From Rhizobiales bacterium GAS188 (GTDB taxonomy: Bacteria > Pseudomonadota > Alphaproteobacteria > Rhizobiales > Beijerinckiaceae), in NCBI GenBank assembly GCA_900104855.1, contig FNSS01000001.1, positions 7,077,001-7,141,000 of the forward strand: 64,000 nt of DNA, given 5' to 3'. The translations under genes and the position numbers were made by a program. Every line of letters starts with the position of its first letter. Position 1 is the stretch's first letter. The notes beneath the pieces were generated by a model that saw nothing but the letters and a program-made list of their open reading frames with translations, was not told where the DNA came from and did not search any database. Shown piece after piece: positions 1-64,000 of the stretch.

Positions 1-129
1 CATAATGGAAGCCTTGCGAGCCCCCTCAATTGGATATGGAATCCCCCACCAGCGTCTTGCGCCGGTGCTGGGATTTGCGGGTTCGATCCGAACCGTCGGC
101 GCGCGAAATCAGCTTCTCGAATGCTTGGT

Positions 130-196
130 GTCGTGTCACCAATACTTAGGTTCTTCAGCAAGGAGGTACTGAAGAATCCGGTGTCGATGACACGAC
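130..196. repeat. imperfect nested inverted repeat
   Basis: GTCGTGTCA at 130-138 pairs with TGACACGAC at 188-196. Inside it TTCTTCAG at 151-158 pairs with CTGAAGAA at 169-176. It lies just past the stop of the phosphoesterase gene, so it could act as a transcript end structure, but there is no T-tract on the minus strand. The rest of 1-202 holds no gene I can support. Confidence 0.4.
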
Positions 197-202
197 GTCG
201 GT

Positions 203-1153
203 TCAGGCCGACGCCAGCACCTGATCGGTGACGGCGAGCAGTTCTTTGCCCTGGCTGTAGACGACGTTCCTGATGCCGAGGACTGAGCGTAGCTTATCGG
301 CCGGAACGACCATCGGTAGCGGCGCTGGGGCCGTGCCCGGCGCCGGCTGCGGAAAGGCTGTCGACCTGGCCGTGTAGAAGGTGGCGTTGCCCTCGACCTT
401 CTGCATCAATTGATGAATATGACCATTGAGCACCGTCACCGAACCGAAGCGCTTGAGCTGCGACAGCGCTTTCTCCGCATCATCGGTGCCCCAGCCCCAA
501 TCCTTGGATATCGTCCACAACGGGATGTGAGCGAAGACGACGATCGGAGTGGAGGCGGAGAGGCCTTTCACATCATCGGCAAGCCATGCGAGCTGCTCGG
601 GCCCGAGTATGCCCATGCTGCCGGCTTGGAGGTTCATCACATTGACGAGACCGATGAAATGGACGCCGTTCTGGTCGAAGGAATACCAGCCCGAGCCCTT
701 GGTATTTTTGCCGTAGCGCTCAAGATAGGCCTTGCCCGGTTCGTCATCGAGGTTGTCGTGCTCGCCCGGCACGTAATGCACGTCGAGACCCGCCGAGCCG
801 ATGACTTGTGCGGCATTGTCGAACTGGGCTGGAGCCGACAGATGGGTAATGTCGCCCGTATGGAGCATGAACGCGGGCTTGTTGGGGAGAGCTTTGATCT
901 TGGCGATGGCCTCCTGCAGAGTGCCAAGCGCGTTCGGATTCGCAGCCTTGTCGAAGCCGACATGGCTGTCGGAAATTTGCAGGAACGTGAATGACGTCGC
1001 GGCGGTTGCCGCCTCGGCCTGATCCAGCAGACTGAGCGACTTCGGTACGCCGCCCGAAATCGTCCAAAGAACGCCGGTGCCGGCCCAGAGCATGCATTCG
1101 AGAGCGTGGCGACGGTTGACGCCGCCTTCGTGATTGTCGTGATCGTGCGCCAT
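203..1153 (-). CDS. Tat-exported calcineurin-like metallophosphoesterase
   Basis: The 316-residue protein starts with a twin-arginine-like leader (NRRHALECMLWAGTG, about residues 13-27), so export of a folded metalloenzyme is likely. The body carries the metallophosphoesterase motifs: D-S-H near residue 62-64 (QISDSHVG), GDITH near 100, GEHDN near 130, a later histidine in FAHIPLW, and GHIHQ near 245. These are the usual ligands of a dinuclear metal centre. The start is supported by GAGGAGGAAGAG a few bases upstream. The substrate is unknown; phosphodiesters, phosphoproteins or nucleotides are all possible for this family. It stands alone, well separated from the next gene on the same strand. 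Confidence 0.85.
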   Translation of the reverse strand: MAHDHDNHEGGVNRRHALECMLWAGTGVLWTISGGVPKSLSLLDQAEAATAATSFTFLQISDSHVGFDKAANPNALGTLQEAIAKIKALPNKPAFMLHTGDITHLSAPAQFDNAAQVIGSAGLDVHYVPGEHDNLDDEPGKAYLERYGKNTKGSGWYSFDQNGVHFIGLVNVMNLQAGSMGILGPEQLAWLADDVKGLSASTPIVVFAHIPLWTISKDWGWGTDDAEKALSQLKRFGSVTVLNGHIHQLMQKVEGNATFYTARSTAFPQPAPGTAPAPLPMVVPADKLRSVLGIRNVVYSQGKELLAVTDQVLASA

Positions 1154-1567
1154 ATGCTCTTCCTCCTCGTGGAATGACCTTCAATGGGCCGGACGAAGGC
1201 GAGACCGATGGAGCGAACGAATTATTCCCTCCTTGTTGCCCGCCCTTGGCCACGATTGCGTGAGCGCCCCAAGCTGACCTTCGGAACCCGCAGTGCCGAT
1301 ATGAGCGTCGACGGTCCGCACCCGGCCGAACTCCGCTCTAGGTCCTCGCGACCCTCGGCGCGTATTGGCGTGGCGGTGACAGGAAAGAGTCGAGAATGTC
1401 GGCGGTATCGTTGGCGCGATCCGGTTCGCGCTTGTCGTCGGTGACGATGCCCTTAGCGGGTGAAGGCGAAAGCCTGGGCCCGGATCTCTGGGCCGACACA
1501 AATATATTGGTGGCGTCGGCCTATCGCCCGCACGCCGGGCACGGGACGGCGGTCAGTCTCCAAATGT
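1154..1567. other. gene-free stretch
   Basis: About 410 bases between the phosphoesterase start and the VOC gene stop. Short open frames exist on both strands, but none has a recognisable product or a good ribosome binding site. I see no RNA gene or convincing hairpin. The part next to 1153 should hold the phosphoesterase promoter. Confidence 0.5.
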
Positions 1568-2200
1568 TTATTTGCCCAGGAAGCACACCCCGCCCTTTGG
1601 CGTGTCGAGTTCCACGACGAAGCCGGGGCGCAGCGATCCCTGCACGGCCACGTCAAGGCCGAGCCGGCGGTAGATGTCCTCGAGCCCGGCAGGCTCCGGG
1701 TGCAGCACTGTCAGGTGGCGGAGCGTGCAGCCGGACGGAGAGGTCGTCGCCGGGTGAGGCGAGCCCTGCCAGTCGATCCCGAACGGGACGGTCTCGCCAT
1801 AGAGGGGGTGGGTAAAGCGGATAACCGTCCAGTCTAGCCTGACGCCGTCCGGGCGGGTACGATGCATCGGCACGCGGCCTGTCGTCGAAAGCCCGGCCGC
1901 TTCCGCCCTGGCGCGCAGGCCGTCGATATCGGTCGTCTGGATCGCGAAGGTCAACAGCGCTGGATGCGACAATCCGGCGATCATTTCGGCACGCTGCTTG
2001 CCGCCAACCTCTTGCGCAGGGTCGGGCGCGATCACTTCGAAGAAGACGTCCGGTCCGAGAGACACCAGCCGATTGCGGGTTCCGAACCCGGGATGAGTTC
2101 CGCCGGTTGCCGGCGTGACACCCGTCAATGCTGCAAACTGCGACGACGCCGTGTCGAGATCAGGGGCTCCCAGGAGGATATGGTCAAGCTTCACGGTCAT
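1568..2200 (-). CDS. VOC-superfamily glyoxalase-like protein
   Basis: A 210-residue protein beginning MTVKLDHILLGAPDLD, typical of glyoxalase-like (Glyoxalase_3 type) VOC proteins. The N-terminal half has the LDH...TGV..GG.HPGFGT.N pattern, and FFEVIAPDP supplies a possible metal-ligand Glu. VOC proteins use a paired beta-alpha-beta-beta-beta fold to bind a divalent metal and catalyse isomerisation, extradiol cleavage or lactone chemistry. This one cannot be assigned a reaction from sequence. It follows the MetE-like gene by 39 bases on the same strand, so it is probably the last gene of the aromatic-degradation operon starting near 5429. Confidence 0.75.
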   Translation of the reverse strand: MTVKLDHILLGAPDLDTASSQFAALTGVTPATGGTHPGFGTRNRLVSLGPDVFFEVIAPDPAQEVGGKQRAEMIAGLSHPALLTFAIQTTDIDGLRARAEAAGLSTTGRVPMHRTRPDGVRLDWTVIRFTHPLYGETVPFGIDWQGSPHPATTSPSGCTLRHLTVLHPEPAGLEDIYRRLGLDVAVQGSLRPGFVVELDTPKGGVCFLGK

Positions 2201-2239
2201 GCTTCAATTCGCTCCATCATTGATCCAGTTGGCGGCATC

Positions 2240-3298
2240 TCAGCCTGCCAATTCGTGTCGGACACGGGCTGCGCCCTCGACCAAGGCCTTCAACTTCCCG
2301 AAAGCCAGCTCGCGCGTCAGATATTTCATGCCGCAATCGGGCGCCGGCACCAGATGTTCGGGTGCCAGGACCTCAAGGCCTCGTCGAATGCGCGACGCGA
2401 CCTCTTCGGCACTCTCGACCTCCGCAGAGCCAAGATCGATCACCCCGAGCAGAATGGTCTTGCCGGCAAGATCGCGCAGCACCCCAAGATCGAGCTTGGG
2501 CTGCGCCGCCTCGATCGAGATGGCGTCTGCGATGCAATCGGCGAGCTGCGGCAGGAAGGAGTACCCGCTCGGCTTGTTCTGCACGATATGGGCGTAGCCG
2601 AAGCACATATGCACGATGGTTTGCTGAGGGATGCCTTCGAGCGCGCGGTTGATGGCTTTGACGCCGTAGCGCGCCGCAGCTTCCGGACGCGCCTGCAGCC
2701 AGGGTTCGTCGAGCTGGATCACATCGATGCCGACAGCCTTCAGATCGCGGGCTTCCGCGTTGACCGCGGCCGCATAAGCCATCGCCATCTCTTCCTCGTC
2801 GGCATAGTATTCATTCGCCGCCTGCTGCGACATCGTGAAGGGGCCAGGCAAGGTGATCTTGGTCACCCGATCGGTATTCGACTTGAGGAATTCCGCGTCG
2901 CGCAGCTCGACCGCCTGCCGCCGCCGGATCGCCCCCACCACGCGCGGCACAAAAGTCTTTGCGCCCGTGCGGCCGGTCACTTCGGCGGGGTTGTCCCCGT
3001 CAACCCCTTCGAGGGCCAGCGCAAAGCGGTTGGAATAGCTCTCTCGACGGATTTCGCCATCGGTGACGATATCGATGCCCGCGACCTCCATGTCGCGGAT
3101 GGCGAGCAGGGTCGCATCGTCCTTCGCCTCCTCGAGATAGGGCGCCGGCACGCGCCAGATCTCAGGAGCGCCGAGGCGCGGCACCAGTCGCGATTTGAGC
3201 TTCTCCCGGTCGACCAGCCAGTCAGGTTGCGGGTAGCTGCCGACCACGGTCGTCGGAAGCAGGCTGGTCAGGCGCTCCTCGGCTCGACTATCAGCCAT
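2240..3298 (-). CDS. MetE-like cobalamin-independent methyltransferase
   Basis: 352 residues, matching only the C-terminal catalytic barrel of MetE; full-length MetE is about 750 residues. Visible signatures are TTVVGSYPQP near the N-terminus, DGEIRRESY, a zinc-site HMC in TIVHMCFGYAHI, QLDEPW, and a late cysteine in PDCGMKYLTRELAFGKL. The family moves methyl groups to thiols such as homocysteine. Short versions may use methyl donors other than polyglutamated methyl-THF. The start overlaps the stop of the upstream binding-protein gene by 8 bases, implying coupled translation. Placement in an aromatic catabolic operon leaves open a role in handling methyl groups released from methoxylated substrates; that is inference. 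Confidence 0.8.
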   Translation of the reverse strand: MADSRAEERLTSLLPTTVVGSYPQPDWLVDREKLKSRLVPRLGAPEIWRVPAPYLEEAKDDATLLAIRDMEVAGIDIVTDGEIRRESYSNRFALALEGVDGDNPAEVTGRTGAKTFVPRVVGAIRRRQAVELRDAEFLKSNTDRVTKITLPGPFTMSQQAANEYYADEEEMAMAYAAAVNAEARDLKAVGIDVIQLDEPWLQARPEAAARYGVKAINRALEGIPQQTIVHMCFGYAHIVQNKPSGYSFLPQLADCIADAISIEAAQPKLDLGVLRDLAGKTILLGVIDLGSAEVESAEEVASRIRRGLEVLAPEHLVPAPDCGMKYLTRELAFGKLKALVEGAARVRHELAG

Positions 3299-4518
3299 GC
3301 TTCAGCGCCGGGCAGGAACTCTCTTGCAGCGGGCGGAACGCATCCTTTGCCGGAATGGTTGCCTGCAAATCGTAGAAGTCGAAAGGCTCCTTGCTTTCGG
3401 CGGGCGATTTCACGCGAAACAGGTAGGTGTCGTGCACCATCCGCCCATCCACTCGCAAGGTGCCGTTGCGGATGGTCGGGTCGGAGATCGGCAGCTCGTG
3501 CATCTTGCTCATGACCGCGGCGGTGTCGGTGGTGCCAGCCGCGGCCACGGACTTCAAATAGTGCAAGGTCACCGAGTAGACGCCGGCCTGGATGGTCGAG
3601 GGCATGCCTTTGCCATAGCGCGTGTAGAAACGCTGCGCGAAGGCGCGCGTCTGCGCATCGAGATTCCAGTAGAACGCCTCGTTGACCGTGACGCCTTGCG
3701 CGATCTCGAGACCGAGCGCCGCGATATCGGGCACGGTGAGCACGAAGCTCGCGAGCTTCTGCCCTCCCTTGCCGATGCCGAACTCGCGGGCCTGTTTCAA
3801 CATATTGATCAGATCCGCCCCCGTGCTCCCGACCGCGACGACATTGGCGCCTGAGGATTGCGCCTGCAGCAGGAATGGCGCGAAATCGCCCGAGAAATTG
3901 AAGGGATGGCGCACCGAGCCCAGGATGCGGCCGCCGCCGCGATCGACGAGGCTCGAGGCATCGGCGATCAGCGAGGCGCCGAAGGCGTAGTCGGCGGCAA
4001 CGAAGAACCATGAGCTGTCGGGGCGCGCCAGCGGCCGCGCGATGCCGACCGCCTGGCCATAAGTGTCCCACATCCACAGGACGCTGGTGCCGGGCGCGCA
4101 GTCCTCGTTCGCAAGCCGCGCCGTGCCGCCCGGGAACAGAGCGATATGGTGCTTCTCCTTCATCACGTTCTGCACGGCGAGCTGCACGGCCGCTTGGATG
4201 ATGTCGGTCACGGCGTCGACACCGTCGACATCAATCCATTTGCGCACGATGCTGACCGCAATGTCGGGCTTGTTCTGGTGATCCGCCGAGAGGATCTCGA
4301 TGCTCATCCCGGCGCAATTCCTTGGCGAGACAATCCTCGACCGCCATCTGCGCGGCGATCACCGAGCCGCGTCCGCTCTGCGCCGAGAGGCTGCCCGACA
4401 TGTCGGTGATGACGCCGATCTTCACGGTCTTCGCCGGTGGCGCGGCCTGGGCGGAGATCGCGGCCAAGATGGTGGCGAAGATGGCGGCGAGACCGGCCCG
4501 AGACGGGAAACTGGTCAT
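3291..4518 (-). pseudogene. ABC branched-chain-type substrate-binding protein, frameshifted
   Basis: Two frames together encode a periplasmic binding protein of the Leu/Ile/Val type (Peripla_BP_6). The upstream frame (start 4518) gives a signal peptide ending ISAQA, then KTVKIGVITDMSG and AAQMAVEDCLAKEL. The downstream frame (from about 4313 to 3291) continues with SIEILSADHQNKPD to the C-terminus. The intact relative at 40388-41593 has the same blocks in one frame (KIGVLTDLSS, IEIISADHQNKPD). The break is a single extra base near 4310-4316, in or beside a GGG run. It may be a real lesion or an assembly error. Coding character downstream is well preserved. It sits between the dioxygenase and MetE-like genes, suggesting uptake of the operon's substrate. 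Confidence 0.8.
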
Positions 4519-4523
4519 GACCT

Positions 4524-5429
4524 CTACTTGGCCCCAGCCAGGATCTGCGACGGGTCGGCCCCGACGCGACCCGTTTCATTGCCGGCGGCAATGCCCAGCC
4601 GGAAATCGTAGCGAATGGCGGGGATGCCCTTGACGGGTGCCTCCGGATCATCGTCCCGCGGCGAGGTGACGAGCGCGTTCGAGACGCCGAACACCACATC
4701 GGAATCGATATGCTCGTCATTCGCCAGGTAGATGGCCGTCACCAATTCCCGATAACCCTCGGCGCCGATCAGGAAGTGGATATGCGCCGGCCGGCACCCA
4801 TGCCGTTGCTGCGCCTGGATCAGCGCGCCGACCGGACCGTCCATCGGGATGTAATAGCCGAGCGGCTTCACCGTGCGGAAATGGAAACGGCCCTCCGCGT
4901 CGCAGCGAAAATTGCCGCGCATATCCATGTGCTCCCCATGGTATTTCTGCAGATCGTATTCGCCTTTTGCGTCTGTCTGCCAGACTTGCACCGATGCATG
5001 CGGCAGCGGCGTCCCGCGTCGATCCGTGACGCGACCGTAGAGAAGCAGCTCCGGTCCGCCAGCCTCGATGGCGATCGTGTCGCCCAACGCATAGGAGGGC
5101 GCGTTCTGCTGATAGAAGGGGCCGAGCAGGCTGCTCTCTGTTCCCTGCTCGATGGCCGACTTGTCGTGCAGCAAGTTGACGAGCGCGCTCAATCCCAGAA
5201 CATCCGACAAGAGGATGAATTCCTGGCGCGCCGGCGTGCAGGTCTGGCCGACCTTGGTCAGGAAGCCGATCGCCTTCAGCCACTCATCAGGCGTCAGATT
5301 CACATCGCGCGCAAAGTCGTGCAGATGGCGCACCAGGCTCGCCATCACCTGCCGAAGACGCGGGTCGGGCGTTTCGCCCATTTGCTCGAGAACCGCATCG
5401 GTGACGCTCTTATCGGTCAGATCGTGCAT
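4524..5429 (-). CDS. intradiol ring-cleavage dioxygenase (hydroxyquinol/catechol 1,2-dioxygenase type)
   Basis: 301 residues from ATG at 5429, preceded by GGGAGGAAC; a longer open frame upstream lacks a ribosome site. Residues 1-100 match the all-helical dioxygenase N-terminal domain (TPDPRLRQVMASLVRHLHDFARD). The catalytic domain has LGPFYQ, DAKGEYDLQ, GYYIPMDGPVG and CRPAHIHF. The Tyr and His residues in the last two supply the non-haem Fe(III) ligands, normally two Tyr and two His. The family opens catechol or hydroxyquinol between the hydroxyls to give (hydroxy)muconate or maleylacetate. Pairing with an HpaB-type hydroxylase upstream favours hydroxyquinol, but this is inference. It heads a four-gene run with short or overlapping junctions. 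Confidence 0.88.
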   Translation of the reverse strand: MHDLTDKSVTDAVLEQMGETPDPRLRQVMASLVRHLHDFARDVNLTPDEWLKAIGFLTKVGQTCTPARQEFILLSDVLGLSALVNLLHDKSAIEQGTESSLLGPFYQQNAPSYALGDTIAIEAGGPELLLYGRVTDRRGTPLPHASVQVWQTDAKGEYDLQKYHGEHMDMRGNFRCDAEGRFHFRTVKPLGYYIPMDGPVGALIQAQQRHGCRPAHIHFLIGAEGYRELVTAIYLANDEHIDSDVVFGVSNALVTSPRDDDPEAPVKGIPAIRYDFRLGIAAGNETGRVGADPSQILAGAK

Positions 5430-6053
5430 CGTGTTCCTCCCTAGTCTCGGGCCGGAAGGCCTATCGGCCGCGATTGGGGTCGTTCCAGCTTCAAAAGCAG
5501 TCCGATGGGCATGGTAGGAGCCGCACAAAGGAGAGTCGAGCACCCCCGACCAGGTGGTTCAACGCCGCTGTAAAGAACAGGGAAAATACTGCGGGAGCGG
5601 GCTTTCCTGATGCATTCCGTGTCCCCTCAATCGGACCAATGGCCTGTGAAAGTCGACGAGAACAGAAGCGAACAAAATAAGGCATTAATGTGGCCGACTG
5701 CATCCGGCGCGCTAGCCGAACTCATCTCGTCATCGTCCACGCTGCAATCCTCGCTGCCAGGCACCAGAGGATATCCCTGACAGACAACGCATTTTTCAAT
5801 CTCTGCAGGCAAGGATTGATGGTCGAAAAGTTTCATCTAAAGTACAGTCGGAATTATCTAGTGCTCACATTAATATTTCGGCATGTTGCAAGCTATACCG
5901 ACTTCCGTTTACACCAAGGAATGCCATTACATACCTACAGCTAGGCAATTTAATACCAAGGAAAACCAGGAAGCAAATCAGACGACACTACGATCAGCGC
6001 TTCCGCCGGAAGGACCCAATCCGCCGTGGAGCTCCACGCGCTGCGGCGCCCAC
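5430..6053. other. AT-rich gene-free stretch
   Basis: About 620 bases between two minus-strand genes. The part from roughly 5780 to 5960 is clearly richer in A/T than the rest of the window. No product, RNA or mobile-element end is recognisable. It should contain the promoter of the dioxygenase operon and the transcript end of the HpaB gene. Confidence 0.5.
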
Positions 6054-7673
6054 TCATTTGGCACCGCGCATCACATGATAGCTGAGCTCGCCGGGATCGG
6101 TCAGATCGGGCACGCGCCACCCGTCGAGATCGTATTCGGCCATGCACTTTTCGGCAAAGCCTTTCATCTTGTCGGCATCGCCGGACGCTTGCGCGCCGAA
6201 CAAGCTGTAGCGGCGGATTTCCTCGGTCGAGCCGCTATAGTTGATTTCATAGAGCTCGTGCCTGCCACCAAACTCGCTGGCGATGCAATCCCATAGCAGC
6301 TTCAGCAGCTTGACCCGTTCATCCGAGCTGTAGCCCTGCGAGCCGCGCAGATATTTGTCGAGATAGGGGCGGATCTCCGGGCTCTTGAAGTCGCGCGCAT
6401 GGCTGTTGAGGTAGATGAGCCCCGAGGCCACCGTCTGCTCGATGATGTATTTGACCTTGGTGTAGGCGATGGTGGCGATGATCTGGTAGGCGCTGGCCGG
6501 GTCGAGATTAGGCAGGAGATACTTGCCGATCCAGGGTTTTGGGTCGCGCACCATGGCGTCCGACAACCCCCAGAACAGGTTTCGCCAGGCGATGACCTCG
6601 CCGACATTGGCCTGCACGCCGCGATAATCCTTGGTGCCGCCGGCCTCGACGGCCTTCAGCAGCAGCCCGCAGATGAAGTCGAGCTTGACGGCAAGGCGTG
6701 TGCAGCCATGCAAGAGGGCCCGCGGCAGGAAGCCGGTGCGCGGGAAGAAGTTGTTCGCCTTCGCGACATCGTTGAAGACGAACACGTTTTCCCAGGGGAC
6801 CAGCACCTTGTCCATGATGAAGACCGCGTCATTCTCGTCGAGCCGGCTCGATAGCGGATAGTCGAAGGGCGAACCCATCGCGGTCGAGGTCATTTCGTAG
6901 GATGTGCGGCAGATCAGCTTGACCCCCGGTGCGCTGGTCGGAATCATGAAGACCACGGCGAATTTCTTGTCCTGCACCGGGATCAGGCCGTGATGCGCGA
7001 CGAAAGTGTGGTTGGTCAGCGCCGATCCGGTCGCCACCACCTTGGCGCCGGAGACCACGAGCCCGGCATCGGTCTCCTTCTCGACATGGCAGCACACATC
7101 GCCGACCTCGTTCGGCGGCCGGTCGCGATCGATCGGCGGATGAATGATGGCGTGGTTGATGAAAGGGATGCGCTCCTGGCTGAACTTGTACCAGCGCCGG
7201 GCATTGTCCTGGAACGGATCGTAGAATTCCGCATTGGCGCCGAGCGTCGCCAGAAAAGCCGCCTTGTAGTCCGGGGCACGGCCCATCCAGCCATAGGTGA
7301 GGCGGGCCCATTCGGCGATCGCGTCACGCCCGGCGATCGATTCGGCGAGATTCGTCGGTGCCTTGAAATAGGCATGCGTCATGCCGCCATTGCCGGTGTC
7401 GGTCGGCACGAGCAGCTTGTCCTTGTGCTTCGGGTCGTGCAGCGCATCGTAGAGGCGCGCGATCATCCGCGAGGTGTTGCGGAAAGCCGGATGCGTCGTC
7501 ACATCCTTGACGCGCTCGCCATAGATGTAGACGACCCTTCCATCCTTCAGCGATTCAAGAAACTCAGCTCCGGTCTGAGGTTTGGTGACCTTGGCTTGGC
7601 CCTTATCCGCCCGCTTCGGCGCAGCCGATACTTTCGCCGCAATCGGCTTGCTCTTCGCCCTCATCCGCACCAT
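6054..7673 (-). CDS. 4-hydroxyphenylacetate 3-monooxygenase (HpaB) family flavin-dependent hydroxylase
   Basis: 539 residues from ATG at 7673; the frame stays open further upstream to 7919, but that stretch is low-complexity and unlike the family. Recognisable HpaB features are [13 protein letters not shown] near the start, [61 protein letters not shown] and the C-terminal [12 protein letters not shown]. These enzymes use reduced FAD from a separate reductase (HpaC type), plus O2, to ortho-hydroxylate phenols. No reductase gene is in the window. The ring substrate could be 4-hydroxyphenylacetate, a chlorophenol, a nitrophenol or resorcinol. It is followed 624 bases later by the intradiol dioxygenase on the same strand, so the pair could perform successive hydroxylation and cleavage. 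Confidence 0.85.
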
Positions 7674-7953
7674 GGCGTGCCCCGTCCTTGTCCGTCCCTG
7701 CCGCAAATTCTTGGTGTTCGATGCTCGATAGTATCGTCGAAGCTCGAACTTGGCCTCAGGATAGATGGTAGGCTGCGCGGACAAATTTGGTCCAGTAGCG
7801 CGCCTGCGAGATATAGCATGCCGGGGCGCTGTCAGCGAACCGATCATGTCGCCATAACGCGCTTGAGGTCGAGTGATGAGGTCGAGTGATTGAGGTCGAG
7901 CTGATCGATCGAGGAGCATCCGTGATGCTTACCGCCCATGTCAGGATTTGCTC

Positions 7954-8478
7954 ATGGATGAAATAGAGATCGTCGAATACGACCCGCGCTGGCCCGCGCT
8001 GTTCGCCGAGGAAGTGGCACTCCTGCGTGCCGCCCTGGACCGCGACCTCGTCGTCGGCCTGGAGCATTTCGGGAGCACTGCCATCCCCGGCATGGCCGCG
8101 AAGCCGATCATCGACATTCTGGTCGCGGTCCGGTCGCTCGCCGAGGCGCGAGTCACAGCCATCAGGCCGCTTCAGCGGCTCGGCTATATGTTCTGGGCGG
8201 AAAATCCGAAGACGGATCGGATGTTCTTCGTGAAAGGCCTGCCGCCCTACGGAGCGCGCCGGACCCACCATGTCCACATCACCGAGACGACCGGAGAGCC
8301 GTGGTTGAACTTGCCGTTCCGGGACTATCTCAGAGCTCACCCCGACGAAGCCCGACGCTATGAGAGGCTCAAGCGGGATCTCGCGATCCAACATCACACT
8401 GATCGGGAAGCATACACTGACGCCAAGGCGGACTTCGTGGAAGAAATTCTGAGCAAGGCGAGGCGGAAAAGCGCCTGA
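7954..8478 (+). CDS. GrpB family protein (UPF0157)
   Basis: 174 residues with the GrpB signatures: IVEYDPRWPALFAEE at the start, GLEHFGSTAIPGMAAKPIIDILVAV (the GS and DI residues of a nucleotidyltransferase-like fold), and HVHI followed by LPFRDYLRAHPDEARRYE. Members are predicted nucleotidyltransferases of unknown substrate. ATG at 7954 follows AGGA with 7-base spacing; a TTG six bases earlier is also possible. The gene runs opposite to its neighbours and is convergent with rocD, with no visible functional link to either. Confidence 0.85.
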   Translation: MDEIEIVEYDPRWPALFAEEVALLRAALDRDLVVGLEHFGSTAIPGMAAKPIIDILVAVRSLAEARVTAIRPLQRLGYMFWAENPKTDRMFFVKGLPPYGARRTHHVHITETTGEPWLNLPFRDYLRAHPDEARRYERLKRDLAIQHHTDREAYTDAKADFVEEILSKARRKSA

Positions 8479-8526
8479 GACGGCCCGTATCCGAAGCGGC
8501 CGCGCATATGAGAACTGCCGATATAT

Positions 8527-9735
8527 TCACAAGCCGGCTACCACCGCCTCGATCTGGTCCGCGACCCAGTCGACTTCGTCTTTGGAGATCATCAGGGGCG
8601 GCGCGAACCGGATGGTGTTCACATGCGTATCCTTGGCCAGCACGCCGCGCTCGCGCAAACGTTCGACGAGCGGACGCGCGCCCCCCATTTCCGGCTCGAA
8701 CTCGACTGCCAGCATCAGTCCTCGTCCCCTCACCTCACGGATGAGGTTGCTGCGCAGAGCCTGGAGGCGGCCCTTGAAATGCTCGCCGAGCAGGGCTGAG
8801 TTCTCGATCATGCCCTCTTCGACCAGCACCTTGAGCGAAGCACGGGCGACCGCGCAAGCGAGCGGATTGCCGCCAAAAGTGCTGCCGTGCTGGCCGGGCT
8901 TCAGAGTGCCGAGCACATCCGTGTTCGATAGCACCGCCGAGACCGGATAGAAGCCGCCGCCGAGCGCCTTGCCGATCAAAGTGACGTCGGCAACGATTCC
9001 CTCATGCTCCTCGGCAAGCAGCCGGCCGGTGCGTCCGAGCCCCGTCTGAATCTCATCGAGGATCAACATCACGTTTTCGCGCGTGCAGAGCTGCCGGACG
9101 CGAGCGAAGTAACCGGTTGGAGGAATGATGACGCCGGCTTCTCCCTGGATCGGCTCGACCAGAAAGGCGACCGTCCTTGGCGTAATCGCGGCTTCGAGAG
9201 CCTCGGCGTCGCCGAAGGGGACGATCCTGAATCCCGGCGCGAAGGGGCCGAAGCCCTCACGCGCATCCGGGTCGGTCGAGAACGAGATCACGGCGAGCGT
9301 GCGGCCGTGGAAGTTGTCGGCGCAGACAATGATCTCGGCCTGATCCTCCGGCACGCCCTTGACCTCATAGCCCCATTTGCGGACCGCCTTGATGGCGGTC
9401 TCGACGGCTTCCGCGCCGCTGTTCATGGGCAGGATCTTATGGGACTGAGTGAGCCGCGCGAGATCCTCGTAGAGCAACGGCAACTGGTCATTGCGGAAGG
9501 CGCGCGAGGTGAGCGTGATCCGGGCTGCCTGCTCCGTCAGCGCCGCAAGGATCTTTGGATGGCAGTGGCCCTGATTGACGGCCGAATAGGCCGAGAGGCA
9601 ATCAAGATAGCGCCGGCCGTCGACATCCCATACCCAGACGCCCTGCCCGCGTGTGAGCACCACGTCGAGCGGTTTGTAGTTTTGCGCGCCAAAGCGGTGC
9701 TCGAGGCTGATGAGATCGGTGGCTGCCAAAGTCAT
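8527..9735 (-). CDS. rocD: ornithine--oxo-acid aminotransferase
   Basis: 402 residues, class III PLP-dependent aminotransferase. Key blocks are [49 protein letters not shown] near 105, LDEIQTG with Asp227, and Lys256 in [15 protein letters not shown] as the PLP Schiff-base lysine. It converts ornithine plus 2-oxoglutarate to glutamate semialdehyde plus glutamate. Length and motifs fit RocD throughout. Its ATG overlaps the stop of the arginase gene (ATGA), so the two are translationally coupled and together turn arginine into urea and glutamate semialdehyde. The adjacent divergent Lrp-type gene is the probable regulator. Confidence 0.93.
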
Positions 9736-10769
9736 GACACGTCCTCGGATGAGAGAAAGTCAGGATCGACGGAGACAGGCGGGCGCTGGAGACGGTCGAG
9801 GACGGTGCGCCCGAACAGGCTTGCCACCAGCTCGGCCAAGACCACCGCGCTGCGGCCGCGGACGTCGAGGAAAGGGTTCAACTCGACGATGTCGAGGGAA
9901 CCGATGAGCCCGCTATCGCACAGCATCTCCATGATCAGATGCGCCTCGCGATAGGTCGCACCGCCAGGCACGGTGGTGCCGACACCTGGGGCGACCTCGG
10001 GATCGAGGAAATCGACGTCGAGGCTGACATGGAGGTGGACATCGCGGCGTTGCCAGGCGTCGATGCGCTCGCGGAGCAGGGGCGCGACGCCAAATTCGTC
10101 GATCTGCCGCATATCCACGCAATCGACGCCATGCTGCCGCAGCCGCACCCTCTCATCGGGATCGATCGAACGCGCCCCGAAGATATGGATGTTGCTCGTG
10201 GGCACCGCAGCCAATGGCTGCCCGTGACCGAGCAGGCCATCGAGGCTCCCCTCGCCCGAGAGGAAAGCGAGCGACATGCCGTGCATATTGCCCGATCGTG
10301 TGGTCTCGGGCGTGTTGAAGTCGGCATGCGCATCGATCCAGAGCAGCGCGAGCTCCTTGCCGGTTTCGGCGCAATGGCGTGCGATCCCGCTGATCGTCCC
10401 CATGGAGAGGCTATGATCGCCGCCGAGGAAAGCCGGCAGCTCGCCGCTCCTTGCCAGGTCATAGGCGCGATCATGGATGGCCCGAATCCATCCGGCGATC
10501 CGATCGAGATTGCGGCAGCGCTCGGCATGGATCGGAGCGAGTGACGGCGAGGCAGGTTGTGGCGCGGCCATGTCGCCATGATCGCCCACCTGATGACCGA
10601 GCTCGGCAAGCAGCCCGGCAAGCCCGGCCGTCCGCAACGCCGCAGGGCCCATCAGGGCACCGGCCGTGGCGGAGCCGAGGTCGAGCGGCACGCCCAACAG
10701 GGCGACGCGATGCGAAATCACGGATGGGGCAGCGCGCAGCTGGGCCTGTAACGTCATGGGTGCGTTCAT
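9732..10769 (-). CDS. rocF: arginase
   Basis: 345 residues from ATG at 10769 (GGAGAG upstream); a longer frame to 10808 has no family match. The dinuclear manganese site is complete: [18 protein letters not shown] and [22 protein letters not shown]. The last also carries the arginase substrate-loop features. It hydrolyses arginine to ornithine and urea. It is the first gene of a two-gene operon with rocD and faces the Lrp-type regulator across a 144-base spacer. The urea released could feed urease, whose accessory genes ureEFG lie at 57-59 kb. Confidence 0.93.
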
Positions 10770-10913
10770 TGTCGATCGAGCTCTCCGGATGCGCGCGCTT
10801 CCGGGCACAGAGTGGAGGCTTGCGGTGCCAACGGAAAGCCAGCAGTGTGACGCGATTGCGCAAGATTATTGGCGAATTGCGACACCAGCCTGACGGATTG
10901 CCAAAGGAGCGTG

Positions 10914-11345
10914 ATGAGCCTTCGCCTCGACGACCTCGATCGCCGCCTGCTCGGGCTGCTGCGCGACAATGCAAGGCTGCCGACCTCGTCGCTCGCCAAG
11001 CATCTCGGCAGCTCGCGCGCCACCGTGCAGAATCGGATCGACCGCCTGCTGGCGGCAGGCGTGCTGCTCGGCTTCACCATCCGCTTGCGCGGCGACGTGG
11101 AGAGCGCAGCCGTCAGAGCCATCACCTCGATCGAGGTGCGCTCCGCGGATACGCGCACGGTGATCGCGGCCCTGAAGCGAATGCCGGATGTCGGCCGCGT
11201 GCATTCGACGAACGGCCGCTGGGACCTCGTGGCCGAAATCAACGCCGCCGATCTCGGGCGGCTCGATCATGTGCTAGCTGAGATCCGTACGCTGCGGGCG
11301 GTCGCGAATTCCGAGACCAGCATCCTGTTGTCCGAGGTGAAATAG
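10914..11345 (+). CDS. Lrp/AsnC family transcriptional regulator
   Basis: 143 residues from ATG at 10914, preceded by AAAGGAGCG. Residues 4-60 form the HTH (LDDLDRRLLGLLRDNARLPTSSLAKHLGSS then TVQNRIDRLLAAGVL). The remainder is the RAM/AsnC effector domain. Proteins of this class often activate arginine or ornithine catabolism in response to the amino acid. Divergent placement against rocF-rocD makes control of that operon the natural proposal. The 144-base spacer contains a TTGCGCAA palindrome at 10856-10863 that could be part of an operator; that is weak evidence. Confidence 0.88.
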   Translation: MSLRLDDLDRRLLGLLRDNARLPTSSLAKHLGSSRATVQNRIDRLLAAGVLLGFTIRLRGDVESAAVRAITSIEVRSADTRTVIAALKRMPDVGRVHSTNGRWDLVAEINAADLGRLDHVLAEIRTLRAVANSETSILLSEVK

Positions 11346-11369
11346 CGCCCTCCCGCCCCGACTGCGGAG

Positions 11370-12008
11370 CTACGCCGCCATAGGTTGGCGGATATGCAGG
11401 GCGATGAGCTCGCGCAGGCGTCCGGAATCGCGAGCCGCGATGCTGTCGACTATTTGGTGATGCTCGGCACAGGAAGTCTCGATGCGCGCCTGGGTGCGCC
11501 ATTGTCCGGCTGGTGCCGAGGAGGTGCGGTGGCGCAGCTCGCTCACCAGGCCTGCGAGTTCCGGATTGCCGCAGAGCCCCAGCAAAGCGCTATGGAAGGC
11601 GAGATTGGCCTCGTAGAGTTCCAGGATCGTACCCGTCTTGACCAGTTCCCCGAAGCGTTGGGCCAGGGTGTGAAGGGCAGCGATGTCCTCGGCCGATGCG
11701 TTCGCCACGATGGCATCCGCGGCCCCCGTCTCGAGAATGACCCGCACCTCTAGGATCTGGGTAGCCTGACTGCCGTCAGGCAGGAACACCTGGTAGCCCC
11801 GATTGGGGACATGTTCGATGATACGTTGTTGCGCCAATCGGTCCAGCGCACGCCGTACTTCGGCCCGGCGGCAGTCGTAGCGCCGCTCGAGGTCGATTTG
11901 CTTCAGCCACAAACCCGGCGCCAGCACACCCGATCGGATGTCGCTGGCGATCCGGTCGGCAATACCGATCCAGCTTTGCTTAGTGCGCTTGGTTGCCACG
12001 GCATCCAT
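11370..12008 (-). CDS. GntR family regulator, FCD (FadR-like) subfamily
   Basis: 212 residues. The winged HTH covers about 10-75 (IADRIASDIRSGVLAPGLWLKQIDLERRY then RRALDRLAQQRIIEHVPNRGYQV). The all-helical FCD effector domain follows, with histidines in LAFHSALL, EHHQIVDSI and LIALHIRQ that usually bind a metal or carboxylate ligand. The gene is divergent from the M20-M28-ABC block. The spacer carries a perfect inverted repeat (12133-12160) suited to a dimeric GntR protein. It probably represses that block in the absence of its substrate. Confidence 0.88.
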   Translation of the reverse strand: MDAVATKRTKQSWIGIADRIASDIRSGVLAPGLWLKQIDLERRYDCRRAEVRRALDRLAQQRIIEHVPNRGYQVFLPDGSQATQILEVRVILETGAADAIVANASAEDIAALHTLAQRFGELVKTGTILELYEANLAFHSALLGLCGNPELAGLVSELRHRTSSAPAGQWRTQARIETSCAEHHQIVDSIAARDSGRLRELIALHIRQPMAA

Positions 12009-12132
12009 GGATCAAAACTCTCCTCGCGGGCCTCTAGATCCCGGCATCCAGCAGGCCCAGCCTGTCGAAGCGCAAGACCGGTCGGCTTGTGACCAAAAAT
12101 AAGGCATTGCGTTTCGTCGAAAACATGCTCTT

Positions 12133-12160
12133 ATATTGGTGCCAATTTTTACACCAATAT
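12133..12160. promoter_or_regulatory. candidate GntR operator, perfect inverted repeat
   Basis: ATATTGGTG at 12133-12141 and CACCAATAT at 12152-12160 form perfect 9-base arms with a 10-base AT-rich spacer. It lies in the divergent spacer between the GntR gene and the M20 gene, 18 bases before the proposed M20 start. Symmetry, position and the GGT...ACC core fit FCD-type GntR operators; the pairing with this regulator is inference. Confidence 0.6.
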
Positions 12161-12177
12161 GTGCACCAGGGCAATTC

Positions 12178-13601
12178 GTGACCAACACCATGGAGATATG
12201 TCGTCTCGCGGAAGCCAAGCGCGATCGCTTCTTTGGACTGAGTGATAGCGTCTGGGACACGCCTGAGCTCAACTATGAGGAGTGGCGGTCGTCCACTGCC
12301 CATGAGGCGGTGCTACGAGCAGAGGGCTTTCGGGTCTCGAAGGGCGTCGCCGGACTGCCGACCGCCGTGATGGGCGAAGCCGGGGAAGGCGGCCCGGTGA
12401 TCGCGATTCTTGGCGAATTCGACGCCTTGCCAGGGCTTAGCCAGGTGGCCGGGCTGGCACGCAGGCAACCCCTTCACGAAAGCGGCAACGGCCATGGCTG
12501 CGGCCACAACCTGCTCGGCAGTGGCTCACTGATGGCTGCCACGGCCGTGAAGGACTATCTCGCGACCCGTGGTCTCATGGGTCGCGTGCGCTACTATGGC
12601 TGTCCGGCCGAAGAGGGCGGGTCGTCCAAGGGTTTCATGGTACGGGCCGGCGTCTTCGACGATGTCGACATCGCGATCTCCTGGCATCCCGCGCCTTTCG
12701 TTGGTGTCAACAACCCATTTCGCTGGCCTGCAATGAGGTCAATTTCCACTTCACCGGCCGAGCCTCGCATGCCGCCGCCTCGCCGCACCTTGGCCGCAGC
12801 GCGCTCGACGCGGTCGAGTTGATGAATGTCGGCGTCAACTACATGCGCGAGCACATGCCGAGCACGGCTCGTATCCACTATGCCGTCACCGACACAGGAG
12901 GCTCGGCCCCGAACGTCGTGCAGGCGAAGGCTACCGTCCGCTATTTGATCCGCGCTCGCGACTTACCCACCATGCAAGGCTTGCTGCACCGTGTGGAGAA
13001 GGTGGCTGAAGGCGCCGCGCTGATGACCGAGACCACGATGCGCAGCCAAATACTGAGCGGCGACGCCAATCTGGTCGGCAACACGCCACTCGAGGCTCTC
13101 ATGCACGCCAACATCGAGCGCCTCGGTCTCCCCGAGTTCGATGATCGGGATCGAGCCTTTGCGGGCGAGATCCAGGCGACCCTCAACCAGGACGACATCA
13201 AGGCGTCCTTCGAGCGATTTGGGTTGAGGCCGCGCCGGGGGGTGGCCCTCTGCGACACCATTTTCCCGCCCGAAAGCGGCGATGGCACGCTGGTGGGATC
13301 AACCGATGTCGGTACGGTCAGCTGGGTGGTCCCAACCGTGCAGATGCGGGGCGCGACCTATGCGATCGGGACGCCCGGGCATTCCTGGCAGCTGGTCGCA
13401 CAGGGCAAGGCGCCGGCCGCTCACAAGGGCATGGAGCATGCGGCGAAAGTGATGGCCACCACAGCCATCGACCTCATCGTCGATCCCAACCTGATCGAGG
13501 CGGCCAAGGCCGATTTCCGCGACCGTTTGGCCGGCACGCCCTTCGTCAATCCAATCCCAGACGACGTCGACCCGCCGCTGCCGGCTGCTCATGATGGTTG
13601 A
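12178..13601 (+). pseudogene. M20 family amidohydrolase (AbgB-like), frameshifted
   Basis: The first frame runs from GTG 12178 (AGGG six bases before; ATG 12190 is an alternative) through AILGEFDALPGLSQ, the metal-site NGHGCGHNLLG and GCPAEEGGSSKG to about 12725. The second frame resumes at once with CNEVNFHFTGRASHAAASPH, the M20 dimerisation domain, and runs to 13601 with DTGGSAPNVVQAKATVRY and the C-terminal metal-site region. Both halves match aminobenzoyl-glutamate utilisation protein B. The break is one base missing at the TTT near 12719-12721; adding a T restores PFSLACNEV. It is either a real inactivating shift or a homopolymer error. It overlaps the M28 gene start by 11 bases. Confidence 0.85.
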
Positions 13602-15303
13602 GATCAAGCAGAACGGCTGGGATCCGGTGGATGCCGATGCGCTCTGCCGCGCAGTGGACGCCAGCCGCCTGATGGACCACATCCGGGAATTCGCGCGCCG
13701 CGTGAAGCTCTCGGGCACGCCGGAAGAACTGGAAAGCTTCCGGTACCTTCAGTCCGAACTGACGGCTTCGGGGTATCACACGCGGCTGCTATCGCACGAT
13801 GCCTATATCAGCCTGCCGCTCCGCTCCGAGGTCCGGGTTGGCGACGCGATATTGCAAAGCATCACCCATTCCATGTCGCAGCCGACGCCGTCGGGCGGGC
13901 TGACGGCTCCCTTAGTCTATGTCCGTGAAGGTGACGCTGCGGCTCTCGGAGTTCAGGATCTCACCGGCAAGATCGTGCTTGTCGACGGCATAGCGACCGA
14001 GGACGTTGCATCCGGGGTCTCGCGCGCCGGCGCACTCGGCCAGATCCATATCAGCCCAACCGAGCATCTCTACGAAATGTGCGTGTCGCCTGTTTGGGGC
14101 AGCCCTTCCCAGCACACCAGGCCTGAGCTACCTACGACCGCTATCTGCACGATCAGCAGGGACGACGGCGCCCGCCTGCGTCAGCGCTGCCAGGCCGGCG
14201 AGACCATAGAAGCTTTCGTGGTGACGGAGGTCGACACCGGCTGGCGCAAGACGCCAATGCTGGTAGCCGAGCTCGGCGCCTCGGACCAAATCGACGAGCC
14301 CTTCGTTTTGTTCTCGGGCCATCACGACACTTGGCACTTTGGGGTCATGGACAATGGTGGCGCCAACGCCACCATGCTGGAGGCGGCACGGCTTCTGGCC
14401 GGTCGGCACGGGACCTGGCGCCGGGGTCTCCGTTTATGCTTCTGGTCGGGGCATTCGCATGGACGATATTCGGGTTCGGCCTGGTACGCCGACGAAGCCT
14501 TCGAGGAGCTCGACCGGCGCTGCGTCGCCCATGTGAATGTGGATTCGACCGGTGGCGCGGGTGCCAGCGTGCTGACCAATTCGGGCGTGGTCGACGAGCT
14601 CAAGGCCGTCGCCGCCGAGGCGGTGGCTCACGTGACAGGGCAGGTCCATGCCGGCCGCCGCCAGGGCCGTGCCGCCGACCAATCATTCTGGGGGGTCGGC
14701 ATCCCATCCATGTTCGGAAGCATCAGCCATCAGCCGCCCGGACCTGTAAAGATGCTCACCGCGCTCGGCTGGTGGTGGCACACGCGGCACGATCTGATCG
14801 AACACATCGACCCCGACAATCTGGTCCGTGACACCTCTGTCGTGCTCCGCGTGCTGCATCGGCTGCTCACCTCCCCGATCGTTCCGCTCGACTACCGGGC
14901 TTACGCAGAGAGCCTGCTGCGCGAACTCGCAAGCCTGGACGATACGGCCGGCCGTCTTCTCGATATCGGGAGGTTGCGAGAGACGGCCGAGACTCTCAAG
15001 AAGAATGCCGCCGCCCTCGCCTCGAGCGACGCCCCAGCGCATGCCGTCAATCAGGCGCTGATGCGCGTGTCACGTGCGCTCGTGCCGCTCAACTACACTT
15101 TCGGTGATCGCTTCCGGCATGATTCCGCGCTGCCCCATCCGGCCTGGCCTTCCTTGAAAGGGATTCGCGAGCTGGCAGCGCAGACGCCCGGATCACCGGA
15201 ACTCCCCTTCTACGTCGTGCATGCCCGCCGCACCCGGAACCGGGTCGCACATGCGCTACGCGAGGCGAATGACGCGTTTCTCAGCGTTCTTTCTCACATC
15301 TGA
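13591..15303 (+). CDS. M28 family peptidase-like protein with PA domain
   Basis: 570 residues. A PA-like segment spans about 100-200 (LVYVREGDAAALGVQDLTGKIVLVDGIA). The M28 catalytic fold follows: FSGHHDTW, VMDNGGANATMLEAARLL, FWSGHSHGRYSGSAWYADE, HVNVDSTGG and WWHTRHDLIEHID. His, Asp, Asp and His metal ligands are present, but the usual Glu-Glu pair before G.x.GS is replaced by His-Ser. The protein may therefore bind metal differently or have another reaction. There is no signal peptide, so it should be cytoplasmic. It overlaps the M20 gene and precedes the ABC transporter genes, suggesting hydrolysis of an imported amide or peptide-like compound. Confidence 0.8.
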   Translation: MMVEIKQNGWDPVDADALCRAVDASRLMDHIREFARRVKLSGTPEELESFRYLQSELTASGYHTRLLSHDAYISLPLRSEVRVGDAILQSITHSMSQPTPSGGLTAPLVYVREGDAAALGVQDLTGKIVLVDGIATEDVASGVSRAGALGQIHISPTEHLYEMCVSPVWGSPSQHTRPELPTTAICTISRDDGARLRQRCQAGETIEAFVVTEVDTGWRKTPMLVAELGASDQIDEPFVLFSGHHDTWHFGVMDNGGANATMLEAARLLAGRHGTWRRGLRLCFWSGHSHGRYSGSAWYADEAFEELDRRCVAHVNVDSTGGAGASVLTNSGVVDELKAVAAEAVAHVTGQVHAGRRQGRAADQSFWGVGIPSMFGSISHQPPGPVKMLTALGWWWHTRHDLIEHIDPDNLVRDTSVVLRVLHRLLTSPIVPLDYRAYAESLLRELASLDDTAGRLLDIGRLRETAETLKKNAAALASSDAPAHAVNQALMRVSRALVPLNYTFGDRFRHDSALPHPAWPSLKGIRELAAQTPGSPELPFYVVHARRTRNRVAHALREANDAFLSVLSHI

Positions 15304-15316
15304 CAGGGATCATGTC

Positions 15317-16171
15317 ATGTTGAAGACGATCAGGCTTTTGTCCTTGATGGCGGTCGCGGCCTTGGGATTATCGGTCGCCCAGGCCAAGGACTGGACGGAG
15401 GTGAAGATCGGCGTCGAGGGCGCTTTTCCGCCTTGGAACATGATTGGCCCTGACGGCAAGCTTGCAGGCTTCGACATCGATCTCACCACCGACCTCTGCC
15501 GGCGCGCCCAGGTGAAGTGCGAGCTCATTGCGGGCGAATGGTCGAGCCTGATCCCGAGTCTCAACGCCGGCAAATTCGACCTGGTGCTGACGCTCGGAAT
15601 CAACGAGACCCGCAAGAAGGTGGTTGATTTCACGATCCCCTATGCGAGCGGCGTTGCCACATTCCTCATATTGAAAGACGGCCCTGTCTCCAATCTGCCG
15701 ATGGCCGGTGAGCGGCTGAACCTCAACGACAAGGCAAAGGCCGATCCCGTGATGGCCGAGATCGGCGTCCGACTGAAGGGCAAGACCGTCGGCGTCGTGC
15801 AGTCGACAAGCCAGGAGCAGCTGATCCGCGCCTATTTCGGCGACGGGGTGGAGATACGCACCTACAAAAGCTCGCCCGAGCGCGATCTCGACCTGCGAGC
15901 CAGCCGGATCGATGCCGGCTTCGACAGTGGCGTCTACGCGACCTCGACACTCGCCAAGCCCGAGAATCAAGACCTCGCCATGACAGGTCCGCTCATGAAG
16001 GGCGCCATGCTGGCCACCGAAGTGGCGCTTGGCCTGCGGAAGGGAGAGGCGGACCTGAAGGCCAAGTTCGATGCCGCGATTCGCTCGGCGGCAGAGGACG
16101 GCACCATCCGGAGTTTGTCAGTCAAGTGGAGCAAGCTCGACCTGACACCGGCGCTCGTGCCGGCCAACTGA
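15317..16171 (+). CDS. polar amino acid ABC transporter substrate-binding protein (first copy)
   Basis: 284 residues from ATG 15317. The signal peptide ends near SVAQAKD. The SBP_bac_3 domain follows: VKIGVEGAFPPWNMIGPDGK, GFDIDLTTDLCRRAQVKC, LNAGKFDLVLTL and TRKKVVDFTIPY. The Arg/Asp residues that hold the amino acid backbone are in the usual places. It opens the run of transporter genes 13 bases after the M28 stop. A second, clearly related binding protein lies at 18546 beyond the ATPase. One transporter core may therefore be served by two binding proteins with different ligands. Confidence 0.9.
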   Translation: MLKTIRLLSLMAVAALGLSVAQAKDWTEVKIGVEGAFPPWNMIGPDGKLAGFDIDLTTDLCRRAQVKCELIAGEWSSLIPSLNAGKFDLVLTLGINETRKKVVDFTIPYASGVATFLILKDGPVSNLPMAGERLNLNDKAKADPVMAEIGVRLKGKTVGVVQSTSQEQLIRAYFGDGVEIRTYKSSPERDLDLRASRIDAGFDSGVYATSTLAKPENQDLAMTGPLMKGAMLATEVALGLRKGEADLKAKFDAAIRSAAEDGTIRSLSVKWSKLDLTPALVPAN

Positions 16172-16255
16172 TCAGCAGTCGCGTTCCTGCGGTCTTCTGA
16201 GGGACGCCCGAATGGCCCAATCTTTGCCCGGCCGGCGACCTGAAGGCGACACAAG

Positions 16256-16975
16256 ATGAACCAGCCCGGCTTCCTTGAACTGATGAGCTTCGGCCCTGGA
16301 GGATGGGGCATGACCATGCTCCTGGCCGCCGCCATGACGCTCGCGGTGGCGAGCTGTGGCTTCGTAATGGGCGCTGCGATCGGCACGCTGGGCGCCTGGG
16401 CCAAGATCTCGGGCGATACGGCCGTCCGGCGCGCGGTCAATGCCTACACGACCGTGCTGCGCGGCATTCCCGACCTTTTGGTGATCTATCTGTTTTATTT
16501 CGGCGGTAGTTCAGCATTGTCGGCCATCGGACACTTGTTCGGCTCATCGGGCTTCATCGGCCTGCCAGGCTTCGCGGCCGGCGCGCTTGCGGTCGGCATC
16601 GTGTCTGGCGCCCACCATACAGAAGTGCTGCGAGGCGCCTATCGGGCGATCATGCCAGGCGAGATCGAAGCGGCGACTGCGGCCGGCATGCCGCGATGGC
16701 TGAAGTTCCGCCGAATCATTGCGCCGCTCGCCCTCAGGCATGCTCTGCCCGGGCTCGGCAATGTCTGGCAGCTCGTTTTGAAAGAATCAGCGCTGGTGTC
16801 GGTCACAGGCGTTGTCGAGCTGCTGCGGGAGGCCCAGATCGGCGCGGGGTCGACGCGCCAACCCTTTACTTTTTACGCGGCTGCCGCCGTGCTCTTCCTG
16901 GCCATCTCGACCTTTTCCGGTTTCACTTTCGCGTGCGCCGAACGCCGCTTCACCCGCGGCGTGAGGACTGGCTGA
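16256..16975 (+). CDS. polar amino acid ABC transporter permease (HisQ-like)
   Basis: 239 residues with about five membrane segments. The conserved HisQ/HisM permease pattern is visible: TTVLRGIPDLLVIYLFYFG near 65-85, and the EAA cytoplasmic loop EIEAATAAGMPRWLKFRRIIAPLALRHALPGLGN, which docks the ATPase. It starts 84 bases after the first binding protein. The next permease begins at the last base of its stop codon. The two permeases are expected to form a heterodimer in the inner membrane. Confidence 0.9.
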   Translation: MNQPGFLELMSFGPGGWGMTMLLAAAMTLAVASCGFVMGAAIGTLGAWAKISGDTAVRRAVNAYTTVLRGIPDLLVIYLFYFGGSSALSAIGHLFGSSGFIGLPGFAAGALAVGIVSGAHHTEVLRGAYRAIMPGEIEAATAAGMPRWLKFRRIIAPLALRHALPGLGNVWQLVLKESALVSVTGVVELLREAQIGAGSTRQPFTFYAAAAVLFLAISTFSGFTFACAERRFTRGVRTG

Positions 16976-17703
16976 TGGACTTCGCCTTCCTGATCGAAAC
17001 GACGCGCAGCCTGTTGGGCGGCGTTCCCTTGACGCTCCAGCTTGCGGTGCTGTCGACCGCACTCGGTGCAGTGATCGCGCTGGTCCTCGCATTGATGCGG
17101 CTCTCAAAGATCGGTCCGCTGGCCTGGGCAGCGCAGCTTTATGTGTTCGTCTTCCGGGGCACGCCGCTGCTCGTGCAAATCTTCCTGATCTATTACGGGC
17201 TGAGCCAGTTCCGGGAGATCCGCGCCAGCTTCGCATGGCCGCTCCTTCGCGAGCCCTATTGGTGCGCCGTGCTGGCGCTCATGCTCAACACCGGCGCTTA
17301 TGCCAGCGAGATCATTCGCGGTGGCCTGATGTCGGTGCCACACGGCCAGATCGAAGCCGCGCGCGCCTGCGGCATGTCGCGAATCCTCACCTTCCGCCGC
17401 ATCGTATTGCCCCTGGCGCTGCGCCAGGCCCTGCCGGCCTATGGCAACGAGCTGATCTTGATGGTCAAGTCGACCTCGCTCGCATCCATCATCACCTTGA
17501 TGGAGATCACTGGTATCGCCGCTAAGATCATTTCGGAGACTTATCGGGCAATCGAGGTTTTCGTCGTGGCGGGCGCCATCTATCTCGCCATAAATTTCAT
17601 TCTCACACGCGCCGTCATGTTGCTGGAACACAGGCTCACCCCTCATCTGCGGGAGAGGCCTGTCGGCACATCCGTCGCCGCAATCCATGGAGGCCCGGCA
17701 TGA
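16975..17703 (+). CDS. polar amino acid ABC transporter permease (HisM-like)
   Basis: 242 residues from ATG 16975, overlapping the preceding stop by one base (TGATG). Motifs are [21 protein letters not shown] near 45-65, [14 protein letters not shown], and the EAA loop [35 protein letters not shown]. It is the partner of the upstream HisQ-like permease. Its own stop overlaps the ATPase start (ATGA). The overlapping junctions argue for coordinated stoichiometric synthesis of the transporter core. Confidence 0.9.
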
Positions 17704-18500
17704 CGGCCATCGGGCCCGGACCAGTCGCCAAAGCGCCGACCATGCCGGCCGCCGTGCGCCTCGACCGCCTACGCAAGCGCTTCGGCACGCTCGAGGTGCT
17801 GAAGGGCGTCTCTCTTGAAGCGCGCCAAGGCGAGGTGGTGTCGATCCTGGGATCCTCGGGCTCGGGCAAATCCACCATGCTACGGTGCATCAACATGCTT
17901 GAAGTCCCCGATGAAGGCGAGGTGGTCGTGACCGGCGAGACGATTCGGCTGCGCGCGAAGCGGAGCGGTGGCCGACGGCCGGCCGACCAGCGCCAGGTCG
18001 ACCGCATCCGCTCGCGCATCGGCATGGTCTTCCAGAGCTTCAATCTCTGGTCGCACAAGACCGTGATCGAGAACCTCATCGAGGTTCCGGTTCACGCCCA
18101 ACGTCGCGCCCGCGCCGAATGCATCGCGGAGGCCGAGACGCTGCTCGCCAAGGTCGGCATCGGCGACAAGCGCGACCACTATCCTGCCCATTTGTCCGGT
18201 GGCCAGCAGCAGCGTGCCGCGATCGCCCGCGCCCTCGCCATGCGACCAGCCTTGATGCTCTTCGATGAGCCCACGTCCGCACTCGACCCCGAGCTGGTCG
18301 GTGAGGTGCTTCGCGTCATGCGCCAGCTTGCTCAGGAGGGCCGCACAATGCTGGTCGTCACCCACGAGATGGGCTTTGCGCGCGACGTGTCGAACCGTGT
18401 CGTTTTCCTCCATCAGGGTGTGATCGAGGAGCAGGGCACGCCAGACGAGGTGTTCGGCGGCAGCCGTTCCGAACGCTTTCGCCGCTTCATCGCGGGCTGA
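17700..18500 (+). CDS. polar amino acid ABC transporter ATPase (HisP/GlnQ-like)
   Basis: 266 residues. Walker A is GSSGSGKST near 52-60, the Q-loop is in [18 protein letters not shown], the signature is [16 protein letters not shown], Walker B is [20 protein letters not shown], and the switch histidine is in [16 protein letters not shown]. The [12 protein letters not shown] sequence and the long insert after the first strand are typical of HisP-type amino acid importers. It energises the two permeases immediately upstream. A second binding-protein gene follows after 45 bases. Confidence 0.92.
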
Positions 18501-18545
18501 CCAGCCGACTATTGCAATCGTCAACCGATCCGAGGGAGTTGCACC

Positions 18546-19400
18546 ATGAAGACCGTTGCCGGAGCCATCGCGCTCGCCCTGGGGATCGCCATTGGGCTCG
18601 GTCACCCCGCGCGGGCCGAGGAGAAGGCCTGGACCAAGGTGCGCATCGTTACCGAAGGCGCGTTCGCGCCGTGGAATTACACCAACGCGGACGGCTCGCT
18701 CGGCGGCTTCGAGATCGACCTTTACAAGGATCTCTGCCGACGCATGAAGGTCGAGTGCACCATTGAAGCGCAGTCCTTCGACGGCATGATCCCGGCGCTC
18801 AACGCCGGCAAATTCGACGCCATCATTGCGGGCATGTCGGCCACGCCCAAGCGCGAGGAGGTGATGGCCTTCTCGGTCGCGTATGGATCAACCGGTCAGT
18901 CCTTCGGGGTGCTGAAAGACGGTCCACTGCTGAACCTGCCCGAGAAGGGCAAGCTCTTCTCCCTCGCCAGCGATCAGGCGGGCGCCGCGGCCGCGCTGCA
19001 AGAGCTCAAGCCCATGCTCAAGGGCAAGGTGATCGGTGTACAAAGCGCCTCGATCGCAGCCACATTCCTCGACAAATATCTCAAGGACACGGTCGAGATC
19101 CGCGAATACAAGACAACCGAGCAGCACGACCTAGACCTAAATGCCGGTCGTATCGACGCCGTCATGGCATCCATGGCCTATCTGTCGAACGCAGTCGCCA
19201 AGCCCGAGAACAGTGCCATGACGATCACCGGCCCGCGCTTCCAGGGCGGTCTGCTGGGACGTGGCAGCTCAGTCGGCTTACGCAAAACAGATCCGGAACT
19301 CAAAGCGATGTTCGACAAAGCAATCGCCGAGGCCCGCGACCAGGGTGTGATCGAGCGCCTGTCGCAGAAATACTTCGGATATGACGTGACCCCGCGATAG
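18546..19400 (+). CDS. polar amino acid ABC transporter substrate-binding protein (second copy)
   Basis: 284 residues, signal peptide ending HPARAEEK, preceded by GAGGGAG. The SBP_bac_3 domain is closely parallel to the copy at 15317: VRIVTEGAFAPWNYTNADGS, GFEIDLYKDLCRRMKVEC, LNAGKFDAIIAGMSATPKREEVM. The two share frame, length and motif order but differ at many binding-cleft positions. This fits duplication followed by change of ligand. It is the last gene of the block. The pair flanking permeases and ATPase resembles HisJ/ArgT-type two-receptor systems. Confidence 0.9.
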   Translation: MKTVAGAIALALGIAIGLGHPARAEEKAWTKVRIVTEGAFAPWNYTNADGSLGGFEIDLYKDLCRRMKVECTIEAQSFDGMIPALNAGKFDAIIAGMSATPKREEVMAFSVAYGSTGQSFGVLKDGPLLNLPEKGKLFSLASDQAGAAAALQELKPMLKGKVIGVQSASIAATFLDKYLKDTVEIREYKTTEQHDLDLNAGRIDAVMASMAYLSNAVAKPENSAMTITGPRFQGGLLGRGSSVGLRKTDPELKAMFDKAIAEARDQGVIERLSQKYFGYDVTPR

Positions 19401-19544
19401 ACCCAGCCTTGGCATTGGCTGCGGGTTGTTCCCGGCCGACAACCGGCCTATCCTGACTGCAAATCTCCGCAACCGCCCGCATCGTGAGGCGACGGCGAGG
19501 GCACATCACGATGTGTCGGTTGCTTCTTGCAACGGAGGCACATC

Positions 19545-20042
19545 ATGGCCATCGCACCGACACTTCAAAGATATCTCGATCAGCGCGTCACCTATGAGGT
19601 GATCCCGCATAAACCGACCCTGTCGTCGACACGCACTGCCGAAACCTGCCACATCTCGGGCGATGCGCTCGCCAAGGGCATCGTGCTGCGCCTCGATCGC
19701 GGCTACATGCTCGCAGTGCTTCCGGCGTCGCACCATATCCGCATGCCGGAGCTGAAGCTGCGGCTCGGCGACGATGTCGAGCTCGCCAGCGAAGACGAGG
19801 CCGCGCGCCTGTTCAAGGACTGCACTCGCGGCGCCATTCCGGCGGTCGGCGACTGCTATTCACTCGATGTCATCGTCGATGACAGCATCGAGAAACAGCC
19901 CGAGATCTATATGGAGGGCGGCGATCACGCGACATTGGTCCATATGGCCTATGCGCAGTTCGCCCGGCTGACCGGAGATGCGCTGCACGGGCGGTTCAGC
20001 ACCCATGATCGGGATCATCGACCGGACGATCGCGGCCGATAG
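19545..20042 (+). CDS. YbaK/EbsC family aminoacyl-tRNA deacylase-like protein
   Basis: 165 residues from ATG 19545, with ACGGAGG upstream. Residues 10-140 match the YbaK/ProX editing domain: YEVIPHKPTLSSTRTAETCHISGDALAKGIVLR, then VLPASHHIRMPELK and TRGAIPAVG. The family hydrolyses mischarged tRNAs such as Cys-tRNA(Pro) in trans. The conserved lysine in ALAKGIVL is present. The gene stands alone between the transporter block and the convergent slipin operon. Specificity cannot be read from the sequence. Confidence 0.85.
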   Translation: MAIAPTLQRYLDQRVTYEVIPHKPTLSSTRTAETCHISGDALAKGIVLRLDRGYMLAVLPASHHIRMPELKLRLGDDVELASEDEAARLFKDCTRGAIPAVGDCYSLDVIVDDSIEKQPEIYMEGGDHATLVHMAYAQFARLTGDALHGRFSTHDRDHRPDDRGR

Positions 20043-20076
20043 CGAGCCTCGCCGCCGAACCTAGCTCGTGCCAAAC

Positions 20077-20841
20077 CTAGCTCGTGCCTGGAGGTCGCAG
20101 GCCGAGATGGCCGAGGAGGTCGATGGGCAGAGGGAATACCACGGTCGAGGAGCGCTCGCCCGCGATGTCGTGCAAGGCGGCGAAATAGCGTAGCTGCATG
20201 GCCTGCGGCTCTCTGGCGAGAATGCGCCCAGCCTCGACCAGCTTCTCGGCCGCCTGTTGCTCGCCTTCGGCGTTGATGATCTTGGCCCGCCGCAGCCTTT
20301 CGGCCTCGGCCTGCTTGGCGATGGCGCGTATCATGTTCTCGGCGAGATCGACGTCCTTGATCTCGACATTGGTCACCTTGATGCCCCAGGATTCGGTCTG
20401 CTGGTCGAGGATCTCCTGGATGTCGACATTGAGCTTGTCGCGTTCCGCCAGTATCTCGTCGAGCTCGTGCTTGCCGAGGACGGAGCGCAGCGTCGTCTGC
20501 GCCAGCTGGATGGTCGCTGCCAGAAAGTCTTCGACCCTGATGATGGCTCGCTCCGGATCGATGATGCGAAAGTAGAGAACGGCGTTGACCTTGACCGACA
20601 CGTTGTCGCGCGAGATCACGTCCTGGGCCGGCACCACCTGAACCACGACCCGCAGATCGACCTTCACCATCTGCTGCACGTAGGGAATGAGGATGATGAG
20701 GCCTGGCCCCTTCACCCCGGTGAAGCGTCCGAGCGTGAAGACGACGCCACGCTGATATTCCCGCAAGATGCGGATCGCCGCTGACAGGAAGGCGACCACG
20801 ATGAGCGCGAGCAGGAGATAGGCGATGTAGTCGAAGATCAT
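20077..20841 (-). CDS. slipin (stomatin/SPFH family membrane protein)
   Basis: 254 residues from ATG 20841. One N-terminal membrane segment ([19 protein letters not shown]) is followed by an SPFH domain ([37 protein letters not shown]) and a helical tail with [32 protein letters not shown]. Slipins oligomerise in the membrane and are cleaved or chaperoned by the partner NfeD protease. Its ATG overlaps the nfeD stop (ATGA), the standard slipin-NfeD operon order. Likely role is membrane-domain organisation or stress response. Confidence 0.93.
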
Positions 20842-22280
20842 CGGATTCCTCCGTCGCTTGCCAGCTCGGCCGGCCGCTGGCGCACCATCAGGGTCAGGCC
20901 CCGCACCGAAGTCACCTCGACGATCTCGCCCGGCATGAAGCCTTGTCCGCCATTGGCCTGCCAGCGTTCGCCCTGGGCCAGCACATGGCCCGCATCTCCG
21001 GACCAATCGATGATGACGGCCCGCATGCCCTGCATGGCTTGCGCTCCGACGCGCGGCGGCCGGGCGCGGGCAGCCCAGAGATAGCGGCCCGTCAGGAGGG
21101 CGAGACCGAAGGTCATGGCGGCGATCAGGCCGAGGACGGTAAAGGACAGCCGAAAGCCCGGGGCCTCCGCCTTGAACAGCATGGCGGCCCCGAGAAGGAA
21201 GGCGACGACCCCGCCAAGGCCGACGACCACGGTCGGATTGAAGGTCTCGGCGATCAGGAGCGCGATGCCCAGCAGCATCAGGGCGAGCCCGGCATAGTCG
21301 ATCGGCAAGAGGTTCAGCGCGTAAAGGCCAAGCAGCAGGCAGATCCCGCCTATTGTTCCGGGAGCCACGGCACCGGGCGTCCAGAACTCGAATATCAGGC
21401 CGTAGACGCCGACGAGCACCAGGATCAAAGCCACATTCGGATCGGTGATGATGGCAAGCAGCCGCATGAACCAGCTCGGTCGGATCACCTCGACCGTCAA
21501 TCCCTTCGTCATCAGGGCTCGCGTACCGCCCGCGATGTCGACCGTCCGTCCGTCGATCCGATCGAGGAGGTCGGCCGGGTCACGCGCCACAAGATTGATG
21601 ACATGGGTTTGCAACGCCGCGTTCGCGGACAGGCTGGCCGCTTTGCGGACGGCCTCTTCGGCCCAATCGGCATTGCGGCCGCGCAGTTCCGCGAGGCTGC
21701 GAATGAAGGCTGCCGCATCATTCGTCGCCTTCGCGGCCATTGTGTCCTGCGGCGCCGGCGATTGGGCACCGTTCTTCTTGTCCTTGCCGTCGCCGCTGTC
21801 CTTGTCTCGACCCGGCTCGCTGGGCAGGCCGGGCAATGGACCACCGAGATCCACCGGGGTCGCTGCTCCGAGATTGGTGCCCGGCGCCATCGCCGCGACA
21901 TGGGTCGCGTAGAGGATGTAGGTCCCGGCGCTGGCCGCATGTGCACCCGACGGCGCTACGTAGCCGATGACCGGAACGGGCGATTTGAGCACATCGGCGA
22001 TGATCTCACGCATGCTGGTGACGAGACCACCAGGTGTATTGAGGCGCAAAATCACGACTTCGGCATTGCGCTTGGCGGCGACCGCGAGAGCGTCCTGCAC
22101 ATAGCTCACCGTCGCCGGGCCGATCGGCCCCTCGATCTCGACCATCAGCGCAAGCTCGCCTTTCGGCCGCTGCGCCGCTGCGGGCAAGACAGACACGGGC
22201 AACACAGGCAGGGGCAAAACATTCGCGCCGATGGCGAGAAGCACCATCAGAAGCCCGAGATGCGCCGATTTCACGGTCAC
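20838..22280 (-). CDS. NfeD family membrane serine protease (long form, NfeD1b)
   Basis: 480 residues. The signal peptide is followed by a ClpP-like serine protease domain ([35 protein letters not shown], and [14 protein letters not shown] with Ser117 as likely nucleophile). The dyad lysine is expected in [19 protein letters not shown] charged Gly/Asp/Lys-rich insert lies in between. About four membrane segments (from [18 protein letters not shown]) and a C-terminal OB-like NfeD domain complete it. In archaeal homologues the protease cuts the slipin C-terminus. The downstream slipin gene overlaps by four bases. Confidence 0.92.
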
Positions 22281-22494
22281 GATGCCTGCTCGAGGTCCGA
22301 TTTCAATGCCATAGGGAAGCGAGCCACCTCACCACCCCTAGCCAGGCGGTGGTCGAGCTGATCTCCCCTTCCGAACGGTCACGCGGCGGGCAAGCAGCCC
22401 CCTCATCAGGCCTGCAGGCAGGTCTGCGGATGCCCCTCTTTCATCCTTATGTAGGTGTTTTCCGCCGGGCTGCGAGTGCGGTCGGCCGGAGCCC

Positions 22495-22788
22495 CTAGCC
22501 CAACGAGGCAACGATCTCCCTGTAGGCGGCCTCCGGAAATGCCTTCAAGGTGCGCGTGCGGACATCCCCGAGCATGCCGAGTTGCATGGTGAATCTCGCC
22601 GCCACGGCATCGTCGGAGGCTTCGTAGACGGCAACCATGTCGTAATCCCCCATAGTCAGGTAGAAGGACTTGAAGTCGCCGCCCATTTCGCGGAGAGCTT
22701 TCCTGGCGGCGTCCAGGCGGCGCGGCGATTCCTTCACGTTGCGCACGCCCTGATCGGTCCAATTGGCGAGCATGATATATGTGGTCAT
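22495..22788 (-). CDS. GYD domain protein
   Basis: 97 residues from ATG 22788 with GGAG upstream. It begins MTTYIMLANWTDQGVRNVKESP and contains the eponymous MGDYDMVAVYEASDD. GYD proteins are small dimeric alpha-beta barrel-type proteins of unknown function. It stands alone, 214 bases before the nfeD start on the same strand. Confidence 0.85.
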   Translation of the reverse strand: MTTYIMLANWTDQGVRNVKESPRRLDAARKALREMGGDFKSFYLTMGDYDMVAVYEASDDAVAARFTMQLGMLGDVRTRTLKAFPEAAYREIVASLG

Positions 22789-23003
22789 GGCACATCTCCG
22801 TGATTGCCCCTGGATTGGGGCGTCCGCAATGGGCCGTGAATCCATCCCGGCGAGCCCGCGAACGCGCCAGAGCCGGCAGGCAGCTTTGCTGCCACCGCAA
22901 ATCTGGACCCGGCCCGAAGCCAAGGCAACAGGCCTGACGACGGCCGACCATGTGAATTTCGGCCGATAAACGCTAAGTTAGGTTGGGGGCGGAGGTATTG
23001 GCC

Positions 23004-24248
23004 ATGTTGGGCTTTCTGAAGAGCCAGCAAGGAGCCTGGGCGCTCACCGCAGGCGCGGCGATCGGGGTGGCGGTCGCCGCAGTTGGGGCTTGGTATGGTT
23101 TTTCGCCGGCCTCGCTGCCATCGGCTCCAGCCGCGCCGCAAACGGCGATTGCCGGAGCGGCGCAACCCGCTTCCACTGCGGCAAATGACGCTGCGTCTGC
23201 TGCGGCACCGAGCCCTGCCGCGGCTGCCGTGGTGGCGACCTCCAAAGTCGACACGACGCCCGCCGCCGCACCGGCGCAGCGGCCCGAGTTTGACATTGTG
23301 CGCGTCGAACCTACGGGCGATAGCGTGATAGCCGGTCGCGGAGAACCCGGGGCGACGATTGCGCTCATCGACGGCGATACGACGGTAGCGAGCGCGGTCG
23401 CGGACGCCAATGGCGAAGTCGTATTCTTGCCACGCGCGTTGGCGCCGGGCGAACATGTCCTGGCGCTGCGATCGGCCCAAGCTGGCGCTGCGCCGGTGCT
23501 CTCCTCGCAAAAGGTTACGGTCGTCGTGCCCACCGCAAGCAAGGCCGCCCCTTTGGTGGCTCTGACGGCTCCCGACAAACCGACCGTCATTCTATCCGAC
23601 AGAGCCGCCCCGAAACCCAAGTCTGCTGGCGCGCTTGCTGCTTCTGCTGCGGCCAAAGCCGTCCCGACAGTGGCCATACGGACCGCCGAAGCCGAGGAGG
23701 GCGGCAGCTTCTTCGCAACCGGCATAGCGCCTCCCGGCAGCCAGAGCCGGCTCTATCTGAATGGTGCCTTTCTCGCCAAGGTGATAGCCGACCTGAATGG
23801 GTCTTGGGCGGTCAAGGTGGAGAAAGGCATGAGGCCCGGCCGCTACTTGGTGCGCGCCGACGAAGTCGACCCGGCAAGCGGCAAGGTGGTCGCGCGAGCC
23901 GAGGTGCCCTTCAACTTTCCGGAGCAACCCGTTCCCTTGCCCGGAGCGCCCTCGTCGGAGCAGCCTGCGAAATCGAGTGGGCCGGGGAGTTCGGCGCCGC
24001 CGCCGCAGCCCGGCGTAGTCGCGTCGCCGGGCGTCGCCACCGCCGGGTCCGCCTCGGCTCCCACCATCATCAAGGAACTTCGGACCGCGACAGTGATACG
24101 CGGCGACAGTCTCTGGCGTATCAGTCGCAAGATCCTCGGGCGGGGCATTCGCTATACCGAGATCTACGAGGCCAATGCGAGCCAGATCCGCAATCCGCGT
24201 CTCGTCTTCCCCGGCCAGATTTTTGTGATGCCGACCAATCCCGGCTGA
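23004..24248 (+). CDS. secreted or membrane-anchored LysM-domain protein
   Basis: 414 residues from ATG 23004 (GGAGG nearby). An uncleaved-looking N-terminal hydrophobic segment (WALTAGAAIGVAVAAVGAWYGF) is followed by an Ala/Pro-rich linker. Two Ig-like or carboxypeptidase-regulatory-like repeats follow (FDIVRVEPTGDSVIAGRGEPGATIALIDG and FFATGIAPPGSQSRLYLNG). The C-terminal LysM (about 365-412) reads VIRGDSLWRISRKILGRGIRYTEIYEANASQIRNP. LysM binds peptidoglycan glycan strands. This architecture is common in alphaproteobacteria. A periplasmic cell-wall role is likely but unproven. Confidence 0.85.
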   Translation: MLGFLKSQQGAWALTAGAAIGVAVAAVGAWYGFSPASLPSAPAAPQTAIAGAAQPASTAANDAASAAAPSPAAAAVVATSKVDTTPAAAPAQRPEFDIVRVEPTGDSVIAGRGEPGATIALIDGDTTVASAVADANGEVVFLPRALAPGEHVLALRSAQAGAAPVLSSQKVTVVVPTASKAAPLVALTAPDKPTVILSDRAAPKPKSAGALAASAAAKAVPTVAIRTAEAEEGGSFFATGIAPPGSQSRLYLNGAFLAKVIADLNGSWAVKVEKGMRPGRYLVRADEVDPASGKVVARAEVPFNFPEQPVPLPGAPSSEQPAKSSGPGSSAPPPQPGVVASPGVATAGSASAPTIIKELRTATVIRGDSLWRISRKILGRGIRYTEIYEANASQIRNPRLVFPGQIFVMPTNPG

Positions 24249-24284
24249 ACCGGGGAGCCTATCTTCGCCGCATTCGAGGCTTGA

Positions 24285-24306
24285 TTAGGGAACGATCATT
24301 CCCTAA
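24285..24306. promoter_or_regulatory. candidate TetR operator, near-perfect palindrome
   Basis: TTAGGGAA at 24285-24292 and TTCCCTAA at 24299-24306 are perfect inverted arms around CGATCA. It ends ten bases before the TetR start codon, so binding would block transcription of the regulator. Size and symmetry suit a TetR dimer. Confidence 0.65.
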
Positions 24307-24315
24307 ATAGCGGCC

Positions 24316-24939
24316 ATGGCAAATGTCGCACGCTCACCCGCCGCCACGGTCCGAAGCCGCGGCCGGCCGCGTGAGTTCGACATGGACAAGACGTTGGACA
24401 AGGCCGTCCGCGTCTTCCGCGAGCGGGGTTATCATGCGACCTCGATCGGCGATCTCGCCGTGGCCATGGAGCTGGCCTCGGGCAGCATCTACAAGGCCTT
24501 CAGGGACAAGCGCGCCGTCTTCCTCGCGGCCTTCGATCGCTACACCGCGGTTCGCAGCGAGCAACTCCGACGCGTAGCCAACACGGCCAAATCCGGCCGC
24601 GCCAAGCTGCGCGATGCCCTGACCTTCTATGCCGAGTCATCCCAAGGTGCCGAAGGGCGGCGCGGATGCCTCGTCGTCGGCAGCGCCGTCGAGCTCGCGG
24701 CCTTCGATCCGGAGGTCGCCGCACGGGTGAAGGGCGCACTCAGGAAGAACGAGGCGGTCCTGGCGGATCTGATCCGGCAAGGCCAGGCTGACGGCTCGGT
24801 CCCCTCGAGCATCGACGGCGAAGCCACGTCCCGCCTGATGGTCTGCCTGACGCAAGGGCTGCGCGTCGTCGGCAAAACGGGACGCAGCCGCGCCGAGCTC
24901 GCGACCGTCATCGACATCGCCATGAAACTGCTCACCTGA
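24316..24939 (+). CDS. TetR family transcriptional regulator
   Basis: 207 residues. The N-terminal HTH is clear: GRPREFDMDKTLDKAVRVFRERGYHATSIGDLAVAMELASGSIYKAFRDK. The C-terminal ligand domain (TetR_C) contains GRRGCLVVGSAVELAAFDPEVAARVK. An MFS exporter follows 116 bases downstream on the same strand. Autoregulation and control of that exporter are the natural reading. The palindrome just before the start supports autoregulation. Confidence 0.9.
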   Translation: MANVARSPAATVRSRGRPREFDMDKTLDKAVRVFRERGYHATSIGDLAVAMELASGSIYKAFRDKRAVFLAAFDRYTAVRSEQLRRVANTAKSGRAKLRDALTFYAESSQGAEGRRGCLVVGSAVELAAFDPEVAARVKGALRKNEAVLADLIRQGQADGSVPSSIDGEATSRLMVCLTQGLRVVGKTGRSRAELATVIDIAMKLLT

Positions 24940-25016
24940 CTCAGCTGCTCGCCTGAAGCAGCTGCTCGCCCGACGCAGCCGCTGACCTGAACTCATCGCT
25001 CGCCTCATGCATCTTC

Positions 25017-25031
25017 CTATTTACGAAATAG
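25017..25031. promoter_or_regulatory. short palindrome upstream of MFS gene
   Basis: CTATTT-ACG-AAATAG is a perfect 6-base inverted repeat 24 bases before the MFS start. It is followed by GACGTTCCC, which resembles half of the site in front of the TetR gene. It may be a second regulator site or a promoter element. Confidence 0.35.
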
Positions 25032-25055
25032 ACGTTCCCGTTACGGAGTTCCCTG

Positions 25056-26258
25056 ATGACCTCGCTCGCTGCATCCGCTGGCGCCTCCGATCAAAAGGGG
25101 GTCCCGGTCTGGATGACATTTCTGCTTGCCGCCGCCTGCGGGCTGATCGCCGCCAACATCTACTATGCCCAGCCTCTCGCCGGGCCGATCAGTGCCGAGC
25201 TCGGCCTCTCGCCGCAGGCGACGGGGCTGATCGTCACCCTGACCCAGATCGGATATGGCGCCGGCCTGTTGCTGATCGTGCCGCTCGGCGATCTCATCGA
25301 GAACCGGCGTCTCGTCCTCGCTTTGATCGGTGTCGCTGCCCTGGCGCTCCTGGGAGCGGCCTTGTCGACGCAGCCCCTGGCCTTCCTCGCCGCGGCTTTG
25401 TTCATCGGCATCGGCTCGGTCGCGGTGCAGGTGCTCGTTCCCTATGCGGCGCATATGGCTCCCGAGGCCGTGCGCGGCCGGGTCGTCGGCAATGTCATGA
25501 GCGGGCTGATGGTCGGCATCATGCTGGCCCGTCCGGTCGCGAGCTTCATCACGGCCATCTCCTCATGGCACGTCGTGTTCTCTCTCTCGGCCGGAGCGAT
25601 GGTCGTTCTAGCGGTGGTGCTGGCTCAGGCGTTGCCGAAGCGCGTTCCCGCCTCAAAACTCCGTTATGGCGAGTTGCTGGCATCGATGGGCCGGCTGGTG
25701 CTGACCACCCCGATCCTGCGGCGCCGCGCACTTTATCAAGCCTGCCAGTTCGGCGCCTTCAGCCTGTTCTGGACCACGACGCCCCTATTGCTGGCCGGAT
25801 CGGATTTCCATCTGTCCCAGGCCGGCATCGCTCTCTTCGCACTGGCCGGCGCCGCCGGCGCCGTCGCCGCGCCCATTGCCGGCCGGGTCGCGGACCGGGG
25901 ATGGATCCGCCCGGCCACGGCGCTCGCCATGCTGGCGGTCGCAGCCGCCTTCCTGATGACCCATATCGGCCCTGCAGGCTCGACGCTGGCTTTGGCGCTC
26001 CTGGTCGCAGCCGCAATCCTCCTCGATTTTGGGGTGCAGGCCAATGTCGTCTTGGGGCAGCGCGCCCTCTTCGCGCTCGGGGCCGAGTATCGCAGCCGCC
26101 TCAACGGGCTCTATATGTCGACCTTCTTCGCGGCCGGAGCGCTCGGCTCGGCGCTCGGCGGTTTTGCTTACGCGCAGGGCGGCTGGACGCTGACTTCCTG
26201 GGTCGGATTCGCCTTGCCGGTCATCGGGCTTCTGTGCCTGGCGACGGAACGGCGCTGA
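25056..26258 (+). CDS. MFS transporter, drug exporter type
   Basis: 400 residues with about 12 membrane segments; ribosome site ACGGAG before ATG 25056. The N-terminal half has NIYYAQPLAGPISAELGLSPQATGLIVTLTQIGYGAGLLLIVPLGDLIENR, which includes the MFS loop 2-3 pattern, and PYAAHMAPEAVRGRVVGNVMSGLM. The sequence resembles small-molecule or drug efflux MFS proteins rather than sugar importers. It follows a TetR gene that probably controls it. Its last 38 bases overlap the tail of the convergent GST gene. Confidence 0.88.
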   Translation: MTSLAASAGASDQKGVPVWMTFLLAAACGLIAANIYYAQPLAGPISAELGLSPQATGLIVTLTQIGYGAGLLLIVPLGDLIENRRLVLALIGVAALALLGAALSTQPLAFLAAALFIGIGSVAVQVLVPYAAHMAPEAVRGRVVGNVMSGLMVGIMLARPVASFITAISSWHVVFSLSAGAMVVLAVVLAQALPKRVPASKLRYGELLASMGRLVLTTPILRRRALYQACQFGAFSLFWTTTPLLLAGSDFHLSQAGIALFALAGAAGAVAAPIAGRVADRGWIRPATALAMLAVAAAFLMTHIGPAGSTLALALLVAAAILLDFGVQANVVLGQRALFALGAEYRSRLNGLYMSTFFAAGALGSALGGFAYAQGGWTLTSWVGFALPVIGLLCLATERR

Positions 26259-26904
26259 GGGCCACTCCGAGGCCGCGCCCTTCAGGCGGCCTCGGGAATT
26301 CGCGGGCCGGCATCGCCTTGAAGCGCGGCAAGGCCTCGACACGCCGCAGCCAAGCCCGAACCTGCTCATAGGCATCGAGGCCGATGCCGGCCTCCGGCGC
26401 ATGCGCCACATAGGAATAGCAGGCGAGATCGGCGAGCGTCGGATGGGCTGCCGCGAGATAATTGCGGTCCTCCAGATGCGCATCCATGAAGCTCAGAAGC
26501 CGGCCGGCGATCAGGACGGATCGGACCGGATCGCCCTCCATGCCGAATTGCGCCACCATCCGCGCCGTCGCCGGTCCGTACATGACCTCGCCGGCGGCGA
26601 TCGACAACCAGCGCTGCACATTCGACGCCGCGACCGGCTCGTTCGGCAGCCAGGAGCTCCCCGGCGCGTAGCGCTTCACGAGGTAGACCATGATCGCGTT
26701 GCTGTCGGCGAGCACGAGCTCGCCATCTTCGAGCACCGGGATCTGGCGGAGCGGATTCAACTTGCTGAAGGCGGCCGAGCGCCGCACCTCCGCAGGGGCC
26801 GGGACGAAGCGATAGGGGAGCTCCAATATCCGCAACAGCAGCTCGACCCGATGGGTGTGACCGGACAGGGCAGTGCCATGCAGCACGATTGCGGGATCGG
26901 TCAT
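26221..26904 (-). CDS. glutathione S-transferase
   Basis: 227 residues. The N-terminal thioredoxin-like domain (VLHGTALSGHTHRVELLLRILELPYRFVPAP) carries a Ser as the likely GSH-activating residue. It also has NPLRQIPVLEDGELVLADSNAIMVYLVKRYA, with the cis-Pro and the GSH-binding Asp-Ser. The helical C-terminal domain has YLAAAHPTLADLACYSYVAHAPE. The substrate is unknown. It converges on the MFS gene with a 38-base overlap of coding ends. Confidence 0.88.
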   Translation of the reverse strand: MTDPAIVLHGTALSGHTHRVELLLRILELPYRFVPAPAEVRRSAAFSKLNPLRQIPVLEDGELVLADSNAIMVYLVKRYAPGSSWLPNEPVAASNVQRWLSIAAGEVMYGPATARMVAQFGMEGDPVRSVLIAGRLLSFMDAHLEDRNYLAAAHPTLADLACYSYVAHAPEAGIGLDAYEQVRAWLRRVEALPRFKAMPAREFPRPPEGRGLGVALSAVPSPGTEAR

Positions 26905-27113
26905 TCGAGAACTCCTCCGGTTGCGACCACCCTACCCTAGTAGGCCCGATTGAAAATTGGGCCATCCTGAAAGGTTGAATTTCAGCTCGCGGAATGCGGG
27001 ATAGCTCCACACTGCCGACAGATTTGCCTGTCATCATCCCGATCTCCGCCAATCTCCGGCCTGGGCACCGCCGCGGTCCAGCGATCTCATTCGAGCACAT
27101 TGACGTCGTCCCC

Positions 27114-28004
27114 ATGCAATTTCGCGATCTCGTCGTCATGGTGGCCATCTGCGTGATCTGGGCGTTGAACTCCATCGTCAGCAAGATCGTCGTTTCGGAT
27201 TTCGGCGTGCCGCCCCTGTTCTACGGGATGTTGCGCTGCGTGGTGATCACGCTCGCCGTCTGGCCATGGCTGTTTCCGATGCCGCGGCCGAGGCTGAGGC
27301 TCGTCGCCTCATCCTTCCTGATCGGCGGCGGCAGCTTTGCGATCTATTTCGTCGGGCTGCAGGACGCGACGGCCTCCAGCGCCGCGATCGTCAGCCAGAT
27401 CGGATTGCCGATCACGACCTTGCTGTCGGTCGTCATGCTCGGCGAGACGATCCGCTGGCGCAGGGTGCTCGGCACGGCGCTGACGCTCGGGGGAACCCTT
27501 CTGGTCATCTGGGATCCGGCCGGGCTGACCCTCTCGCGAGGCCTGTTGCTGATCGTGGTGTCCTCGGCCGCCGCTTCGCTCGGCGCCATCCTGATGAAGC
27601 AGATCGACGGCGTGCGCCCGCTGCAATTCCAGGCCTGGGCCGGCCTCAGCGCCTTCATCCCGCTCGCCATGGCTTCGCTGCTCCTCGAGAGCGGCCAGGC
27701 CGCGAAGGCCTGGAGCAGCGGCTGGGGTCTTGTCGCCTGCGTCGGCTTCTCGGCTCTCATCGTCTCGGTCATCGCCCACACCGCCTATTACTGGCTGATC
27801 CGCCGCTATGAGGCGAACCTCGTGGCGCCCCTGCTGTTGATGACACCCATCTTCACCATCGGTCTCGGGGTCGCGCTTCTGGGGGATCGGCTGGATCTGC
27901 GCATGATCGCCGGCGCGGCCGTCACCTTGACCGGTGTCCTGATCATTGCGCTGAGGCCAAACCGCGTCATGCCACGCGCTCTGCTGGTGCGCGAGCGGAC
28001 CTAG
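27114..28004 (+). CDS. DMT superfamily (EamA) transporter
   Basis: 296 residues from ATG 27114, with ten predicted membrane segments in two EamA repeats. The frame is open back to 26994, but the extra 40 residues are not hydrophobic or family-like. Typical blocks are VVMVAICVIWALNSIVSKIVV, RVLGTALTLGGTLLVIWDPAG and the final RMIAGAAVTLTGVLIIALRP. EamA proteins usually export amino acids or metabolites. No good ribosome site is visible at either start. It is divergent from the GST gene across about 210 bases. Confidence 0.85.
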   Translation: MQFRDLVVMVAICVIWALNSIVSKIVVSDFGVPPLFYGMLRCVVITLAVWPWLFPMPRPRLRLVASSFLIGGGSFAIYFVGLQDATASSAAIVSQIGLPITTLLSVVMLGETIRWRRVLGTALTLGGTLLVIWDPAGLTLSRGLLLIVVSSAAASLGAILMKQIDGVRPLQFQAWAGLSAFIPLAMASLLLESGQAAKAWSSGWGLVACVGFSALIVSVIAHTAYYWLIRRYEANLVAPLLLMTPIFTIGLGVALLGDRLDLRMIAGAAVTLTGVLIIALRPNRVMPRALLVRERT

Positions 28005-28180
28005 GCTTCACCAGGCATTTCCGCCTGCGCCGTAGCCGGTCTTGCCCTGTCGGCCCCGATGAACCAGGGTATGGCTGCGACCGAAGATCAGCATAAGAGA
28101 AGATGATCAGCATAAGACCGGGGAACGCGCGCAAGGCGAGGGCTGCGCGCGACGCCGCACCGGCGATGTGGAGGTGACGC

Positions 28181-29875
28181 ATGGTTGGGCTGACCCAAAG
28201 CTATGTCAACGGCGCCAGCGTCAAGCCTTTGATCGGCGACACCATCGGCGCCCATCTCGACAGGATCGCGGCGCTGTCGGCGCACCGTCCGGCCCTGGTC
28301 AGCCGGCATCAGGGCATAAGATGGAGCTATGGCGAGCTGAAGCAGAAGGTCGATGCCCTGGCCGGCGGGCTGATCGCGCTCGGCCTCGCGCCCGGAGAGC
28401 GCATCGGCATCTGGTCGCAGAACAATGCCGAATGGGTGTTGACGCAATTCGCAACCGCCAAAGCCGGGCTGATCCTCGTCAACATCAACCCGGCCTACCG
28501 CGCCTATGAGCTCGAATATGCGCTGAACAAGGTCGGCTGCTCGGCGCTGATCCTGGCAGCCTCCTTCAAGACGAGCGATTATCTCGGCATCATCCGCTCG
28601 GTTGCGCCCGAGATCGACCAGTGCGCCCCGGGCAGGCTCGAAGCGGCGCGGCTGCCTTCCTTGCGCATGGTGATCCGGCTCGGCTCGGAGAAGACGCCGG
28701 GCATGCTCAATTTCGACGAGATCGCCCCCCTCGCCACCGCCCGGCATGCCGAGGAGCTGACGCGCCTCGCACGCGTCCTGCAGTTCGACGATCCGATCAA
28801 TATCCAGTTCACCAGCGGCACGACCGGCAGCCCGAAGGGGGCGACGCTCACGCACCACAACATCCTCAATAACGGCTTCTTCATCGGCGAGGCGATGCGG
28901 CTCACTGCCGATGACCGGCTCTGCATCCCGGTGCCGTTCTATCATTGCTTCGGCATGGTGCTCGGCAATCTCGCCTGCCTCACGCACAGCGCCTGCATGG
29001 TGCTGCCGAGCGAAGGCTTCGATCCGCTGGCGGTGCTGCAGACCGTGCGGGAAGAACGCTGCACGGCCCTCCACGGCGTGCCGACCATGTTTATCGCCAT
29101 GCTCGACCACCCGCAGTTCAAGAGCTTCGACCTGAAGAGCCTGCGCACAGGCATCATGGCGGGCTCGCCCTGCCCGATCGAGGTCATGAAGCGCGTCATC
29201 GTCGAGATGAATCAGCGCGAGATCACCATCGCTTATGGCATGACCGAAACGAGTCCCGTCAGCTTCCAGAGCTCGACCGACGATCCCGTCGAGCGCCGAG
29301 TCTCGACGGTCGGACGCATCCACCCGCATCTCGAAGTGAAGATCGTCGATTCGGAGGGACGGATCGTGCCGGCGGGAACGACCGGCGAGCTGCTGACCCG
29401 CGGCTACTCGGTCATGCAGGGCTATTGGGGAGACGAGCGCAACACCGCCGAGGCCATCGACGCGGCGCGCTGGATGCATACGGGCGATCTCGCCACCATC
29501 GACGAAGAAGGCTTCTGCAATATCGTCGGGCGTATCAAGGACCTGGTCATCCGCGGCGGCGAGAACATCTATCCGCGCGAGATCGAGGAATTCCTCTATA
29601 CCCACCCGGACATCGCCGACGCGCAGGTCTTCGGCATACCCGACGCCCAATATGGCGAGCAGCTCTGCGCCTGGATCCGCCTTCGCGAGGGCGTGTCGCT
29701 CAGCGATGCGGAGGTCATCGCCTTCTGCAAGGGCTCAATCGCCCATTACAAGGTGCCCCGCCATATCCGCTTCGTCGACGAATTTCCCATGACCATCACC
29801 GGCAAGATCCAGAAATACGTCATGCGCGAGAAGATGATCGAGGAGCTGAACCTTGTCGTCGCCAAGACGGCCTGA
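28181..29875 (+). CDS. acyl-CoA synthetase (AMP-binding, fatty-acid type)
   Basis: 564 residues, ANL superfamily. The P-loop [10 protein letters not shown] is at 211-220, and the adenylate motif YGMTETSP, the [11 protein letters not shown] hinge region, [18 protein letters not shown] and the catalytic lysine in TGKIQK (about Lys542) are all present. The enzyme should activate a carboxylic acid as an acyl-AMP and then an acyl-CoA. Similarity is to medium/long-chain FadD-like enzymes; chain length cannot be told. It is a single gene, followed by a palindromic repeat element. Confidence 0.92.
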
Positions 29876-29963
29876 GGGCCCGGCCTATGCAGGGCTGTCC
29901 GGGAAACGAAACTGATTTGGGGCAGTCGCTCAACCCCAAATGGTCCGGAATTCGCAGCGGACA

Positions 29964-30095
29964 GGCGTGGATGGCCGGGCCAAGCCCGGCCAAGACGTGG
30001 ATGGGTCCATTTGCCTGAGCCAAACGACCACCGGATCTTGATTGGGCTCGCATAGCAACTGCGTCTTGGCCGGGCTTGGCCCGGCCATCCACGCC
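29964..30095. repeat. pair of inverted REP-like palindromic units
   Basis: A 34-base unit at 29964-29997 is repeated perfectly in inverted orientation at 30062-30095 with a 64-base spacer. Each unit itself contains the hairpin GGCCGGGC-CAA-GCCCGGCC. It lies between two convergent genes (acyl-CoA synthetase and OsmC), the usual place for REP elements, and may act as a bidirectional transcript end. The remainder of 29876-30135 holds no gene. Confidence 0.8.
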
Positions 30096-30135
30096 TTTGC
30101 TACGATCAATACTTTCCACCGGACAGCCATGCGGC

Positions 30136-30648
30136 CTACGCGACGAGCTCGGTGCGGATGTCGATCTTCGAGGTCAAGGTGCGATGCACCGGACATTGGT
30201 TGGCGATTTCGACCAAGCGAGCGCGCTGCGTGTCGTCGAGGGAGCCGATGAGCTCGATGCGCTTATGGATGCGGTCGATCCTCGCCTTCGGATCCGCGCA
30301 ATTGGCGCAATCCTCGGCATGGACCCGCTCATGCCTCAGCGTGACGATAACCTGCTGCAGCGGCCAGTTTTTGCGGCCGGCATAAAGATGGACCGTCATC
30401 GAGCTGCAGCTGCCGAGCGCCATGAGCAGCAACTCGTAAGGGCCGGGCCCGGTATCGCCGCCGCCGGCCGAGGCCGGTTCGTCCGCGAGCAGCATGTGGC
30501 GACCGTCGAGCAAAGCCTGCTGGTGAGCCCCCTGGCCGGTCGATGCCACGATGACCGAGCCCGGCGTCACTTGCTCGCGCAGCGCGCTCGGATCGCGCTT
30601 GGCCTGGACGGGATTGGTTGCGGCAGGATTGGCTTCATCAGGATTCAT
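30136..30648 (-). CDS. OsmC family protein
   Basis: 170 residues. The OsmC/Ohr fold is recognised from DEPASAGGGDTGPGPYELLLMALGSCSSMTVHLYAGRKNWPL and IANQCPVHRTL. The two catalytic cysteines are in SCSSM and NQCPVH. Family members reduce organic or hydrogen peroxides by way of the paired cysteines. The 25-residue N-terminal extension rich in Asn/Pro/Ala is not conserved. It is transcribed divergently from the SRPBCC gene. Confidence 0.88.
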   Translation of the reverse strand: MNPDEANPAATNPVQAKRDPSALREQVTPGSVIVASTGQGAHQQALLDGRHMLLADEPASAGGGDTGPGPYELLLMALGSCSSMTVHLYAGRKNWPLQQVIVTLRHERVHAEDCANCADPKARIDRIHKRIELIGSLDDTQRARLVEIANQCPVHRTLTSKIDIRTELVA

Positions 30649-30758
30649 GGCATTCTCCTCTCGACGTCATCTCGGCCGGCCGGCGCGCGACCAGTGGCGC
30701 AGCATAGCCGGTTGCGGGTCGAGCGGCTGCGGCCAGTAGCGACCCGAAGGAGGAGGCC

Positions 30759-31160
30759 ATGGCTTTCGAATTCAGCGTATCGGACATCATGCCTGCGACG
30801 CCCCAGGTGATCTACGATGCCTGGCTCGACGGCAAGCGGCATGCCGCGATGACGGGCGGCCATGCAGCCACGGCCTCGAAGCGCAAGGGCGGGAAGATGA
30901 CGGCGTGGGACGGCTATATCGAGGGCCGCAATCTCGAGCTCGAACCCGGGCGCCGCATCGTCCAGTCCTGGCGCACCACGAAGTTCACCAAGGACGACCC
31001 GGATTCACAGATCGAGGTGCTGCTGGAGCCCGTTGCTAACGGCACCAGGGTCACGCTGCGCCACAGCAAGGTTCCAGACGGCCATACGAGCTATCGGGAC
31101 GGCGGTTGGCAGAAGAGCTATTTTGCGCCGATGAAGCGCCATTTCGCGTCGTTGGGGTGA
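30759..31160 (+). CDS. SRPBCC/AHSA1-type ligand-binding domain protein
   Basis: 133 residues, a single START-like AHSA1 domain: FSVSDIMPATPQVIYDAWLDGKRHAAMTGG, AWDGYIEGRNLELEPGRRIVQSWRTTKF and GTRVTLRHSKVPDGHTSYRDGGW. These small proteins bind hydrophobic ligands or act as co-chaperone-like factors; no specific role is visible. GGAGG lies a few bases before the ATG. Confidence 0.85.
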   Translation: MAFEFSVSDIMPATPQVIYDAWLDGKRHAAMTGGHAATASKRKGGKMTAWDGYIEGRNLELEPGRRIVQSWRTTKFTKDDPDSQIEVLLEPVANGTRVTLRHSKVPDGHTSYRDGGWQKSYFAPMKRHFASLG

Positions 31161-31170
31161 GACGGCCACG

Positions 31171-31277
31171 TTGGGATCGCGACCGTCTCGGTCGCCCTTC
31201 TCCCCGACGTGGTGGCCTCGACGTTCGCAAGGGCGGGCGAGACGCCCGCGGTCCCAGTGCCCGCGGTCCCAGCGCCC
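31171..31277. repeat. cluster of a second REP-like palindromic family
   Basis: A unit reading GAAGGGCGACCGAGACGGTC on the minus strand occupies 31171-31200. A plus-strand unit at 31229-31256 (AAGGGCGGGCGAGACGCCCG then CGGTCCCA) has the same frame but a different, still self-complementary stem. A third partial copy of the CCCGCGGTCCCAG end is at 31258-31272. The same family recurs at 60368-60467. It sits between the SRPBCC and GST genes. Confidence 0.7.
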
Positions 31278-31305
31278 TGGGCGTCCAGCAAGATAAGGAG
31301 CATCG

Positions 31306-31953
31306 ATGCTGAAGGTCTGGGGACGGCGCAACTCGTTCAATGTGCAGAAAGTCATGTGGCTCATCGGCGAATTGCGCCTGCCGCACACCCATATCCCGGC
31401 CGGCGGCGATTTCGGACTTCTCGACACGCCGGAATTCCTGGCCATGAACCCGCATGGCCGCGTCCCGGTGATCGACGATGACGGCGTCATCGTCTGGGAA
31501 TCGCATGCCATCCTGCGTTACCTTGCGGCCGTCTACGGCAAGGGGAGTTTCTGGGCCTCGGATGCGGTGGCGCGCTCGCAGGCGGATCGCTGGATGGACT
31601 GGTCGCAGACGGTGCTGCAGCCCGATTTTCTCAACGGCGTGTTCTGGGGCTATTACCGCACACCCGAGGCGCAACGCGACTGGCCGGCCATCCGCGCCAA
31701 GATCGCCGCCTGCGCCCGGCATTTTCGCCTGCTGGAGGCGATGCTCGCCGAGCCACACTATCTCGGCGGCCCTACGCTCTCGCTCGCCGATATCGCGGCG
31801 GGGACGGCGCTCTACCGCTATTTCGAGCTCGATATCGAGCGCCCCGACATCCCGAAGGTCGAGGCCTGGTACCGGCGCCTGCAGGAACGCCCCGCCTATC
31901 GCGAGCACGTCATGATCGCGTTCCAGGATCTGCGCGGCAAGCTCGATTACTGA
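31306..31953 (+). CDS. glutathione S-transferase
   Basis: 215 residues. The thioredoxin-like domain (VWGRRNSFNVQKVMWLIGELRLPHTHIPAGGDFG) has Ser/Asn at the GSH-activating position. NPHGRVPVIDDDGVIVWESHAILRYLAAVYG contains the cis-Pro and the E-S pair. The C-terminal helical domain has HYLGGPTLSLADIAAGTALYRYFELDIERP, ending with the family W-Y pattern. Substrate unknown. It is the second GST in the window and is not close in sequence to the one at 26221. It is convergent with degP. Confidence 0.9.
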   Translation: MLKVWGRRNSFNVQKVMWLIGELRLPHTHIPAGGDFGLLDTPEFLAMNPHGRVPVIDDDGVIVWESHAILRYLAAVYGKGSFWASDAVARSQADRWMDWSQTVLQPDFLNGVFWGYYRTPEAQRDWPAIRAKIAACARHFRLLEAMLAEPHYLGGPTLSLADIAAGTALYRYFELDIERPDIPKVEAWYRRLQERPAYREHVMIAFQDLRGKLDY

Positions 31954-31962
31954 ACTGACGGC

Positions 31963-33471
31963 TCAATCCATCGCTAGCGCGACGTAGCGCATATCGCCTT
32001 GCGCGTTCGAGACATAGAAGAGCGCCGACTTCTTGCCGTCCTTCTTCAGAGCCTCGAGCTGCTTTGCGACATCAGCCGGCGACGAAATCGGCTGCTGGGC
32101 GACCTCGACGATGACATCGCCCGGCTGCAGGCGCTTATCGGCGGCGGAAGAGTTCGGATCGACGCTGATCACCACGGCGCCTTTGACGCTGTCCTTGATG
32201 TTGTAGCGGCGGCGCAGCTCATCGGTGAGCGGCGACAGGTCGAGGCCGAGCGCCTTCTTGAGCGCCGAGCTGTCATTCGGGGCGGGAGCGAGCGCTGCGA
32301 CCTTGTCGTCCTGCAACCTGCCGAGCGTGACCGAGACCGTCACCTCCTTGCCGTCGCGAACCACGACCACGTCCACGGCCTTGCCCACCGGGGTGGCTGC
32401 CACCATGCGCGGCAGATCACGCGATTCCTTCACCTCGGCGCCGGCAAATTTGACGATGACATCGCCTTTCTTGATGCCTGCCGGCTTCGCGGGGCCGCGA
32501 TCGTCGATGCCGGCGACGAGGGCGCCGCGCGCCTTGCCGAGGCCGAGCGTCTCGGCGATCGAGTCGTCGACACCCTGGATCTGGACGCCGAGCCAGCCGC
32601 GACGCACCTCGCCGAATTGCGTGAGCTGGTCGAGCACGGGCTGCGCCAGGTTCGAGGGAATCGCAAAGCCGATGCCGATCGAGCCGCCGGTCGGCGACAG
32701 GATGGCGGTATTGATGCCGATCACCTCGCCGTCGAGATTGAACAAGGGGCCGCCGGAATTGCCGCGATTGATGGCGGCATCCGTCTGCAGGTAATCGTCA
32801 TAGCTGCCCGAATCGATGTTGCGGTGGCGCGCCGAGATGATGCCGGCCGTGACCGAGCCGCCGAGCCCGAACGGGTTGCCGACCGCCATCACCCATTGGC
32901 CGATGCGCATCTTCTCGGAATCGCCGAACTTCACGTATTTCAACGGCTTGTCGGCCTTCACGCGCAGCACGGCGAGGTCGACCTTTGGGTCCTTCCCCAC
33001 CACCTCGGCCTTCCGCTTCGAGCCGTCGGTGAAGATCACCTCGATCTCGGTCGCTTCGCCGACGACGTGATTGTTGGTGACCACGATACCCGAGGGATCG
33101 ACGACGAAGCCCGAGCCGAGCGAGTTCGATTTGCGCATGCGCGGCTGCTGCGCATCGCCGCCGCCCTGCCCTCCGCGCCGGCGATTGAAGAAATCGTCGA
33201 ACAGATCGTCGAAAGGCGTGCTCTGCGAATCGCCCGGCGTCTTGAAGGCGCGCACCGGCTCGGTCGTGGTCGCCGAGATATTGACCACCGCATCGACCAC
33301 CTCGTCTGCGACGTCGGAGATCTGATCAGGGCCGCGCGCCGCGCTCACCTGCGCCGGGAGGACCATCGCCAGCGTCAAGGCCAGGGCGAGACAGCCGCGT
33401 TGCCCCGCACCTTTGCGCCGCGGCTTGGCATCGGCAAGGCGGCTTTGAAGCTTGAACATCAGGTCCATCAT
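31963..33471 (-). CDS. degP: periplasmic serine protease/chaperone of the DegP/HtrA family
   Basis: 502 residues. A signal segment around 25-45 (LALALTLAMVLPAQVSA) precedes the trypsin-like domain with the complete triad: His135 in TNNHVVGE, Asp165 in KVDLAVLRV, Ser239 in RGNSGGPLF. A Gly/Gln-rich LA-loop segment (NRRRGGQGGGDAQQP) lies at 97-110. Two PDZ domains follow (RRGWLGVQIQ... and the one ending PGDVIVEVAQQPISS). It degrades or refolds misfolded envelope proteins. It ends the thrS-folA-hflK-hflC run, a conserved placement in alphaproteobacteria. Confidence 0.95.
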   Translation of the reverse strand: MMDLMFKLQSRLADAKPRRKGAGQRGCLALALTLAMVLPAQVSAARGPDQISDVADEVVDAVVNISATTTEPVRAFKTPGDSQSTPFDDLFDDFFNRRRGGQGGGDAQQPRMRKSNSLGSGFVVDPSGIVVTNNHVVGEATEIEVIFTDGSKRKAEVVGKDPKVDLAVLRVKADKPLKYVKFGDSEKMRIGQWVMAVGNPFGLGGSVTAGIISARHRNIDSGSYDDYLQTDAAINRGNSGGPLFNLDGEVIGINTAILSPTGGSIGIGFAIPSNLAQPVLDQLTQFGEVRRGWLGVQIQGVDDSIAETLGLGKARGALVAGIDDRGPAKPAGIKKGDVIVKFAGAEVKESRDLPRMVAATPVGKAVDVVVVRDGKEVTVSVTLGRLQDDKVAALAPAPNDSSALKKALGLDLSPLTDELRRRYNIKDSVKGAVVISVDPNSSAADKRLQPGDVIVEVAQQPISSPADVAKQLEALKKDGKKSALFYVSNAQGDMRYVALAMD

Positions 33472-33587
33472 CTGTCGATCCCTATCGGCGAAAACGCCTC
33501 GATCATCATTGTCAGATAGGCACGGTGCGGAGAAACCGCCAAGATCGCGCTTCTCACAAGCCGGCGACCCTCACAAGGTCGCGCCCT

Positions 33588-33818
33588 TCACCACAAGCCC
33601 GCGCGCCGCGCGAACCAGACCAGCGCAACCCCGCCGACTGCCGCGATAATGCCGGCCGTGCGCAGCTGCCGCTCCCCATGCTCGGAGACCTCACGCATGG
33701 CCCGAGCGATGCCGCGCGGGAAGGCCGCAAACAACAATCCCTCGATCGCGAATACGAGGCCGAGGGCAGCAACAAAATCTCTCATATCGCCGCCCGCCCC
33801 GTTCCGGCGACGCGTCAT
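33588..33818 (-). CDS. DUF2065 family small membrane protein
   Basis: 76 residues from ATG 33818, whose ATGA overlaps the hflC stop; the internal ATG at 33785 would give 65 residues beginning MRDFVAALG, closer to the usual family start. Two membrane segments are evident (ALGLVFAIEGLLFAAFP and LRTAGIIAAVGGVALVWFA). DUF2065 proteins are typically encoded right after hflC. The function is unknown; the position suggests association with the HflKC/FtsH complex. Confidence 0.8.
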   Translation of the reverse strand: MTRRRNGAGGDMRDFVAALGLVFAIEGLLFAAFPRGIARAMREVSEHGERQLRTAGIIAAVGGVALVWFARRAGLW

Positions 33819-34738
33819 TTCGCCGGGGGCGCGGGCGCAGCGCCCGGCGAGGGCGGCTGCACATTGGTGGCGAGGCCCGCAGGGTCATTGAAATAGCGGA
33901 AGAAGCTCGATCCGGGCGACAGCACCATTCGCGTCGATTCGGGCTTGAATCCGGTCTCATAGGCCTGCATCGAGCGGTAGAACCCGAAAAAGGCAGGATC
34001 GCGGCCGAAGGCATCGGCGAAGATCTTGTTTTTCTCGGCATCGGCCGCACCTCGTATCTCTTCCGATTGCCGATTGGCTTCGCCAGTAATGGATTGGACA
34101 GTACGATCGGCATCGGCCCTGATACCGGTGCTGAGCTGAGTTCCTTCGGCCCGAATCTCCTGCGCCTCCCGCTGCCTGGCGCTCACCATGCGGCCGAACA
34201 CCGCCTCGGTGTTCTTGGCCGGCAGCACCACCTGCCGCAGCCGCAGATCGACGACGTCGATGCCGCGCGACATGACCTGCTGGTTGACCTGGTTGAGCAT
34301 GCGCCCCTGCAGCTGGCCGCGCTGGTTCTTGACGATGTCCTCCATCTTCGATTCAGCGATGACGCCGCGCACGGCCGCACTCACGACCGCCTGGAGCTGC
34401 TGGGTTGCGCCAGCCCTGGAGCCGACCGCCTGATAGAAGCGCAGCGGATCACGAATGCGATAGCGGGCGAAGGAATCGACCACGAGCTGCTTCTGCCCGG
34501 CTTCGAGGACCGTTTGTGGAGCGACATCGAGATCAAGGATGCGCTTGTCGACGCTGATCACCGATTCGACGAGCGGTATCTTGAAATAGAGGCCGGGATC
34601 GGAAAGCGTGCGCCGCACATCGCCGAAGCGCAGGACGAGGGCGTGCTGGGTCTGCTGCACCGTGAAGGCCGCGTTCGAGACGAGGATCAGCACGATGACG
34701 AGGGCGACGAGCGCGCCGATGCGTGTAGCGCCGCTCAT
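33815..34738 (-). CDS. hflC: FtsH modulator HflC
   Basis: 307 residues. An N-terminal membrane anchor (IGALVALVIVLILVSNAAFTV) is followed by an SPFH/band-7 domain: QQTQHALVLRFGDVRRTLSDPGLYFKIPLVESVISVDKRILDLD, and IDVVDLRLRQVVLPAKNTEAVFGRMVSARQREAQEIRAEG. HflC pairs with HflK in a large periplasmic cage around the FtsH protease and restrains membrane-protein turnover. Its start overlaps the hflK stop (ATGA). The tail is Pro/Ala-rich. Confidence 0.95.
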   Translation of the reverse strand: MSGATRIGALVALVIVLILVSNAAFTVQQTQHALVLRFGDVRRTLSDPGLYFKIPLVESVISVDKRILDLDVAPQTVLEAGQKQLVVDSFARYRIRDPLRFYQAVGSRAGATQQLQAVVSAAVRGVIAESKMEDIVKNQRGQLQGRMLNQVNQQVMSRGIDVVDLRLRQVVLPAKNTEAVFGRMVSARQREAQEIRAEGTQLSTGIRADADRTVQSITGEANRQSEEIRGAADAEKNKIFADAFGRDPAFFGFYRSMQAYETGFKPESTRMVLSPGSSFFRYFNDPAGLATNVQPPSPGAAPAPPAK

Positions 34739-35859
34739 TTCGCTGCTCCCTGGGCCTGCCGGCGCTGCAGATCGCCGAGCGGCAGATAGGGCAGCACGGA
34801 TCCGCCTTGCCCCGCTCCCTGGTCCAATATCACCTTGTCCATGCCGCCGAAGACCCGCTCCATGGTCTCGAGATACATGCGCTCGCGCGTCACGTCCGGG
34901 GCGTTCTTGAACTCCGCATAGACCTGGTCGAAGCGGGAGGCCGCGCCCTTCGCCTCGGCGACTGTGCGTGTCCGATAACCTTCCGCGGCCTGGATAATCT
35001 TGCTGGCCTCGCCCTTTGCCTCGGGCACGACCTTGCTCGCATAGGTCGCGGCCTGGTTCTGCAGGGTTTCGCGATCGATGCTCGCGGCCTGCACGTCCTG
35101 GAAGGCTGCGGTGACCTCGGGCGGCGGCGCGTCCTTGAGAAGATTGACGATCTGGATCTGGACGCCGGCTTTGTAGCTATCCAGGATCTTTTGCATCTGG
35201 GTCTTCACTTCCTGCGCGATGGCCTCGCGATCCTTGGTGATGATGTCGATGATGTCCCGACGCCCGACGACTTCGCGCATGACGCTCTCGGCGACCGCCT
35301 TGATAGTGCCCTCCGGATCCTCGATATTGAAGGCATAATCCTGCGGCCGAGCCGGATCGACCTGCCATTGCACGCTGAAATCGATGTCGACGATGTTGTC
35401 GTCACCGGTCAGCATCAACCCTTCAACATTCGGCCGAGCCCCTCGCGTCGCGATCTCGGGGCCGCTCACGCCGATCTCGAGCGTGTTGGTGCCGAGCACC
35501 TGAACCTTGATGTGATCGCCGATCGGATAGGGCCAGTTGACGTTGAGGCCGGGGCCGACCGTGCCGACATAGCGCCCGAACACCAGGTTCAGTCCGACTT
35601 CCTTCGGCTGCACCGTGTAGAGCCCGGTCGCCAGCCAGATCAGCACACCGACCAGCACCAGAAACAAGATGGCCTTGCCGCTGAAGCCGTCGCTGCCGCC
35701 GCCGAACCAACCGCCAAGCCTCGCCTGCAGTCGGCGGATCATGTCCTCGAAATCAGGCGGCTGACGCCCGCCATTGCCGCCGGAAGGGCCTTGGCCCCAA
35801 GGCCCCTGCCCTTGCGGACGCCAGGGTCCGCCTCCCCCGCTCTGATTGCTCCAAGGCAT
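34735..35859 (-). CDS. hflK: FtsH modulator HflK
   Basis: 374 residues. The cytoplasmic Gly/Pro/Gln-rich head (about 1-55) typical of HflK precedes a membrane segment (AILFLVLVGVLIWLATGLYTV). The SPFH domain follows (QPKEVGLNLVFGRYVGTVGPGLNVNWPYPIGDHIKV), then a long helical region with AYASKVVPEAKGEASKIIQAAEGYRTRTVAEAKG. It forms the hetero-oligomer with HflC. The two genes overlap by four bases. Confidence 0.95.
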   Translation of the reverse strand: MPWSNQSGGGGPWRPQGQGPWGQGPSGGNGGRQPPDFEDMIRRLQARLGGWFGGGSDGFSGKAILFLVLVGVLIWLATGLYTVQPKEVGLNLVFGRYVGTVGPGLNVNWPYPIGDHIKVQVLGTNTLEIGVSGPEIATRGARPNVEGLMLTGDDNIVDIDFSVQWQVDPARPQDYAFNIEDPEGTIKAVAESVMREVVGRRDIIDIITKDREAIAQEVKTQMQKILDSYKAGVQIQIVNLLKDAPPPEVTAAFQDVQAASIDRETLQNQAATYASKVVPEAKGEASKIIQAAEGYRTRTVAEAKGAASRFDQVYAEFKNAPDVTRERMYLETMERVFGGMDKVILDQGAGQGGSVLPYLPLGDLQRRQAQGAAK

Positions 35860-35987
35860 CTTCGATCCTTATCACAGCAGCGCGGTCGGCGCTGCCCGGC
35901 CGATGGCTTCACCCGAGCCGTTGGGTGCTGTCAAGCTGGCCCGGCCTCCGGACAAGTCGCATCCGACAGCTCCAGGCACCCCGCGCA

Positions 35988-36521
35988 TCACGAACAAGCG
36001 ACGCAATTTTGCCCTTTCCTGACATAGGTGATGAGCGCATAGGCGTGATCGTCGCCGGGCTCCGCCGCATGCTCTTCGCGCCCCGCTTCGCGCCATTCGG
36101 CCGCGGCGAGGCTCGGAAATGCGGCATCGCCTTCAATATCGGCATGCACGCGGGTAAAATCGATACGCGCCGCCTGCGGCAACAACGCCGCATAGATGTC
36201 GGCGCCGCCGGCGACGATGATCTCATCCGCGCCGAGCCTCAAGGCGAGCTCGTCCGCCTTGCGCACCGCGTCCTGCGGCGAATGGACGATGTGAACGCCA
36301 TCCGCCGTGAAGGATCGGTCGCGCGTCACCACCACGATCTCGCGCCCCGGCAGGGGCCGCCCCACCGACTCGTAGGTTTTCCGCCCCATGATCAACGGCT
36401 TGCCCATGGTCACACGCCGAAAGCGCTTCATATCGCTCGGAATGCGCCAGGACAGGCCGTTATCCTTGCCGATCACCCCGTTCTCGGCGACCGCGACGAC
36501 GATCACGAGGGGCCGGGTCAT
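35988..36521 (-). CDS. folA: dihydrofolate reductase
   Basis: 177 residues from ATG 36521, which overlaps the thrS stop (ATGA). DHFR landmarks are [58 protein letters not shown] and [16 protein letters not shown]. The substrate carboxylate at the usual position is Asp in PSDMKRF. It reduces dihydrofolate to tetrahydrofolate with NADPH. Related genomes usually place thyA before folA here; in this window thrS takes that position. hflK follows after 128 bases. Confidence 0.95.
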
Positions 36522-38488
36522 TCGGCCGCGGCCCCGAGCGGCACCGGCTCCGATCTGAGCAGATCGGGCGCGCGAGCCTCGTCGAGGAGAGCCGCGAGCG
36601 CTGCGTCGAGCGACAGGGTGCGCGTCTCGTTCGAGCCGAGCCGGCGGATCGAGACGGTGCGTTCGGCCGCCTCCTTCTTGCCGACCACGAGCAGCACCGG
36701 GGTCTTCACCAGCGAATGCTCGCGCACCTTGTAGGTGATCTTCTCGTTGCGCAGATCGGCCTCGGCGCGCAGCCCCCGGGCACGCGCCGCCTTGAGCACT
36801 TCGGTGGCATAATCGTCGGCCTCCGAGGTGATGGTGGCGACCATGACCTGCAGCGGCGCCAGCCAAAGCGGGAAATGCCCTGCGAAATGCTCGATGAGAA
36901 TGCCCGAGAAGCGTTCCATCGAGCCACAGATGGCGCGATGCACCATCACCGGCGTCTTCTTCTGCCCGTCCTGGTCGATATAGAACATGCCGAAACGTTC
37001 CGGCAGGTTGAAATCGACCTGCGTCGTGCCGCATTGCCAGTCCCGGCCGATGGCGTCGCGCAGCACATATTCGAATTTCGGGCCGTAGAATGTACCTTCG
37101 CCTGGATTGACCCCCGTCTTGATGCGTCCGCCGGACTCCGCCGCGATCTGCTTCAGCACACGGCTCAGCACATCCTCGGCATGGTCCCACATGGCGTCGG
37201 TGCCGACACGTTTCTCAGGCCGCGTCGCAAGCTTCACCACGACGTTCTCGAAGCCGAAATCCTTGTAGACCGACAAGATCAGCTCGTTGATCTTCAGGCA
37301 TTCGGCGGCAAGTTGCTCCTCGGTGCAGAAGACATGCGCGTCATCCTGCGTGAAGGCGCGCACCCGCAACAACCCGTGCAGCGCACCCGAAGGCTCGTAA
37401 CGGGCCACGGAGCCGAACTCGGCGAGACGCATCGGCAAGTCGCGATAGGATTTCAGGCCATGCTTGAAGATCTGGATATGGCCCGGGCAGTTCATCGGCT
37501 TGAAGGCGAAGACGCGGTCATCCTCGGTCTTGGTCACGAACATGTTCTCGCGATACCAATCCCAATGGCCTGAAGTTTCCCACAGCGCCCTGTCGAGGAT
37601 CTGCGGCGCATTGACCTCCTGATAGTCGCCGGCGAGCCGCCGACGCATATAGGCGATGATCTGCTGGAACAGGGTCCAGCCCTTGGCGTGCCAGAAGACG
37701 ACGCCAGGCCCCTCCTCCTGGAAATGGAAGAGATCCATTTCGCGGCCGAGACGACGGTGGTCGCGCTTCTCGGCCTCCTCGATCTGCTTGAGATAGGCGT
37801 CGAGATCCTCGCGCTTGGCGAAGGCGGTGCCGTAGATGCGTGTCAGCATCGGGTTGTTGGCATCGCCGCGCCAATAGGCGCCGGCGACCTTCATCAGCTT
37901 GAAGGCCTCCCCCACCTTGCCGGTCGAGGTCATATGCGGGCCGCGGCAGAGATCGATCCAGCCGCCCTGGTCGTAGAACTTGATCATGTCGCCCGGCGGG
38001 ATGGCGTCGACCAGCTCGACCTTGAAGTTCTCGCCCTTGTCGCGAAAGAACGCCTTCGCCTCCTCGCGCGAAACTTCGCGCTTGGTGAAAGGTTTGTCGC
38101 GCGCGATGATCTCGCGCATCTTCTTCTCGATCGCCGGGAAATCCTCCGGCGTGAAGGGCTGGTTGCGGGCGAAATCGTAATAGAAGCCGTTCTCGATCAC
38201 CGGCCCGATGGTCACCTGCGTTCCGGGAAAAAGCTCCTGCACAGCCTCGGCGAGCACATGGGCGGCGTCATGGCGGATGAGCTCGAGCGCACGCGGATCC
38301 TCGCGCGTCACGAACTCGATCCTGGCGTCATGCTCGATCGGGTCGGCGAGATCGCTGACGACGCCGTCGAGCGCCATGGCGACCGTCCGCTTCAGCAGCG
38401 AAGGCGAGATGCCCTTGGCGATCTCGGCGCCGCTGACGCCTTGCTGGAATTGGCGCTGTGCGCCGTCGGGAAATGTCAGGGTGATCAT
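36518..38488 (-). CDS. thrS: threonyl-tRNA synthetase
   Basis: 656 residues, near the usual bacterial length. The TGS domain (1-60), the editing domain with the [16 protein letters not shown] motif, the class II catalytic core ([57 protein letters not shown]) and the anticodon-binding domain ([25 protein letters not shown]) are all present. Cys in MNCPGH and later histidines bind the catalytic zinc. The last residues ([12 protein letters not shown]) extend beyond the typical end. It leads the run into folA. No T-box is expected in this group and none was seen. Confidence 0.96.
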
Positions 38489-38632
38489 CTGCTGCTCCTT
38501 TGCTCACTCCTGCACACCCTGCAGGTAAGCGTGGTACCGGCGATGGCGCCGGCGGAGCAGCGCCTCTAGCGCGGATGGCGGGCGCGACGCAAGGCCGGTC
38601 TTGCCGGGCTGTCTTGTTCGACGAAGAGGGGT

Positions 38633-40132
38633 TCAGCGTCGCCGTAGAACCACCAGTGCTCCCTCGACGGGGCGATTGGCCTCGAGCCGCAGCTTGGTCT
38701 CCTGGGTCGCGACCAGCTCGAACGCGTCCCTCGAAACCGACTCCAGATAGGCAAGCCTATGAGCGAAGCGTCCTGACGGCATCAGCCTGTATCCGGCGCC
38801 GCGGCCGGCGGCGCTTGTCTCGATGCTGAAGGCGAACAGCCCGCCGCTCGCGAGCCGCCTCGCCACTGCGTCGACCAGCGCCTCGAGCTTCCCGAAATAG
38901 ACGAGGAGATCGGCTGCGAAAACGAGGTCGAACGTCTCTTTTGCTTCGGACAGATAGGCGAGCACCTCACCCTCGACCAGCTTGTCGTAGAGCTTGCGTC
39001 CGGACGCCTTTTCCAACATCGCAGGCGACAGATCGACGCCGGTGAGCGTCCCTCCGAGAGCGCGCAGATGCGTGGCGCCGAGCCCCGTGCCGCAACCGAG
39101 ATCGAGAATCGCGGAAAAGTTCGGCCTGATCGATGCCGCAAGCACCTTGAGGGTGCGCGGCACGTCGTAGCCCAGAAGCTCCACGAGCTGTTTGTCGAAG
39201 CCAGCTGCGAAGCGATCGAAATAGGCGACAAGATAATCGCTGGGGGCGCTGACGAGCTCGTCGCCGGAGAGCGCCGCGAGGAGGTAGCGCTGCACCGGAT
39301 CGTTAGGCACCAAGGCCAGCCGCGCCTGTCCGAGACGGATCGCCGCGTCGCGATGACCATAGCCGCTGAGCTGGTGAAAGGCCGTCTCGGTCACTTTGGC
39401 GATGTCCTCGGCATGCACTCCCGCCGTGCGGCGATAGGCTGCAATCGCCTGCTCGACTGTGCCCGAGATCGTCGTCTCGATGAGGCGCAGCAAGGCGAGA
39501 TTCTGCAAGAGCAGCGGCTCGGCCGGCTCGAACTGCGCGGCCACCGCATAGGCGGACGCTGCTTCCGAGAAGGCGCCGACGAGATGAAGCGCCTTCGCGA
39601 GACAAATATGGACGAATTTGTTGTTGGTTCCGAGCTTGACCACCAGGCGCAGCTGTTCGGCGGCCGCCTCGAAGCGCTGCTGGCGGAAATACAAGATGCC
39701 GAGCCCGAAGGCGGCATCGGCGAGCATCGGGTCAAGGTCGAGCGATTTGGCGAAGGCGCGCTCGGCGGCGATGTCGTCCCCGAGGCCACCGCAGATCGTC
39801 GCGAGGAGGAGCCAGCTGCGCGGCTGCACATCGTCGATGGCGAGCGACTTTTCCATGCAGAGTCTCGCCTCGCGGGGCTTGGACGCTGCGTTCAAGGCGC
39901 CGGCAAGATCGCCCCAAATGGCCGCGTCTTGCGGCGCCAATTCGCAAGCGGCGTGCAGAAATCTCGCAGCCGAATCGGGCTTGCCCTCACCCCACAGGTT
40001 GAGAGCAAGGCGACGCAGAGCCGAGGCGGAGAGATTGGCCGATATCGAAGGATCGTTCGCCGGCGCGCCGACGGCACCGAAGGTCGCGATCGGCGTTTCG
40101 AGGCTTTGACGTTCGTTCAACTGCGCGCGCAT
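38633..40132 (-). CDS. TPR-repeat SAM-dependent methyltransferase
   Basis: 499 residues in two parts. Residues about 30-290 are TPR-like repeats (ARFLHAACELAPQDAAIWGDLAGALNAASKPREARLCMEKSLAIDD and similar). Residues about 320-499 are a class I methyltransferase with ILDLGCGTGLGATHLRALGGTLTGVDLSPAMLEKA and DLVFAADLLVYFGKLE. It resembles predicted TPR methyltransferases that sit near surface-glycan or flagellar genes; the substrate is unknown. It lies alone between thrS and a binding-protein gene, so context adds little. Confidence 0.82.
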   Translation of the reverse strand: MRAQLNERQSLETPIATFGAVGAPANDPSISANLSASALRRLALNLWGEGKPDSAARFLHAACELAPQDAAIWGDLAGALNAASKPREARLCMEKSLAIDDVQPRSWLLLATICGGLGDDIAAERAFAKSLDLDPMLADAAFGLGILYFRQQRFEAAAEQLRLVVKLGTNNKFVHICLAKALHLVGAFSEAASAYAVAAQFEPAEPLLLQNLALLRLIETTISGTVEQAIAAYRRTAGVHAEDIAKVTETAFHQLSGYGHRDAAIRLGQARLALVPNDPVQRYLLAALSGDELVSAPSDYLVAYFDRFAAGFDKQLVELLGYDVPRTLKVLAASIRPNFSAILDLGCGTGLGATHLRALGGTLTGVDLSPAMLEKASGRKLYDKLVEGEVLAYLSEAKETFDLVFAADLLVYFGKLEALVDAVARRLASGGLFAFSIETSAAGRGAGYRLMPSGRFAHRLAYLESVSRDAFELVATQETKLRLEANRPVEGALVVLRRR

Positions 40133-40238
40133 GACGTCTCCATTGGAGCACCACGCGGATGATTCACGTGGGAAACCTCTCTGTTTCCCAATGTTTCCGA
40201 GGAAGCTTGAGCGAAGCTGTCGGCGGCGCGCTCAACCC

Positions 40239-40374
40239 TCTCCCGCCCCTTGAGGCGGGAGACGGTGGCGAGACGCAGTCGAGCCGGGTGAGGGACGCCG
40301 GTGAAGGGCTCAACCGCCCCTCATCCGACCTCACTGCATTCGGCCACCTTCTCCCGCGAAAGAGCGGGAGAAGG
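40239..40374. repeat. intergenic palindromic repeat with two hairpins
   Basis: TCTCCCGCC-CCTTGA-GGCGGGAGA at 40239-40262 and CCTTCTCCCGC-GAAAGA-GCGGGAGAAGG at 40347-40374 are perfect hairpins facing each other, with an intervening GAGCCGGGTGAGGGACGCCG. The element resembles mobile palindromic repeats found across Rhizobiales. It follows the stop of the binding-protein gene at 40388 (minus strand) and could end its transcript. Confidence 0.65.
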
Positions 40375-40387
40375 GAAGCGCGAGCGC

Positions 40388-41593
40388 CTACTTCTTGACG
40401 AGCGGACATCCGCCATCAGCCATCGGGCGAAAGGCCTGGTCACCGGGGATGGTCGCAAGGATCGTGTAGAGATCCCATTCGCCTTTCGACTCGGATGGCT
40501 TCTTCGCCTGCACGAGATACATGTCGTGCACCATGCGGCCATCCTCGCGGATATGGCCGTTCTTGGCGAAGAAGTCGTTGATCGGGGTCGCCTTCATCTT
40601 GGCGATGACTGTCTTCGCCTCATCGCTGCCGGTGGCATCGATTGCTTTGAGGTAATGGGTGATCGAGGAATAGACGCCCGCCTGGATCATGGTCGGCATG
40701 GCGCCGACCTTGGCGAAGAAACGCTTGGAGAAGGCCCGGCTCTCATCGTCGCGATCCCAGTAGAAGGCGTCGGCTGCGAGCAACCCCTGCGCGGTCTTGA
40801 GGCCGAGGCTATGGGTATCCGTGATCTCGACCAGGAGCGCCGCCACCTTCTGGCCGCCTTCGGTCAAGCCGAACTCGGCCGCCTGCTTGAGCGCGGTCTG
40901 CGTATCGCCGCCGGCATTAGCGAGCCCGACGACCTTCGCCTTCGACCCTTGCGCCTGCAGCAGGAAGGACGAGAAATCCTGATTGTTGAAGGGCGCGTTG
41001 ACATTGCCCAGCACGGTCCCGCCATTCGCCTTCACGGTGTCGGCCGCGTCGCGCTCGAGCGCATGGCCGAAGGCGTAGTCGGCGGTGATGAAGAACCAGG
41101 TATCGTCCTTGCGCGCCAGAAGCGCCTTGGCGACGACCTGGCTCAGCGCAAAAGTGTCGTAGGTCCAGTGAATGCCATTCGGCGAGCAGGCAGGCCCCGT
41201 CAGATCGGAGGAGCCCGGCCCCGACATCAGGAACACCTTGTTCTTGTCCTGGGTGATCTTCTGCACGGCGAGCGCGATCGAGGAGGTGGGCACGTCGGCG
41301 ATCGCATCGACATGCTGGTTGTCGTACCAGTCACGCGCGATGGAGGAGCCGACATCGGGCTTGTTCTGGTGATCGGCGCTGATGATCTCGATCGGCTTGC
41401 CCTTGACCTTGCCGCCGAAATCCTCAGCCGCCATCTGCGCCGCCACCACCGACCCCTTGCCGGTCGCGTCCGAGTAGAGGCTCGACAGGTCGGTCAGCAC
41501 GCCGATCTTCACAACGTCGGAAATCTGGGCCTGGGCACTTCCTGCGGCGATCATCGAAGCGAAGGCCGTCAGCGCAAGCGCGACACGTCTCAT
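40388..41593 (-). CDS. branched-chain-type ABC transporter substrate-binding protein
   Basis: 401 residues. The signal peptide ends IAAGSAQAQ. The Peripla_BP_6 fold follows: VVKIGVLTDLSSLYSDATGKGSVVAAQMAAEDFGG, IEIISADHQNKPDVGSSIARDW and DDTWFFITADYAFGHALERDAADTVKANGG. It is an intact relative of the frameshifted gene at 3291-4518. Ligands in this group include aliphatic amino acids, urea, amides and aromatic acids. There are no permease or ATPase genes beside it. It therefore must use a transporter core encoded elsewhere or act as an orphan receptor. Confidence 0.9.
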   Translation of the reverse strand: MRRVALALTAFASMIAAGSAQAQISDVVKIGVLTDLSSLYSDATGKGSVVAAQMAAEDFGGKVKGKPIEIISADHQNKPDVGSSIARDWYDNQHVDAIADVPTSSIALAVQKITQDKNKVFLMSGPGSSDLTGPACSPNGIHWTYDTFALSQVVAKALLARKDDTWFFITADYAFGHALERDAADTVKANGGTVLGNVNAPFNNQDFSSFLLQAQGSKAKVVGLANAGGDTQTALKQAAEFGLTEGGQKVAALLVEITDTHSLGLKTAQGLLAADAFYWDRDDESRAFSKRFFAKVGAMPTMIQAGVYSSITHYLKAIDATGSDEAKTVIAKMKATPINDFFAKNGHIREDGRMVHDMYLVQAKKPSESKGEWDLYTILATIPGDQAFRPMADGGCPLVKK

Positions 41594-41714
41594 AGGCGTA
41601 CTCCTCGATCATGTTTCTGTGGCCGCGCCCGAGGGGCGCTTCGGGCATCACTATGAGGCCGAAACCGCGAACACCACAATACGACCATCGATGCAGGCAG
41701 CGGCCTGTGACCGC

Positions 41715-42251
41715 CTATTCCAGGGCGCGCGGCTTGTCCTTGCCGCACACGAAGGTGGCGGCGATGTCGTCGGCGATCCGGCGCGCCCTCGCATCGGCAT
41801 TCGGCTTGCGAGCATCCAGCGAGGCCGCAACGCAGGAGCGCCGCGTCCCTTCGAGCCGGAAGATCATCAGCTGCGGCCGGAACGGGCCGCCCACCGATCG
41901 TCCCATGTCGAAGCGCACGATGGCCGCATAGGGGGCGAGCGCGCCGCGTCGACGCACGCCGCGCCATTCGATGGTCTTGCCGGCGAAGACGGCGCCTTCG
42001 TCATAGCCGCGCTCCCCGACAAGGCCCTCCTTGCCGAAATCGATCACCGAATTGTCGTCATCGTTTTGATAGTTGATGGCGATGCCGGCAATCCCCCGGC
42101 ATTTGCGGGTCTGGGAAGCCGCATCGCGGCTCACCAGCTTGCACCTCTCAAAATCGTGCTTGGTGTAGGCGCTGACCACTTCGCCTGCACCCGCCTCCGC
42201 GAACGGGGTCACCGCGAACAAGGCCAGCACGATTGCCGTCCGCAGCTTCAT
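41715..42251 (-). CDS. conserved exported protein of unknown function
   Basis: 178 residues with a signal peptide (MKLRTAIVLALFAVTPFAEA). I do not recognise the family. The mature part has cysteines near 37, 50, 140 and 171, an SAYTKHDFERCKLVSRD start, and a C-terminal ARRIADDIAATFVCGK. This suggests a small disulphide-bonded periplasmic protein. It follows mipZ by 14 bases on the same strand and may be co-transcribed with it. Confidence 0.7.
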   Translation of the reverse strand: MKLRTAIVLALFAVTPFAEAGAGEVVSAYTKHDFERCKLVSRDAASQTRKCRGIAGIAINYQNDDDNSVIDFGKEGLVGERGYDEGAVFAGKTIEWRGVRRRGALAPYAAIVRFDMGRSVGGPFRPQLMIFRLEGTRRSCVAASLDARKPNADARARRIADDIAATFVCGKDKPRALE

Positions 42252-42265
42252 CTGCCGTGCCCTCT

Positions 42266-43201
42266 TTACATCTGCGCCGCCGGGCCGCTCGCCACCAGCT
42301 CCTTGTAGAACTCCGCCGTCTGCGTGAACCAGAGATGGCGGGCTTCCATATGGGCGATGTCGGCCGTGCGGGTCGGCAGGCGAAGCACATCGATCAGCGC
42401 CTCGATCTCGGCGCGCGCGGAGGCCTGCGACGCCGACAGCGCGCCCTTGTCGGTGACCTCCTCGATGGAATCGAGCACGGTGAGGCCGACCGGGAACAGC
42501 TCGCGGAAGATGACCCGGTCGCCGAAGCCGTCGGCCATGCGGAACTGCAGCTCGGGCGACAGGCGCCCGAGGCTGCCGGCCACTTGCCGCTGGTTGTTCG
42601 ACTGCAGCGAGGCGATGCGATTGCGCACCACCACCCAGTCGATCAGCCCGGCATCGGCGAGCCGGCGCTGCCGGCGCGCCTCGAGGACCAGGGCGGCATA
42701 TTGAGCCGTGGCGCCGCGCTCGCGCCGGTCATTGTGGACCCGCGCCAGCACGTCCACATCGATGAAGGAATCGTTCATCGGCGTCACCAGCGTATCGGCG
42801 AGCGAATGAGCGAGCCGCATGAGGTAGCTGTCGCTCGCCGGCGTGTCGATGACCACGAATTCGAAGGCATGCTCGACGCGCGCGATGGCCTCCGCGAATG
42901 AGGTGAACTCGACGATCTCGTTCTCGCCGGCGCTGTCCTTGCCGCCGCGCTCGAGCGCATGATGGAAAGGCAGCTCGATCGGGCGGTTGGCGTTGGTGCC
43001 CCAGGATTGGCGATTCTCCAGGAAGCGCGTGAGCGTGCGCTGGCGCGTGTCGAGATCGATCGAGGCGACGCGATAGCCGGCCTTCAAGAGGGCGATCACG
43101 ATATGAATCGAGAGCGTGGACTTGCCCGTGCCGCCTTTCTCATTGCCGACCACGATCACATGGGCGCTTCTGAGATCGGGTGGATCGCTCGCGGACACCA
43201 T
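42266..43201 (-). CDS. mipZ: MipZ, ParA-like division-site positioning ATPase
   Basis: 311 residues. The deviant Walker A is GNEKGGTGKST (residues 18-28), followed by ASIDLDTRQRTLTRFLENR, an MipZ hallmark. VVIDTPASDSYLMRLAHSLADTLVTPMNDSFIDVDVL and VVVRNRIASLQSNN follow. MipZ forms a bipolar gradient by way of ParB and inhibits FtsZ polymerisation away from mid-cell. It is confined to alphaproteobacteria. Five 18-bp tandem repeats, each with a GANTC site, end nine bases before its start codon. yidD lies directly upstream on the same strand. Confidence 0.93.
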   Translation of the reverse strand: MVSASDPPDLRSAHVIVVGNEKGGTGKSTLSIHIVIALLKAGYRVASIDLDTRQRTLTRFLENRQSWGTNANRPIELPFHHALERGGKDSAGENEIVEFTSFAEAIARVEHAFEFVVIDTPASDSYLMRLAHSLADTLVTPMNDSFIDVDVLARVHNDRRERGATAQYAALVLEARRQRRLADAGLIDWVVVRNRIASLQSNNQRQVAGSLGRLSPELQFRMADGFGDRVIFRELFPVGLTVLDSIEEVTDKGALSASQASARAEIEALIDVLRLPTRTADIAHMEARHLWFTQTAEFYKELVASGPAAQM

Positions 43202-43209
43202 CGTCGATT

Positions 43210-43299
43210 ACGAATCACTCATTGGGAACGAATCACGTGTTGGATCCGAATCACTTATTGGACACGAATCACTTTTTGGACACGAATCACTTGGGCTGA
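43210..43299. repeat. five tandem 18-bp repeats carrying GANTC sites, upstream of mipZ
   Basis: CGAATCAC recurs at 43211, 43229, 43247, 43265 and 43283, exactly 18 bases apart; the consensus unit is ACGAATCACTTATTGGAC. Each unit holds GAATC, the GANTC target of CcrM. The array fills the gap between yidD (stop at 43287-43289, inside the last unit) and mipZ (start 43201). In the yidD frame each full unit brings an in-frame TGA, so it is not coding for a yidD tail. Confidence 0.9.
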
Positions 43300-43589
43300 T
43301 CGGGTGTGGAGAGCTTATCGTCCTCGCGCGGCATGCGCCACACGCCGTAGCGCCAGGGGCGCCACCAGCGCGCTCCAGCCGGCGGGATCGACGGCACCGG
43401 ATCATAACCATGCCCTCCGAAAGGCCCGCAACGGCAAAAGCGCGCCAAGGCCATGATCGAGCCTATCCGGAAGCCGTGCAGGCGCAAGGCGTCCAGCGCA
43501 TATTCCGAGCAGGTCGGCAAATAGCGGCATTGGCGTCCGAGCAGCATCGACAGGCTGTGGCGATAGACCTGAACCATGACAATCGCCAT
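43287..43589 (-). CDS. yidD: membrane protein insertion efficiency factor YidD
   Basis: 100 residues from ATG 43589. The YidD core is clear: VQVYRHSLSMLLGRQCRYLPTCSEYALDALRLHGFRIGSIMALARFCRCGPFGGHGYDPVP. The CRYLPTCSEYA and CRCGPFGGHGYDPVP motifs hold the conserved cysteines. YidD assists YidC-mediated insertion. It usually lies between rnpA and yidC, but here it precedes mipZ, away from rpmH/rnpA. Confidence 0.93.
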   Translation of the reverse strand: MAIVMVQVYRHSLSMLLGRQCRYLPTCSEYALDALRLHGFRIGSIMALARFCRCGPFGGHGYDPVPSIPPAGARWWRPWRYGVWRMPREDDKLSTPDQPK

Positions 43590-43831
43590 GCGGGCAGGCA
43601 GCGAAGGCGGCCGCGATGCCGCAGCCTTTCCCCTCACATCATCGTGCGATGAGGCGCACATGTCGAGATTGCCAAAGCTTCACCAATTCTCCATGCGCCC
43701 ATGAGGTGCGATCGACGATCAACCTCTATATAGGGGCGAAGCGGCACTCGTGCAGCGAATCCGAAATTCGCATCACCTTGGGCGGCATTGGCTTTGCATC
43801 CACCTTTCTTCGAGCCTCGCGGGAGCCGAGC

Positions 43832-44143
43832 ATGATGAAGACGACAATGATCGCAGCATTCCTGATCTGCGCATCCTTGCCGGCTTCGGCCGCGACCATC
43901 ACGATGCGCAGCGTGATCGAGGGGCCTTGCAAGATCGAGGTCGAACGCTTCTGCAACCATGTGAAGCCGGGCGGCGGCCGCGTACAGGCCTGCCTCAAGG
44001 AACATTTGCCGGAGCTGTCGCGGCTCTGCGTGAAGGGCCTGCGCGCCCATCGCAACTCCGTGAACATGCATCTGAAATCGCGCCGCCATGCGCGACGCGA
44101 CCCGCTCTTCTCAACTCCGGCTACGCCTGCACCGCGGCAGTAA
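43832..44143 (+). CDS. small exported cysteine-rich repeat protein
   Basis: 103 residues from ATG 43832 (GGGAG upstream; ATG 43835 also possible). A signal peptide (MKTTMIAAFLICASLPASAA) precedes a single cysteine-rich module: PCKIEVERFCNHVKPGGGRVQACLKEHLPELSRLC. The C-x8-F-C...C-L..H...LS..C spacing matches the cysteine-rich GLG1-type repeat found in many small proteobacterial exported proteins. A basic, Arg/His-rich tail follows. Function unknown; a periplasmic disulphide-stabilised protein is likely. Confidence 0.75.
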   Translation: MMKTTMIAAFLICASLPASAATITMRSVIEGPCKIEVERFCNHVKPGGGRVQACLKEHLPELSRLCVKGLRAHRNSVNMHLKSRRHARRDPLFSTPATPAPRQ

Positions 44144-44174
44144 CGACTTTCACTAACGATCCACGCAACAGACT

Positions 44175-45242
44175 TCAGGCGGCCAATCGCTGGCCGCTTT
44201 CCCCGTCGAAGAGATGCACGGTCGCCAGGTCCGGGGCGATCTTGATGATCTCGCCCGGGCGCGCCGCGATCCGGTCGCGGAACACGGCGACGATGTCGGA
44301 GCCGCCGAGCTTCAGCATCACCTGCGTCTCCGAGCCGGTCGGTTCGACCACCACGACCTCGGCCGCCACCCCGTCCTGGGCGATGCGCAGATGTTCGGGC
44401 CTGAAGCCATAGGAGGCGGGCTTGCCGTCGGAGGCGCTGGGCGCGCTCGCGAGCGGCAGCTCGACGCCGTTCTCCGCCTTGAAGGCAGGCTTCGCGCCAC
44501 TGGAAATGCGCCCTTTCAGGACGTTCATGGCCGGCGAGCCGATGAAGCCTGCGACGAAGAGATTGGCCGGCCGGTCATAGAGGTCGAGCGGCGCCCCGAT
44601 CTGCTCGACATGCCCGTCATGGAGCACCACGATCTTATCGGCCATGGTCATGGCCTCGATCTGGTCATGCGTCACATAGACCGTGGTGGTCTTGAGGCGC
44701 TGATGCAGGTCCTTGATCTCGGCCCGCATGGCGACGCGCAATTTGGCGTCCAGATTCGACAAGGGCTCGTCGAACAGGAACACCTGCGGATCGCGCACGA
44801 TGGCGCGCCCCATGGCGACGCGCTGGCGCTGGCCGCCCGAAAGCTGGCGCGGATAGCGATCGAGGAGCGCCCGCAATCCGAGGATCCCGGCGGCCTTGTC
44901 GACGCGCGCCGCGATCTCGGCCTTGGGCGCGCGCTTGAGCTTCAGCGAGAAGGCCATGTTGTCGGCGACCGTCATATGCGGGTAGAGCGCATAGTTCTGG
45001 AACACCATGGCGATGTCGCGCTCTTTCGGCGGCACGTCGTTCACCACGCGCTCGCCGATGCGGATTTCGCCCGACGTAATCTCCTCGAGGCCGGCGATCA
45101 TGCGCAAAAGCGTGGATTTGCCGCAGCCGGAGGGACCGACCAGGGTGACAAACTCGCCGTCCAGGATCTCGACATCGATCCCGTGGATGACCGCGGTCGA
45201 TCCATAGGCCTTGCGGATATCCTTGATGCTGACGCTCGCCAT
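44175..45242 (-). CDS. ugpC: sugar/glycerol-phosphate-type ABC transporter ATPase (UgpC/MalK family)
   Basis: 355 residues from ATG 45242 (GGGAGAG upstream). Walker A GPSGCGKST, Q-loop MVFQNYALYPHMTVADNMAFSL, signature LSGGQRQRVAMGRAIVRDP, Walker B FLFDEPLSNLDAKL, and a TOBE regulatory tail (YGFRPEHLRI). It belongs to the carbohydrate CUT1 ATPase group, which often serves several importers. No permease or binding protein is adjacent, so it is an orphan. The Ugp assignment is by overall resemblance only. Confidence 0.85.
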   Translation of the reverse strand: MASVSIKDIRKAYGSTAVIHGIDVEILDGEFVTLVGPSGCGKSTLLRMIAGLEEITSGEIRIGERVVNDVPPKERDIAMVFQNYALYPHMTVADNMAFSLKLKRAPKAEIAARVDKAAGILGLRALLDRYPRQLSGGQRQRVAMGRAIVRDPQVFLFDEPLSNLDAKLRVAMRAEIKDLHQRLKTTTVYVTHDQIEAMTMADKIVVLHDGHVEQIGAPLDLYDRPANLFVAGFIGSPAMNVLKGRISSGAKPAFKAENGVELPLASAPSASDGKPASYGFRPEHLRIAQDGVAAEVVVVEPTGSETQVMLKLGGSDIVAVFRDRIAARPGEIIKIAPDLATVHLFDGESGQRLAA

Positions 45243-45403
45243 GCGGTCTCTCCCTAGCTGAGTTCGCGATTGGCGATCGCTTCGCCGTTGCGGATCTCGT
45301 TGCGGCAGCATAATCCTTGTTCGTCTTCCACAAGGCAAGTCGGTAGTGACGGCATTGCGCCCGCACTGCCGTCAACGCCCAAAATCCCTGCCGCAGGTGT
45401 TCA

Positions 45404-46381
45404 ATGACCGAGACCGTCGATATCGTGCTGACAGGCCCCCTCCCCGGCGCGACCGCCGACGGGCTCGACAACGCCTTTCACGTCTATCGCCCCTTCACTG
45501 GAGCCGAGCAGCAGGCGAAACTCGAGGGTGCCGCGGCCCAAATCCGCGGTGTGGCGGCCGGCGCCAGCCACGAACCTCTCAACGATGCCTTTTTCGATCT
45601 CTACCCCAAACTCGAGATCCTGGCCTCATGCGGGGTCGGCTATGATCATATCGACGCCAAGGCAGCGGCGAAGCGCGGCATCATCGTCACGAATACCCCC
45701 GACGTCCTGACCGAGGAGGTAGCCGACACCGCCCTTGGCCTGCTGATCTCGACGATCAGGCGCTTGCCGCAAGCCGACGCCTATGTGCGCGCCGGCAAAT
45801 GGTTGGCGAAGCCTTTTCCGTTCACCGACACGCTGCGCGGCAAGAGCATGGGCATCGCCGGCCTCGGCCGCATCGGCAAGGCGATCGCGCGACGCGCCGA
45901 GGCCTTCGGGATCGGCGTCTCCTATCACAGCCGTTCGCCGCAGCGAGGCGTGCCCTATCCCTATTACCCGACGCTCGAAGGCATGGCGCAGGCGGTCGAC
46001 ATCCTCATGGTGATCACGCCCGGAGGCGCGGCGACCCGGCATCTCATCAATGCCAGGATTCTCGAGGCGCTCGGCCCGCACGGCACGTTGATCAACATGT
46101 CGCGCGGCTCTGTGGTCGATGAGCAGGCGCTGATCGCCGCGCTGAAGGCCGGCAAGATCGCGAGCGCCGGCCTCGATGTCTTCGAGAACGAGCCGAATGT
46201 GCCCCAAGAGCTGATCGCCATGGAGAACGTCGTGCTGCTGCCGCATGTGGGCTCGGCATCCGTGCATACGCGCAACGCCATGGGCAATCTCGTCGTCGAT
46301 AATCTCAAGAGCTGGTTCTCCGGCAAAGGACCGCTGACCCCCGTCGTCGAGACCCCCTGGCCGAGACAAGCTAAGGCCTGA
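45404..46381 (+). CDS. D-2-hydroxyacid dehydrogenase (glyoxylate/hydroxypyruvate reductase-like)
   Basis: 325 residues. The NAD(P)-binding Rossmann motif GLGRIGKAIARRAEAFG is near 150-166. The active-site Arg is in LINMSRGSVVDEQAL, Glu in DVFENEPNVP and His in LLPHVGSA. SYHSRSP after the Rossmann strand has Arg/Ser where NADPH users prefer them. The family reduces glyoxylate or hydroxypyruvate. The gene is divergent from ugpC; its own promoter should lie in the 160-base spacer. Confidence 0.9.
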   Translation: MTETVDIVLTGPLPGATADGLDNAFHVYRPFTGAEQQAKLEGAAAQIRGVAAGASHEPLNDAFFDLYPKLEILASCGVGYDHIDAKAAAKRGIIVTNTPDVLTEEVADTALGLLISTIRRLPQADAYVRAGKWLAKPFPFTDTLRGKSMGIAGLGRIGKAIARRAEAFGIGVSYHSRSPQRGVPYPYYPTLEGMAQAVDILMVITPGGAATRHLINARILEALGPHGTLINMSRGSVVDEQALIAALKAGKIASAGLDVFENEPNVPQELIAMENVVLLPHVGSASVHTRNAMGNLVVDNLKSWFSGKGPLTPVVETPWPRQAKA

Positions 46382-46619
46382 TCGCCAGGAACCGCTTGTC
46401 CGCCGCCCGTCCGCCGCTCGGGCGACGGATTGCGCTCGGCGGCGATCGCGTGAATATTGGGGGCGCCGAGCGTCGCGAATAGTATGACGCGCAAGAGCGC
46501 TTGGCGGCCGCTGCGCGGCGATATAGCGACAATTCGTGCCGAAAGGGGAATGCGGCTCGACAGGGCCAAACCCGACACGCCGCCCAAGGCGACCTGCGAC
46601 AGAGGAGGCGACTGTTGCG

Positions 46620-47480
46620 ATGGGTGTCACGCCTGCAAAGAAGCGAGCCAGTCTCGACGAGATCAGGAAATTTTATGCGAAGCTGATGGCGGCGGAGAGC
46701 CAATCCGGAGACCCCCGTATCGAGAGGGTATTCGAGCTTGTGCCGCGCGAAGCGTTCGTGCCGCCGGGGCCTTGGAAGATCATGGTGAACCACCGCTACT
46801 TCCAGACCCCGAGCGCTGATCCCGCCTATCTCTATCAGAATGCCTTGGTGGCTCTCGATGCGGCCAAGGGGATCAATAACGGCGAGCCCTTCCTGCATGC
46901 TGCCTGGATCGGCGCGGTCGAGCCGAAGCCTGGCGACGCCATCTGTCATATCGGCGCCGGCACCGGCTATTACACCGCTTTCCTGTCGATGCTGGCGCTG
47001 CCGGGCGGCAGCGTCGAAGCGTTCGAGATCGACGAAGATCTGGCGCTGAAGGCGCGCCACAACCTCAAGCCGTTCGAGAATGTTGCCGTGACACAGGGCG
47101 ATGCGACCAAGCTTCCCTTGCGGCCCTCGGACCTCATCTATGTCAATGCCGGGGTTGCGGCACCACCGCTCTCATGGCTGCAAGCCCTTCGCCCGCATGG
47201 CCGCATGATCTTCCCCTGGCGGCCAGCCGACAGGGTCGGGCTCGCCATCCTGCTCTCTCGCTCCGGCCCGGATTTCGCGGTGAAGCCCCTGATGCCGTCA
47301 TGGTTCATCCCCTGCATCGGAGCCTCGGATATCGATGGATGCACAAAGGCACCCGACACCCGGGAAGCCTGGTCCGCACGATCGCTCTGGTTGACCTCGG
47401 ACCGATCGCCCGACGAGACCGCCGTGGCAATCTACGAACATGCCTGGTTCTCCACTGCGCCAGCCGCCGTCGAGGCGTAA
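46620..47480 (+). CDS. protein-L-isoaspartate O-methyltransferase-like protein
   Basis: 286 residues from ATG 46620 (GGAGG nine bases before); the frame is open further upstream without family similarity. ERVFELVPREAFVPPGPWKIMVNHR resembles the PCMT substrate region. AICHIGAGTGYYTAFLSMLALPGGSVEAFEIDEDLALKARHNL is a SAM-binding fold, with His-Ile where PCMT has Leu-Glu/Asp. True PCMT is about 215 residues; this one has a C-terminal extension. It is probably a divergent paralogue that methylates another substrate. Confidence 0.8.
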   Translation: MGVTPAKKRASLDEIRKFYAKLMAAESQSGDPRIERVFELVPREAFVPPGPWKIMVNHRYFQTPSADPAYLYQNALVALDAAKGINNGEPFLHAAWIGAVEPKPGDAICHIGAGTGYYTAFLSMLALPGGSVEAFEIDEDLALKARHNLKPFENVAVTQGDATKLPLRPSDLIYVNAGVAAPPLSWLQALRPHGRMIFPWRPADRVGLAILLSRSGPDFAVKPLMPSWFIPCIGASDIDGCTKAPDTREAWSARSLWLTSDRSPDETAVAIYEHAWFSTAPAAVEA

Positions 47481-47517
47481 GGCGCCCAGTGGCCGAAACG
47501 CCCATCGCGCGCAGAGA

Positions 47518-47988
47518 TCACCGCTGGCGCCTCTCCTCCGTCCAGGCGCTCTCCACAACATCGGCCAGCGGGACCTCCGCCCCGAGCCCCTCGACGAAGG
47601 CGATCCCCTCATCGGGGTAGAGGCACACTTCGTGGCGGAACCGATTGCCGAACGCCCAGATCACCAGGTCCTCGCTCCCGGCATTCTCGAATGCATGCAG
47701 CTCGGCGTCGTCAGGCCGGTAGCAGAAGCAATCTCCGGCGCGAACCGGGATCCGCGCCTCGCCATGCAGCAGCGTTCCGGTTCCGGCCATAACGATCAGG
47801 ATTTCCTCCTGGAACACGTGGCGGTGGCGCCGCGACGAGCGGCACCCGGGCGCCACGGTCTGGATCGTGAGCCCGATCGCCTGCGACCCGATGGTCCGCC
47901 CGATATCCGCCATCCGTGCCCGGATATTTCCGCCGAACTCGTAGTCGAACGGTGCGACAGCGTCGATGCGAACGTAATGCAGCGCCAT
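47518..47988 (-). CDS. cupin domain protein
   Basis: 156 residues. Cupin motif 1 is RRHRHVFQEEILIVMAGTGTLLHG (His-X-His and Glu). Motif 2 is AGDCFCYRPDDAELHAFENAG, where the second metal-binding His is in ELHAF. One small barrel binds a metal, and the family covers many reactions or sensing roles. It is convergent with the PCMT-like gene. Confidence 0.85.
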   Translation of the reverse strand: MALHYVRIDAVAPFDYEFGGNIRARMADIGRTIGSQAIGLTIQTVAPGCRSSRRHRHVFQEEILIVMAGTGTLLHGEARIPVRAGDCFCYRPDDAELHAFENAGSEDLVIWAFGNRFRHEVCLYPDEGIAFVEGLGAEVPLADVVESAWTEERRQR

Positions 47989-48117
47989 GACCTGGCCTCC
48001 GATATTGCCGGTGGCTTCGATGATGCGCCGCCAGTTCTTACCGGTCCAGATCGCCGCAGGGTCCGATGTGTTGCGAGGCGCGTCGCCGAAGCCTCATCCG
48101 CTTGTCAGATGCGTCGC

Positions 48118-48450
48118 TCAATTGCCGGCCTCGCCGCGACGTTCCTTGAGCACCAGGCTGATATTGCGCAGATAGATGAAGACGCCGAGCCCCTGGCCGA
48201 GGATGAAGACGATGTCGCGCCGCCACAAGGAATAGGCGAACAGCAGGAGGCCGCCGCCGATCGAGAACAGCCAGAAGCTGAACGGAATGACGCTGCGGCC
48301 TGCCTTCTCGCTCGCCAGCCATTGCACCAGGAAGCGCATGGTGAACAGCGCTTGCCCGATGAGGCCGACCAGCACCACCATATTGAACTTCTCGACGAAG
48401 ACATCCTGGAGATAGCCGCCCAGCGCGGTCGCGAGATCGACGAGCATCAT
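48118..48450 (-). CDS. lipid A biosynthesis N-terminal-domain (LAB_N) membrane protein
   Basis: 110 residues from ATG 48450, overlapping the glycosyltransferase stop (ATGA). It is almost entirely membrane segments: VGLIGQALFTMRFLVQWLASEKAGRSVIPFSFWLFSIGGGLLLFAYSLWRRDIVFILGQGLGVFIYLRN. The QALFTMRFLVQWLASEK...P..FW.FS..G motif is diagnostic of LAB_N. These proteins accompany GT2 and GT83 enzymes that decorate lipid A. A transport or scaffold role for a polyprenyl-phosphate sugar is plausible but unproven. Confidence 0.88.
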   Translation of the reverse strand: MMLVDLATALGGYLQDVFVEKFNMVVLVGLIGQALFTMRFLVQWLASEKAGRSVIPFSFWLFSIGGGLLLFAYSLWRRDIVFILGQGLGVFIYLRNISLVLKERRGEAGN

Positions 48451-50054
48451 GCGTCCTTTTGCAATTCCGAGACGGCCGGCACGCGGCGCCGGCGGCGGAT
48501 CAGCCACCACACGCCGGCAAGGTCGAGGATGCCGACCCAGAGCCGGTCGAACATGCCGTAATTCGAGTGTCCGGCGCGCCGGGCCCGGTCGACCACGTCG
48601 ACGAGGGCGACCTGGTAGCCCTCGCGGCGCATCAGGGCCGGCAGGAAGCGGTGCAACCCGTCGAAATAGGGCAGCGCCAGGAAGACGTCACGCCGGAACG
48701 CCTTGAGGCCGCAGCCCGTGTCGCGCGTGCCGTCCCTGAGGACATTGCTGCGCACCCCGTTGGCGATGCGCGATTGCAGCTTCTTGAATCCGGTATCCTT
48801 GCGGCCGAGTCTCTGGCCGGCGACGAGCCCTGTCGAGCCGCCCCCGGCCTCGAGCGCCGCCACCAGCTTGGGGATGAAGGCCGGATCGTTCTGGCCGTCC
48901 CCGTCGAGCGTCGCCACGATCGGGGCCCTTGCGGCACGCACGCCGCTGCGCACCGCCGCGCTCTGGCCGCAGCTCGTCGCATGCCGCAGGACGCGCAGAT
49001 GCGGGCGGGTCCTGCCGAGCTCGACCAGGCGCTCCGCCGTCGCATCGCTCGAGCCGTCATCGACGCAGATGAGCTCGAACGGCGCAACTTCGCGGCAGGC
49101 GTCTTCGATCTCGGCAATCAGCGGGCCGGCATTCTCGGCCTCGTTGCGCATCGGCACGACGACCGACAATCTCGGCTGCGCCGGGGCCTCGCCCGCTATC
49201 TGGTTTTGCGGCGGCATGGCAGCTTCGCCGGCTCCTCTGATGGCGTCGGCAGCCAGCAAGGCCGGCACGCCGGTTGCCGGCCGCCCCCGGAATATTCCTC
49301 GCCGTGCGGGCTTGCCATCCCGATCGACCGTCAAGGCGATGCGTGCCTGCGCGAACAAGCGCAGCACCAGATGCGCACCCGCCATCCCGATCAGGCCGCC
49401 GGCCACGACATCGCTCACATAATGGGCTTCGACCGCAATGCGCGACGCGAAGATGACGGCTACAAGGATAGCGGCGACGCGGCGCCAGCGCGGCTCCACC
49501 ACGCCCACGGCGACGGCGAGCGCCGCGATGGTCGTCGCATGGCCCGAAGGAAAGCTCGCCTTCGAGGCGGCAAGCGACAACGGCTCGAAATGAAAGGCGC
49601 CGAGGCTCTCGAAATAGCGGGGGCGCAGGCGGCCGATCACATGTTTGACAAGCGTCGTCACCACCGAGGGGACGACGACCGCGGCAAGCACCAGCAAAGC
49701 GCGATCGGCATGAAGGAGAGCGCGGGCGGCTTCACGCCGCGTCGAGGCCACAAGGCTGACGCGTGCGAACCAGAGCGCGATGAGCCCTGCCGGCAGCATG
49801 ACGACCCACCCCTCGCCGAGGATGGTCACTTGGGCGAAGACATTCACCAGCCGATGCGGCAGATGCCGCATGGCGGCGGCGATCGGAGCGTCGAAGACAA
49901 GCCCGACCGCCACGATGAGGAGAATGGCCGCCACCAGCGAGCCAAAGCTCGGCAAGCTGTCCCGCCGCAAGCTCCTCACCGCTTCGGCAAGCCGCACGAC
50001 ACGCTGCCTGAGGCCGCTCGCGATCGCAGCGGCCCGCCTCGCCTCAGCCGCCAT
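48447..50054 (-). CDS. fusion of PAP2 lipid phosphatase and GT2 polyprenyl-phosphate glycosyltransferase
   Basis: 535 residues from ATG 50054. The N-terminal half (about 20-240) is a membrane PAP2 phosphatase with the full signature: Lys137-x6-Arg-Pro (KHVIGRLRP), PSGH at 169-172, and Ser204-Arg...His211...Asp215. The C-terminal half (about 295-535) is a GT2 domain of the DPM1/ArnC type: LSVVVPMRNEAENAGPLI, ELICVDDGSSDATAERL, ATLDGDGQNDPAFIPKL and GCGLKAFRRDVF. The parts are usually separate proteins. Its start overlaps the GT83 gene by 11 bases and its stop overlaps the LAB_N start. Expected role is making and processing lipid-linked sugar for lipid A decoration. Confidence 0.88.
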   Translation of the reverse strand: MAAEARRAAAIASGLRQRVVRLAEAVRSLRRDSLPSFGSLVAAILLIVAVGLVFDAPIAAAMRHLPHRLVNVFAQVTILGEGWVVMLPAGLIALWFARVSLVASTRREAARALLHADRALLVLAAVVVPSVVTTLVKHVIGRLRPRYFESLGAFHFEPLSLAASKASFPSGHATTIAALAVAVGVVEPRWRRVAAILVAVIFASRIAVEAHYVSDVVAGGLIGMAGAHLVLRLFAQARIALTVDRDGKPARRGIFRGRPATGVPALLAADAIRGAGEAAMPPQNQIAGEAPAQPRLSVVVPMRNEAENAGPLIAEIEDACREVAPFELICVDDGSSDATAERLVELGRTRPHLRVLRHATSCGQSAAVRSGVRAARAPIVATLDGDGQNDPAFIPKLVAALEAGGGSTGLVAGQRLGRKDTGFKKLQSRIANGVRSNVLRDGTRDTGCGLKAFRRDVFLALPYFDGLHRFLPALMRREGYQVALVDVVDRARRAGHSNYGMFDRLWVGILDLAGVWWLIRRRRRVPAVSELQKDA

Positions 50055-51765
50055 TGACATAGACCCCGATGTCGAGATGGCGCCCGCCATTGAGATTGAC
50101 GCCGAAGACGCGACCGATGGGATGAGGCGCAATCCCGAGCGCCGCCAGGCTTTGGCTGAACTGTCCTTCCTGACGGATGTCGACGAAGGCCGCACGGCAG
50201 CCGGGGCCGACCATGAAGCGCGCGGCCGCGGCCCCGTCGGTCAGGTTGAGATCGGTGCGGGTGAGAAACACCAGGCTCGGCTCGTTGAAGCCCGCGGTCG
50301 CGATGGCATTGGGCCGGCAGGGCGACGTCGCCAGCGTCGCCGCGAGCCGCGGCGACAACATGAAGGCCTGCAGATGCGGGATCGTCAGCCGATAGACGCC
50401 GAAGGTCAGGAACAGCGCCGCCAAGGCTGCGCCAGCGGCAGCCGGGGCGACGCGCGCTCGCATCAGCAAGAAGGCTGCTGCGGCCGCGATGACCGCTCCG
50501 AGGCCGACCACTCCGGCACCGACCAGTTCGGTCCGATCGCCGTAGAGGAGCGTCGCATAGGGGATGGCGAGCGCTATTGCGACCGGCAGGAGCGGCAAGA
50601 GGATCGCGGCAATCCGCTTCCAGCTGCGGTCGAGCCGCAGACTGCCACGTTGGGCGATGAAAGCGACCAGAAGCGCGATCGCCGGATAGAGCGGCAGCAC
50701 GTAATGGGGCAGCTTGGTGGGGACGGCCTCGAAGACCAGCCAGCACGGAACGAGCCAGGCGAGCAGAAAGGCCACCTCATCCTCGCGGCGCCAACGCCAG
50801 GCGATCGGCACCGCGATCACGGCCAGCGGGACGATGGGCCAGAGCGTCACGAGCGACGCCACGAGATAGGACCCCGGAGGGGCCCCATGCGCCTCGCGGG
50901 CGCCGGCGACCTTGCCGAGCATGTCGCCGCCGACCGCCTCGCTGAAGAAGGCGCCATGGGTCTCGACTGCGATCGCCACGAACCAGGGCGCGACGACCAG
51001 GATCGCGAGGCCGATGGCCCGCCAATCGGCGAGCGGCTTGAGCCAGCGCCAATACTCTCGCTTGCTCGCGCCTTGCTTGATCGACAGGGCCAAAGCTGCG
51101 AGCCCAACCACCATCAAGGTTATCGGGCCCTTGATCAGCGCGCCTGCCGCCAAGGCGAGCCAGAGGATGAAAGGCTCTTTCGCCAAGCTGCGCTCCTGCG
51201 TGAGGCGCGCCGCCCAGATCCTGGCGAGCGCTCCCATGGCGGCGACCACCGTCGCGGTGAGCACCGCATCGGTCTTGGCGAGCCTCGCCTCGACGCCGAG
51301 CAGCACGGTCGCCGCCATGAGGGCTGCGGCGATAAGCGCATAGCGGCGCTCGAGCCAGGCAAGGCCGGCCCAATAGGTCAGCAGCACCACCAGGCTCGCG
51401 CCGATGAGCGAGGGGATGCGATAGACGGAGATCGTGGTGCGCGCGGCGTCGGAGCCGAGATGCTCGGCCACGGCGACGCTCGCGGCCTGGAGCCAGTAAA
51501 TGCCGACCGGCTTCTTGTTGCGCGCCTCATCCTGGAAGCGGATGGCGACGAAATCACGCGTTTCGAGCATCTGCTTCGAGGCTTGGGCGAAGCGCGGCTC
51601 ATCGCGGTCCATCGGCGGCAGCCCGAAGAATCCAGGCAAGAACATCAGGAGCGACAATGCCAGCAGCGCCGCGCAAGCGAGCGCATGCGAGCGCTCCAGC
51701 GCGGCAAGCAGTGTCGCGACGACGCCTTTCGGCGTTGCCGAGGTCGAGATCAGGCTTTGGTCCAC
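50044..51765 (-). CDS. GT83/ArnT-like lipid glycosyltransferase
   Basis: 573 residues, polytopic membrane protein of the GT-C fold. The first periplasmic loop contains the catalytic acidic motif PPMDRDEPRFAQA (Asp53-Asp55). KKPVGIYWLQAASVAVAEHLG follows, typical of ArnT/RgtD-type enzymes. A C-terminal soluble portion follows the last membrane segments. It should transfer a sugar (L-Ara4N or galacturonic acid are known for relatives) from a polyprenyl phosphate to lipid A or core on the periplasmic side. It is the first gene of the three-gene overlap. Confidence 0.9.
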   Translation of the reverse strand: MDQSLISTSATPKGVVATLLAALERSHALACAALLALSLLMFLPGFFGLPPMDRDEPRFAQASKQMLETRDFVAIRFQDEARNKKPVGIYWLQAASVAVAEHLGSDAARTTISVYRIPSLIGASLVVLLTYWAGLAWLERRYALIAAALMAATVLLGVEARLAKTDAVLTATVVAAMGALARIWAARLTQERSLAKEPFILWLALAAGALIKGPITLMVVGLAALALSIKQGASKREYWRWLKPLADWRAIGLAILVVAPWFVAIAVETHGAFFSEAVGGDMLGKVAGAREAHGAPPGSYLVASLVTLWPIVPLAVIAVPIAWRWRREDEVAFLLAWLVPCWLVFEAVPTKLPHYVLPLYPAIALLVAFIAQRGSLRLDRSWKRIAAILLPLLPVAIALAIPYATLLYGDRTELVGAGVVGLGAVIAAAAAFLLMRARVAPAAAGAALAALFLTFGVYRLTIPHLQAFMLSPRLAATLATSPCRPNAIATAGFNEPSLVFLTRTDLNLTDGAAAARFMVGPGCRAAFVDIRQEGQFSQSLAALGIAPHPIGRVFGVNLNGGRHLDIGVYVNGG

Positions 51766-51863
51766 GCGCCCCTTTTGGTGACCTCCCCGGCGCGCGTCAA
51801 CTCAGGATGGCGAAACGGTGTCAGGAAGGCGAGCCAAATCGGCAGCTAAGCCGATGCCCGGAT

Positions 51864-52739
51864 TCAGGCCAGATATTTCTTGAACCAGACCTGCAGGCGC
51901 GCCCAGCCATCGGCCGCGGGGCCCGGCCGGTAGCTCGATCGGTAATCCGCATTGAAGGCATGCGGCGTGTCGGGGTAGATCACCACCTCGACGGTCTTTC
52001 CTGCCGTGTCGGCAGCCGCCTTGATGGCGTTGACCGAATCGACCGGGATGCCCTGATCGGCGGCCCCGTAAAGGCCGAGAACCGGCGCCTTGAGATTGGC
52101 GATGCCGTCGATCGCACGCTTGGGCTGCAAGGGGTTGGGGGCATTGGTCAAAGGCCCGTACCAGGCGACGGCGGCCTTCACGAGCGGGTTGTGCTCGGCG
52201 AACAGCCAGGTCTGCCGCCCTCCCCAGCAGAAGCCGGTCACGCCGAGCTTCGCGGTGTCCCCGCCCTCTGCGGTCGCGAAGCTGACGGTGGCGTCGAGGT
52301 CGGACGTCACCTGCTCGTCCGGCGTCTTGGAGACGATGGTCGATATCAAAGTCGGCACATCGGAGACCTGCGACGCATCGCCGAGCCGCGCATAAAGATC
52401 GGCCGCGATCGCGTAATAGCCGAGCTTGGCGAGCCGCCGGCAGACATCCCTGATGTGCTCATGCACGCCGAAGATTTCCTGGATGACCACGATGACCGGC
52501 GCTTTTCCGCCCCCTGCGGGGCGCGCCCGATAGGCGGGAATCATCCGGTCGGCGGCCTTCACCTGCACCATTCCGGCATCGAGCCCATTGGCATCGGTGA
52601 TGATCGTTTCGGCCGAGACCGGCTGAGTGGCGAGCGCGAAGCCCGCGACCGCGCTTCCGGCAAGGCCTGCCGCCATGAAGGATCTGCGCTCGAGCTGGGT
52701 CGCAACGAGCATCGGGTCTTTTTCCCAGCGATGGGCCAT
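51864..52739 (-). CDS. exported dienelactone hydrolase family protein
   Basis: 291 residues from ATG 52739 (GGGGGG upstream). It has a twin-arginine-like leader (ERRSFMAAGLAGSAVAGFALA, about 20-40). The DLH alpha/beta-hydrolase has the nucleophile Cys in GVTGFCWGGRQTW, Asp in LGLYGAADQGIPV and His in YPDTPHAFNADYR. Classical enzymes open dienelactone in aromatic degradation, but exported versions act on unknown esters or lactones. It is separated by nearly 100 bases from the glycolipid cluster, so a link is doubtful. Confidence 0.88.
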   Translation of the reverse strand: MAHRWEKDPMLVATQLERRSFMAAGLAGSAVAGFALATQPVSAETIITDANGLDAGMVQVKAADRMIPAYRARPAGGGKAPVIVVIQEIFGVHEHIRDVCRRLAKLGYYAIAADLYARLGDASQVSDVPTLISTIVSKTPDEQVTSDLDATVSFATAEGGDTAKLGVTGFCWGGRQTWLFAEHNPLVKAAVAWYGPLTNAPNPLQPKRAIDGIANLKAPVLGLYGAADQGIPVDSVNAIKAAADTAGKTVEVVIYPDTPHAFNADYRSSYRPGPAADGWARLQVWFKKYLA

Positions 52740-52887
52740 GGGGTCCCCCCGTGATTGTGAGCAGGCGTCCGTCGCGCATAGCGCAACTCGACGCAGGTCA
52801 CACAATCACGTTCCGTTGAGGCGCAGCTTCTCGTGCGGCGCCCTTGCGGTTGAGGCGCAGTTGTCGTTGAAACCTTGGCCGTCTGCC

Positions 52888-55275
52888 TCAATGCGTGACG
52901 GCACTCGCGACGGGCACGAGGGGGGCGAGGCTCACGCCCGCCTTCGACTCGACGACGCCGAAGGCATCGATGACGCCGGCCCCGTAGGCGTCGGCGGCGG
53001 CCGCGGGATCGGGCTTGCGCGACCCCGCATCGAGCGCCCCCACCAGCGCATCCGGCGACAAGGTGCCGTAGCGCTCGAGCGCGAGCGCCGCGATGCCGCT
53101 CACATGCGCGGCGGCGATCGAGGTGCCGGTGGCGATCTGCACGGCGTCACCTGGCGCCGGCACCAGGATGTCGACGCCCGGCGCGGCGATCGCGATATAG
53201 GTGCCGCGATTGGCCATGTCGAAGATCTGCCCATGTGCATCGGTCGCGGTGACGGCGATCACACCGGGCTCGGCGCCCGGATAGAGCGGCGCCGAACCGG
53301 CTCCGCCATTGCCGGCTGCCGCGATCTCGGCGACGCCCTTCGCCCTGAGCGCCTCGAGCGCCCGAGCGAGCAGCGCGTCATGCGGCCCGGCAAAGCTCAT
53401 ATTGACGATCCGGGCATTCTGCGCCGCCGCGAAATCGAGCCCTTCAAGAATATGGAAGCTCGTCCCTTCCGCACCTGCGAGCTTGCCTTCCCCGGTGAAG
53501 GCACGGATCGCGATCACCTGGGCATCGGGTGCGATGCCGACCAGCTTCGAGTGGGCCAAGATTGCGCCGGCGATCGCCGTGCCATGCGAGTGCGCCGCGA
53601 ATGCGCCGCCGATCGCATCGAAGCTGGCGACGATGCGGCCATTGATCTCGGCACTCTCGGCATCGACTCCGGAATCGATGATGGCGATCCGCACGCCCTT
53701 GCCGGTGGCCAGGCGATGGGCTTCCGGCAAATGCAGGGCAGCGATCGTATATTGCAGCGGATCGTCGGCTGCGACCGTCGCGACGGGCGCGGGAACCGGG
53801 GCGGCGACCGGCGAAGCCACCGGCGCCGGCGGCTGCATGGCGGCGGGATCTTGAACCGTGGGCACTTCCGCCACAGGCTTGACCACCGGCTCTGCCCCTA
53901 CGGGCTTGGCCTCGGCCTGCTTCGCCGCAGGTTCTTCCGCTGCGGATTTAATCGCAGGCTCTTCAACTACAGGTTTAGCCTCCGCTTGCTTCGCCGCAGG
54001 CTCTTCCGCTGCGGATTTGACTGCGGGTTCTTCTACTGCAGGTTTGGCCTCGGGCTCCTTCGCTACGGACTTGGTCGCCGGCTCTTCCGCCGCAGCCTTC
54101 GTCGGCTCGGCTGGAGCTGCGGTTCCGGCGACGACTGGGGAATTGTCGCGAGGCTCCGGCGCGACCGGCGCGGAAGGTGCAGCCTGAGGCACCGTGTCGT
54201 CCTGCAAGGCGAAAACATAATTCGGCTGCGCGCCGCCCACCCGGTTTTCGGCGCGGAGCGCACGCACCGTTTCAGAAACGCTGCGTCCCTTGGCGATGCG
54301 ATAGCGGTTGATATGGGTTGCGATCAGAGCGATGTCGCGTGAGGCGATCAGGCTCAACCCCAGGCGCTGCTCGATGCCCCGGAGCTGTGCGGGAGCGAGA
54401 GTGGCGGGCACCTCGACCAGAACCTCATCGGGGACATAGCGGGCTTCGGTCGTCGGCGGCACGACGAAATGATTCGGCGGCGTCGGTTTCTGCTTGGCGA
54501 TCACCGGCGGCGGAGGTGGCGGAGCAGCCACATGCACGGGCTTCGAAACGGCTGGCACCTTGATCGTCGCGACCGGAGGCGCTGGCCGGAAGACACGCAC
54601 GGGCCTCGACGGAGGCGGCGGCTCGTCGCTGCCAACGTCCGGCGGCGGATAGTACGGCGGATAGGGAATGTGCCAAGGGGGGTGCCGCCACGGTGGATGC
54701 GGGACCGGCTCGCGAGGCGGGTTATAGACCGTCCGCGGCGGCCAGCCTCGACCACCCCAAGGCGGGCCACCCCAACGCGGGCCGTCGCCGCGCCATCTCG
54801 GGCCACCCGATACGGGCCCGTCTCCACCGCCCCATTTGCCCTGGCCCATGCCGATGCCGCCACGGCCCATACCGTAGCCGCCGCGACCCATGCCGTAGCC
54901 GCCGCGACCCATGCCGTAGCCGCCACGGCCCATACCGTAGCCGCCACGGCCCATACCGTAGCCGCCACGGCCCATACCGTAGCCGCCACGACCCATTCCG
55001 TAGCCACCGCGCCCCATGCCGTTGCCGCCGCGGCCCATGCCGCTGGAGCCTCGCCCATAATAGCGGCCGAAGCCCCCTTCCCCGCCTCCGAACTGGATGC
55101 TCCCGCCACCGAAGCCCCCGCCTCCGCCCCCGCCGCCGATACCGACATCGAAGGCCGTGGCCTTCTCGGTTGCGGCCAAGGTCACGAGCGCCGCGCCCGC
55201 TGCGACCATGGCTGCCAATAGGGCGGCGCGCGGCCACAGGCCACTGAGCGAAAATCTGCTTGTCCGAGACGGCAT
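52888..55275 (-). CDS. subtilisin-like (S8) serine protease with glycine-rich repeat region
   Basis: 795 residues from ATG 55275 (GGGAGG five bases before). In order: signal segment; Gly-rich region with about ten tandem seven-residue units of the type GYGMGRG (DNA 54848-55045); Pro-rich segment; a prodomain-like stretch (YVPDEVLVEVPATLAPAQLRGIEQRL); a long Ala/Glu/Pro/Lys repeat linker; S8 catalytic domain with Asp534 (IIDSGVDAES), His564 (AHSHGTAIAG), Asn656 (AAAGNGG) and Ser719 (ATGTSIAAAH). It is probably exported. It lies downstream of an ECF sigma/anti-sigma pair. Candidate roles are processing of surface proteins or of the anti-sigma factor. Confidence 0.88.
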   Translation of the reverse strand: MPSRTSRFSLSGLWPRAALLAAMVAAGAALVTLAATEKATAFDVGIGGGGGGGGFGGGSIQFGGGEGGFGRYYGRGSSGMGRGGNGMGRGGYGMGRGGYGMGRGGYGMGRGGYGMGRGGYGMGRGGYGMGRGGYGMGRGGIGMGQGKWGGGDGPVSGGPRWRGDGPRWGGPPWGGRGWPPRTVYNPPREPVPHPPWRHPPWHIPYPPYYPPPDVGSDEPPPPSRPVRVFRPAPPVATIKVPAVSKPVHVAAPPPPPPVIAKQKPTPPNHFVVPPTTEARYVPDEVLVEVPATLAPAQLRGIEQRLGLSLIASRDIALIATHINRYRIAKGRSVSETVRALRAENRVGGAQPNYVFALQDDTVPQAAPSAPVAPEPRDNSPVVAGTAAPAEPTKAAAEEPATKSVAKEPEAKPAVEEPAVKSAAEEPAAKQAEAKPVVEEPAIKSAAEEPAAKQAEAKPVGAEPVVKPVAEVPTVQDPAAMQPPAPVASPVAAPVPAPVATVAADDPLQYTIAALHLPEAHRLATGKGVRIAIIDSGVDAESAEINGRIVASFDAIGGAFAAHSHGTAIAGAILAHSKLVGIAPDAQVIAIRAFTGEGKLAGAEGTSFHILEGLDFAAAQNARIVNMSFAGPHDALLARALEALRAKGVAEIAAAGNGGAGSAPLYPGAEPGVIAVTATDAHGQIFDMANRGTYIAIAAPGVDILVPAPGDAVQIATGTSIAAAHVSGIAALALERYGTLSPDALVGALDAGSRKPDPAAAADAYGAGVIDAFGVVESKAGVSLAPLVPVASAVTH
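54848..55045. repeat. 21-bp coding tandem repeat (GYGMGRG units)
   Basis: Seven exact GYGMGRG-type units with flanking degenerate ones (starting Asn, Ser or Ile instead of Tyr) are encoded by 21-bp units such as GCCGCCACGGCCCATACCGT (plus strand). The spacing is constant and the reading frame is kept. Copy number is likely to vary between strains. Confidence 0.85.
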
Positions 55276-55346
55276 CGAGGCCTCCCTCAGGATCATTCGC
55301 AGCAAGTAAAGACGAGAATTACCAAGTCGACGATGTTTTTGCGGCT

Positions 55347-56033
55347 TTATTGCGACGGGCCCTTGGAGGGCATGATCAAGCGCACGAGGCTCTTCTCGGC
55401 ACCGAAGCGAGCAATCGCCGCGTCGCGCTCGGTCTTCGACATGTTCGCGGCGCCGATGCGAACCGTATAAAGATTGCCGCCCTTGGGGCCATCGATGATG
55501 ACGGCATTCGTGGCATCGAGGAGCCGCGAGATATCGGCCGCCTTGGCGTCCGGCGTGAAGATCAGCGTGGCGAAGCTGACATCGAAGGCCGCATGCTCGC
55601 CTGAGGCCGTGCCATAACGCTGGCCGCCGCCCTCGTGCAGCAAGCTGCCGATGAAGCCCGCCTGCGCCACAAGGAGCAGGGCCGCGGCGATCCCGGCGAA
55701 AGCCATCTGGCGAGGCGCCAGCGATTGCAGCCGCTCGCCGATCCAGGCGAACACGTCCTTGGCGACGGCGCGAGGCGTCGTCCGTGCCGGCTCGGCCTCG
55801 AGCATGGCGAGGAAGCGCTCCCCGGCCCGCGCGGAAGGCAGGCCGATCATCTCGTTCGCCTGGACGGTCGCGGCCTGTTCCTCCTCGATCAGCGCGAGCT
55901 CGCGCTTGAGCGCTTCGTCCGTGGCGAGGGCCGCCTCGATCCGCTCCATCTGCGCCAGAGGCAAGCGGCCCGTGACATAGAAAGGCAGGAGGTCCGCGAG
56001 CTCGCGATTACCGGATGATTCATTCGTGTTCAT
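55347..56033 (-). CDS. anti-sigma factor, membrane anchored
   Basis: 228 residues from ATG 56033, overlapping the sigma stop (ATGA); TTG at 56039 is an alternative. An N-terminal zinc-finger-less anti-sigma-like domain (NRELADLLPFYVTGRLPLAQMERIEAAL) precedes one membrane segment (QMAFAGIAAALLLVAQAGFIGSLL, about 110-133) and a periplasmic domain. It is the expected negative partner of the adjacent ECF sigma. The subtilisin-like protease gene follows in the same direction after about 70 bases. Confidence 0.85.
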   Translation of the reverse strand: MNTNESSGNRELADLLPFYVTGRLPLAQMERIEAALATDEALKRELALIEEEQAATVQANEMIGLPSARAGERFLAMLEAEPARTTPRAVAKDVFAWIGERLQSLAPRQMAFAGIAAALLLVAQAGFIGSLLHEGGGQRYGTASGEHAAFDVSFATLIFTPDAKAADISRLLDATNAVIIDGPKGGNLYTVRIGAANMSKTERDAAIARFGAEKSLVRLIMPSKGPSQ

Positions 56034-56590
56034 GGCCAACCTCTATCCAGTCCCTTGCTCTTGGCGATCTCCGCCAGTCTCTTGCGTGCGTGAAACAACC
56101 TGGTCTTCACAGTGTTTTCCGGGATATCGACGATCTCGGCGCATTCCTCGATCGACTTCTCCTGGTAGTAGACGAGATCGATGATCTCGCGATGCTCGGC
56201 CGAGAGGCCAGACAGGCAAGCGCGCAGGATTGCGCCCTTATCCTTCTTCTGAGCCACGACCTCAGGGTCATCGGCGACATCCTGGATCTCCGCAGCCGCC
56301 TCCTCGTCCATTTCGGCCTCACGCGGCCGCCTGAGCGCCGACAGGGCCTTGAAACGTGCAATGGCCAGAACCCAGGTCGAGACGCTGGAACGCCCCTCGA
56401 ACCGGGCTGCCTGCCGCCAGACATCGATGAAGACGTCATTGACGACATCCTCAGCTGCGCCCTGGTCACGCAAGATCCCGCACAAGAAGCGAAATACGCG
56501 CACCTGATGCCGCGAGAATAGCGCTCGCATCGCGAGCTTGTCTCCCGCCGCAATCCTTTCGATCAGTGCCTCGTCAGTCGTCACCTGCAT
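56030..56590 (-). CDS. ECF RNA polymerase sigma factor
   Basis: 186 residues from ATG 56590. Sigma region 2 is LFSRHQVRVFRFLCGILRDQGAAEDVVNDVFIDVWRQAARFEGRSSVSTWVLAIARFKALSALRR. Region 4 is RACLSGLSAEHREIIDLVYYQEKSIEECAEIVDIPENTVKTRLFHARKRLAEI. It lacks region 3, as all ECF factors do. It is divergent from the glycine-rich secreted protein and precedes its anti-sigma. A site TGAACC-N16-CGACAAC on the minus strand (56640-56612) fits an autoregulated promoter. Confidence 0.93.
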   Translation of the reverse strand: MQVTTDEALIERIAAGDKLAMRALFSRHQVRVFRFLCGILRDQGAAEDVVNDVFIDVWRQAARFEGRSSVSTWVLAIARFKALSALRRPREAEMDEEAAAEIQDVADDPEVVAQKKDKGAILRACLSGLSAEHREIIDLVYYQEKSIEECAEIVDIPENTVKTRLFHARKRLAEIAKSKGLDRGWP

Positions 56591-56611
56591 TGCCCAACCC
56601 CTGCACGCCCT

Positions 56612-56640
56612 GTTGTCGCTCGAGGCTGAACAAAGGTTCA
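56612..56640 (-). promoter_or_regulatory. candidate ECF promoter for the sigma/anti-sigma/subtilisin operon
   Basis: Reading the minus strand, TGAACC (56640-56635), 16 bases, then CGACAAC (56618-56612), ending 22 bases before the sigma start codon. The same two blocks with the same spacing occur on the plus strand before the glycine-rich gene. The match of the intervening TGTT and CAGCC is also notable. Confidence 0.65.
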
Positions 56641-56718
56641 TCCGCCAGCGTTTTTTGCCTCGGTTTTCTGCCGCGCCCGCGCGAGGCGTTGGGGCGCAGG
56701 CCGGGCAGCTATGGCCGA

Positions 56719-56747
56719 TGAACCCTGTTGGCAGCCGCAGCGACAAC
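56719..56747 (+). promoter_or_regulatory. candidate ECF promoter for the glycine-rich protein gene
   Basis: TGAACC (56719-56724), 16 bases, CGACAAC (56741-56747), about 62 bases before the ATG at 56810. It matches the minus-strand site before the sigma gene in both boxes and in spacing, implying one sigma factor reads both. Confidence 0.65.
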
Positions 56748-56809
56748 ATCACGAAACCTCGCCATGGCCGATCCCGGACATCGCTGAGGGACGCAAAGGA
56801 GAGGCTATC

Positions 56810-57202
56810 ATGAAACCGACGATGTTAGCGAAGACGTTCGGCGTCGTTCTGGCGCTCACGGCGGCAAGCCTGCCGACCATGATTGCCGGCAGCAGCTACG
56901 CGCTTGCCCGCGGCGATGGCGGCGGCGGGAATGGTGGTGGCGGAGGTGGCGGCGGTGGTGGTGGCGGTGGTGGCGGTGGCGCCGACAGCCGCAGCGACGG
57001 CGCGGCCGTGCTCGTTCCCCCTGGCCGGCCGGGCAAACCTCCGCAGCGGCCCCCACACGGCAGGGGTGAGGCGGTCTTCTACTCGAATGATCGCGGAGGG
57101 CCGGATTGCAACCGCTATCGGCGCGGCATGTACAGCTATTACGGCTACCCGCTCCCCTATCGGTGCCAGCCCTACATGCCTTATGTCTTCGAAGACGATT
57201 GA
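56810..57202 (+). CDS. small secreted glycine-rich protein
   Basis: 130 residues from ATG 56810 (AAAGGAGAGG upstream). The signal peptide ends near SSYALARGD. A run of about 20 glycines broken by a single asparagine follows, then a Pro-rich stretch (VPPGRPGKPPQRPP) and a Tyr/Arg/Pro-rich tail with two cysteines (GPDCNRYRRGMYSYYGYPLPYRCQPYMPY). I recognise no defined family. Divergent placement against the ECF sigma gene, and a matching promoter site, mark it as a probable regulon member. A surface-layer or cell-wall role is possible. Confidence 0.8.
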   Translation: MKPTMLAKTFGVVLALTAASLPTMIAGSSYALARGDGGGGNGGGGGGGGGGGGGGGGADSRSDGAAVLVPPGRPGKPPQRPPHGRGEAVFYSNDRGGPDCNRYRRGMYSYYGYPLPYRCQPYMPYVFEDD

Positions 57203-57210
57203 GGTCTGCC

Positions 57211-57239
57211 GAAGGGGCCGGCGCGAGGCCGGCCCCTTC
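57211..57239 (+). terminator. strong hairpin terminator after the glycine-rich gene
   Basis: GAAGGGGCCGGC (57211-57222) pairs perfectly with GCCGGCCCCTTC (57228-57239) over a GCGAG loop. It starts eight bases after the stop codon of the glycine-rich gene. A short T-poor tail follows. Confidence 0.7.
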
Positions 57240-57369
57240 TCGCCGCAAGTCGCGAGGCGAGCTTTCGATCCGTGTCGGATGCTCGCCAGGAGTTGTTGAA
57301 AAACTGCAATCCTTTCAGGAGCATGCGGCGCGCCGTTCGCGTGCCCGATGCGATCTGACCAGGAAGGCT

Positions 57370-57996
57370 CTAAGCTGCCTGTGCGAGGCCTCCTCGCCTC
57401 TCGATGAAGGCGGCGATCTCCTCGACGCCGCGGCCCCGGCGCAGTTCCGTGAAGACGTAGGGTTTTTGCCCGCGCATCCGGCGTGAATCCGCGTCCATGA
57501 CCGAAAGATCGGCGCCGACATGGGGCGCGAGATCGACCTTGTTGATGACCAGAAGGTCGGAACGGGTGATACCGGGCCCGCCCTTGCGCGGGATCTTCTC
57601 GCCCTGGGCGACGTCGATCACATAGATGGTCAGGTCGGCGAGCTCCGGCGAGAAGGTCGCCGCCAGATTGTCGCCCCCCGACTCGATCAAGATCAGGTCG
57701 AGCGCCGGGAAGCGGCGCTTCATCTCCTCGATCGCGGCGAGATTGATCGAGCAATCCTCGCGGATCGCGGTATGCGGACAGCCTCCCGTCTCGACCCCCA
57801 TGATGCGATCGAGCGACAGCGCCTGGGCGCGCGCCAGGATCTCCGCATCCTCCTTGGTGTAGATGTCGTTGGTGATGGCGGCGATCTCGTAATGCTCGCG
57901 GAAGCGCTTGCAGAGATGCTCCATCAGAGCCGTCTTGCCCGAACCGACAGGGCCGCCGATGCCCACCCGCAAAGGACCATTGGGAGATGCCGACAT
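57370..57996 (-). CDS. ureG: urease accessory GTPase UreG
   Basis: 208 residues from ATG 57996. P-loop GPVGSGKT (residues 13-20), [31 protein letters not shown] with the metal-site Cys-Pro-His, [41 protein letters not shown], and the guanine-specificity NKVDLAP. It delivers nickel with UreE/F/H to the urease active site, powered by GTP. It is the last of the ureE-ureF-ureG run. No ureABC or ureD is in view. Confidence 0.95.
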
Positions 57997-58030
57997 CAAG
58001 AATTGCTCCGCAACAGAAGATAGCCGAGAT

Positions 58031-58720
58031 TCATGACCTGAACAGCCTGGAATATTGCGTCTCATGCCGCAAGGACGCGATATCGGAGCGGAAGGCGGCG
58101 CCGCCGAGATCATCGAGGTTCGCCGCCTGCGCCCTCGCGGCGGCACGCTCGGCCGCTTTGGCGAGGCGGGCGATGACCCTCTGCCCGTCGGTCTGCCCGA
58201 CGGCGCCGAGCCGCAGCACGGCCGAGACGAGATTGGCCGCAAATTGCTGGGCGTAGGCCGCAAGCGATGGCCTCAGCTTCAGGGCGTGGGCTGCAACCGA
58301 AGCACCGAAGGCGACCGGATAGGCGATCTGCCGGAGGATCTGCCCTTTGGCGTCGACGACATCCTTGAGCTTCGGGTTCGGCCAGGCGGCGCAAAGCGTA
58401 TCGATGAAGGAGCGGCCTTGCTGCGCGGTTTCGAGATGGCGTTCCTTGGAGGGCGACAGGCAAAGAGCGAGCTCGGCGACTTCGCGGAAGCCCTCCTCGT
58501 CGCCTGCCTCGAAGGCGCGTGCCGCGCAGGAGGCGAGCACCAGATCCGAGCGGATCGCCCCATGCTGCATCAGGTCTTCGATCCAGGCGAGCAAGGTCGA
58601 GGCGTCACGCACATCTCCCCTCTCCACTGCCCATTCGAGGCCGTGGCTATAGGCGAAGGCGCCGACCGGGAAGGCCGGCGACAGCCAGGCGAGAAGCGCC
58701 AGCAGCTGGTCCGTTCTCAT
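58031..58720 (-). CDS. ureF: urease accessory protein UreF
   Basis: 229 residues. The UreF N-terminus [32 protein letters not shown] is diagnostic. The all-helical protein acts as a GTPase-gating factor for UreG in the urease activation complex. Its ATG overlaps the ureE stop (ATGA), and ureG follows 34 bases later. Confidence 0.94.
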
Positions 58721-59328
58721 GAGCTCCGGCCGGATGAATCCAGGTCTGGAGTGCGATGCCGGGACGGCTGCTGGCCCATCTCGCGATCCCCATGGTCGTG
58801 ATGGGCGTCGCCATGCTGGTGGCCGCCATGGTCACGCCCAGCATGCTCATGACCGCCATGGTCAGGCCCGGCATGGGGATGATCCGCATGCTCATAGGCG
58901 CCCCGCTCCGGCCGGAAAGGCCGGGTCACGGGCCTCGCCGACAAGCCGAGCCCACGCAGCATCTCGACGAGCACATGGTCGCTGGCGAAATAGATGGCCT
59001 CGGCGCCGATCTCCGCGGGAGTATGCCGGTTGCCCAGATGCCAGGCCGCCCGCATCAACCTTGCCGGATTGTCCGACGTGACCTCGATGAGCTCCTCGGG
59101 GGCAGCGACCACGCGCACCAGCCGTCCGTCCTCGAGCTTCAATGCGTCGCCATCCTCGATGCGAGCCGGCTTGTCGAGGTCGAGCAGCACTTCGAGCCCG
59201 CCGTCGCAGGTGAGCACCGCCCGACGCCGGTGGCGATCCTCATGATCGAGCGTCACCGTATCGACGACCCGGGCTTCCCGCACGGCGAGCGCGCGGGTGA
59301 TCGAACTGGCGCGGATCGGTTGTGCCAT
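58717..59328 (-). CDS. ureE: urease nickel chaperone UreE, histidine-rich
   Basis: 203 residues from ATG 59328 (GGAGG nine bases upstream). The UreE N-terminal domain is about 10-75 (TVTLDHEDRHRRRAVLTCDGGLEVLLDL). The metal-binding domain ends LGNRHTPAEI...SDHVLVEMLRGLGLSARPV. A C-terminal tail of about 35 residues is very rich in His/Asp/Gly (EHADHPHAGPDHGGHEHAG and so on), for nickel storage. It starts the ureE-F-G run. A DMT transporter stops 67 bases upstream. Confidence 0.93.
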   Translation of the reverse strand: MAQPIRASSITRALAVREARVVDTVTLDHEDRHRRRAVLTCDGGLEVLLDLDKPARIEDGDALKLEDGRLVRVVAAPEELIEVTSDNPARLMRAAWHLGNRHTPAEIGAEAIYFASDHVLVEMLRGLGLSARPVTRPFRPERGAYEHADHPHAGPDHGGHEHAGRDHGGHQHGDAHHDHGDREMGQQPSRHRTPDLDSSGRSS

Positions 59329-59395
59329 GGCGTCTCGCCTCCGAAGGGATGGCAAAACGGTAGGTTTGCCGGCCCGGACGGTCAAGGACGCAGGC

Positions 59396-60334
59396 TTATT
59401 TGGCCGCCTTATTTGGCCGATTCACCAGCGCAATGCCGCCGAGCACCAGGGCGACGGCCAGGATCAGCCCTGGCTCCATGCTGTCGCCGAGCAGGAAATG
59501 GCCGGCGAGCACGCCCATCAGCGGCGTCACGAAAGTGAAGGACGACATCTCGCCTGAGTGATAGCTGCGCAGCAGCCAGAACCAGACGAGATAGGTGAAA
59601 CCGGCGATCCAGATCATCTGGTAGAGAAGGCTCGCAGCGGGCACGAAGGACAGCTTCGTCGGAAATGCCTCGCCGGTGATCAGCGCCGCAAAGACCAGCA
59701 GCACGGCCGAGACGAAGAGCTGGTAGAGCAGCACCTTGGTTGCCGGCACCGTGCGCAGGCTCGTCGTCTTCACGAACAGCGTCGTTCCGGCCCAGCAGGC
59801 CCCGGCGGCGAGCGTCAGAAGATCCCCGATGAGCGGCATCATCCCCAGTTGCGTCGAGACGCCGAGCGCCAGCGCCACGCCCGCGAAGGACAAAGCGAGG
59901 CCGAGCCATTGGCCCGGTCGCAGCCGCTCCTGCGGCAGCAGGAAGGCCGCCCCGAGCGCCACGAAGAAGGGCGCCGTGTAGAGGAACAGGGCGGCGTGGC
60001 TGGCGCTCGTCCATTGCAGGCCGATGAACAGCGCCAGGAATTCAAGCGCGAAGATCACGCCCGTGGCGATGCCCGGCCACAAGGAGGCGTCACGCCTGAA
60101 GATGCCCGGCTCGCGCCACAGCGCCCAGGCCCCGACGATGATCGTGCCGCCGACCGAACGGATGGCGGCCTGCCAGATGGGCGCCACTTCGGCGAGCGCA
60201 AGCTTGGCCAGCACCTGCTGCACGCCCCAGCTCACGCAGCACAACATCATCAGGGAGATGGCCAGGCGGTCGAGCGAGCGGGGTTGGAAACTCATCTGGG
60301 GCGAGCTCAGACGGTCAGTGTGGATTTGGGCCAT
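59396..60334 (-). CDS. DMT superfamily (EamA) transporter
   Basis: 312 residues from ATG 60334; ATG 60295 (MSFQPRSLDRLAIS) is a good alternative. Ten membrane segments in two EamA repeats. Typical are LMMLCCVSWGVQQVLAKLALAEVAPIWQAAIRSVGG and SSFTFVTPLMGVLAGHFLLGDSMEPGLILAVALVLGGIALVNRP. Direction and substrate unknown; relatives export amino acids or other metabolites. It precedes ureE, but the gap and lack of link to urea make a functional tie unlikely. Confidence 0.87.
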   Translation of the reverse strand: MAQIHTDRLSSPQMSFQPRSLDRLAISLMMLCCVSWGVQQVLAKLALAEVAPIWQAAIRSVGGTIIVGAWALWREPGIFRRDASLWPGIATGVIFALEFLALFIGLQWTSASHAALFLYTAPFFVALGAAFLLPQERLRPGQWLGLALSFAGVALALGVSTQLGMMPLIGDLLTLAAGACWAGTTLFVKTTSLRTVPATKVLLYQLFVSAVLLVFAALITGEAFPTKLSFVPAASLLYQMIWIAGFTYLVWFWLLRSYHSGEMSSFTFVTPLMGVLAGHFLLGDSMEPGLILAVALVLGGIALVNRPNKAAK

Positions 60335-60367
60335 GATGTCGGCAAGCTTTCGGCGGGAGGCAGATTC

Positions 60368-60467
60368 TTGGGATCGCGGGCGTCCCGCCTGGCGGGACGC
60401 CCGCCCTTGAGCCGGTGACGCCGGGGCACCGCCGGCAGGAAGGGCGACCGGGACGGTCGCGGTCCCA
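60368..60467. repeat. second cluster of the REP-like palindromic family
   Basis: A unit at 60368-60408 contains GCGGGCGTCCCGCC and its inverse GGCGGGACGCCCGC back to back. Another at 60434-60467 reads AGGGCGACCGGGACGGTCGC followed by GGTCCCA, matching the units near 31.2 kb. They lie between the DMT and MFS genes, with no coding potential I can support. Confidence 0.7.
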
Positions 60468-60519
60468 CTGGGAGCCCGGTCCCGCTGGGAGCGTAGGGCA
60501 TGCCGTGCCGGCCGGCATT

Positions 60520-61728
60520 TCAGCCCCGCCGCATCTTGAACAAGACGATCATGCCGATCAGCGTCACGAAGCCGGCCCCGAAGGACAACCATAAGGCGGC
60601 CGCCGTTCCGGCGCGCGCGAACAGGGCGGCATAGACGAGCGGCGCGAGCGCGTAGGCGACGTTCTGGAAGGCTGCGAGCAAGCCGCTGGTGCGCCCGTAG
60701 CTGCGCGAACCGAAGAGCGATAGCGGGATCATCACCCGGGCAAGGCTCATCGAGCCGCTGGCCACGCCGTAGACCATCATGAAGATGAGAGGGGGTGGCC
60801 CGCCGCTCCAGGGGATGAGCGTGATGGCGAAGGACAGGGAGAGGAGCGTCGAGGCGACGATGCCGGTCAGCAAGGGCGAATGGCGCGCGCCCATGGCGAG
60901 ATCGATGAGGCGTGCCGAGACTTGCAGGATGCCGAGCAGCGAGGCGAGCCAGATCGCTTCGGCGCTCTCGGCGCCGAGATGGCGCAGCAAGTCGACGATG
61001 TGGACCGACAGCCCCCAGGAGATGAAACCGCTGAGGCACATGCAAGGCACGAGAATGCGCATCGCCATCCTGCGGCGCTCCGGCGGGAGGCCCTCCTGCA
61101 CCAGGCGCGAGGGCATGGAAGCGGCCACCGGTTCGATGCGCCGCCGCAACAGCCACCAATGGAAGGGCGCACAGATGAAGAATTGCAAGGCGGCGAGCAT
61201 GAAGCAGGTGGCGCGCCAACCATAGCTGGTGTCGAGCAGGCTCAAGACCGGCCAGGCGATCGAGCTGGCGACGCCGGTGAACAGCATCAGCACGGTCATG
61301 GCGCGCCGCGCGCCGGCGCCCGCGAGCTGGGCGACCGCGACGAAGGCTGAGTTCGCGAGCAGCATCGAGCTCGACACGCCCATCACGATCCAGGCGAAGA
61401 GATAGGTCTTCAGATCGAAGCTGAGGCCGAGCAGGCAGAGCGCCAGCGCGGCGAAAACGCAGCCGCTCGTCATGATGAGCCGCGCCGCGCCGCGATCGAG
61501 GCTGCGACCGAGCCAGGGCGAGAGCATGGCGCTGACGAGCAGCATCACGGTCGTGCCCGCAAAGACCACTTCTTCGGAGAGGCCGATATCTGCCGCGATA
61601 TCACGCGACAATATGGTCGGCAGATAGAAGCCCGAACCCCAGCCGATGATCTGCCCCGCTCCGAGTCCACCGATCAACCACGCTAGCGGAAAGCGCGCGG
61701 CGATATTGGTGGTTCTGGCGAGCGACAT
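60520..61728 (-). CDS. MFS transporter
   Basis: 402 residues, about 12 membrane segments. Sequence such as FPLAWLIGGLGAGQIIGWGSGFYLPTILSRDIAADIGLSEEVVFAGTTVMLLVSAMLSPWLGRSLDRGAARL fits the MFS superfamily with the usual R-rich loop 2-3. The second half has SLARVMIPLSLFGSRSYGRTSGLLAAFQNVAYALAPLVYA. Substrate unknown. It is on the same strand as the DMT gene, separated by a REP-like repeat cluster. A plausible role is organic-anion or drug export. Confidence 0.85.
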   Translation of the reverse strand: MSLARTTNIAARFPLAWLIGGLGAGQIIGWGSGFYLPTILSRDIAADIGLSEEVVFAGTTVMLLVSAMLSPWLGRSLDRGAARLIMTSGCVFAALALCLLGLSFDLKTYLFAWIVMGVSSSMLLANSAFVAVAQLAGAGARRAMTVLMLFTGVASSIAWPVLSLLDTSYGWRATCFMLAALQFFICAPFHWWLLRRRIEPVAASMPSRLVQEGLPPERRRMAMRILVPCMCLSGFISWGLSVHIVDLLRHLGAESAEAIWLASLLGILQVSARLIDLAMGARHSPLLTGIVASTLLSLSFAITLIPWSGGPPPLIFMMVYGVASGSMSLARVMIPLSLFGSRSYGRTSGLLAAFQNVAYALAPLVYAALFARAGTAAALWLSFGAGFVTLIGMIVLFKMRRG

Positions 61729-61962
61729 CAGGTCTTCTTGGCAGCAATGGCGGGAGCGATGCGAAGCACGGTTCGCTCATGACGACGCTAAAGCACAAAG
61801 CAGGGCTGCGCTATCGCATCCCCATGCGCCATTGCAGGGCAGAAACCCGTTACCCGCGCATCTCGATGCCGACGGCGGCAAATATCGGGTGAGATCGCCT
61901 TTGGCCCCGGGTCTCCCGAATGAGGCCTGCGGCATCCGCGTAGCGGCGATGCCGTCCCGGCC

Positions 61963-62601
61963 TCACCACCTCAGGCATCTCGCGCCGATCAGGTATCCGG
62001 CCAAGACCACCATCCCGGTCGCGAGCGGATACCAGGTCGCCACGAACAGCCCGCTGTCATCGTTGCAGTTCGCGGCGTAGAATGTCGCCGCGATGCCGCT
62101 CGCCGCGAGGCCGGCCACGGCTCCCGCGAGTCCCGGCCGCGTCGGGGCGCCTCGACGCAAGGCGATCAGCAGGCAGGCAAGAGGGCCGCTCGCCAGGAGC
62201 GGGATCACCGTCAGGCAGACCTTCGAATTCGATCCGACGAGGCTCGGCGCCCAGCTCGAGGCGGGGGTGGCGAGCAATTCGGCGACGACGCCGAGCGCCA
62301 GCAGCACGGGGACAACTGCCAGCGCCCAGCCCCAGAGATCGGCTGGCGCCCCGGGCCGCGCCAGCCGCAAGACGAGGCCCGTCGCCGTGACCGCGAGGCT
62401 GAGGGTGACCACGAATTTCAAGGGGAAGCGCAGGGTCTCGAGCGCCTGCCCGATATCCGGGCGAAAGCCGATCCCGAGGAAAAACAGCGTGCCTGCGACG
62501 ATCGAGCCGACGACGACCGCGAGCCCCACGCTGCGTTCGAGCCTCCAGGGCGCGACAGCCTGATCCTGGACAAGGGCGTTGATCAGGTGGTTCGTTCTCA
62601 C
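61963..62601 (-). CDS. nrsF: NrsF family anti-sigma factor (DUF1109)
   Basis: 212 residues with about six membrane segments, starting RTNHLINALVQDQAVAPWRLERSVGLAVVVGSIVAGTLFFLGIGFRPDIGQALETLRFPLKFVVTLSLAV. This is the DUF1109/NrsF family. In Caulobacter, NrsF holds SigF inactive at the membrane until a redox or metal signal. Cysteines occur in VCLTVIPL, PLACLLI, AANCNDD and GARCLRW, fitting signal sensing in the family. Its start overlaps the sigF stop (ATGA). Confidence 0.88.
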   Translation of the reverse strand: MRTNHLINALVQDQAVAPWRLERSVGLAVVVGSIVAGTLFFLGIGFRPDIGQALETLRFPLKFVVTLSLAVTATGLVLRLARPGAPADLWGWALAVVPVLLALGVVAELLATPASSWAPSLVGSNSKVCLTVIPLLASGPLACLLIALRRGAPTRPGLAGAVAGLAASGIAATFYAANCNDDSGLFVATWYPLATGMVVLAGYLIGARCLRW

Positions 62602-63155
62602 TCGGCATCACCCCGGTAAAGGCAGGCGAGAGCCTTCAAGGCTCGGTGGAGCGCCACGCGCACTGCCCCCTCGCTCATCTTGAGCCGCTCCGCCGTCTCG
62701 CGGATCGAGGCTCCATCCAGGGCCACCGAGCGCACGATATCGCGCTGCTGGTCGCGCAGCTTCGCCAGCAGGCGATCGAGATCGTGCCGGCCGAGACCGT
62801 CGCTCGCCTCCTCGGCCGCGAGGCTGTCGATGACGGTCTCGATCGGGGTCTCGGCGCGATGGCCGCGACGACGCAGGGCGTCGATGCTCTTGTTGCGCGC
62901 GATCGCCGCGATCCAGGGGCCGATCGGTCTCGACCGGTCCCAGGTGTGGCGCTTGAGGTGGATCGCCAGGAGCACCTCCTGGACGACATCCTCGGCATCG
63001 CCGAGCGCCAGGCCGAGGCGCGCGAAACGCCGGCGCGACATGGCGCGCAAGGACGCGGCGACCGAATCCAGGAAGCGACGGTAGGCAACCGTGTCGCCCG
63101 AGATCGCGGCACGCATCCATATAGCCCACTCCTCTTCACGCGCCGGGACATTCAC
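62598..63155 (-). CDS. sigF: ECF sigma factor of the SigF type
   Basis: 185 residues. Region 2 is WMRAAISGDTVAYRRFLDSVAASLRAMSRRRFARLGLALGDAEDVVQEVLLAIHLKRHTWDRSRPIGPWIAAIARNKSIDALRRRG. Region 4 is LAKLRDQQRDIVRSVALDGASIRETAERLKMSEGAVRVALHRALKALACLYRG. Coupling to NrsF and divergence from DUF2282 genes match the Caulobacter sigF-nrsF locus, which responds to copper, cadmium, chromate and oxidative stress. Confidence 0.9.
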   Translation of the reverse strand: MNVPAREEEWAIWMRAAISGDTVAYRRFLDSVAASLRAMSRRRFARLGLALGDAEDVVQEVLLAIHLKRHTWDRSRPIGPWIAAIARNKSIDALRRRGHRAETPIETVIDSLAAEEASDGLGRHDLDRLLAKLRDQQRDIVRSVALDGASIRETAERLKMSEGAVRVALHRALKALACLYRGDAE

Positions 63156-63310
63156 GCGCTACCCAATCCTTCGCTGGTGACCATCGAATTATTACGCGCC
63201 TCATCGAGATTTATTGTCGCCCGGCGGCGATCACGAAAGCGTGTTGCCCTGGAGAGGGATAATCGGGCGAGATATGTAATACCAAGGCTGCGGCCTTCGA
63301 AGAGGTTGTC

Positions 63311-63330
63311 GTGAGCCATTGGAGGCTCAC
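63311..63330 (+). promoter_or_regulatory. 5'-leader hairpin before the first bufferin gene
   Basis: GTGAGCC (63311-63317) pairs perfectly with GGCTCAC (63324-63330) over ATTGGA, eight bases before the AAGGAGGAG ribosome site. It could stabilise the mRNA or tune initiation. A promoter-like GTAATACC...CGAA pair lies just upstream (63276-63301) but has irregular spacing. Confidence 0.45.
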
Positions 63331-63349
63331 CCACCCAAGGAGGAGTACT

Positions 63350-63619
63350 ATGGTTCGTCGTTCCGTCAATCTCGCACTTGCAGGCTCGCTTGCCTCCGCG
63401 CTCGCGCTGATCGCCGTGCCCGCCTCGGCGCAAGATGCCAGCAAGGAAAAGTGCTACGGTGTCGCGCTGAAGGGCGAAAACGACTGTGCGGCCGGCAAGC
63501 ATGCCTGCGCCCACATGTCCAAGGTGAGCTATGACAAGGCCTCCTTCAAGCTCGTCCCGACGGGCACCTGCACCGGCATCAAGACGCCGCATGGCCACGG
63601 CAAGCTGACGCCGGTTTGA
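63350..63619 (+). CDS. bufA1: bufferin-type RiPP precursor, BufA1/DUF2282 family (first copy)
   Basis: 89 residues from ATG 63350 (AAGGAGGAG upstream). Signal peptide to about residue 28 (VPASAQ). The mature part is the DUF2282 core [42 protein letters not shown], with four conserved cysteines. In Caulobacter such precursors are bufferins: cysteines are converted to thiooxazoles by an MNIO (DUF692) enzyme BufB with partner BufC, and the exported product binds copper. Divergent sigF-nrsF fits this exactly. The modifying genes are not in the window. Confidence 0.85.
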
Positions 63620-63666
63620 ACTGCCGAGCGTTCGCCGCGAGACGGAAAACAACGCTGGAGTCTTCC

Positions 63667-63948
63667 ATGTTCAAGACCACGACGGTCATGCTGGCGGCAT
63701 CGATCGCGGCCGCGCTGTCCGCGTCGGGCAACACGGCGTCAGCCGCCGACGATGCCAAGGAAAAATGCTACGGCATCGCCTTGAAGGGCCAGAATGATTG
63801 CGCGGCCGGCCCGGGAACGACCTGCGCCGCCACCTCCAAGATCGACTACCAGGGCAACTCCTGGAAGCTCGTCCCGAAAGGGACCTGCACCACCATGACG
63901 ACCCCCTTCGGGTCCGGGTCTCTCGTGCCGATCAAGCGACCGGCCTGA
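63667..63948 (+). CDS. bufA1: bufferin-type RiPP precursor, BufA1/DUF2282 family (second copy)
   Basis: 93 residues from ATG 63667 (CTGGAG upstream). Signal peptide to about residue 27 (NTASAADD). The core [30 protein letters not shown]...KLVPKGTC keeps all four cysteines of the first copy. The third-cysteine context changes from His-Ala-Cys-Ala-His-Met to Thr-Thr-Cys-Ala-Ala-Thr, losing the two nearby histidines. It follows the first copy by 47 bases and is a tandem duplicate. A strong hairpin follows its stop. Confidence 0.85.
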
Positions 63949-63953
63949 TATCC

Positions 63954-63977
63954 GGCGACGCGGCTCGCCGCGTCGCC
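63954..63977 (+). terminator. 10-bp hairpin after the second bufferin gene
   Basis: GGCGACGCGG (63954-63963) and CCGCGTCGCC (63968-63977) pair perfectly around CTCG, five bases past the stop codon. A TTT follows at 63988-63990. It could be a partial terminator or an mRNA-stabilising structure, allowing more precursor than enzyme to be made if the operon continues past 64000. Confidence 0.6.
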
Positions 63978-64000
63978 GTTCACTCGATTTCCTCGTGAGC

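Follow-up and report, generated by a model that had tools for sequence, protein, structure and literature searches.

Introduction

In E. coli, the pap switch is a regulatory cluster of Dam sites. The array of CcrM sites described here, which lies before the division gene mipZ, resembles that switch in the idea of several methylation sites gathered in one regulatory region; unlike the switch, the array gives, at the level of sequence, no sign of a binding protein, of switching or of conservation. A second comparison is with bacterial short intergenic tandem repeats (minisatellite or VNTR-type), which we take to be the class to which the array belongs. Like these repeats, it consists of short units arranged head to tail, is lineage-specific, and is one of many unrelated loci in its genome, often at gene junctions.

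The closest described promoter is that of mipZ in Caulobacter crescentus. As set out in the accessible portions of two reports, Caulobacter mipZ is a target of both CcrM and GcrA; its promoter, which carries two juxtaposed GAnTC sites and a conserved CGACTC, binds GcrA and is crippled by mutation of GANTC (PMC3667746, PMC3708114). Other sources, likewise available in part, state that most GANTC sites are methylated in Caulobacter (PMC3973325) and that the CcrM/GcrA network is rewired even between close relatives (PMC7987155).

We analysed a stretch of 64,000 nucleotides from Rhizobiales bacterium GAS188 (hereafter the window). As in C. crescentus, GANTC sites lie close to the start of mipZ in a genome that encodes both ccrM and gcrA. 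In contrast to the two juxtaposed sites of Caulobacter, this locus has five GAATC sites in an 18-bp array that comes from the stop region of yidD and is not conserved in the genus. A literature search, within the portions of the sources it returned, found no description of such an array.

Results

The array fills the gap between yidD and mipZ

A preliminary description of the window had reported five tandem 18-bp repeats with GANTC sites just upstream of mipZ, and this is confirmed. CGAATCAC starts at window positions 43211, 43229, 43247, 43265 and 43283, in steps of exactly 18 bp, and the five copies span 43211 to 43290, filling the 85-bp gap between yidD and mipZ. The sites read GATTC on the minus strand and GAATC on the plus strand. 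The features of the junction, with the repeat units delimited from the sequence, are:

43287 to 43661, minus strand: yidD, membrane protein insertion efficiency factor (PF01809, 83 bits; TIGR00278, 67 bits), ending K-stop within repeat unit 1
43276 to 43293, minus strand: repeat unit 1, mipZ-distal, which includes the final Lys codon of yidD and its TGA stop, with GATTC at 43284-43288; the probable ancestral copy, from the yidD stop frame in this genome and in its relatives
43258 to 43275, minus strand: repeat unit 2, with GATTC at 43266-43270
43240 to 43257, minus strand: repeat unit 3, with GATTC at 43248-43252
43222 to 43239, minus strand: repeat unit 4, with GATTC at 43230-43234
43204 to 43221, minus strand: repeat unit 5, mipZ-proximal and, by column counts, the most diverged, with GATTC at 43212-43216
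42266 to 43201, minus strand: mipZ, division-plane ATPase (PF09140, 298 bits)

The five full minus-strand units occupy 43204-43293, slightly more than the preliminary description had indicated, and read, in minus-strand order, CAAGTGATTCGTGTCCAA, AAAGTGATTCGTGTCCAA, TAAGTGATTCGGATCCAA, CACGTGATTCGTTCCCAA and TGAGTGATTCGTAATCGA. Tandem Repeats Finder (TRF) places the array at 43210-43292, with a period of 18, 4.6 copies, 83% matches and a score of 110. The repeated core of the coding strand, AAGTGATTCG, opens with the last codon and the stop of yidD (AAG TGA). The GANTC sites of the array exist because a TGA stop followed by TTC reads GATTC; 24 of the 991 TGA stops in our sample read GANTC through the bases that follow them. 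An 8-bp core, GTGATTCG, is unchanged in all five copies, and the 13 changes all fall within the other 10 columns. This invariance has a p of 0.0065 on the five full units, a span picked after the array had been seen, versus 0.095 on the TRF span, on which the mipZ array ranks second among all 41 arrays of the census described below.

No RNA structure was detected in the array (z 0.72), and a simple consensus scan found neither a sigma-70-like site nor a terminator there. The suggestion that the sites lie on alternating faces of the helix does not hold: at 10.5 bp per turn, each 18-bp step rotates them by about 257 degrees. In unit 5, 10 bp separate the nearest GATTC from the mipZ ATG, and inspection by eye found no AGGAGG-like ribosome site before that ATG; a leaderless mipZ start near the proximal GATTC is therefore conceivable.

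The identification of mipZ is clear, as it is by far the strongest of the 10 loci in its genome above the Pfam cut-off (the runner-up scores 41 bits). By sequence, the closest mipZ loci in the public genome set come from records named Hyphomicrobiales, Beijerinckiaceae, Methylobacteriaceae and Rhodoblastus. At a cut-off of E 1e-60, MipZ was matched in only 26 of 119 family genomes, this one included; in the others MipZ may have been lost, replaced or become more diverged.

The junction in related genomes

Two genomes of the same genus, G001 and G003, also have yidD directly before mipZ; a third, G002, has no mipZ match and so falls outside the comparison. The gene yidD ends in AAG TGA in the window and in G001, and in AAG TAA in G003. 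Since this Lys-stop ending is common to all three, unit 1 is yidD's own end. From the yidD stop to the mipZ ATG there are 85 bp in the window, 30 bp in G001 and 29 bp in G003, a difference between close relatives of the kind that minisatellites display. The excess of 55–56 bp amounts to about three units, and the same interval holds five GANTC sites in the window and none in either relative. The arrangement of yidD beside mipZ was seen in 4 of 36 loci scanned (at least 60% identity, duplicates counted, many of them with only ~1.5 kb of upstream sequence). These represent three genomes, all of the same genus. Two loci, L002 and L084, are by coordinates one place in G003.

The preliminary description had named absence of the array from all relatives as an outcome that would refute its reading, and within the genomes covered this is what was seen. 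Neither same-genus genome with a mipZ match has the array, and the 90-bp array, when searched by BLAST against 397 genomes of the order, matched its own genome only (0 of the 396 others). On these results, we rejected a conserved mipZ promoter array. An origin from an ancestral GANTC of the mipZ promoter was likewise rejected, the junction of the genus relatives having none and the core being the yidD stop.

Because yidD of the relatives also ends in Lys-stop, with a shorter gap and with neither array nor GANTC, we attribute the array to lineage-specific tandem copying of the end of yidD, an origin which is well supported. An 18-bp stretch (AAG TGA TTC G...) that covers the last Lys codon of yidD, the TGA stop and the bases that follow would have been multiplied in tandem until there were five copies; slipped-strand or unequal repair is the probable mechanism. 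The genome itself measures 9.09 Mb, against 4.7–4.9 Mb for the three same-genus relatives G001-G003, all of them fragmented assemblies.

CcrM, GcrA and the distribution of GANTC

The lack of ccrM had been named in advance as an outcome contrary to a regulatory reading; the gene is present. The genome has one RAMA-domain match (63.4 bits, at C1:3998220), and the protein matches the CcrM structure 6pbd at E 6e-154. GcrA is encoded as well (158.8 bits; structure 7ye1, E 7.5e-33), and a second match to its family is weak (39.9 bits). By analogy with Caulobacter, the five sites of the array are probably methylated by CcrM.

An expectation of about one GANTC in 300 bases, as given in the preliminary description, agrees with base composition (1 per 310 bp) but not with the actual genome, in which the sites are depleted (1251 in 864 kb, or 1 per 691 bp). 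Noncoding DNA is denser, at 1 per 376 and 1 per 342 bp in two samples. Depletion overall with higher density in noncoding DNA fits what the accessible part of one report describes for Alphaproteobacteria with CcrM (PMC3973325). At the mean rate, five independent GANTC sites so close together would be expected ~0.06 times in 9.09 Mb. However, these sites arose as copies of a single unit, so what matters is the frequency with which arrays of this kind form, which is high in this genome.

In order to compare mipZ loci, we took a set of 105, which excluded one locus without an N-terminus (L107), and removed 12 without a usable N-terminal anchor and 6 duplicates. The remaining 87 comprise the window, 29 others at 60% identity or more and 57 that are more distant. 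The 100 bp upstream of the start contain GANTC in 19 of the 29 others, versus 255 of 1327 genes of our own genome (P 6.6e-8, uncorrected for kinship and with our own genome as the yardstick, from which the GANTC density of relatives differs: 1 per 472 in G012 and 1 per 1333 in G016). Counted with the window, these upstream stretches of mipZ have 4.9 GANTC per kb, versus 2.1 per kb in the rest of the mipZ loci. Relatives beyond the genus often have such a site, which in several of the closer loci takes the form of one TGATTCG ahead of the ATG. Among the more distant loci the proportion is 13/57, which is near background. As for the two genus relatives, the 100 bp before mipZ contain no GANTC in G001 and one GAGTC in G003, inside the end of yidD. 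Upstream of ftsZ, the other Caulobacter target, 250 bp of our own genome hold no GANTC. GcrA targets vary among species, according to the part of the report available, so that co-targeting of ftsZ is no strict requirement (PMC7987155).

Other tandem arrays in this genome

We took a census of arrays in 80 stretches of 20 kb (L126-L165 and L226-L265) and the window, together 1.664 Mb of the same genome. The stretches come from across contig C1, apart from one on C2, and C3 contributed none. Two of them were positioned over ccrM and gcrA. Noncoding DNA was called by our own codon-usage script, not by a published gene finder; the script missed yidD in the window, so that "noncoding" takes in some real short genes. 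The census yielded 41 noncoding arrays with a period of 14–19 bp and at least 2.8 copies (23 and 18 in two separate samples), which, if the sample is representative, extrapolates to ~220 genome-wide. Among the arrays read, the units are unrelated in sequence. Array density was 26.6 per Mb in our own genome (first sample), 6.6 in G001 and 12.5 in G012; in 100 kb from each of four further genomes, it was 10 per Mb (one array) in G103 and 0 in G016, G054 and G023.

Of the 41 arrays, 16 touch a gene start or stop; random placement in noncoding DNA gave 8.1 (sd 2.6, maximum 20, 300 draws). Seventeen arrays lie no more than 50 bp from a start (random maximum 20), and 19 no more than 50 bp from a stop (random maximum 17). 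The extremes of the random placements reach or pass some of these observed counts, which we counted against reading the mipZ array as a by-product.

Units with GANTC number 6 of 41, the mipZ array included, versus 1.8 expected (P 0.008). A GANTC pair at the array period occurs in 5/23 arrays of the first sample but in 0/18 of the second, a count that leaves out one array of the second sample (L253) listed under the doubled period of 32; with the two samples so different, we set enrichment of GANTC aside as a sign of function. Evenly spaced GANTC arrays do occur elsewhere: five sites at 15 bp in L156, four at 17 in L136, four at 16 in L253 and three at 15 in L127. Their neighbours encode an ABC transporter (L156), a 2-hydroxyacid dehydrogenase and a GntR-type regulator (L136), an HGSNAT-type acyltransferase and a DUF1993 protein (L253), and a GFO/IDH/MocA oxidoreductase (L127); Pfam matches of the scanned genes gave no division function beside any of the four.

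One of these, L136:3479-3547, is a junction array built like that of mipZ, in which a TGA stop and TTC form GATTC, in four copies at 17 bp. Its junction found no real match in relatives, and a search with the flank of the L156 array matched ABC paralogues. The array at L253:17515-17597 has a 16-bp unit with GAGTC and CTTG between the DUF1993 and HGSNAT-type genes, and it is missing from the corresponding junction in all three genus relatives, where the sequence was read directly.

Origin and possible role of the array

These data suggest that the array is most likely a by-product: we think it probable that the yidD/mipZ junction was amplified in tandem within this lineage, giving one of the many short noncoding arrays of this genome, and that the array has no dedicated function. 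If so, tandem copying of the end of a gene can yield, as a by-product, an eye-catching array with the look of a designed regulatory element. Possibly, the copies were later co-opted. Having arisen by tandem copying, they would now form a CcrM/GcrA promoter element at which GcrA lands on several sites and so couples the timing of mipZ transcription to replication; the site nearest the ATG, 10 bp away from it, would sit at the promoter or at the start of a leaderless mRNA. We regard this as rather unlikely. The genome encodes ccrM and gcrA, and the Caulobacter promoter binds GcrA and fails when its GANTC is mutated, as the accessible text has it (PMC3667746, PMC3708114), but ftsZ lacks an upstream GANTC in our own genome, and a simple consensus scan found no sigma-70-like site in the array. 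GANTC precedes mipZ in 19/29 other loci (several of them with one TGATTCG ahead of the ATG) versus 255/1327 own genes; however, the junctions of both same-genus relatives have no GANTC, G001 has none across the whole 100 bp, and only 13/57 distant loci have one. The core is invariant, yet similar GANTC arrays adjoin other genes. A present regulatory role is possible but unsupported by the closest relatives, and the interpretation given in the preliminary description is, as judged from sequence comparison, partly supported. Co-opted copies would form a simple natural experiment on the number of methylated GANTC sites that GcrA requires, and on the way in which targets join the CcrM/GcrA network. 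It seems to us distinctly unlikely that tandem copying at junctions turns stop-codon sequences (TGA+NTC) into CcrM-site arrays and that the one at mipZ has been retained as a GcrA promoter with five sites and timing by methylation; if true, this would be a route by which a division gene comes under new epigenetic control in a single step, within one genus.

Two other explanations were weighed against a by-product of copying. The exact spacing and the invariant 8-mer could mean that the array binds some other protein, as iterons do, with GANTC incidental, or, given that mipZ has by eye no obvious ribosome site, that it is a spacer which sets translational coupling of yidD and mipZ. We give this very little credence: in 864 kb, GTGATTCG or its complement was counted 9 times, with the array accounting for 5 of these, which gives no sign of a regulon, and arrays of different sequence share the same build. 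With only four copies elsewhere in those 864 kb, a regulon of GTGATTCG sites was rejected. An assembly or sequencing artefact, to which tandem repeats are prone and which would account for an array found in one genome only (BLAST, 397 order genomes), is scarcely credible when all five copies differ (13 changed cells), the 9.09-Mb genome lies in 3 contigs and is listed as 100% complete, and it contains many other arrays.

Further features of the repeats

Unlike generic minisatellites or VNTRs, the arrays of this genome have units of 14–19 bp, often touch stop or start codons and are enriched in CAAG: CAAG or CTTG occurs in 21/41 units, versus a local rate of 0.163. CAAG was also found in 19/47 two-copy arrays and 18/59 coding arrays, and in 1/4, 3/14 and 0/1 arrays of relatives. 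ATG lies in the unit of 8 of the 18 arrays within 60 bp of a gene start. The abundance of junction arrays, together with the CAAG enrichment, may be a more interesting lead than the mipZ array itself.

Repeats of other kinds were also seen. Two places ~2.2 Mb apart (L136:18417 and L150:11244) share a matching flank with three GAATC sites at 23-bp steps, and represent a dispersed repeat that carries a GANTC cluster. Noncoding runs of 7-bp repeats (CTCACTC, TAGTGAA and GAGTAGT), in up to 12.7 copies, occupy L230:12373-12547 and 19505-19646.
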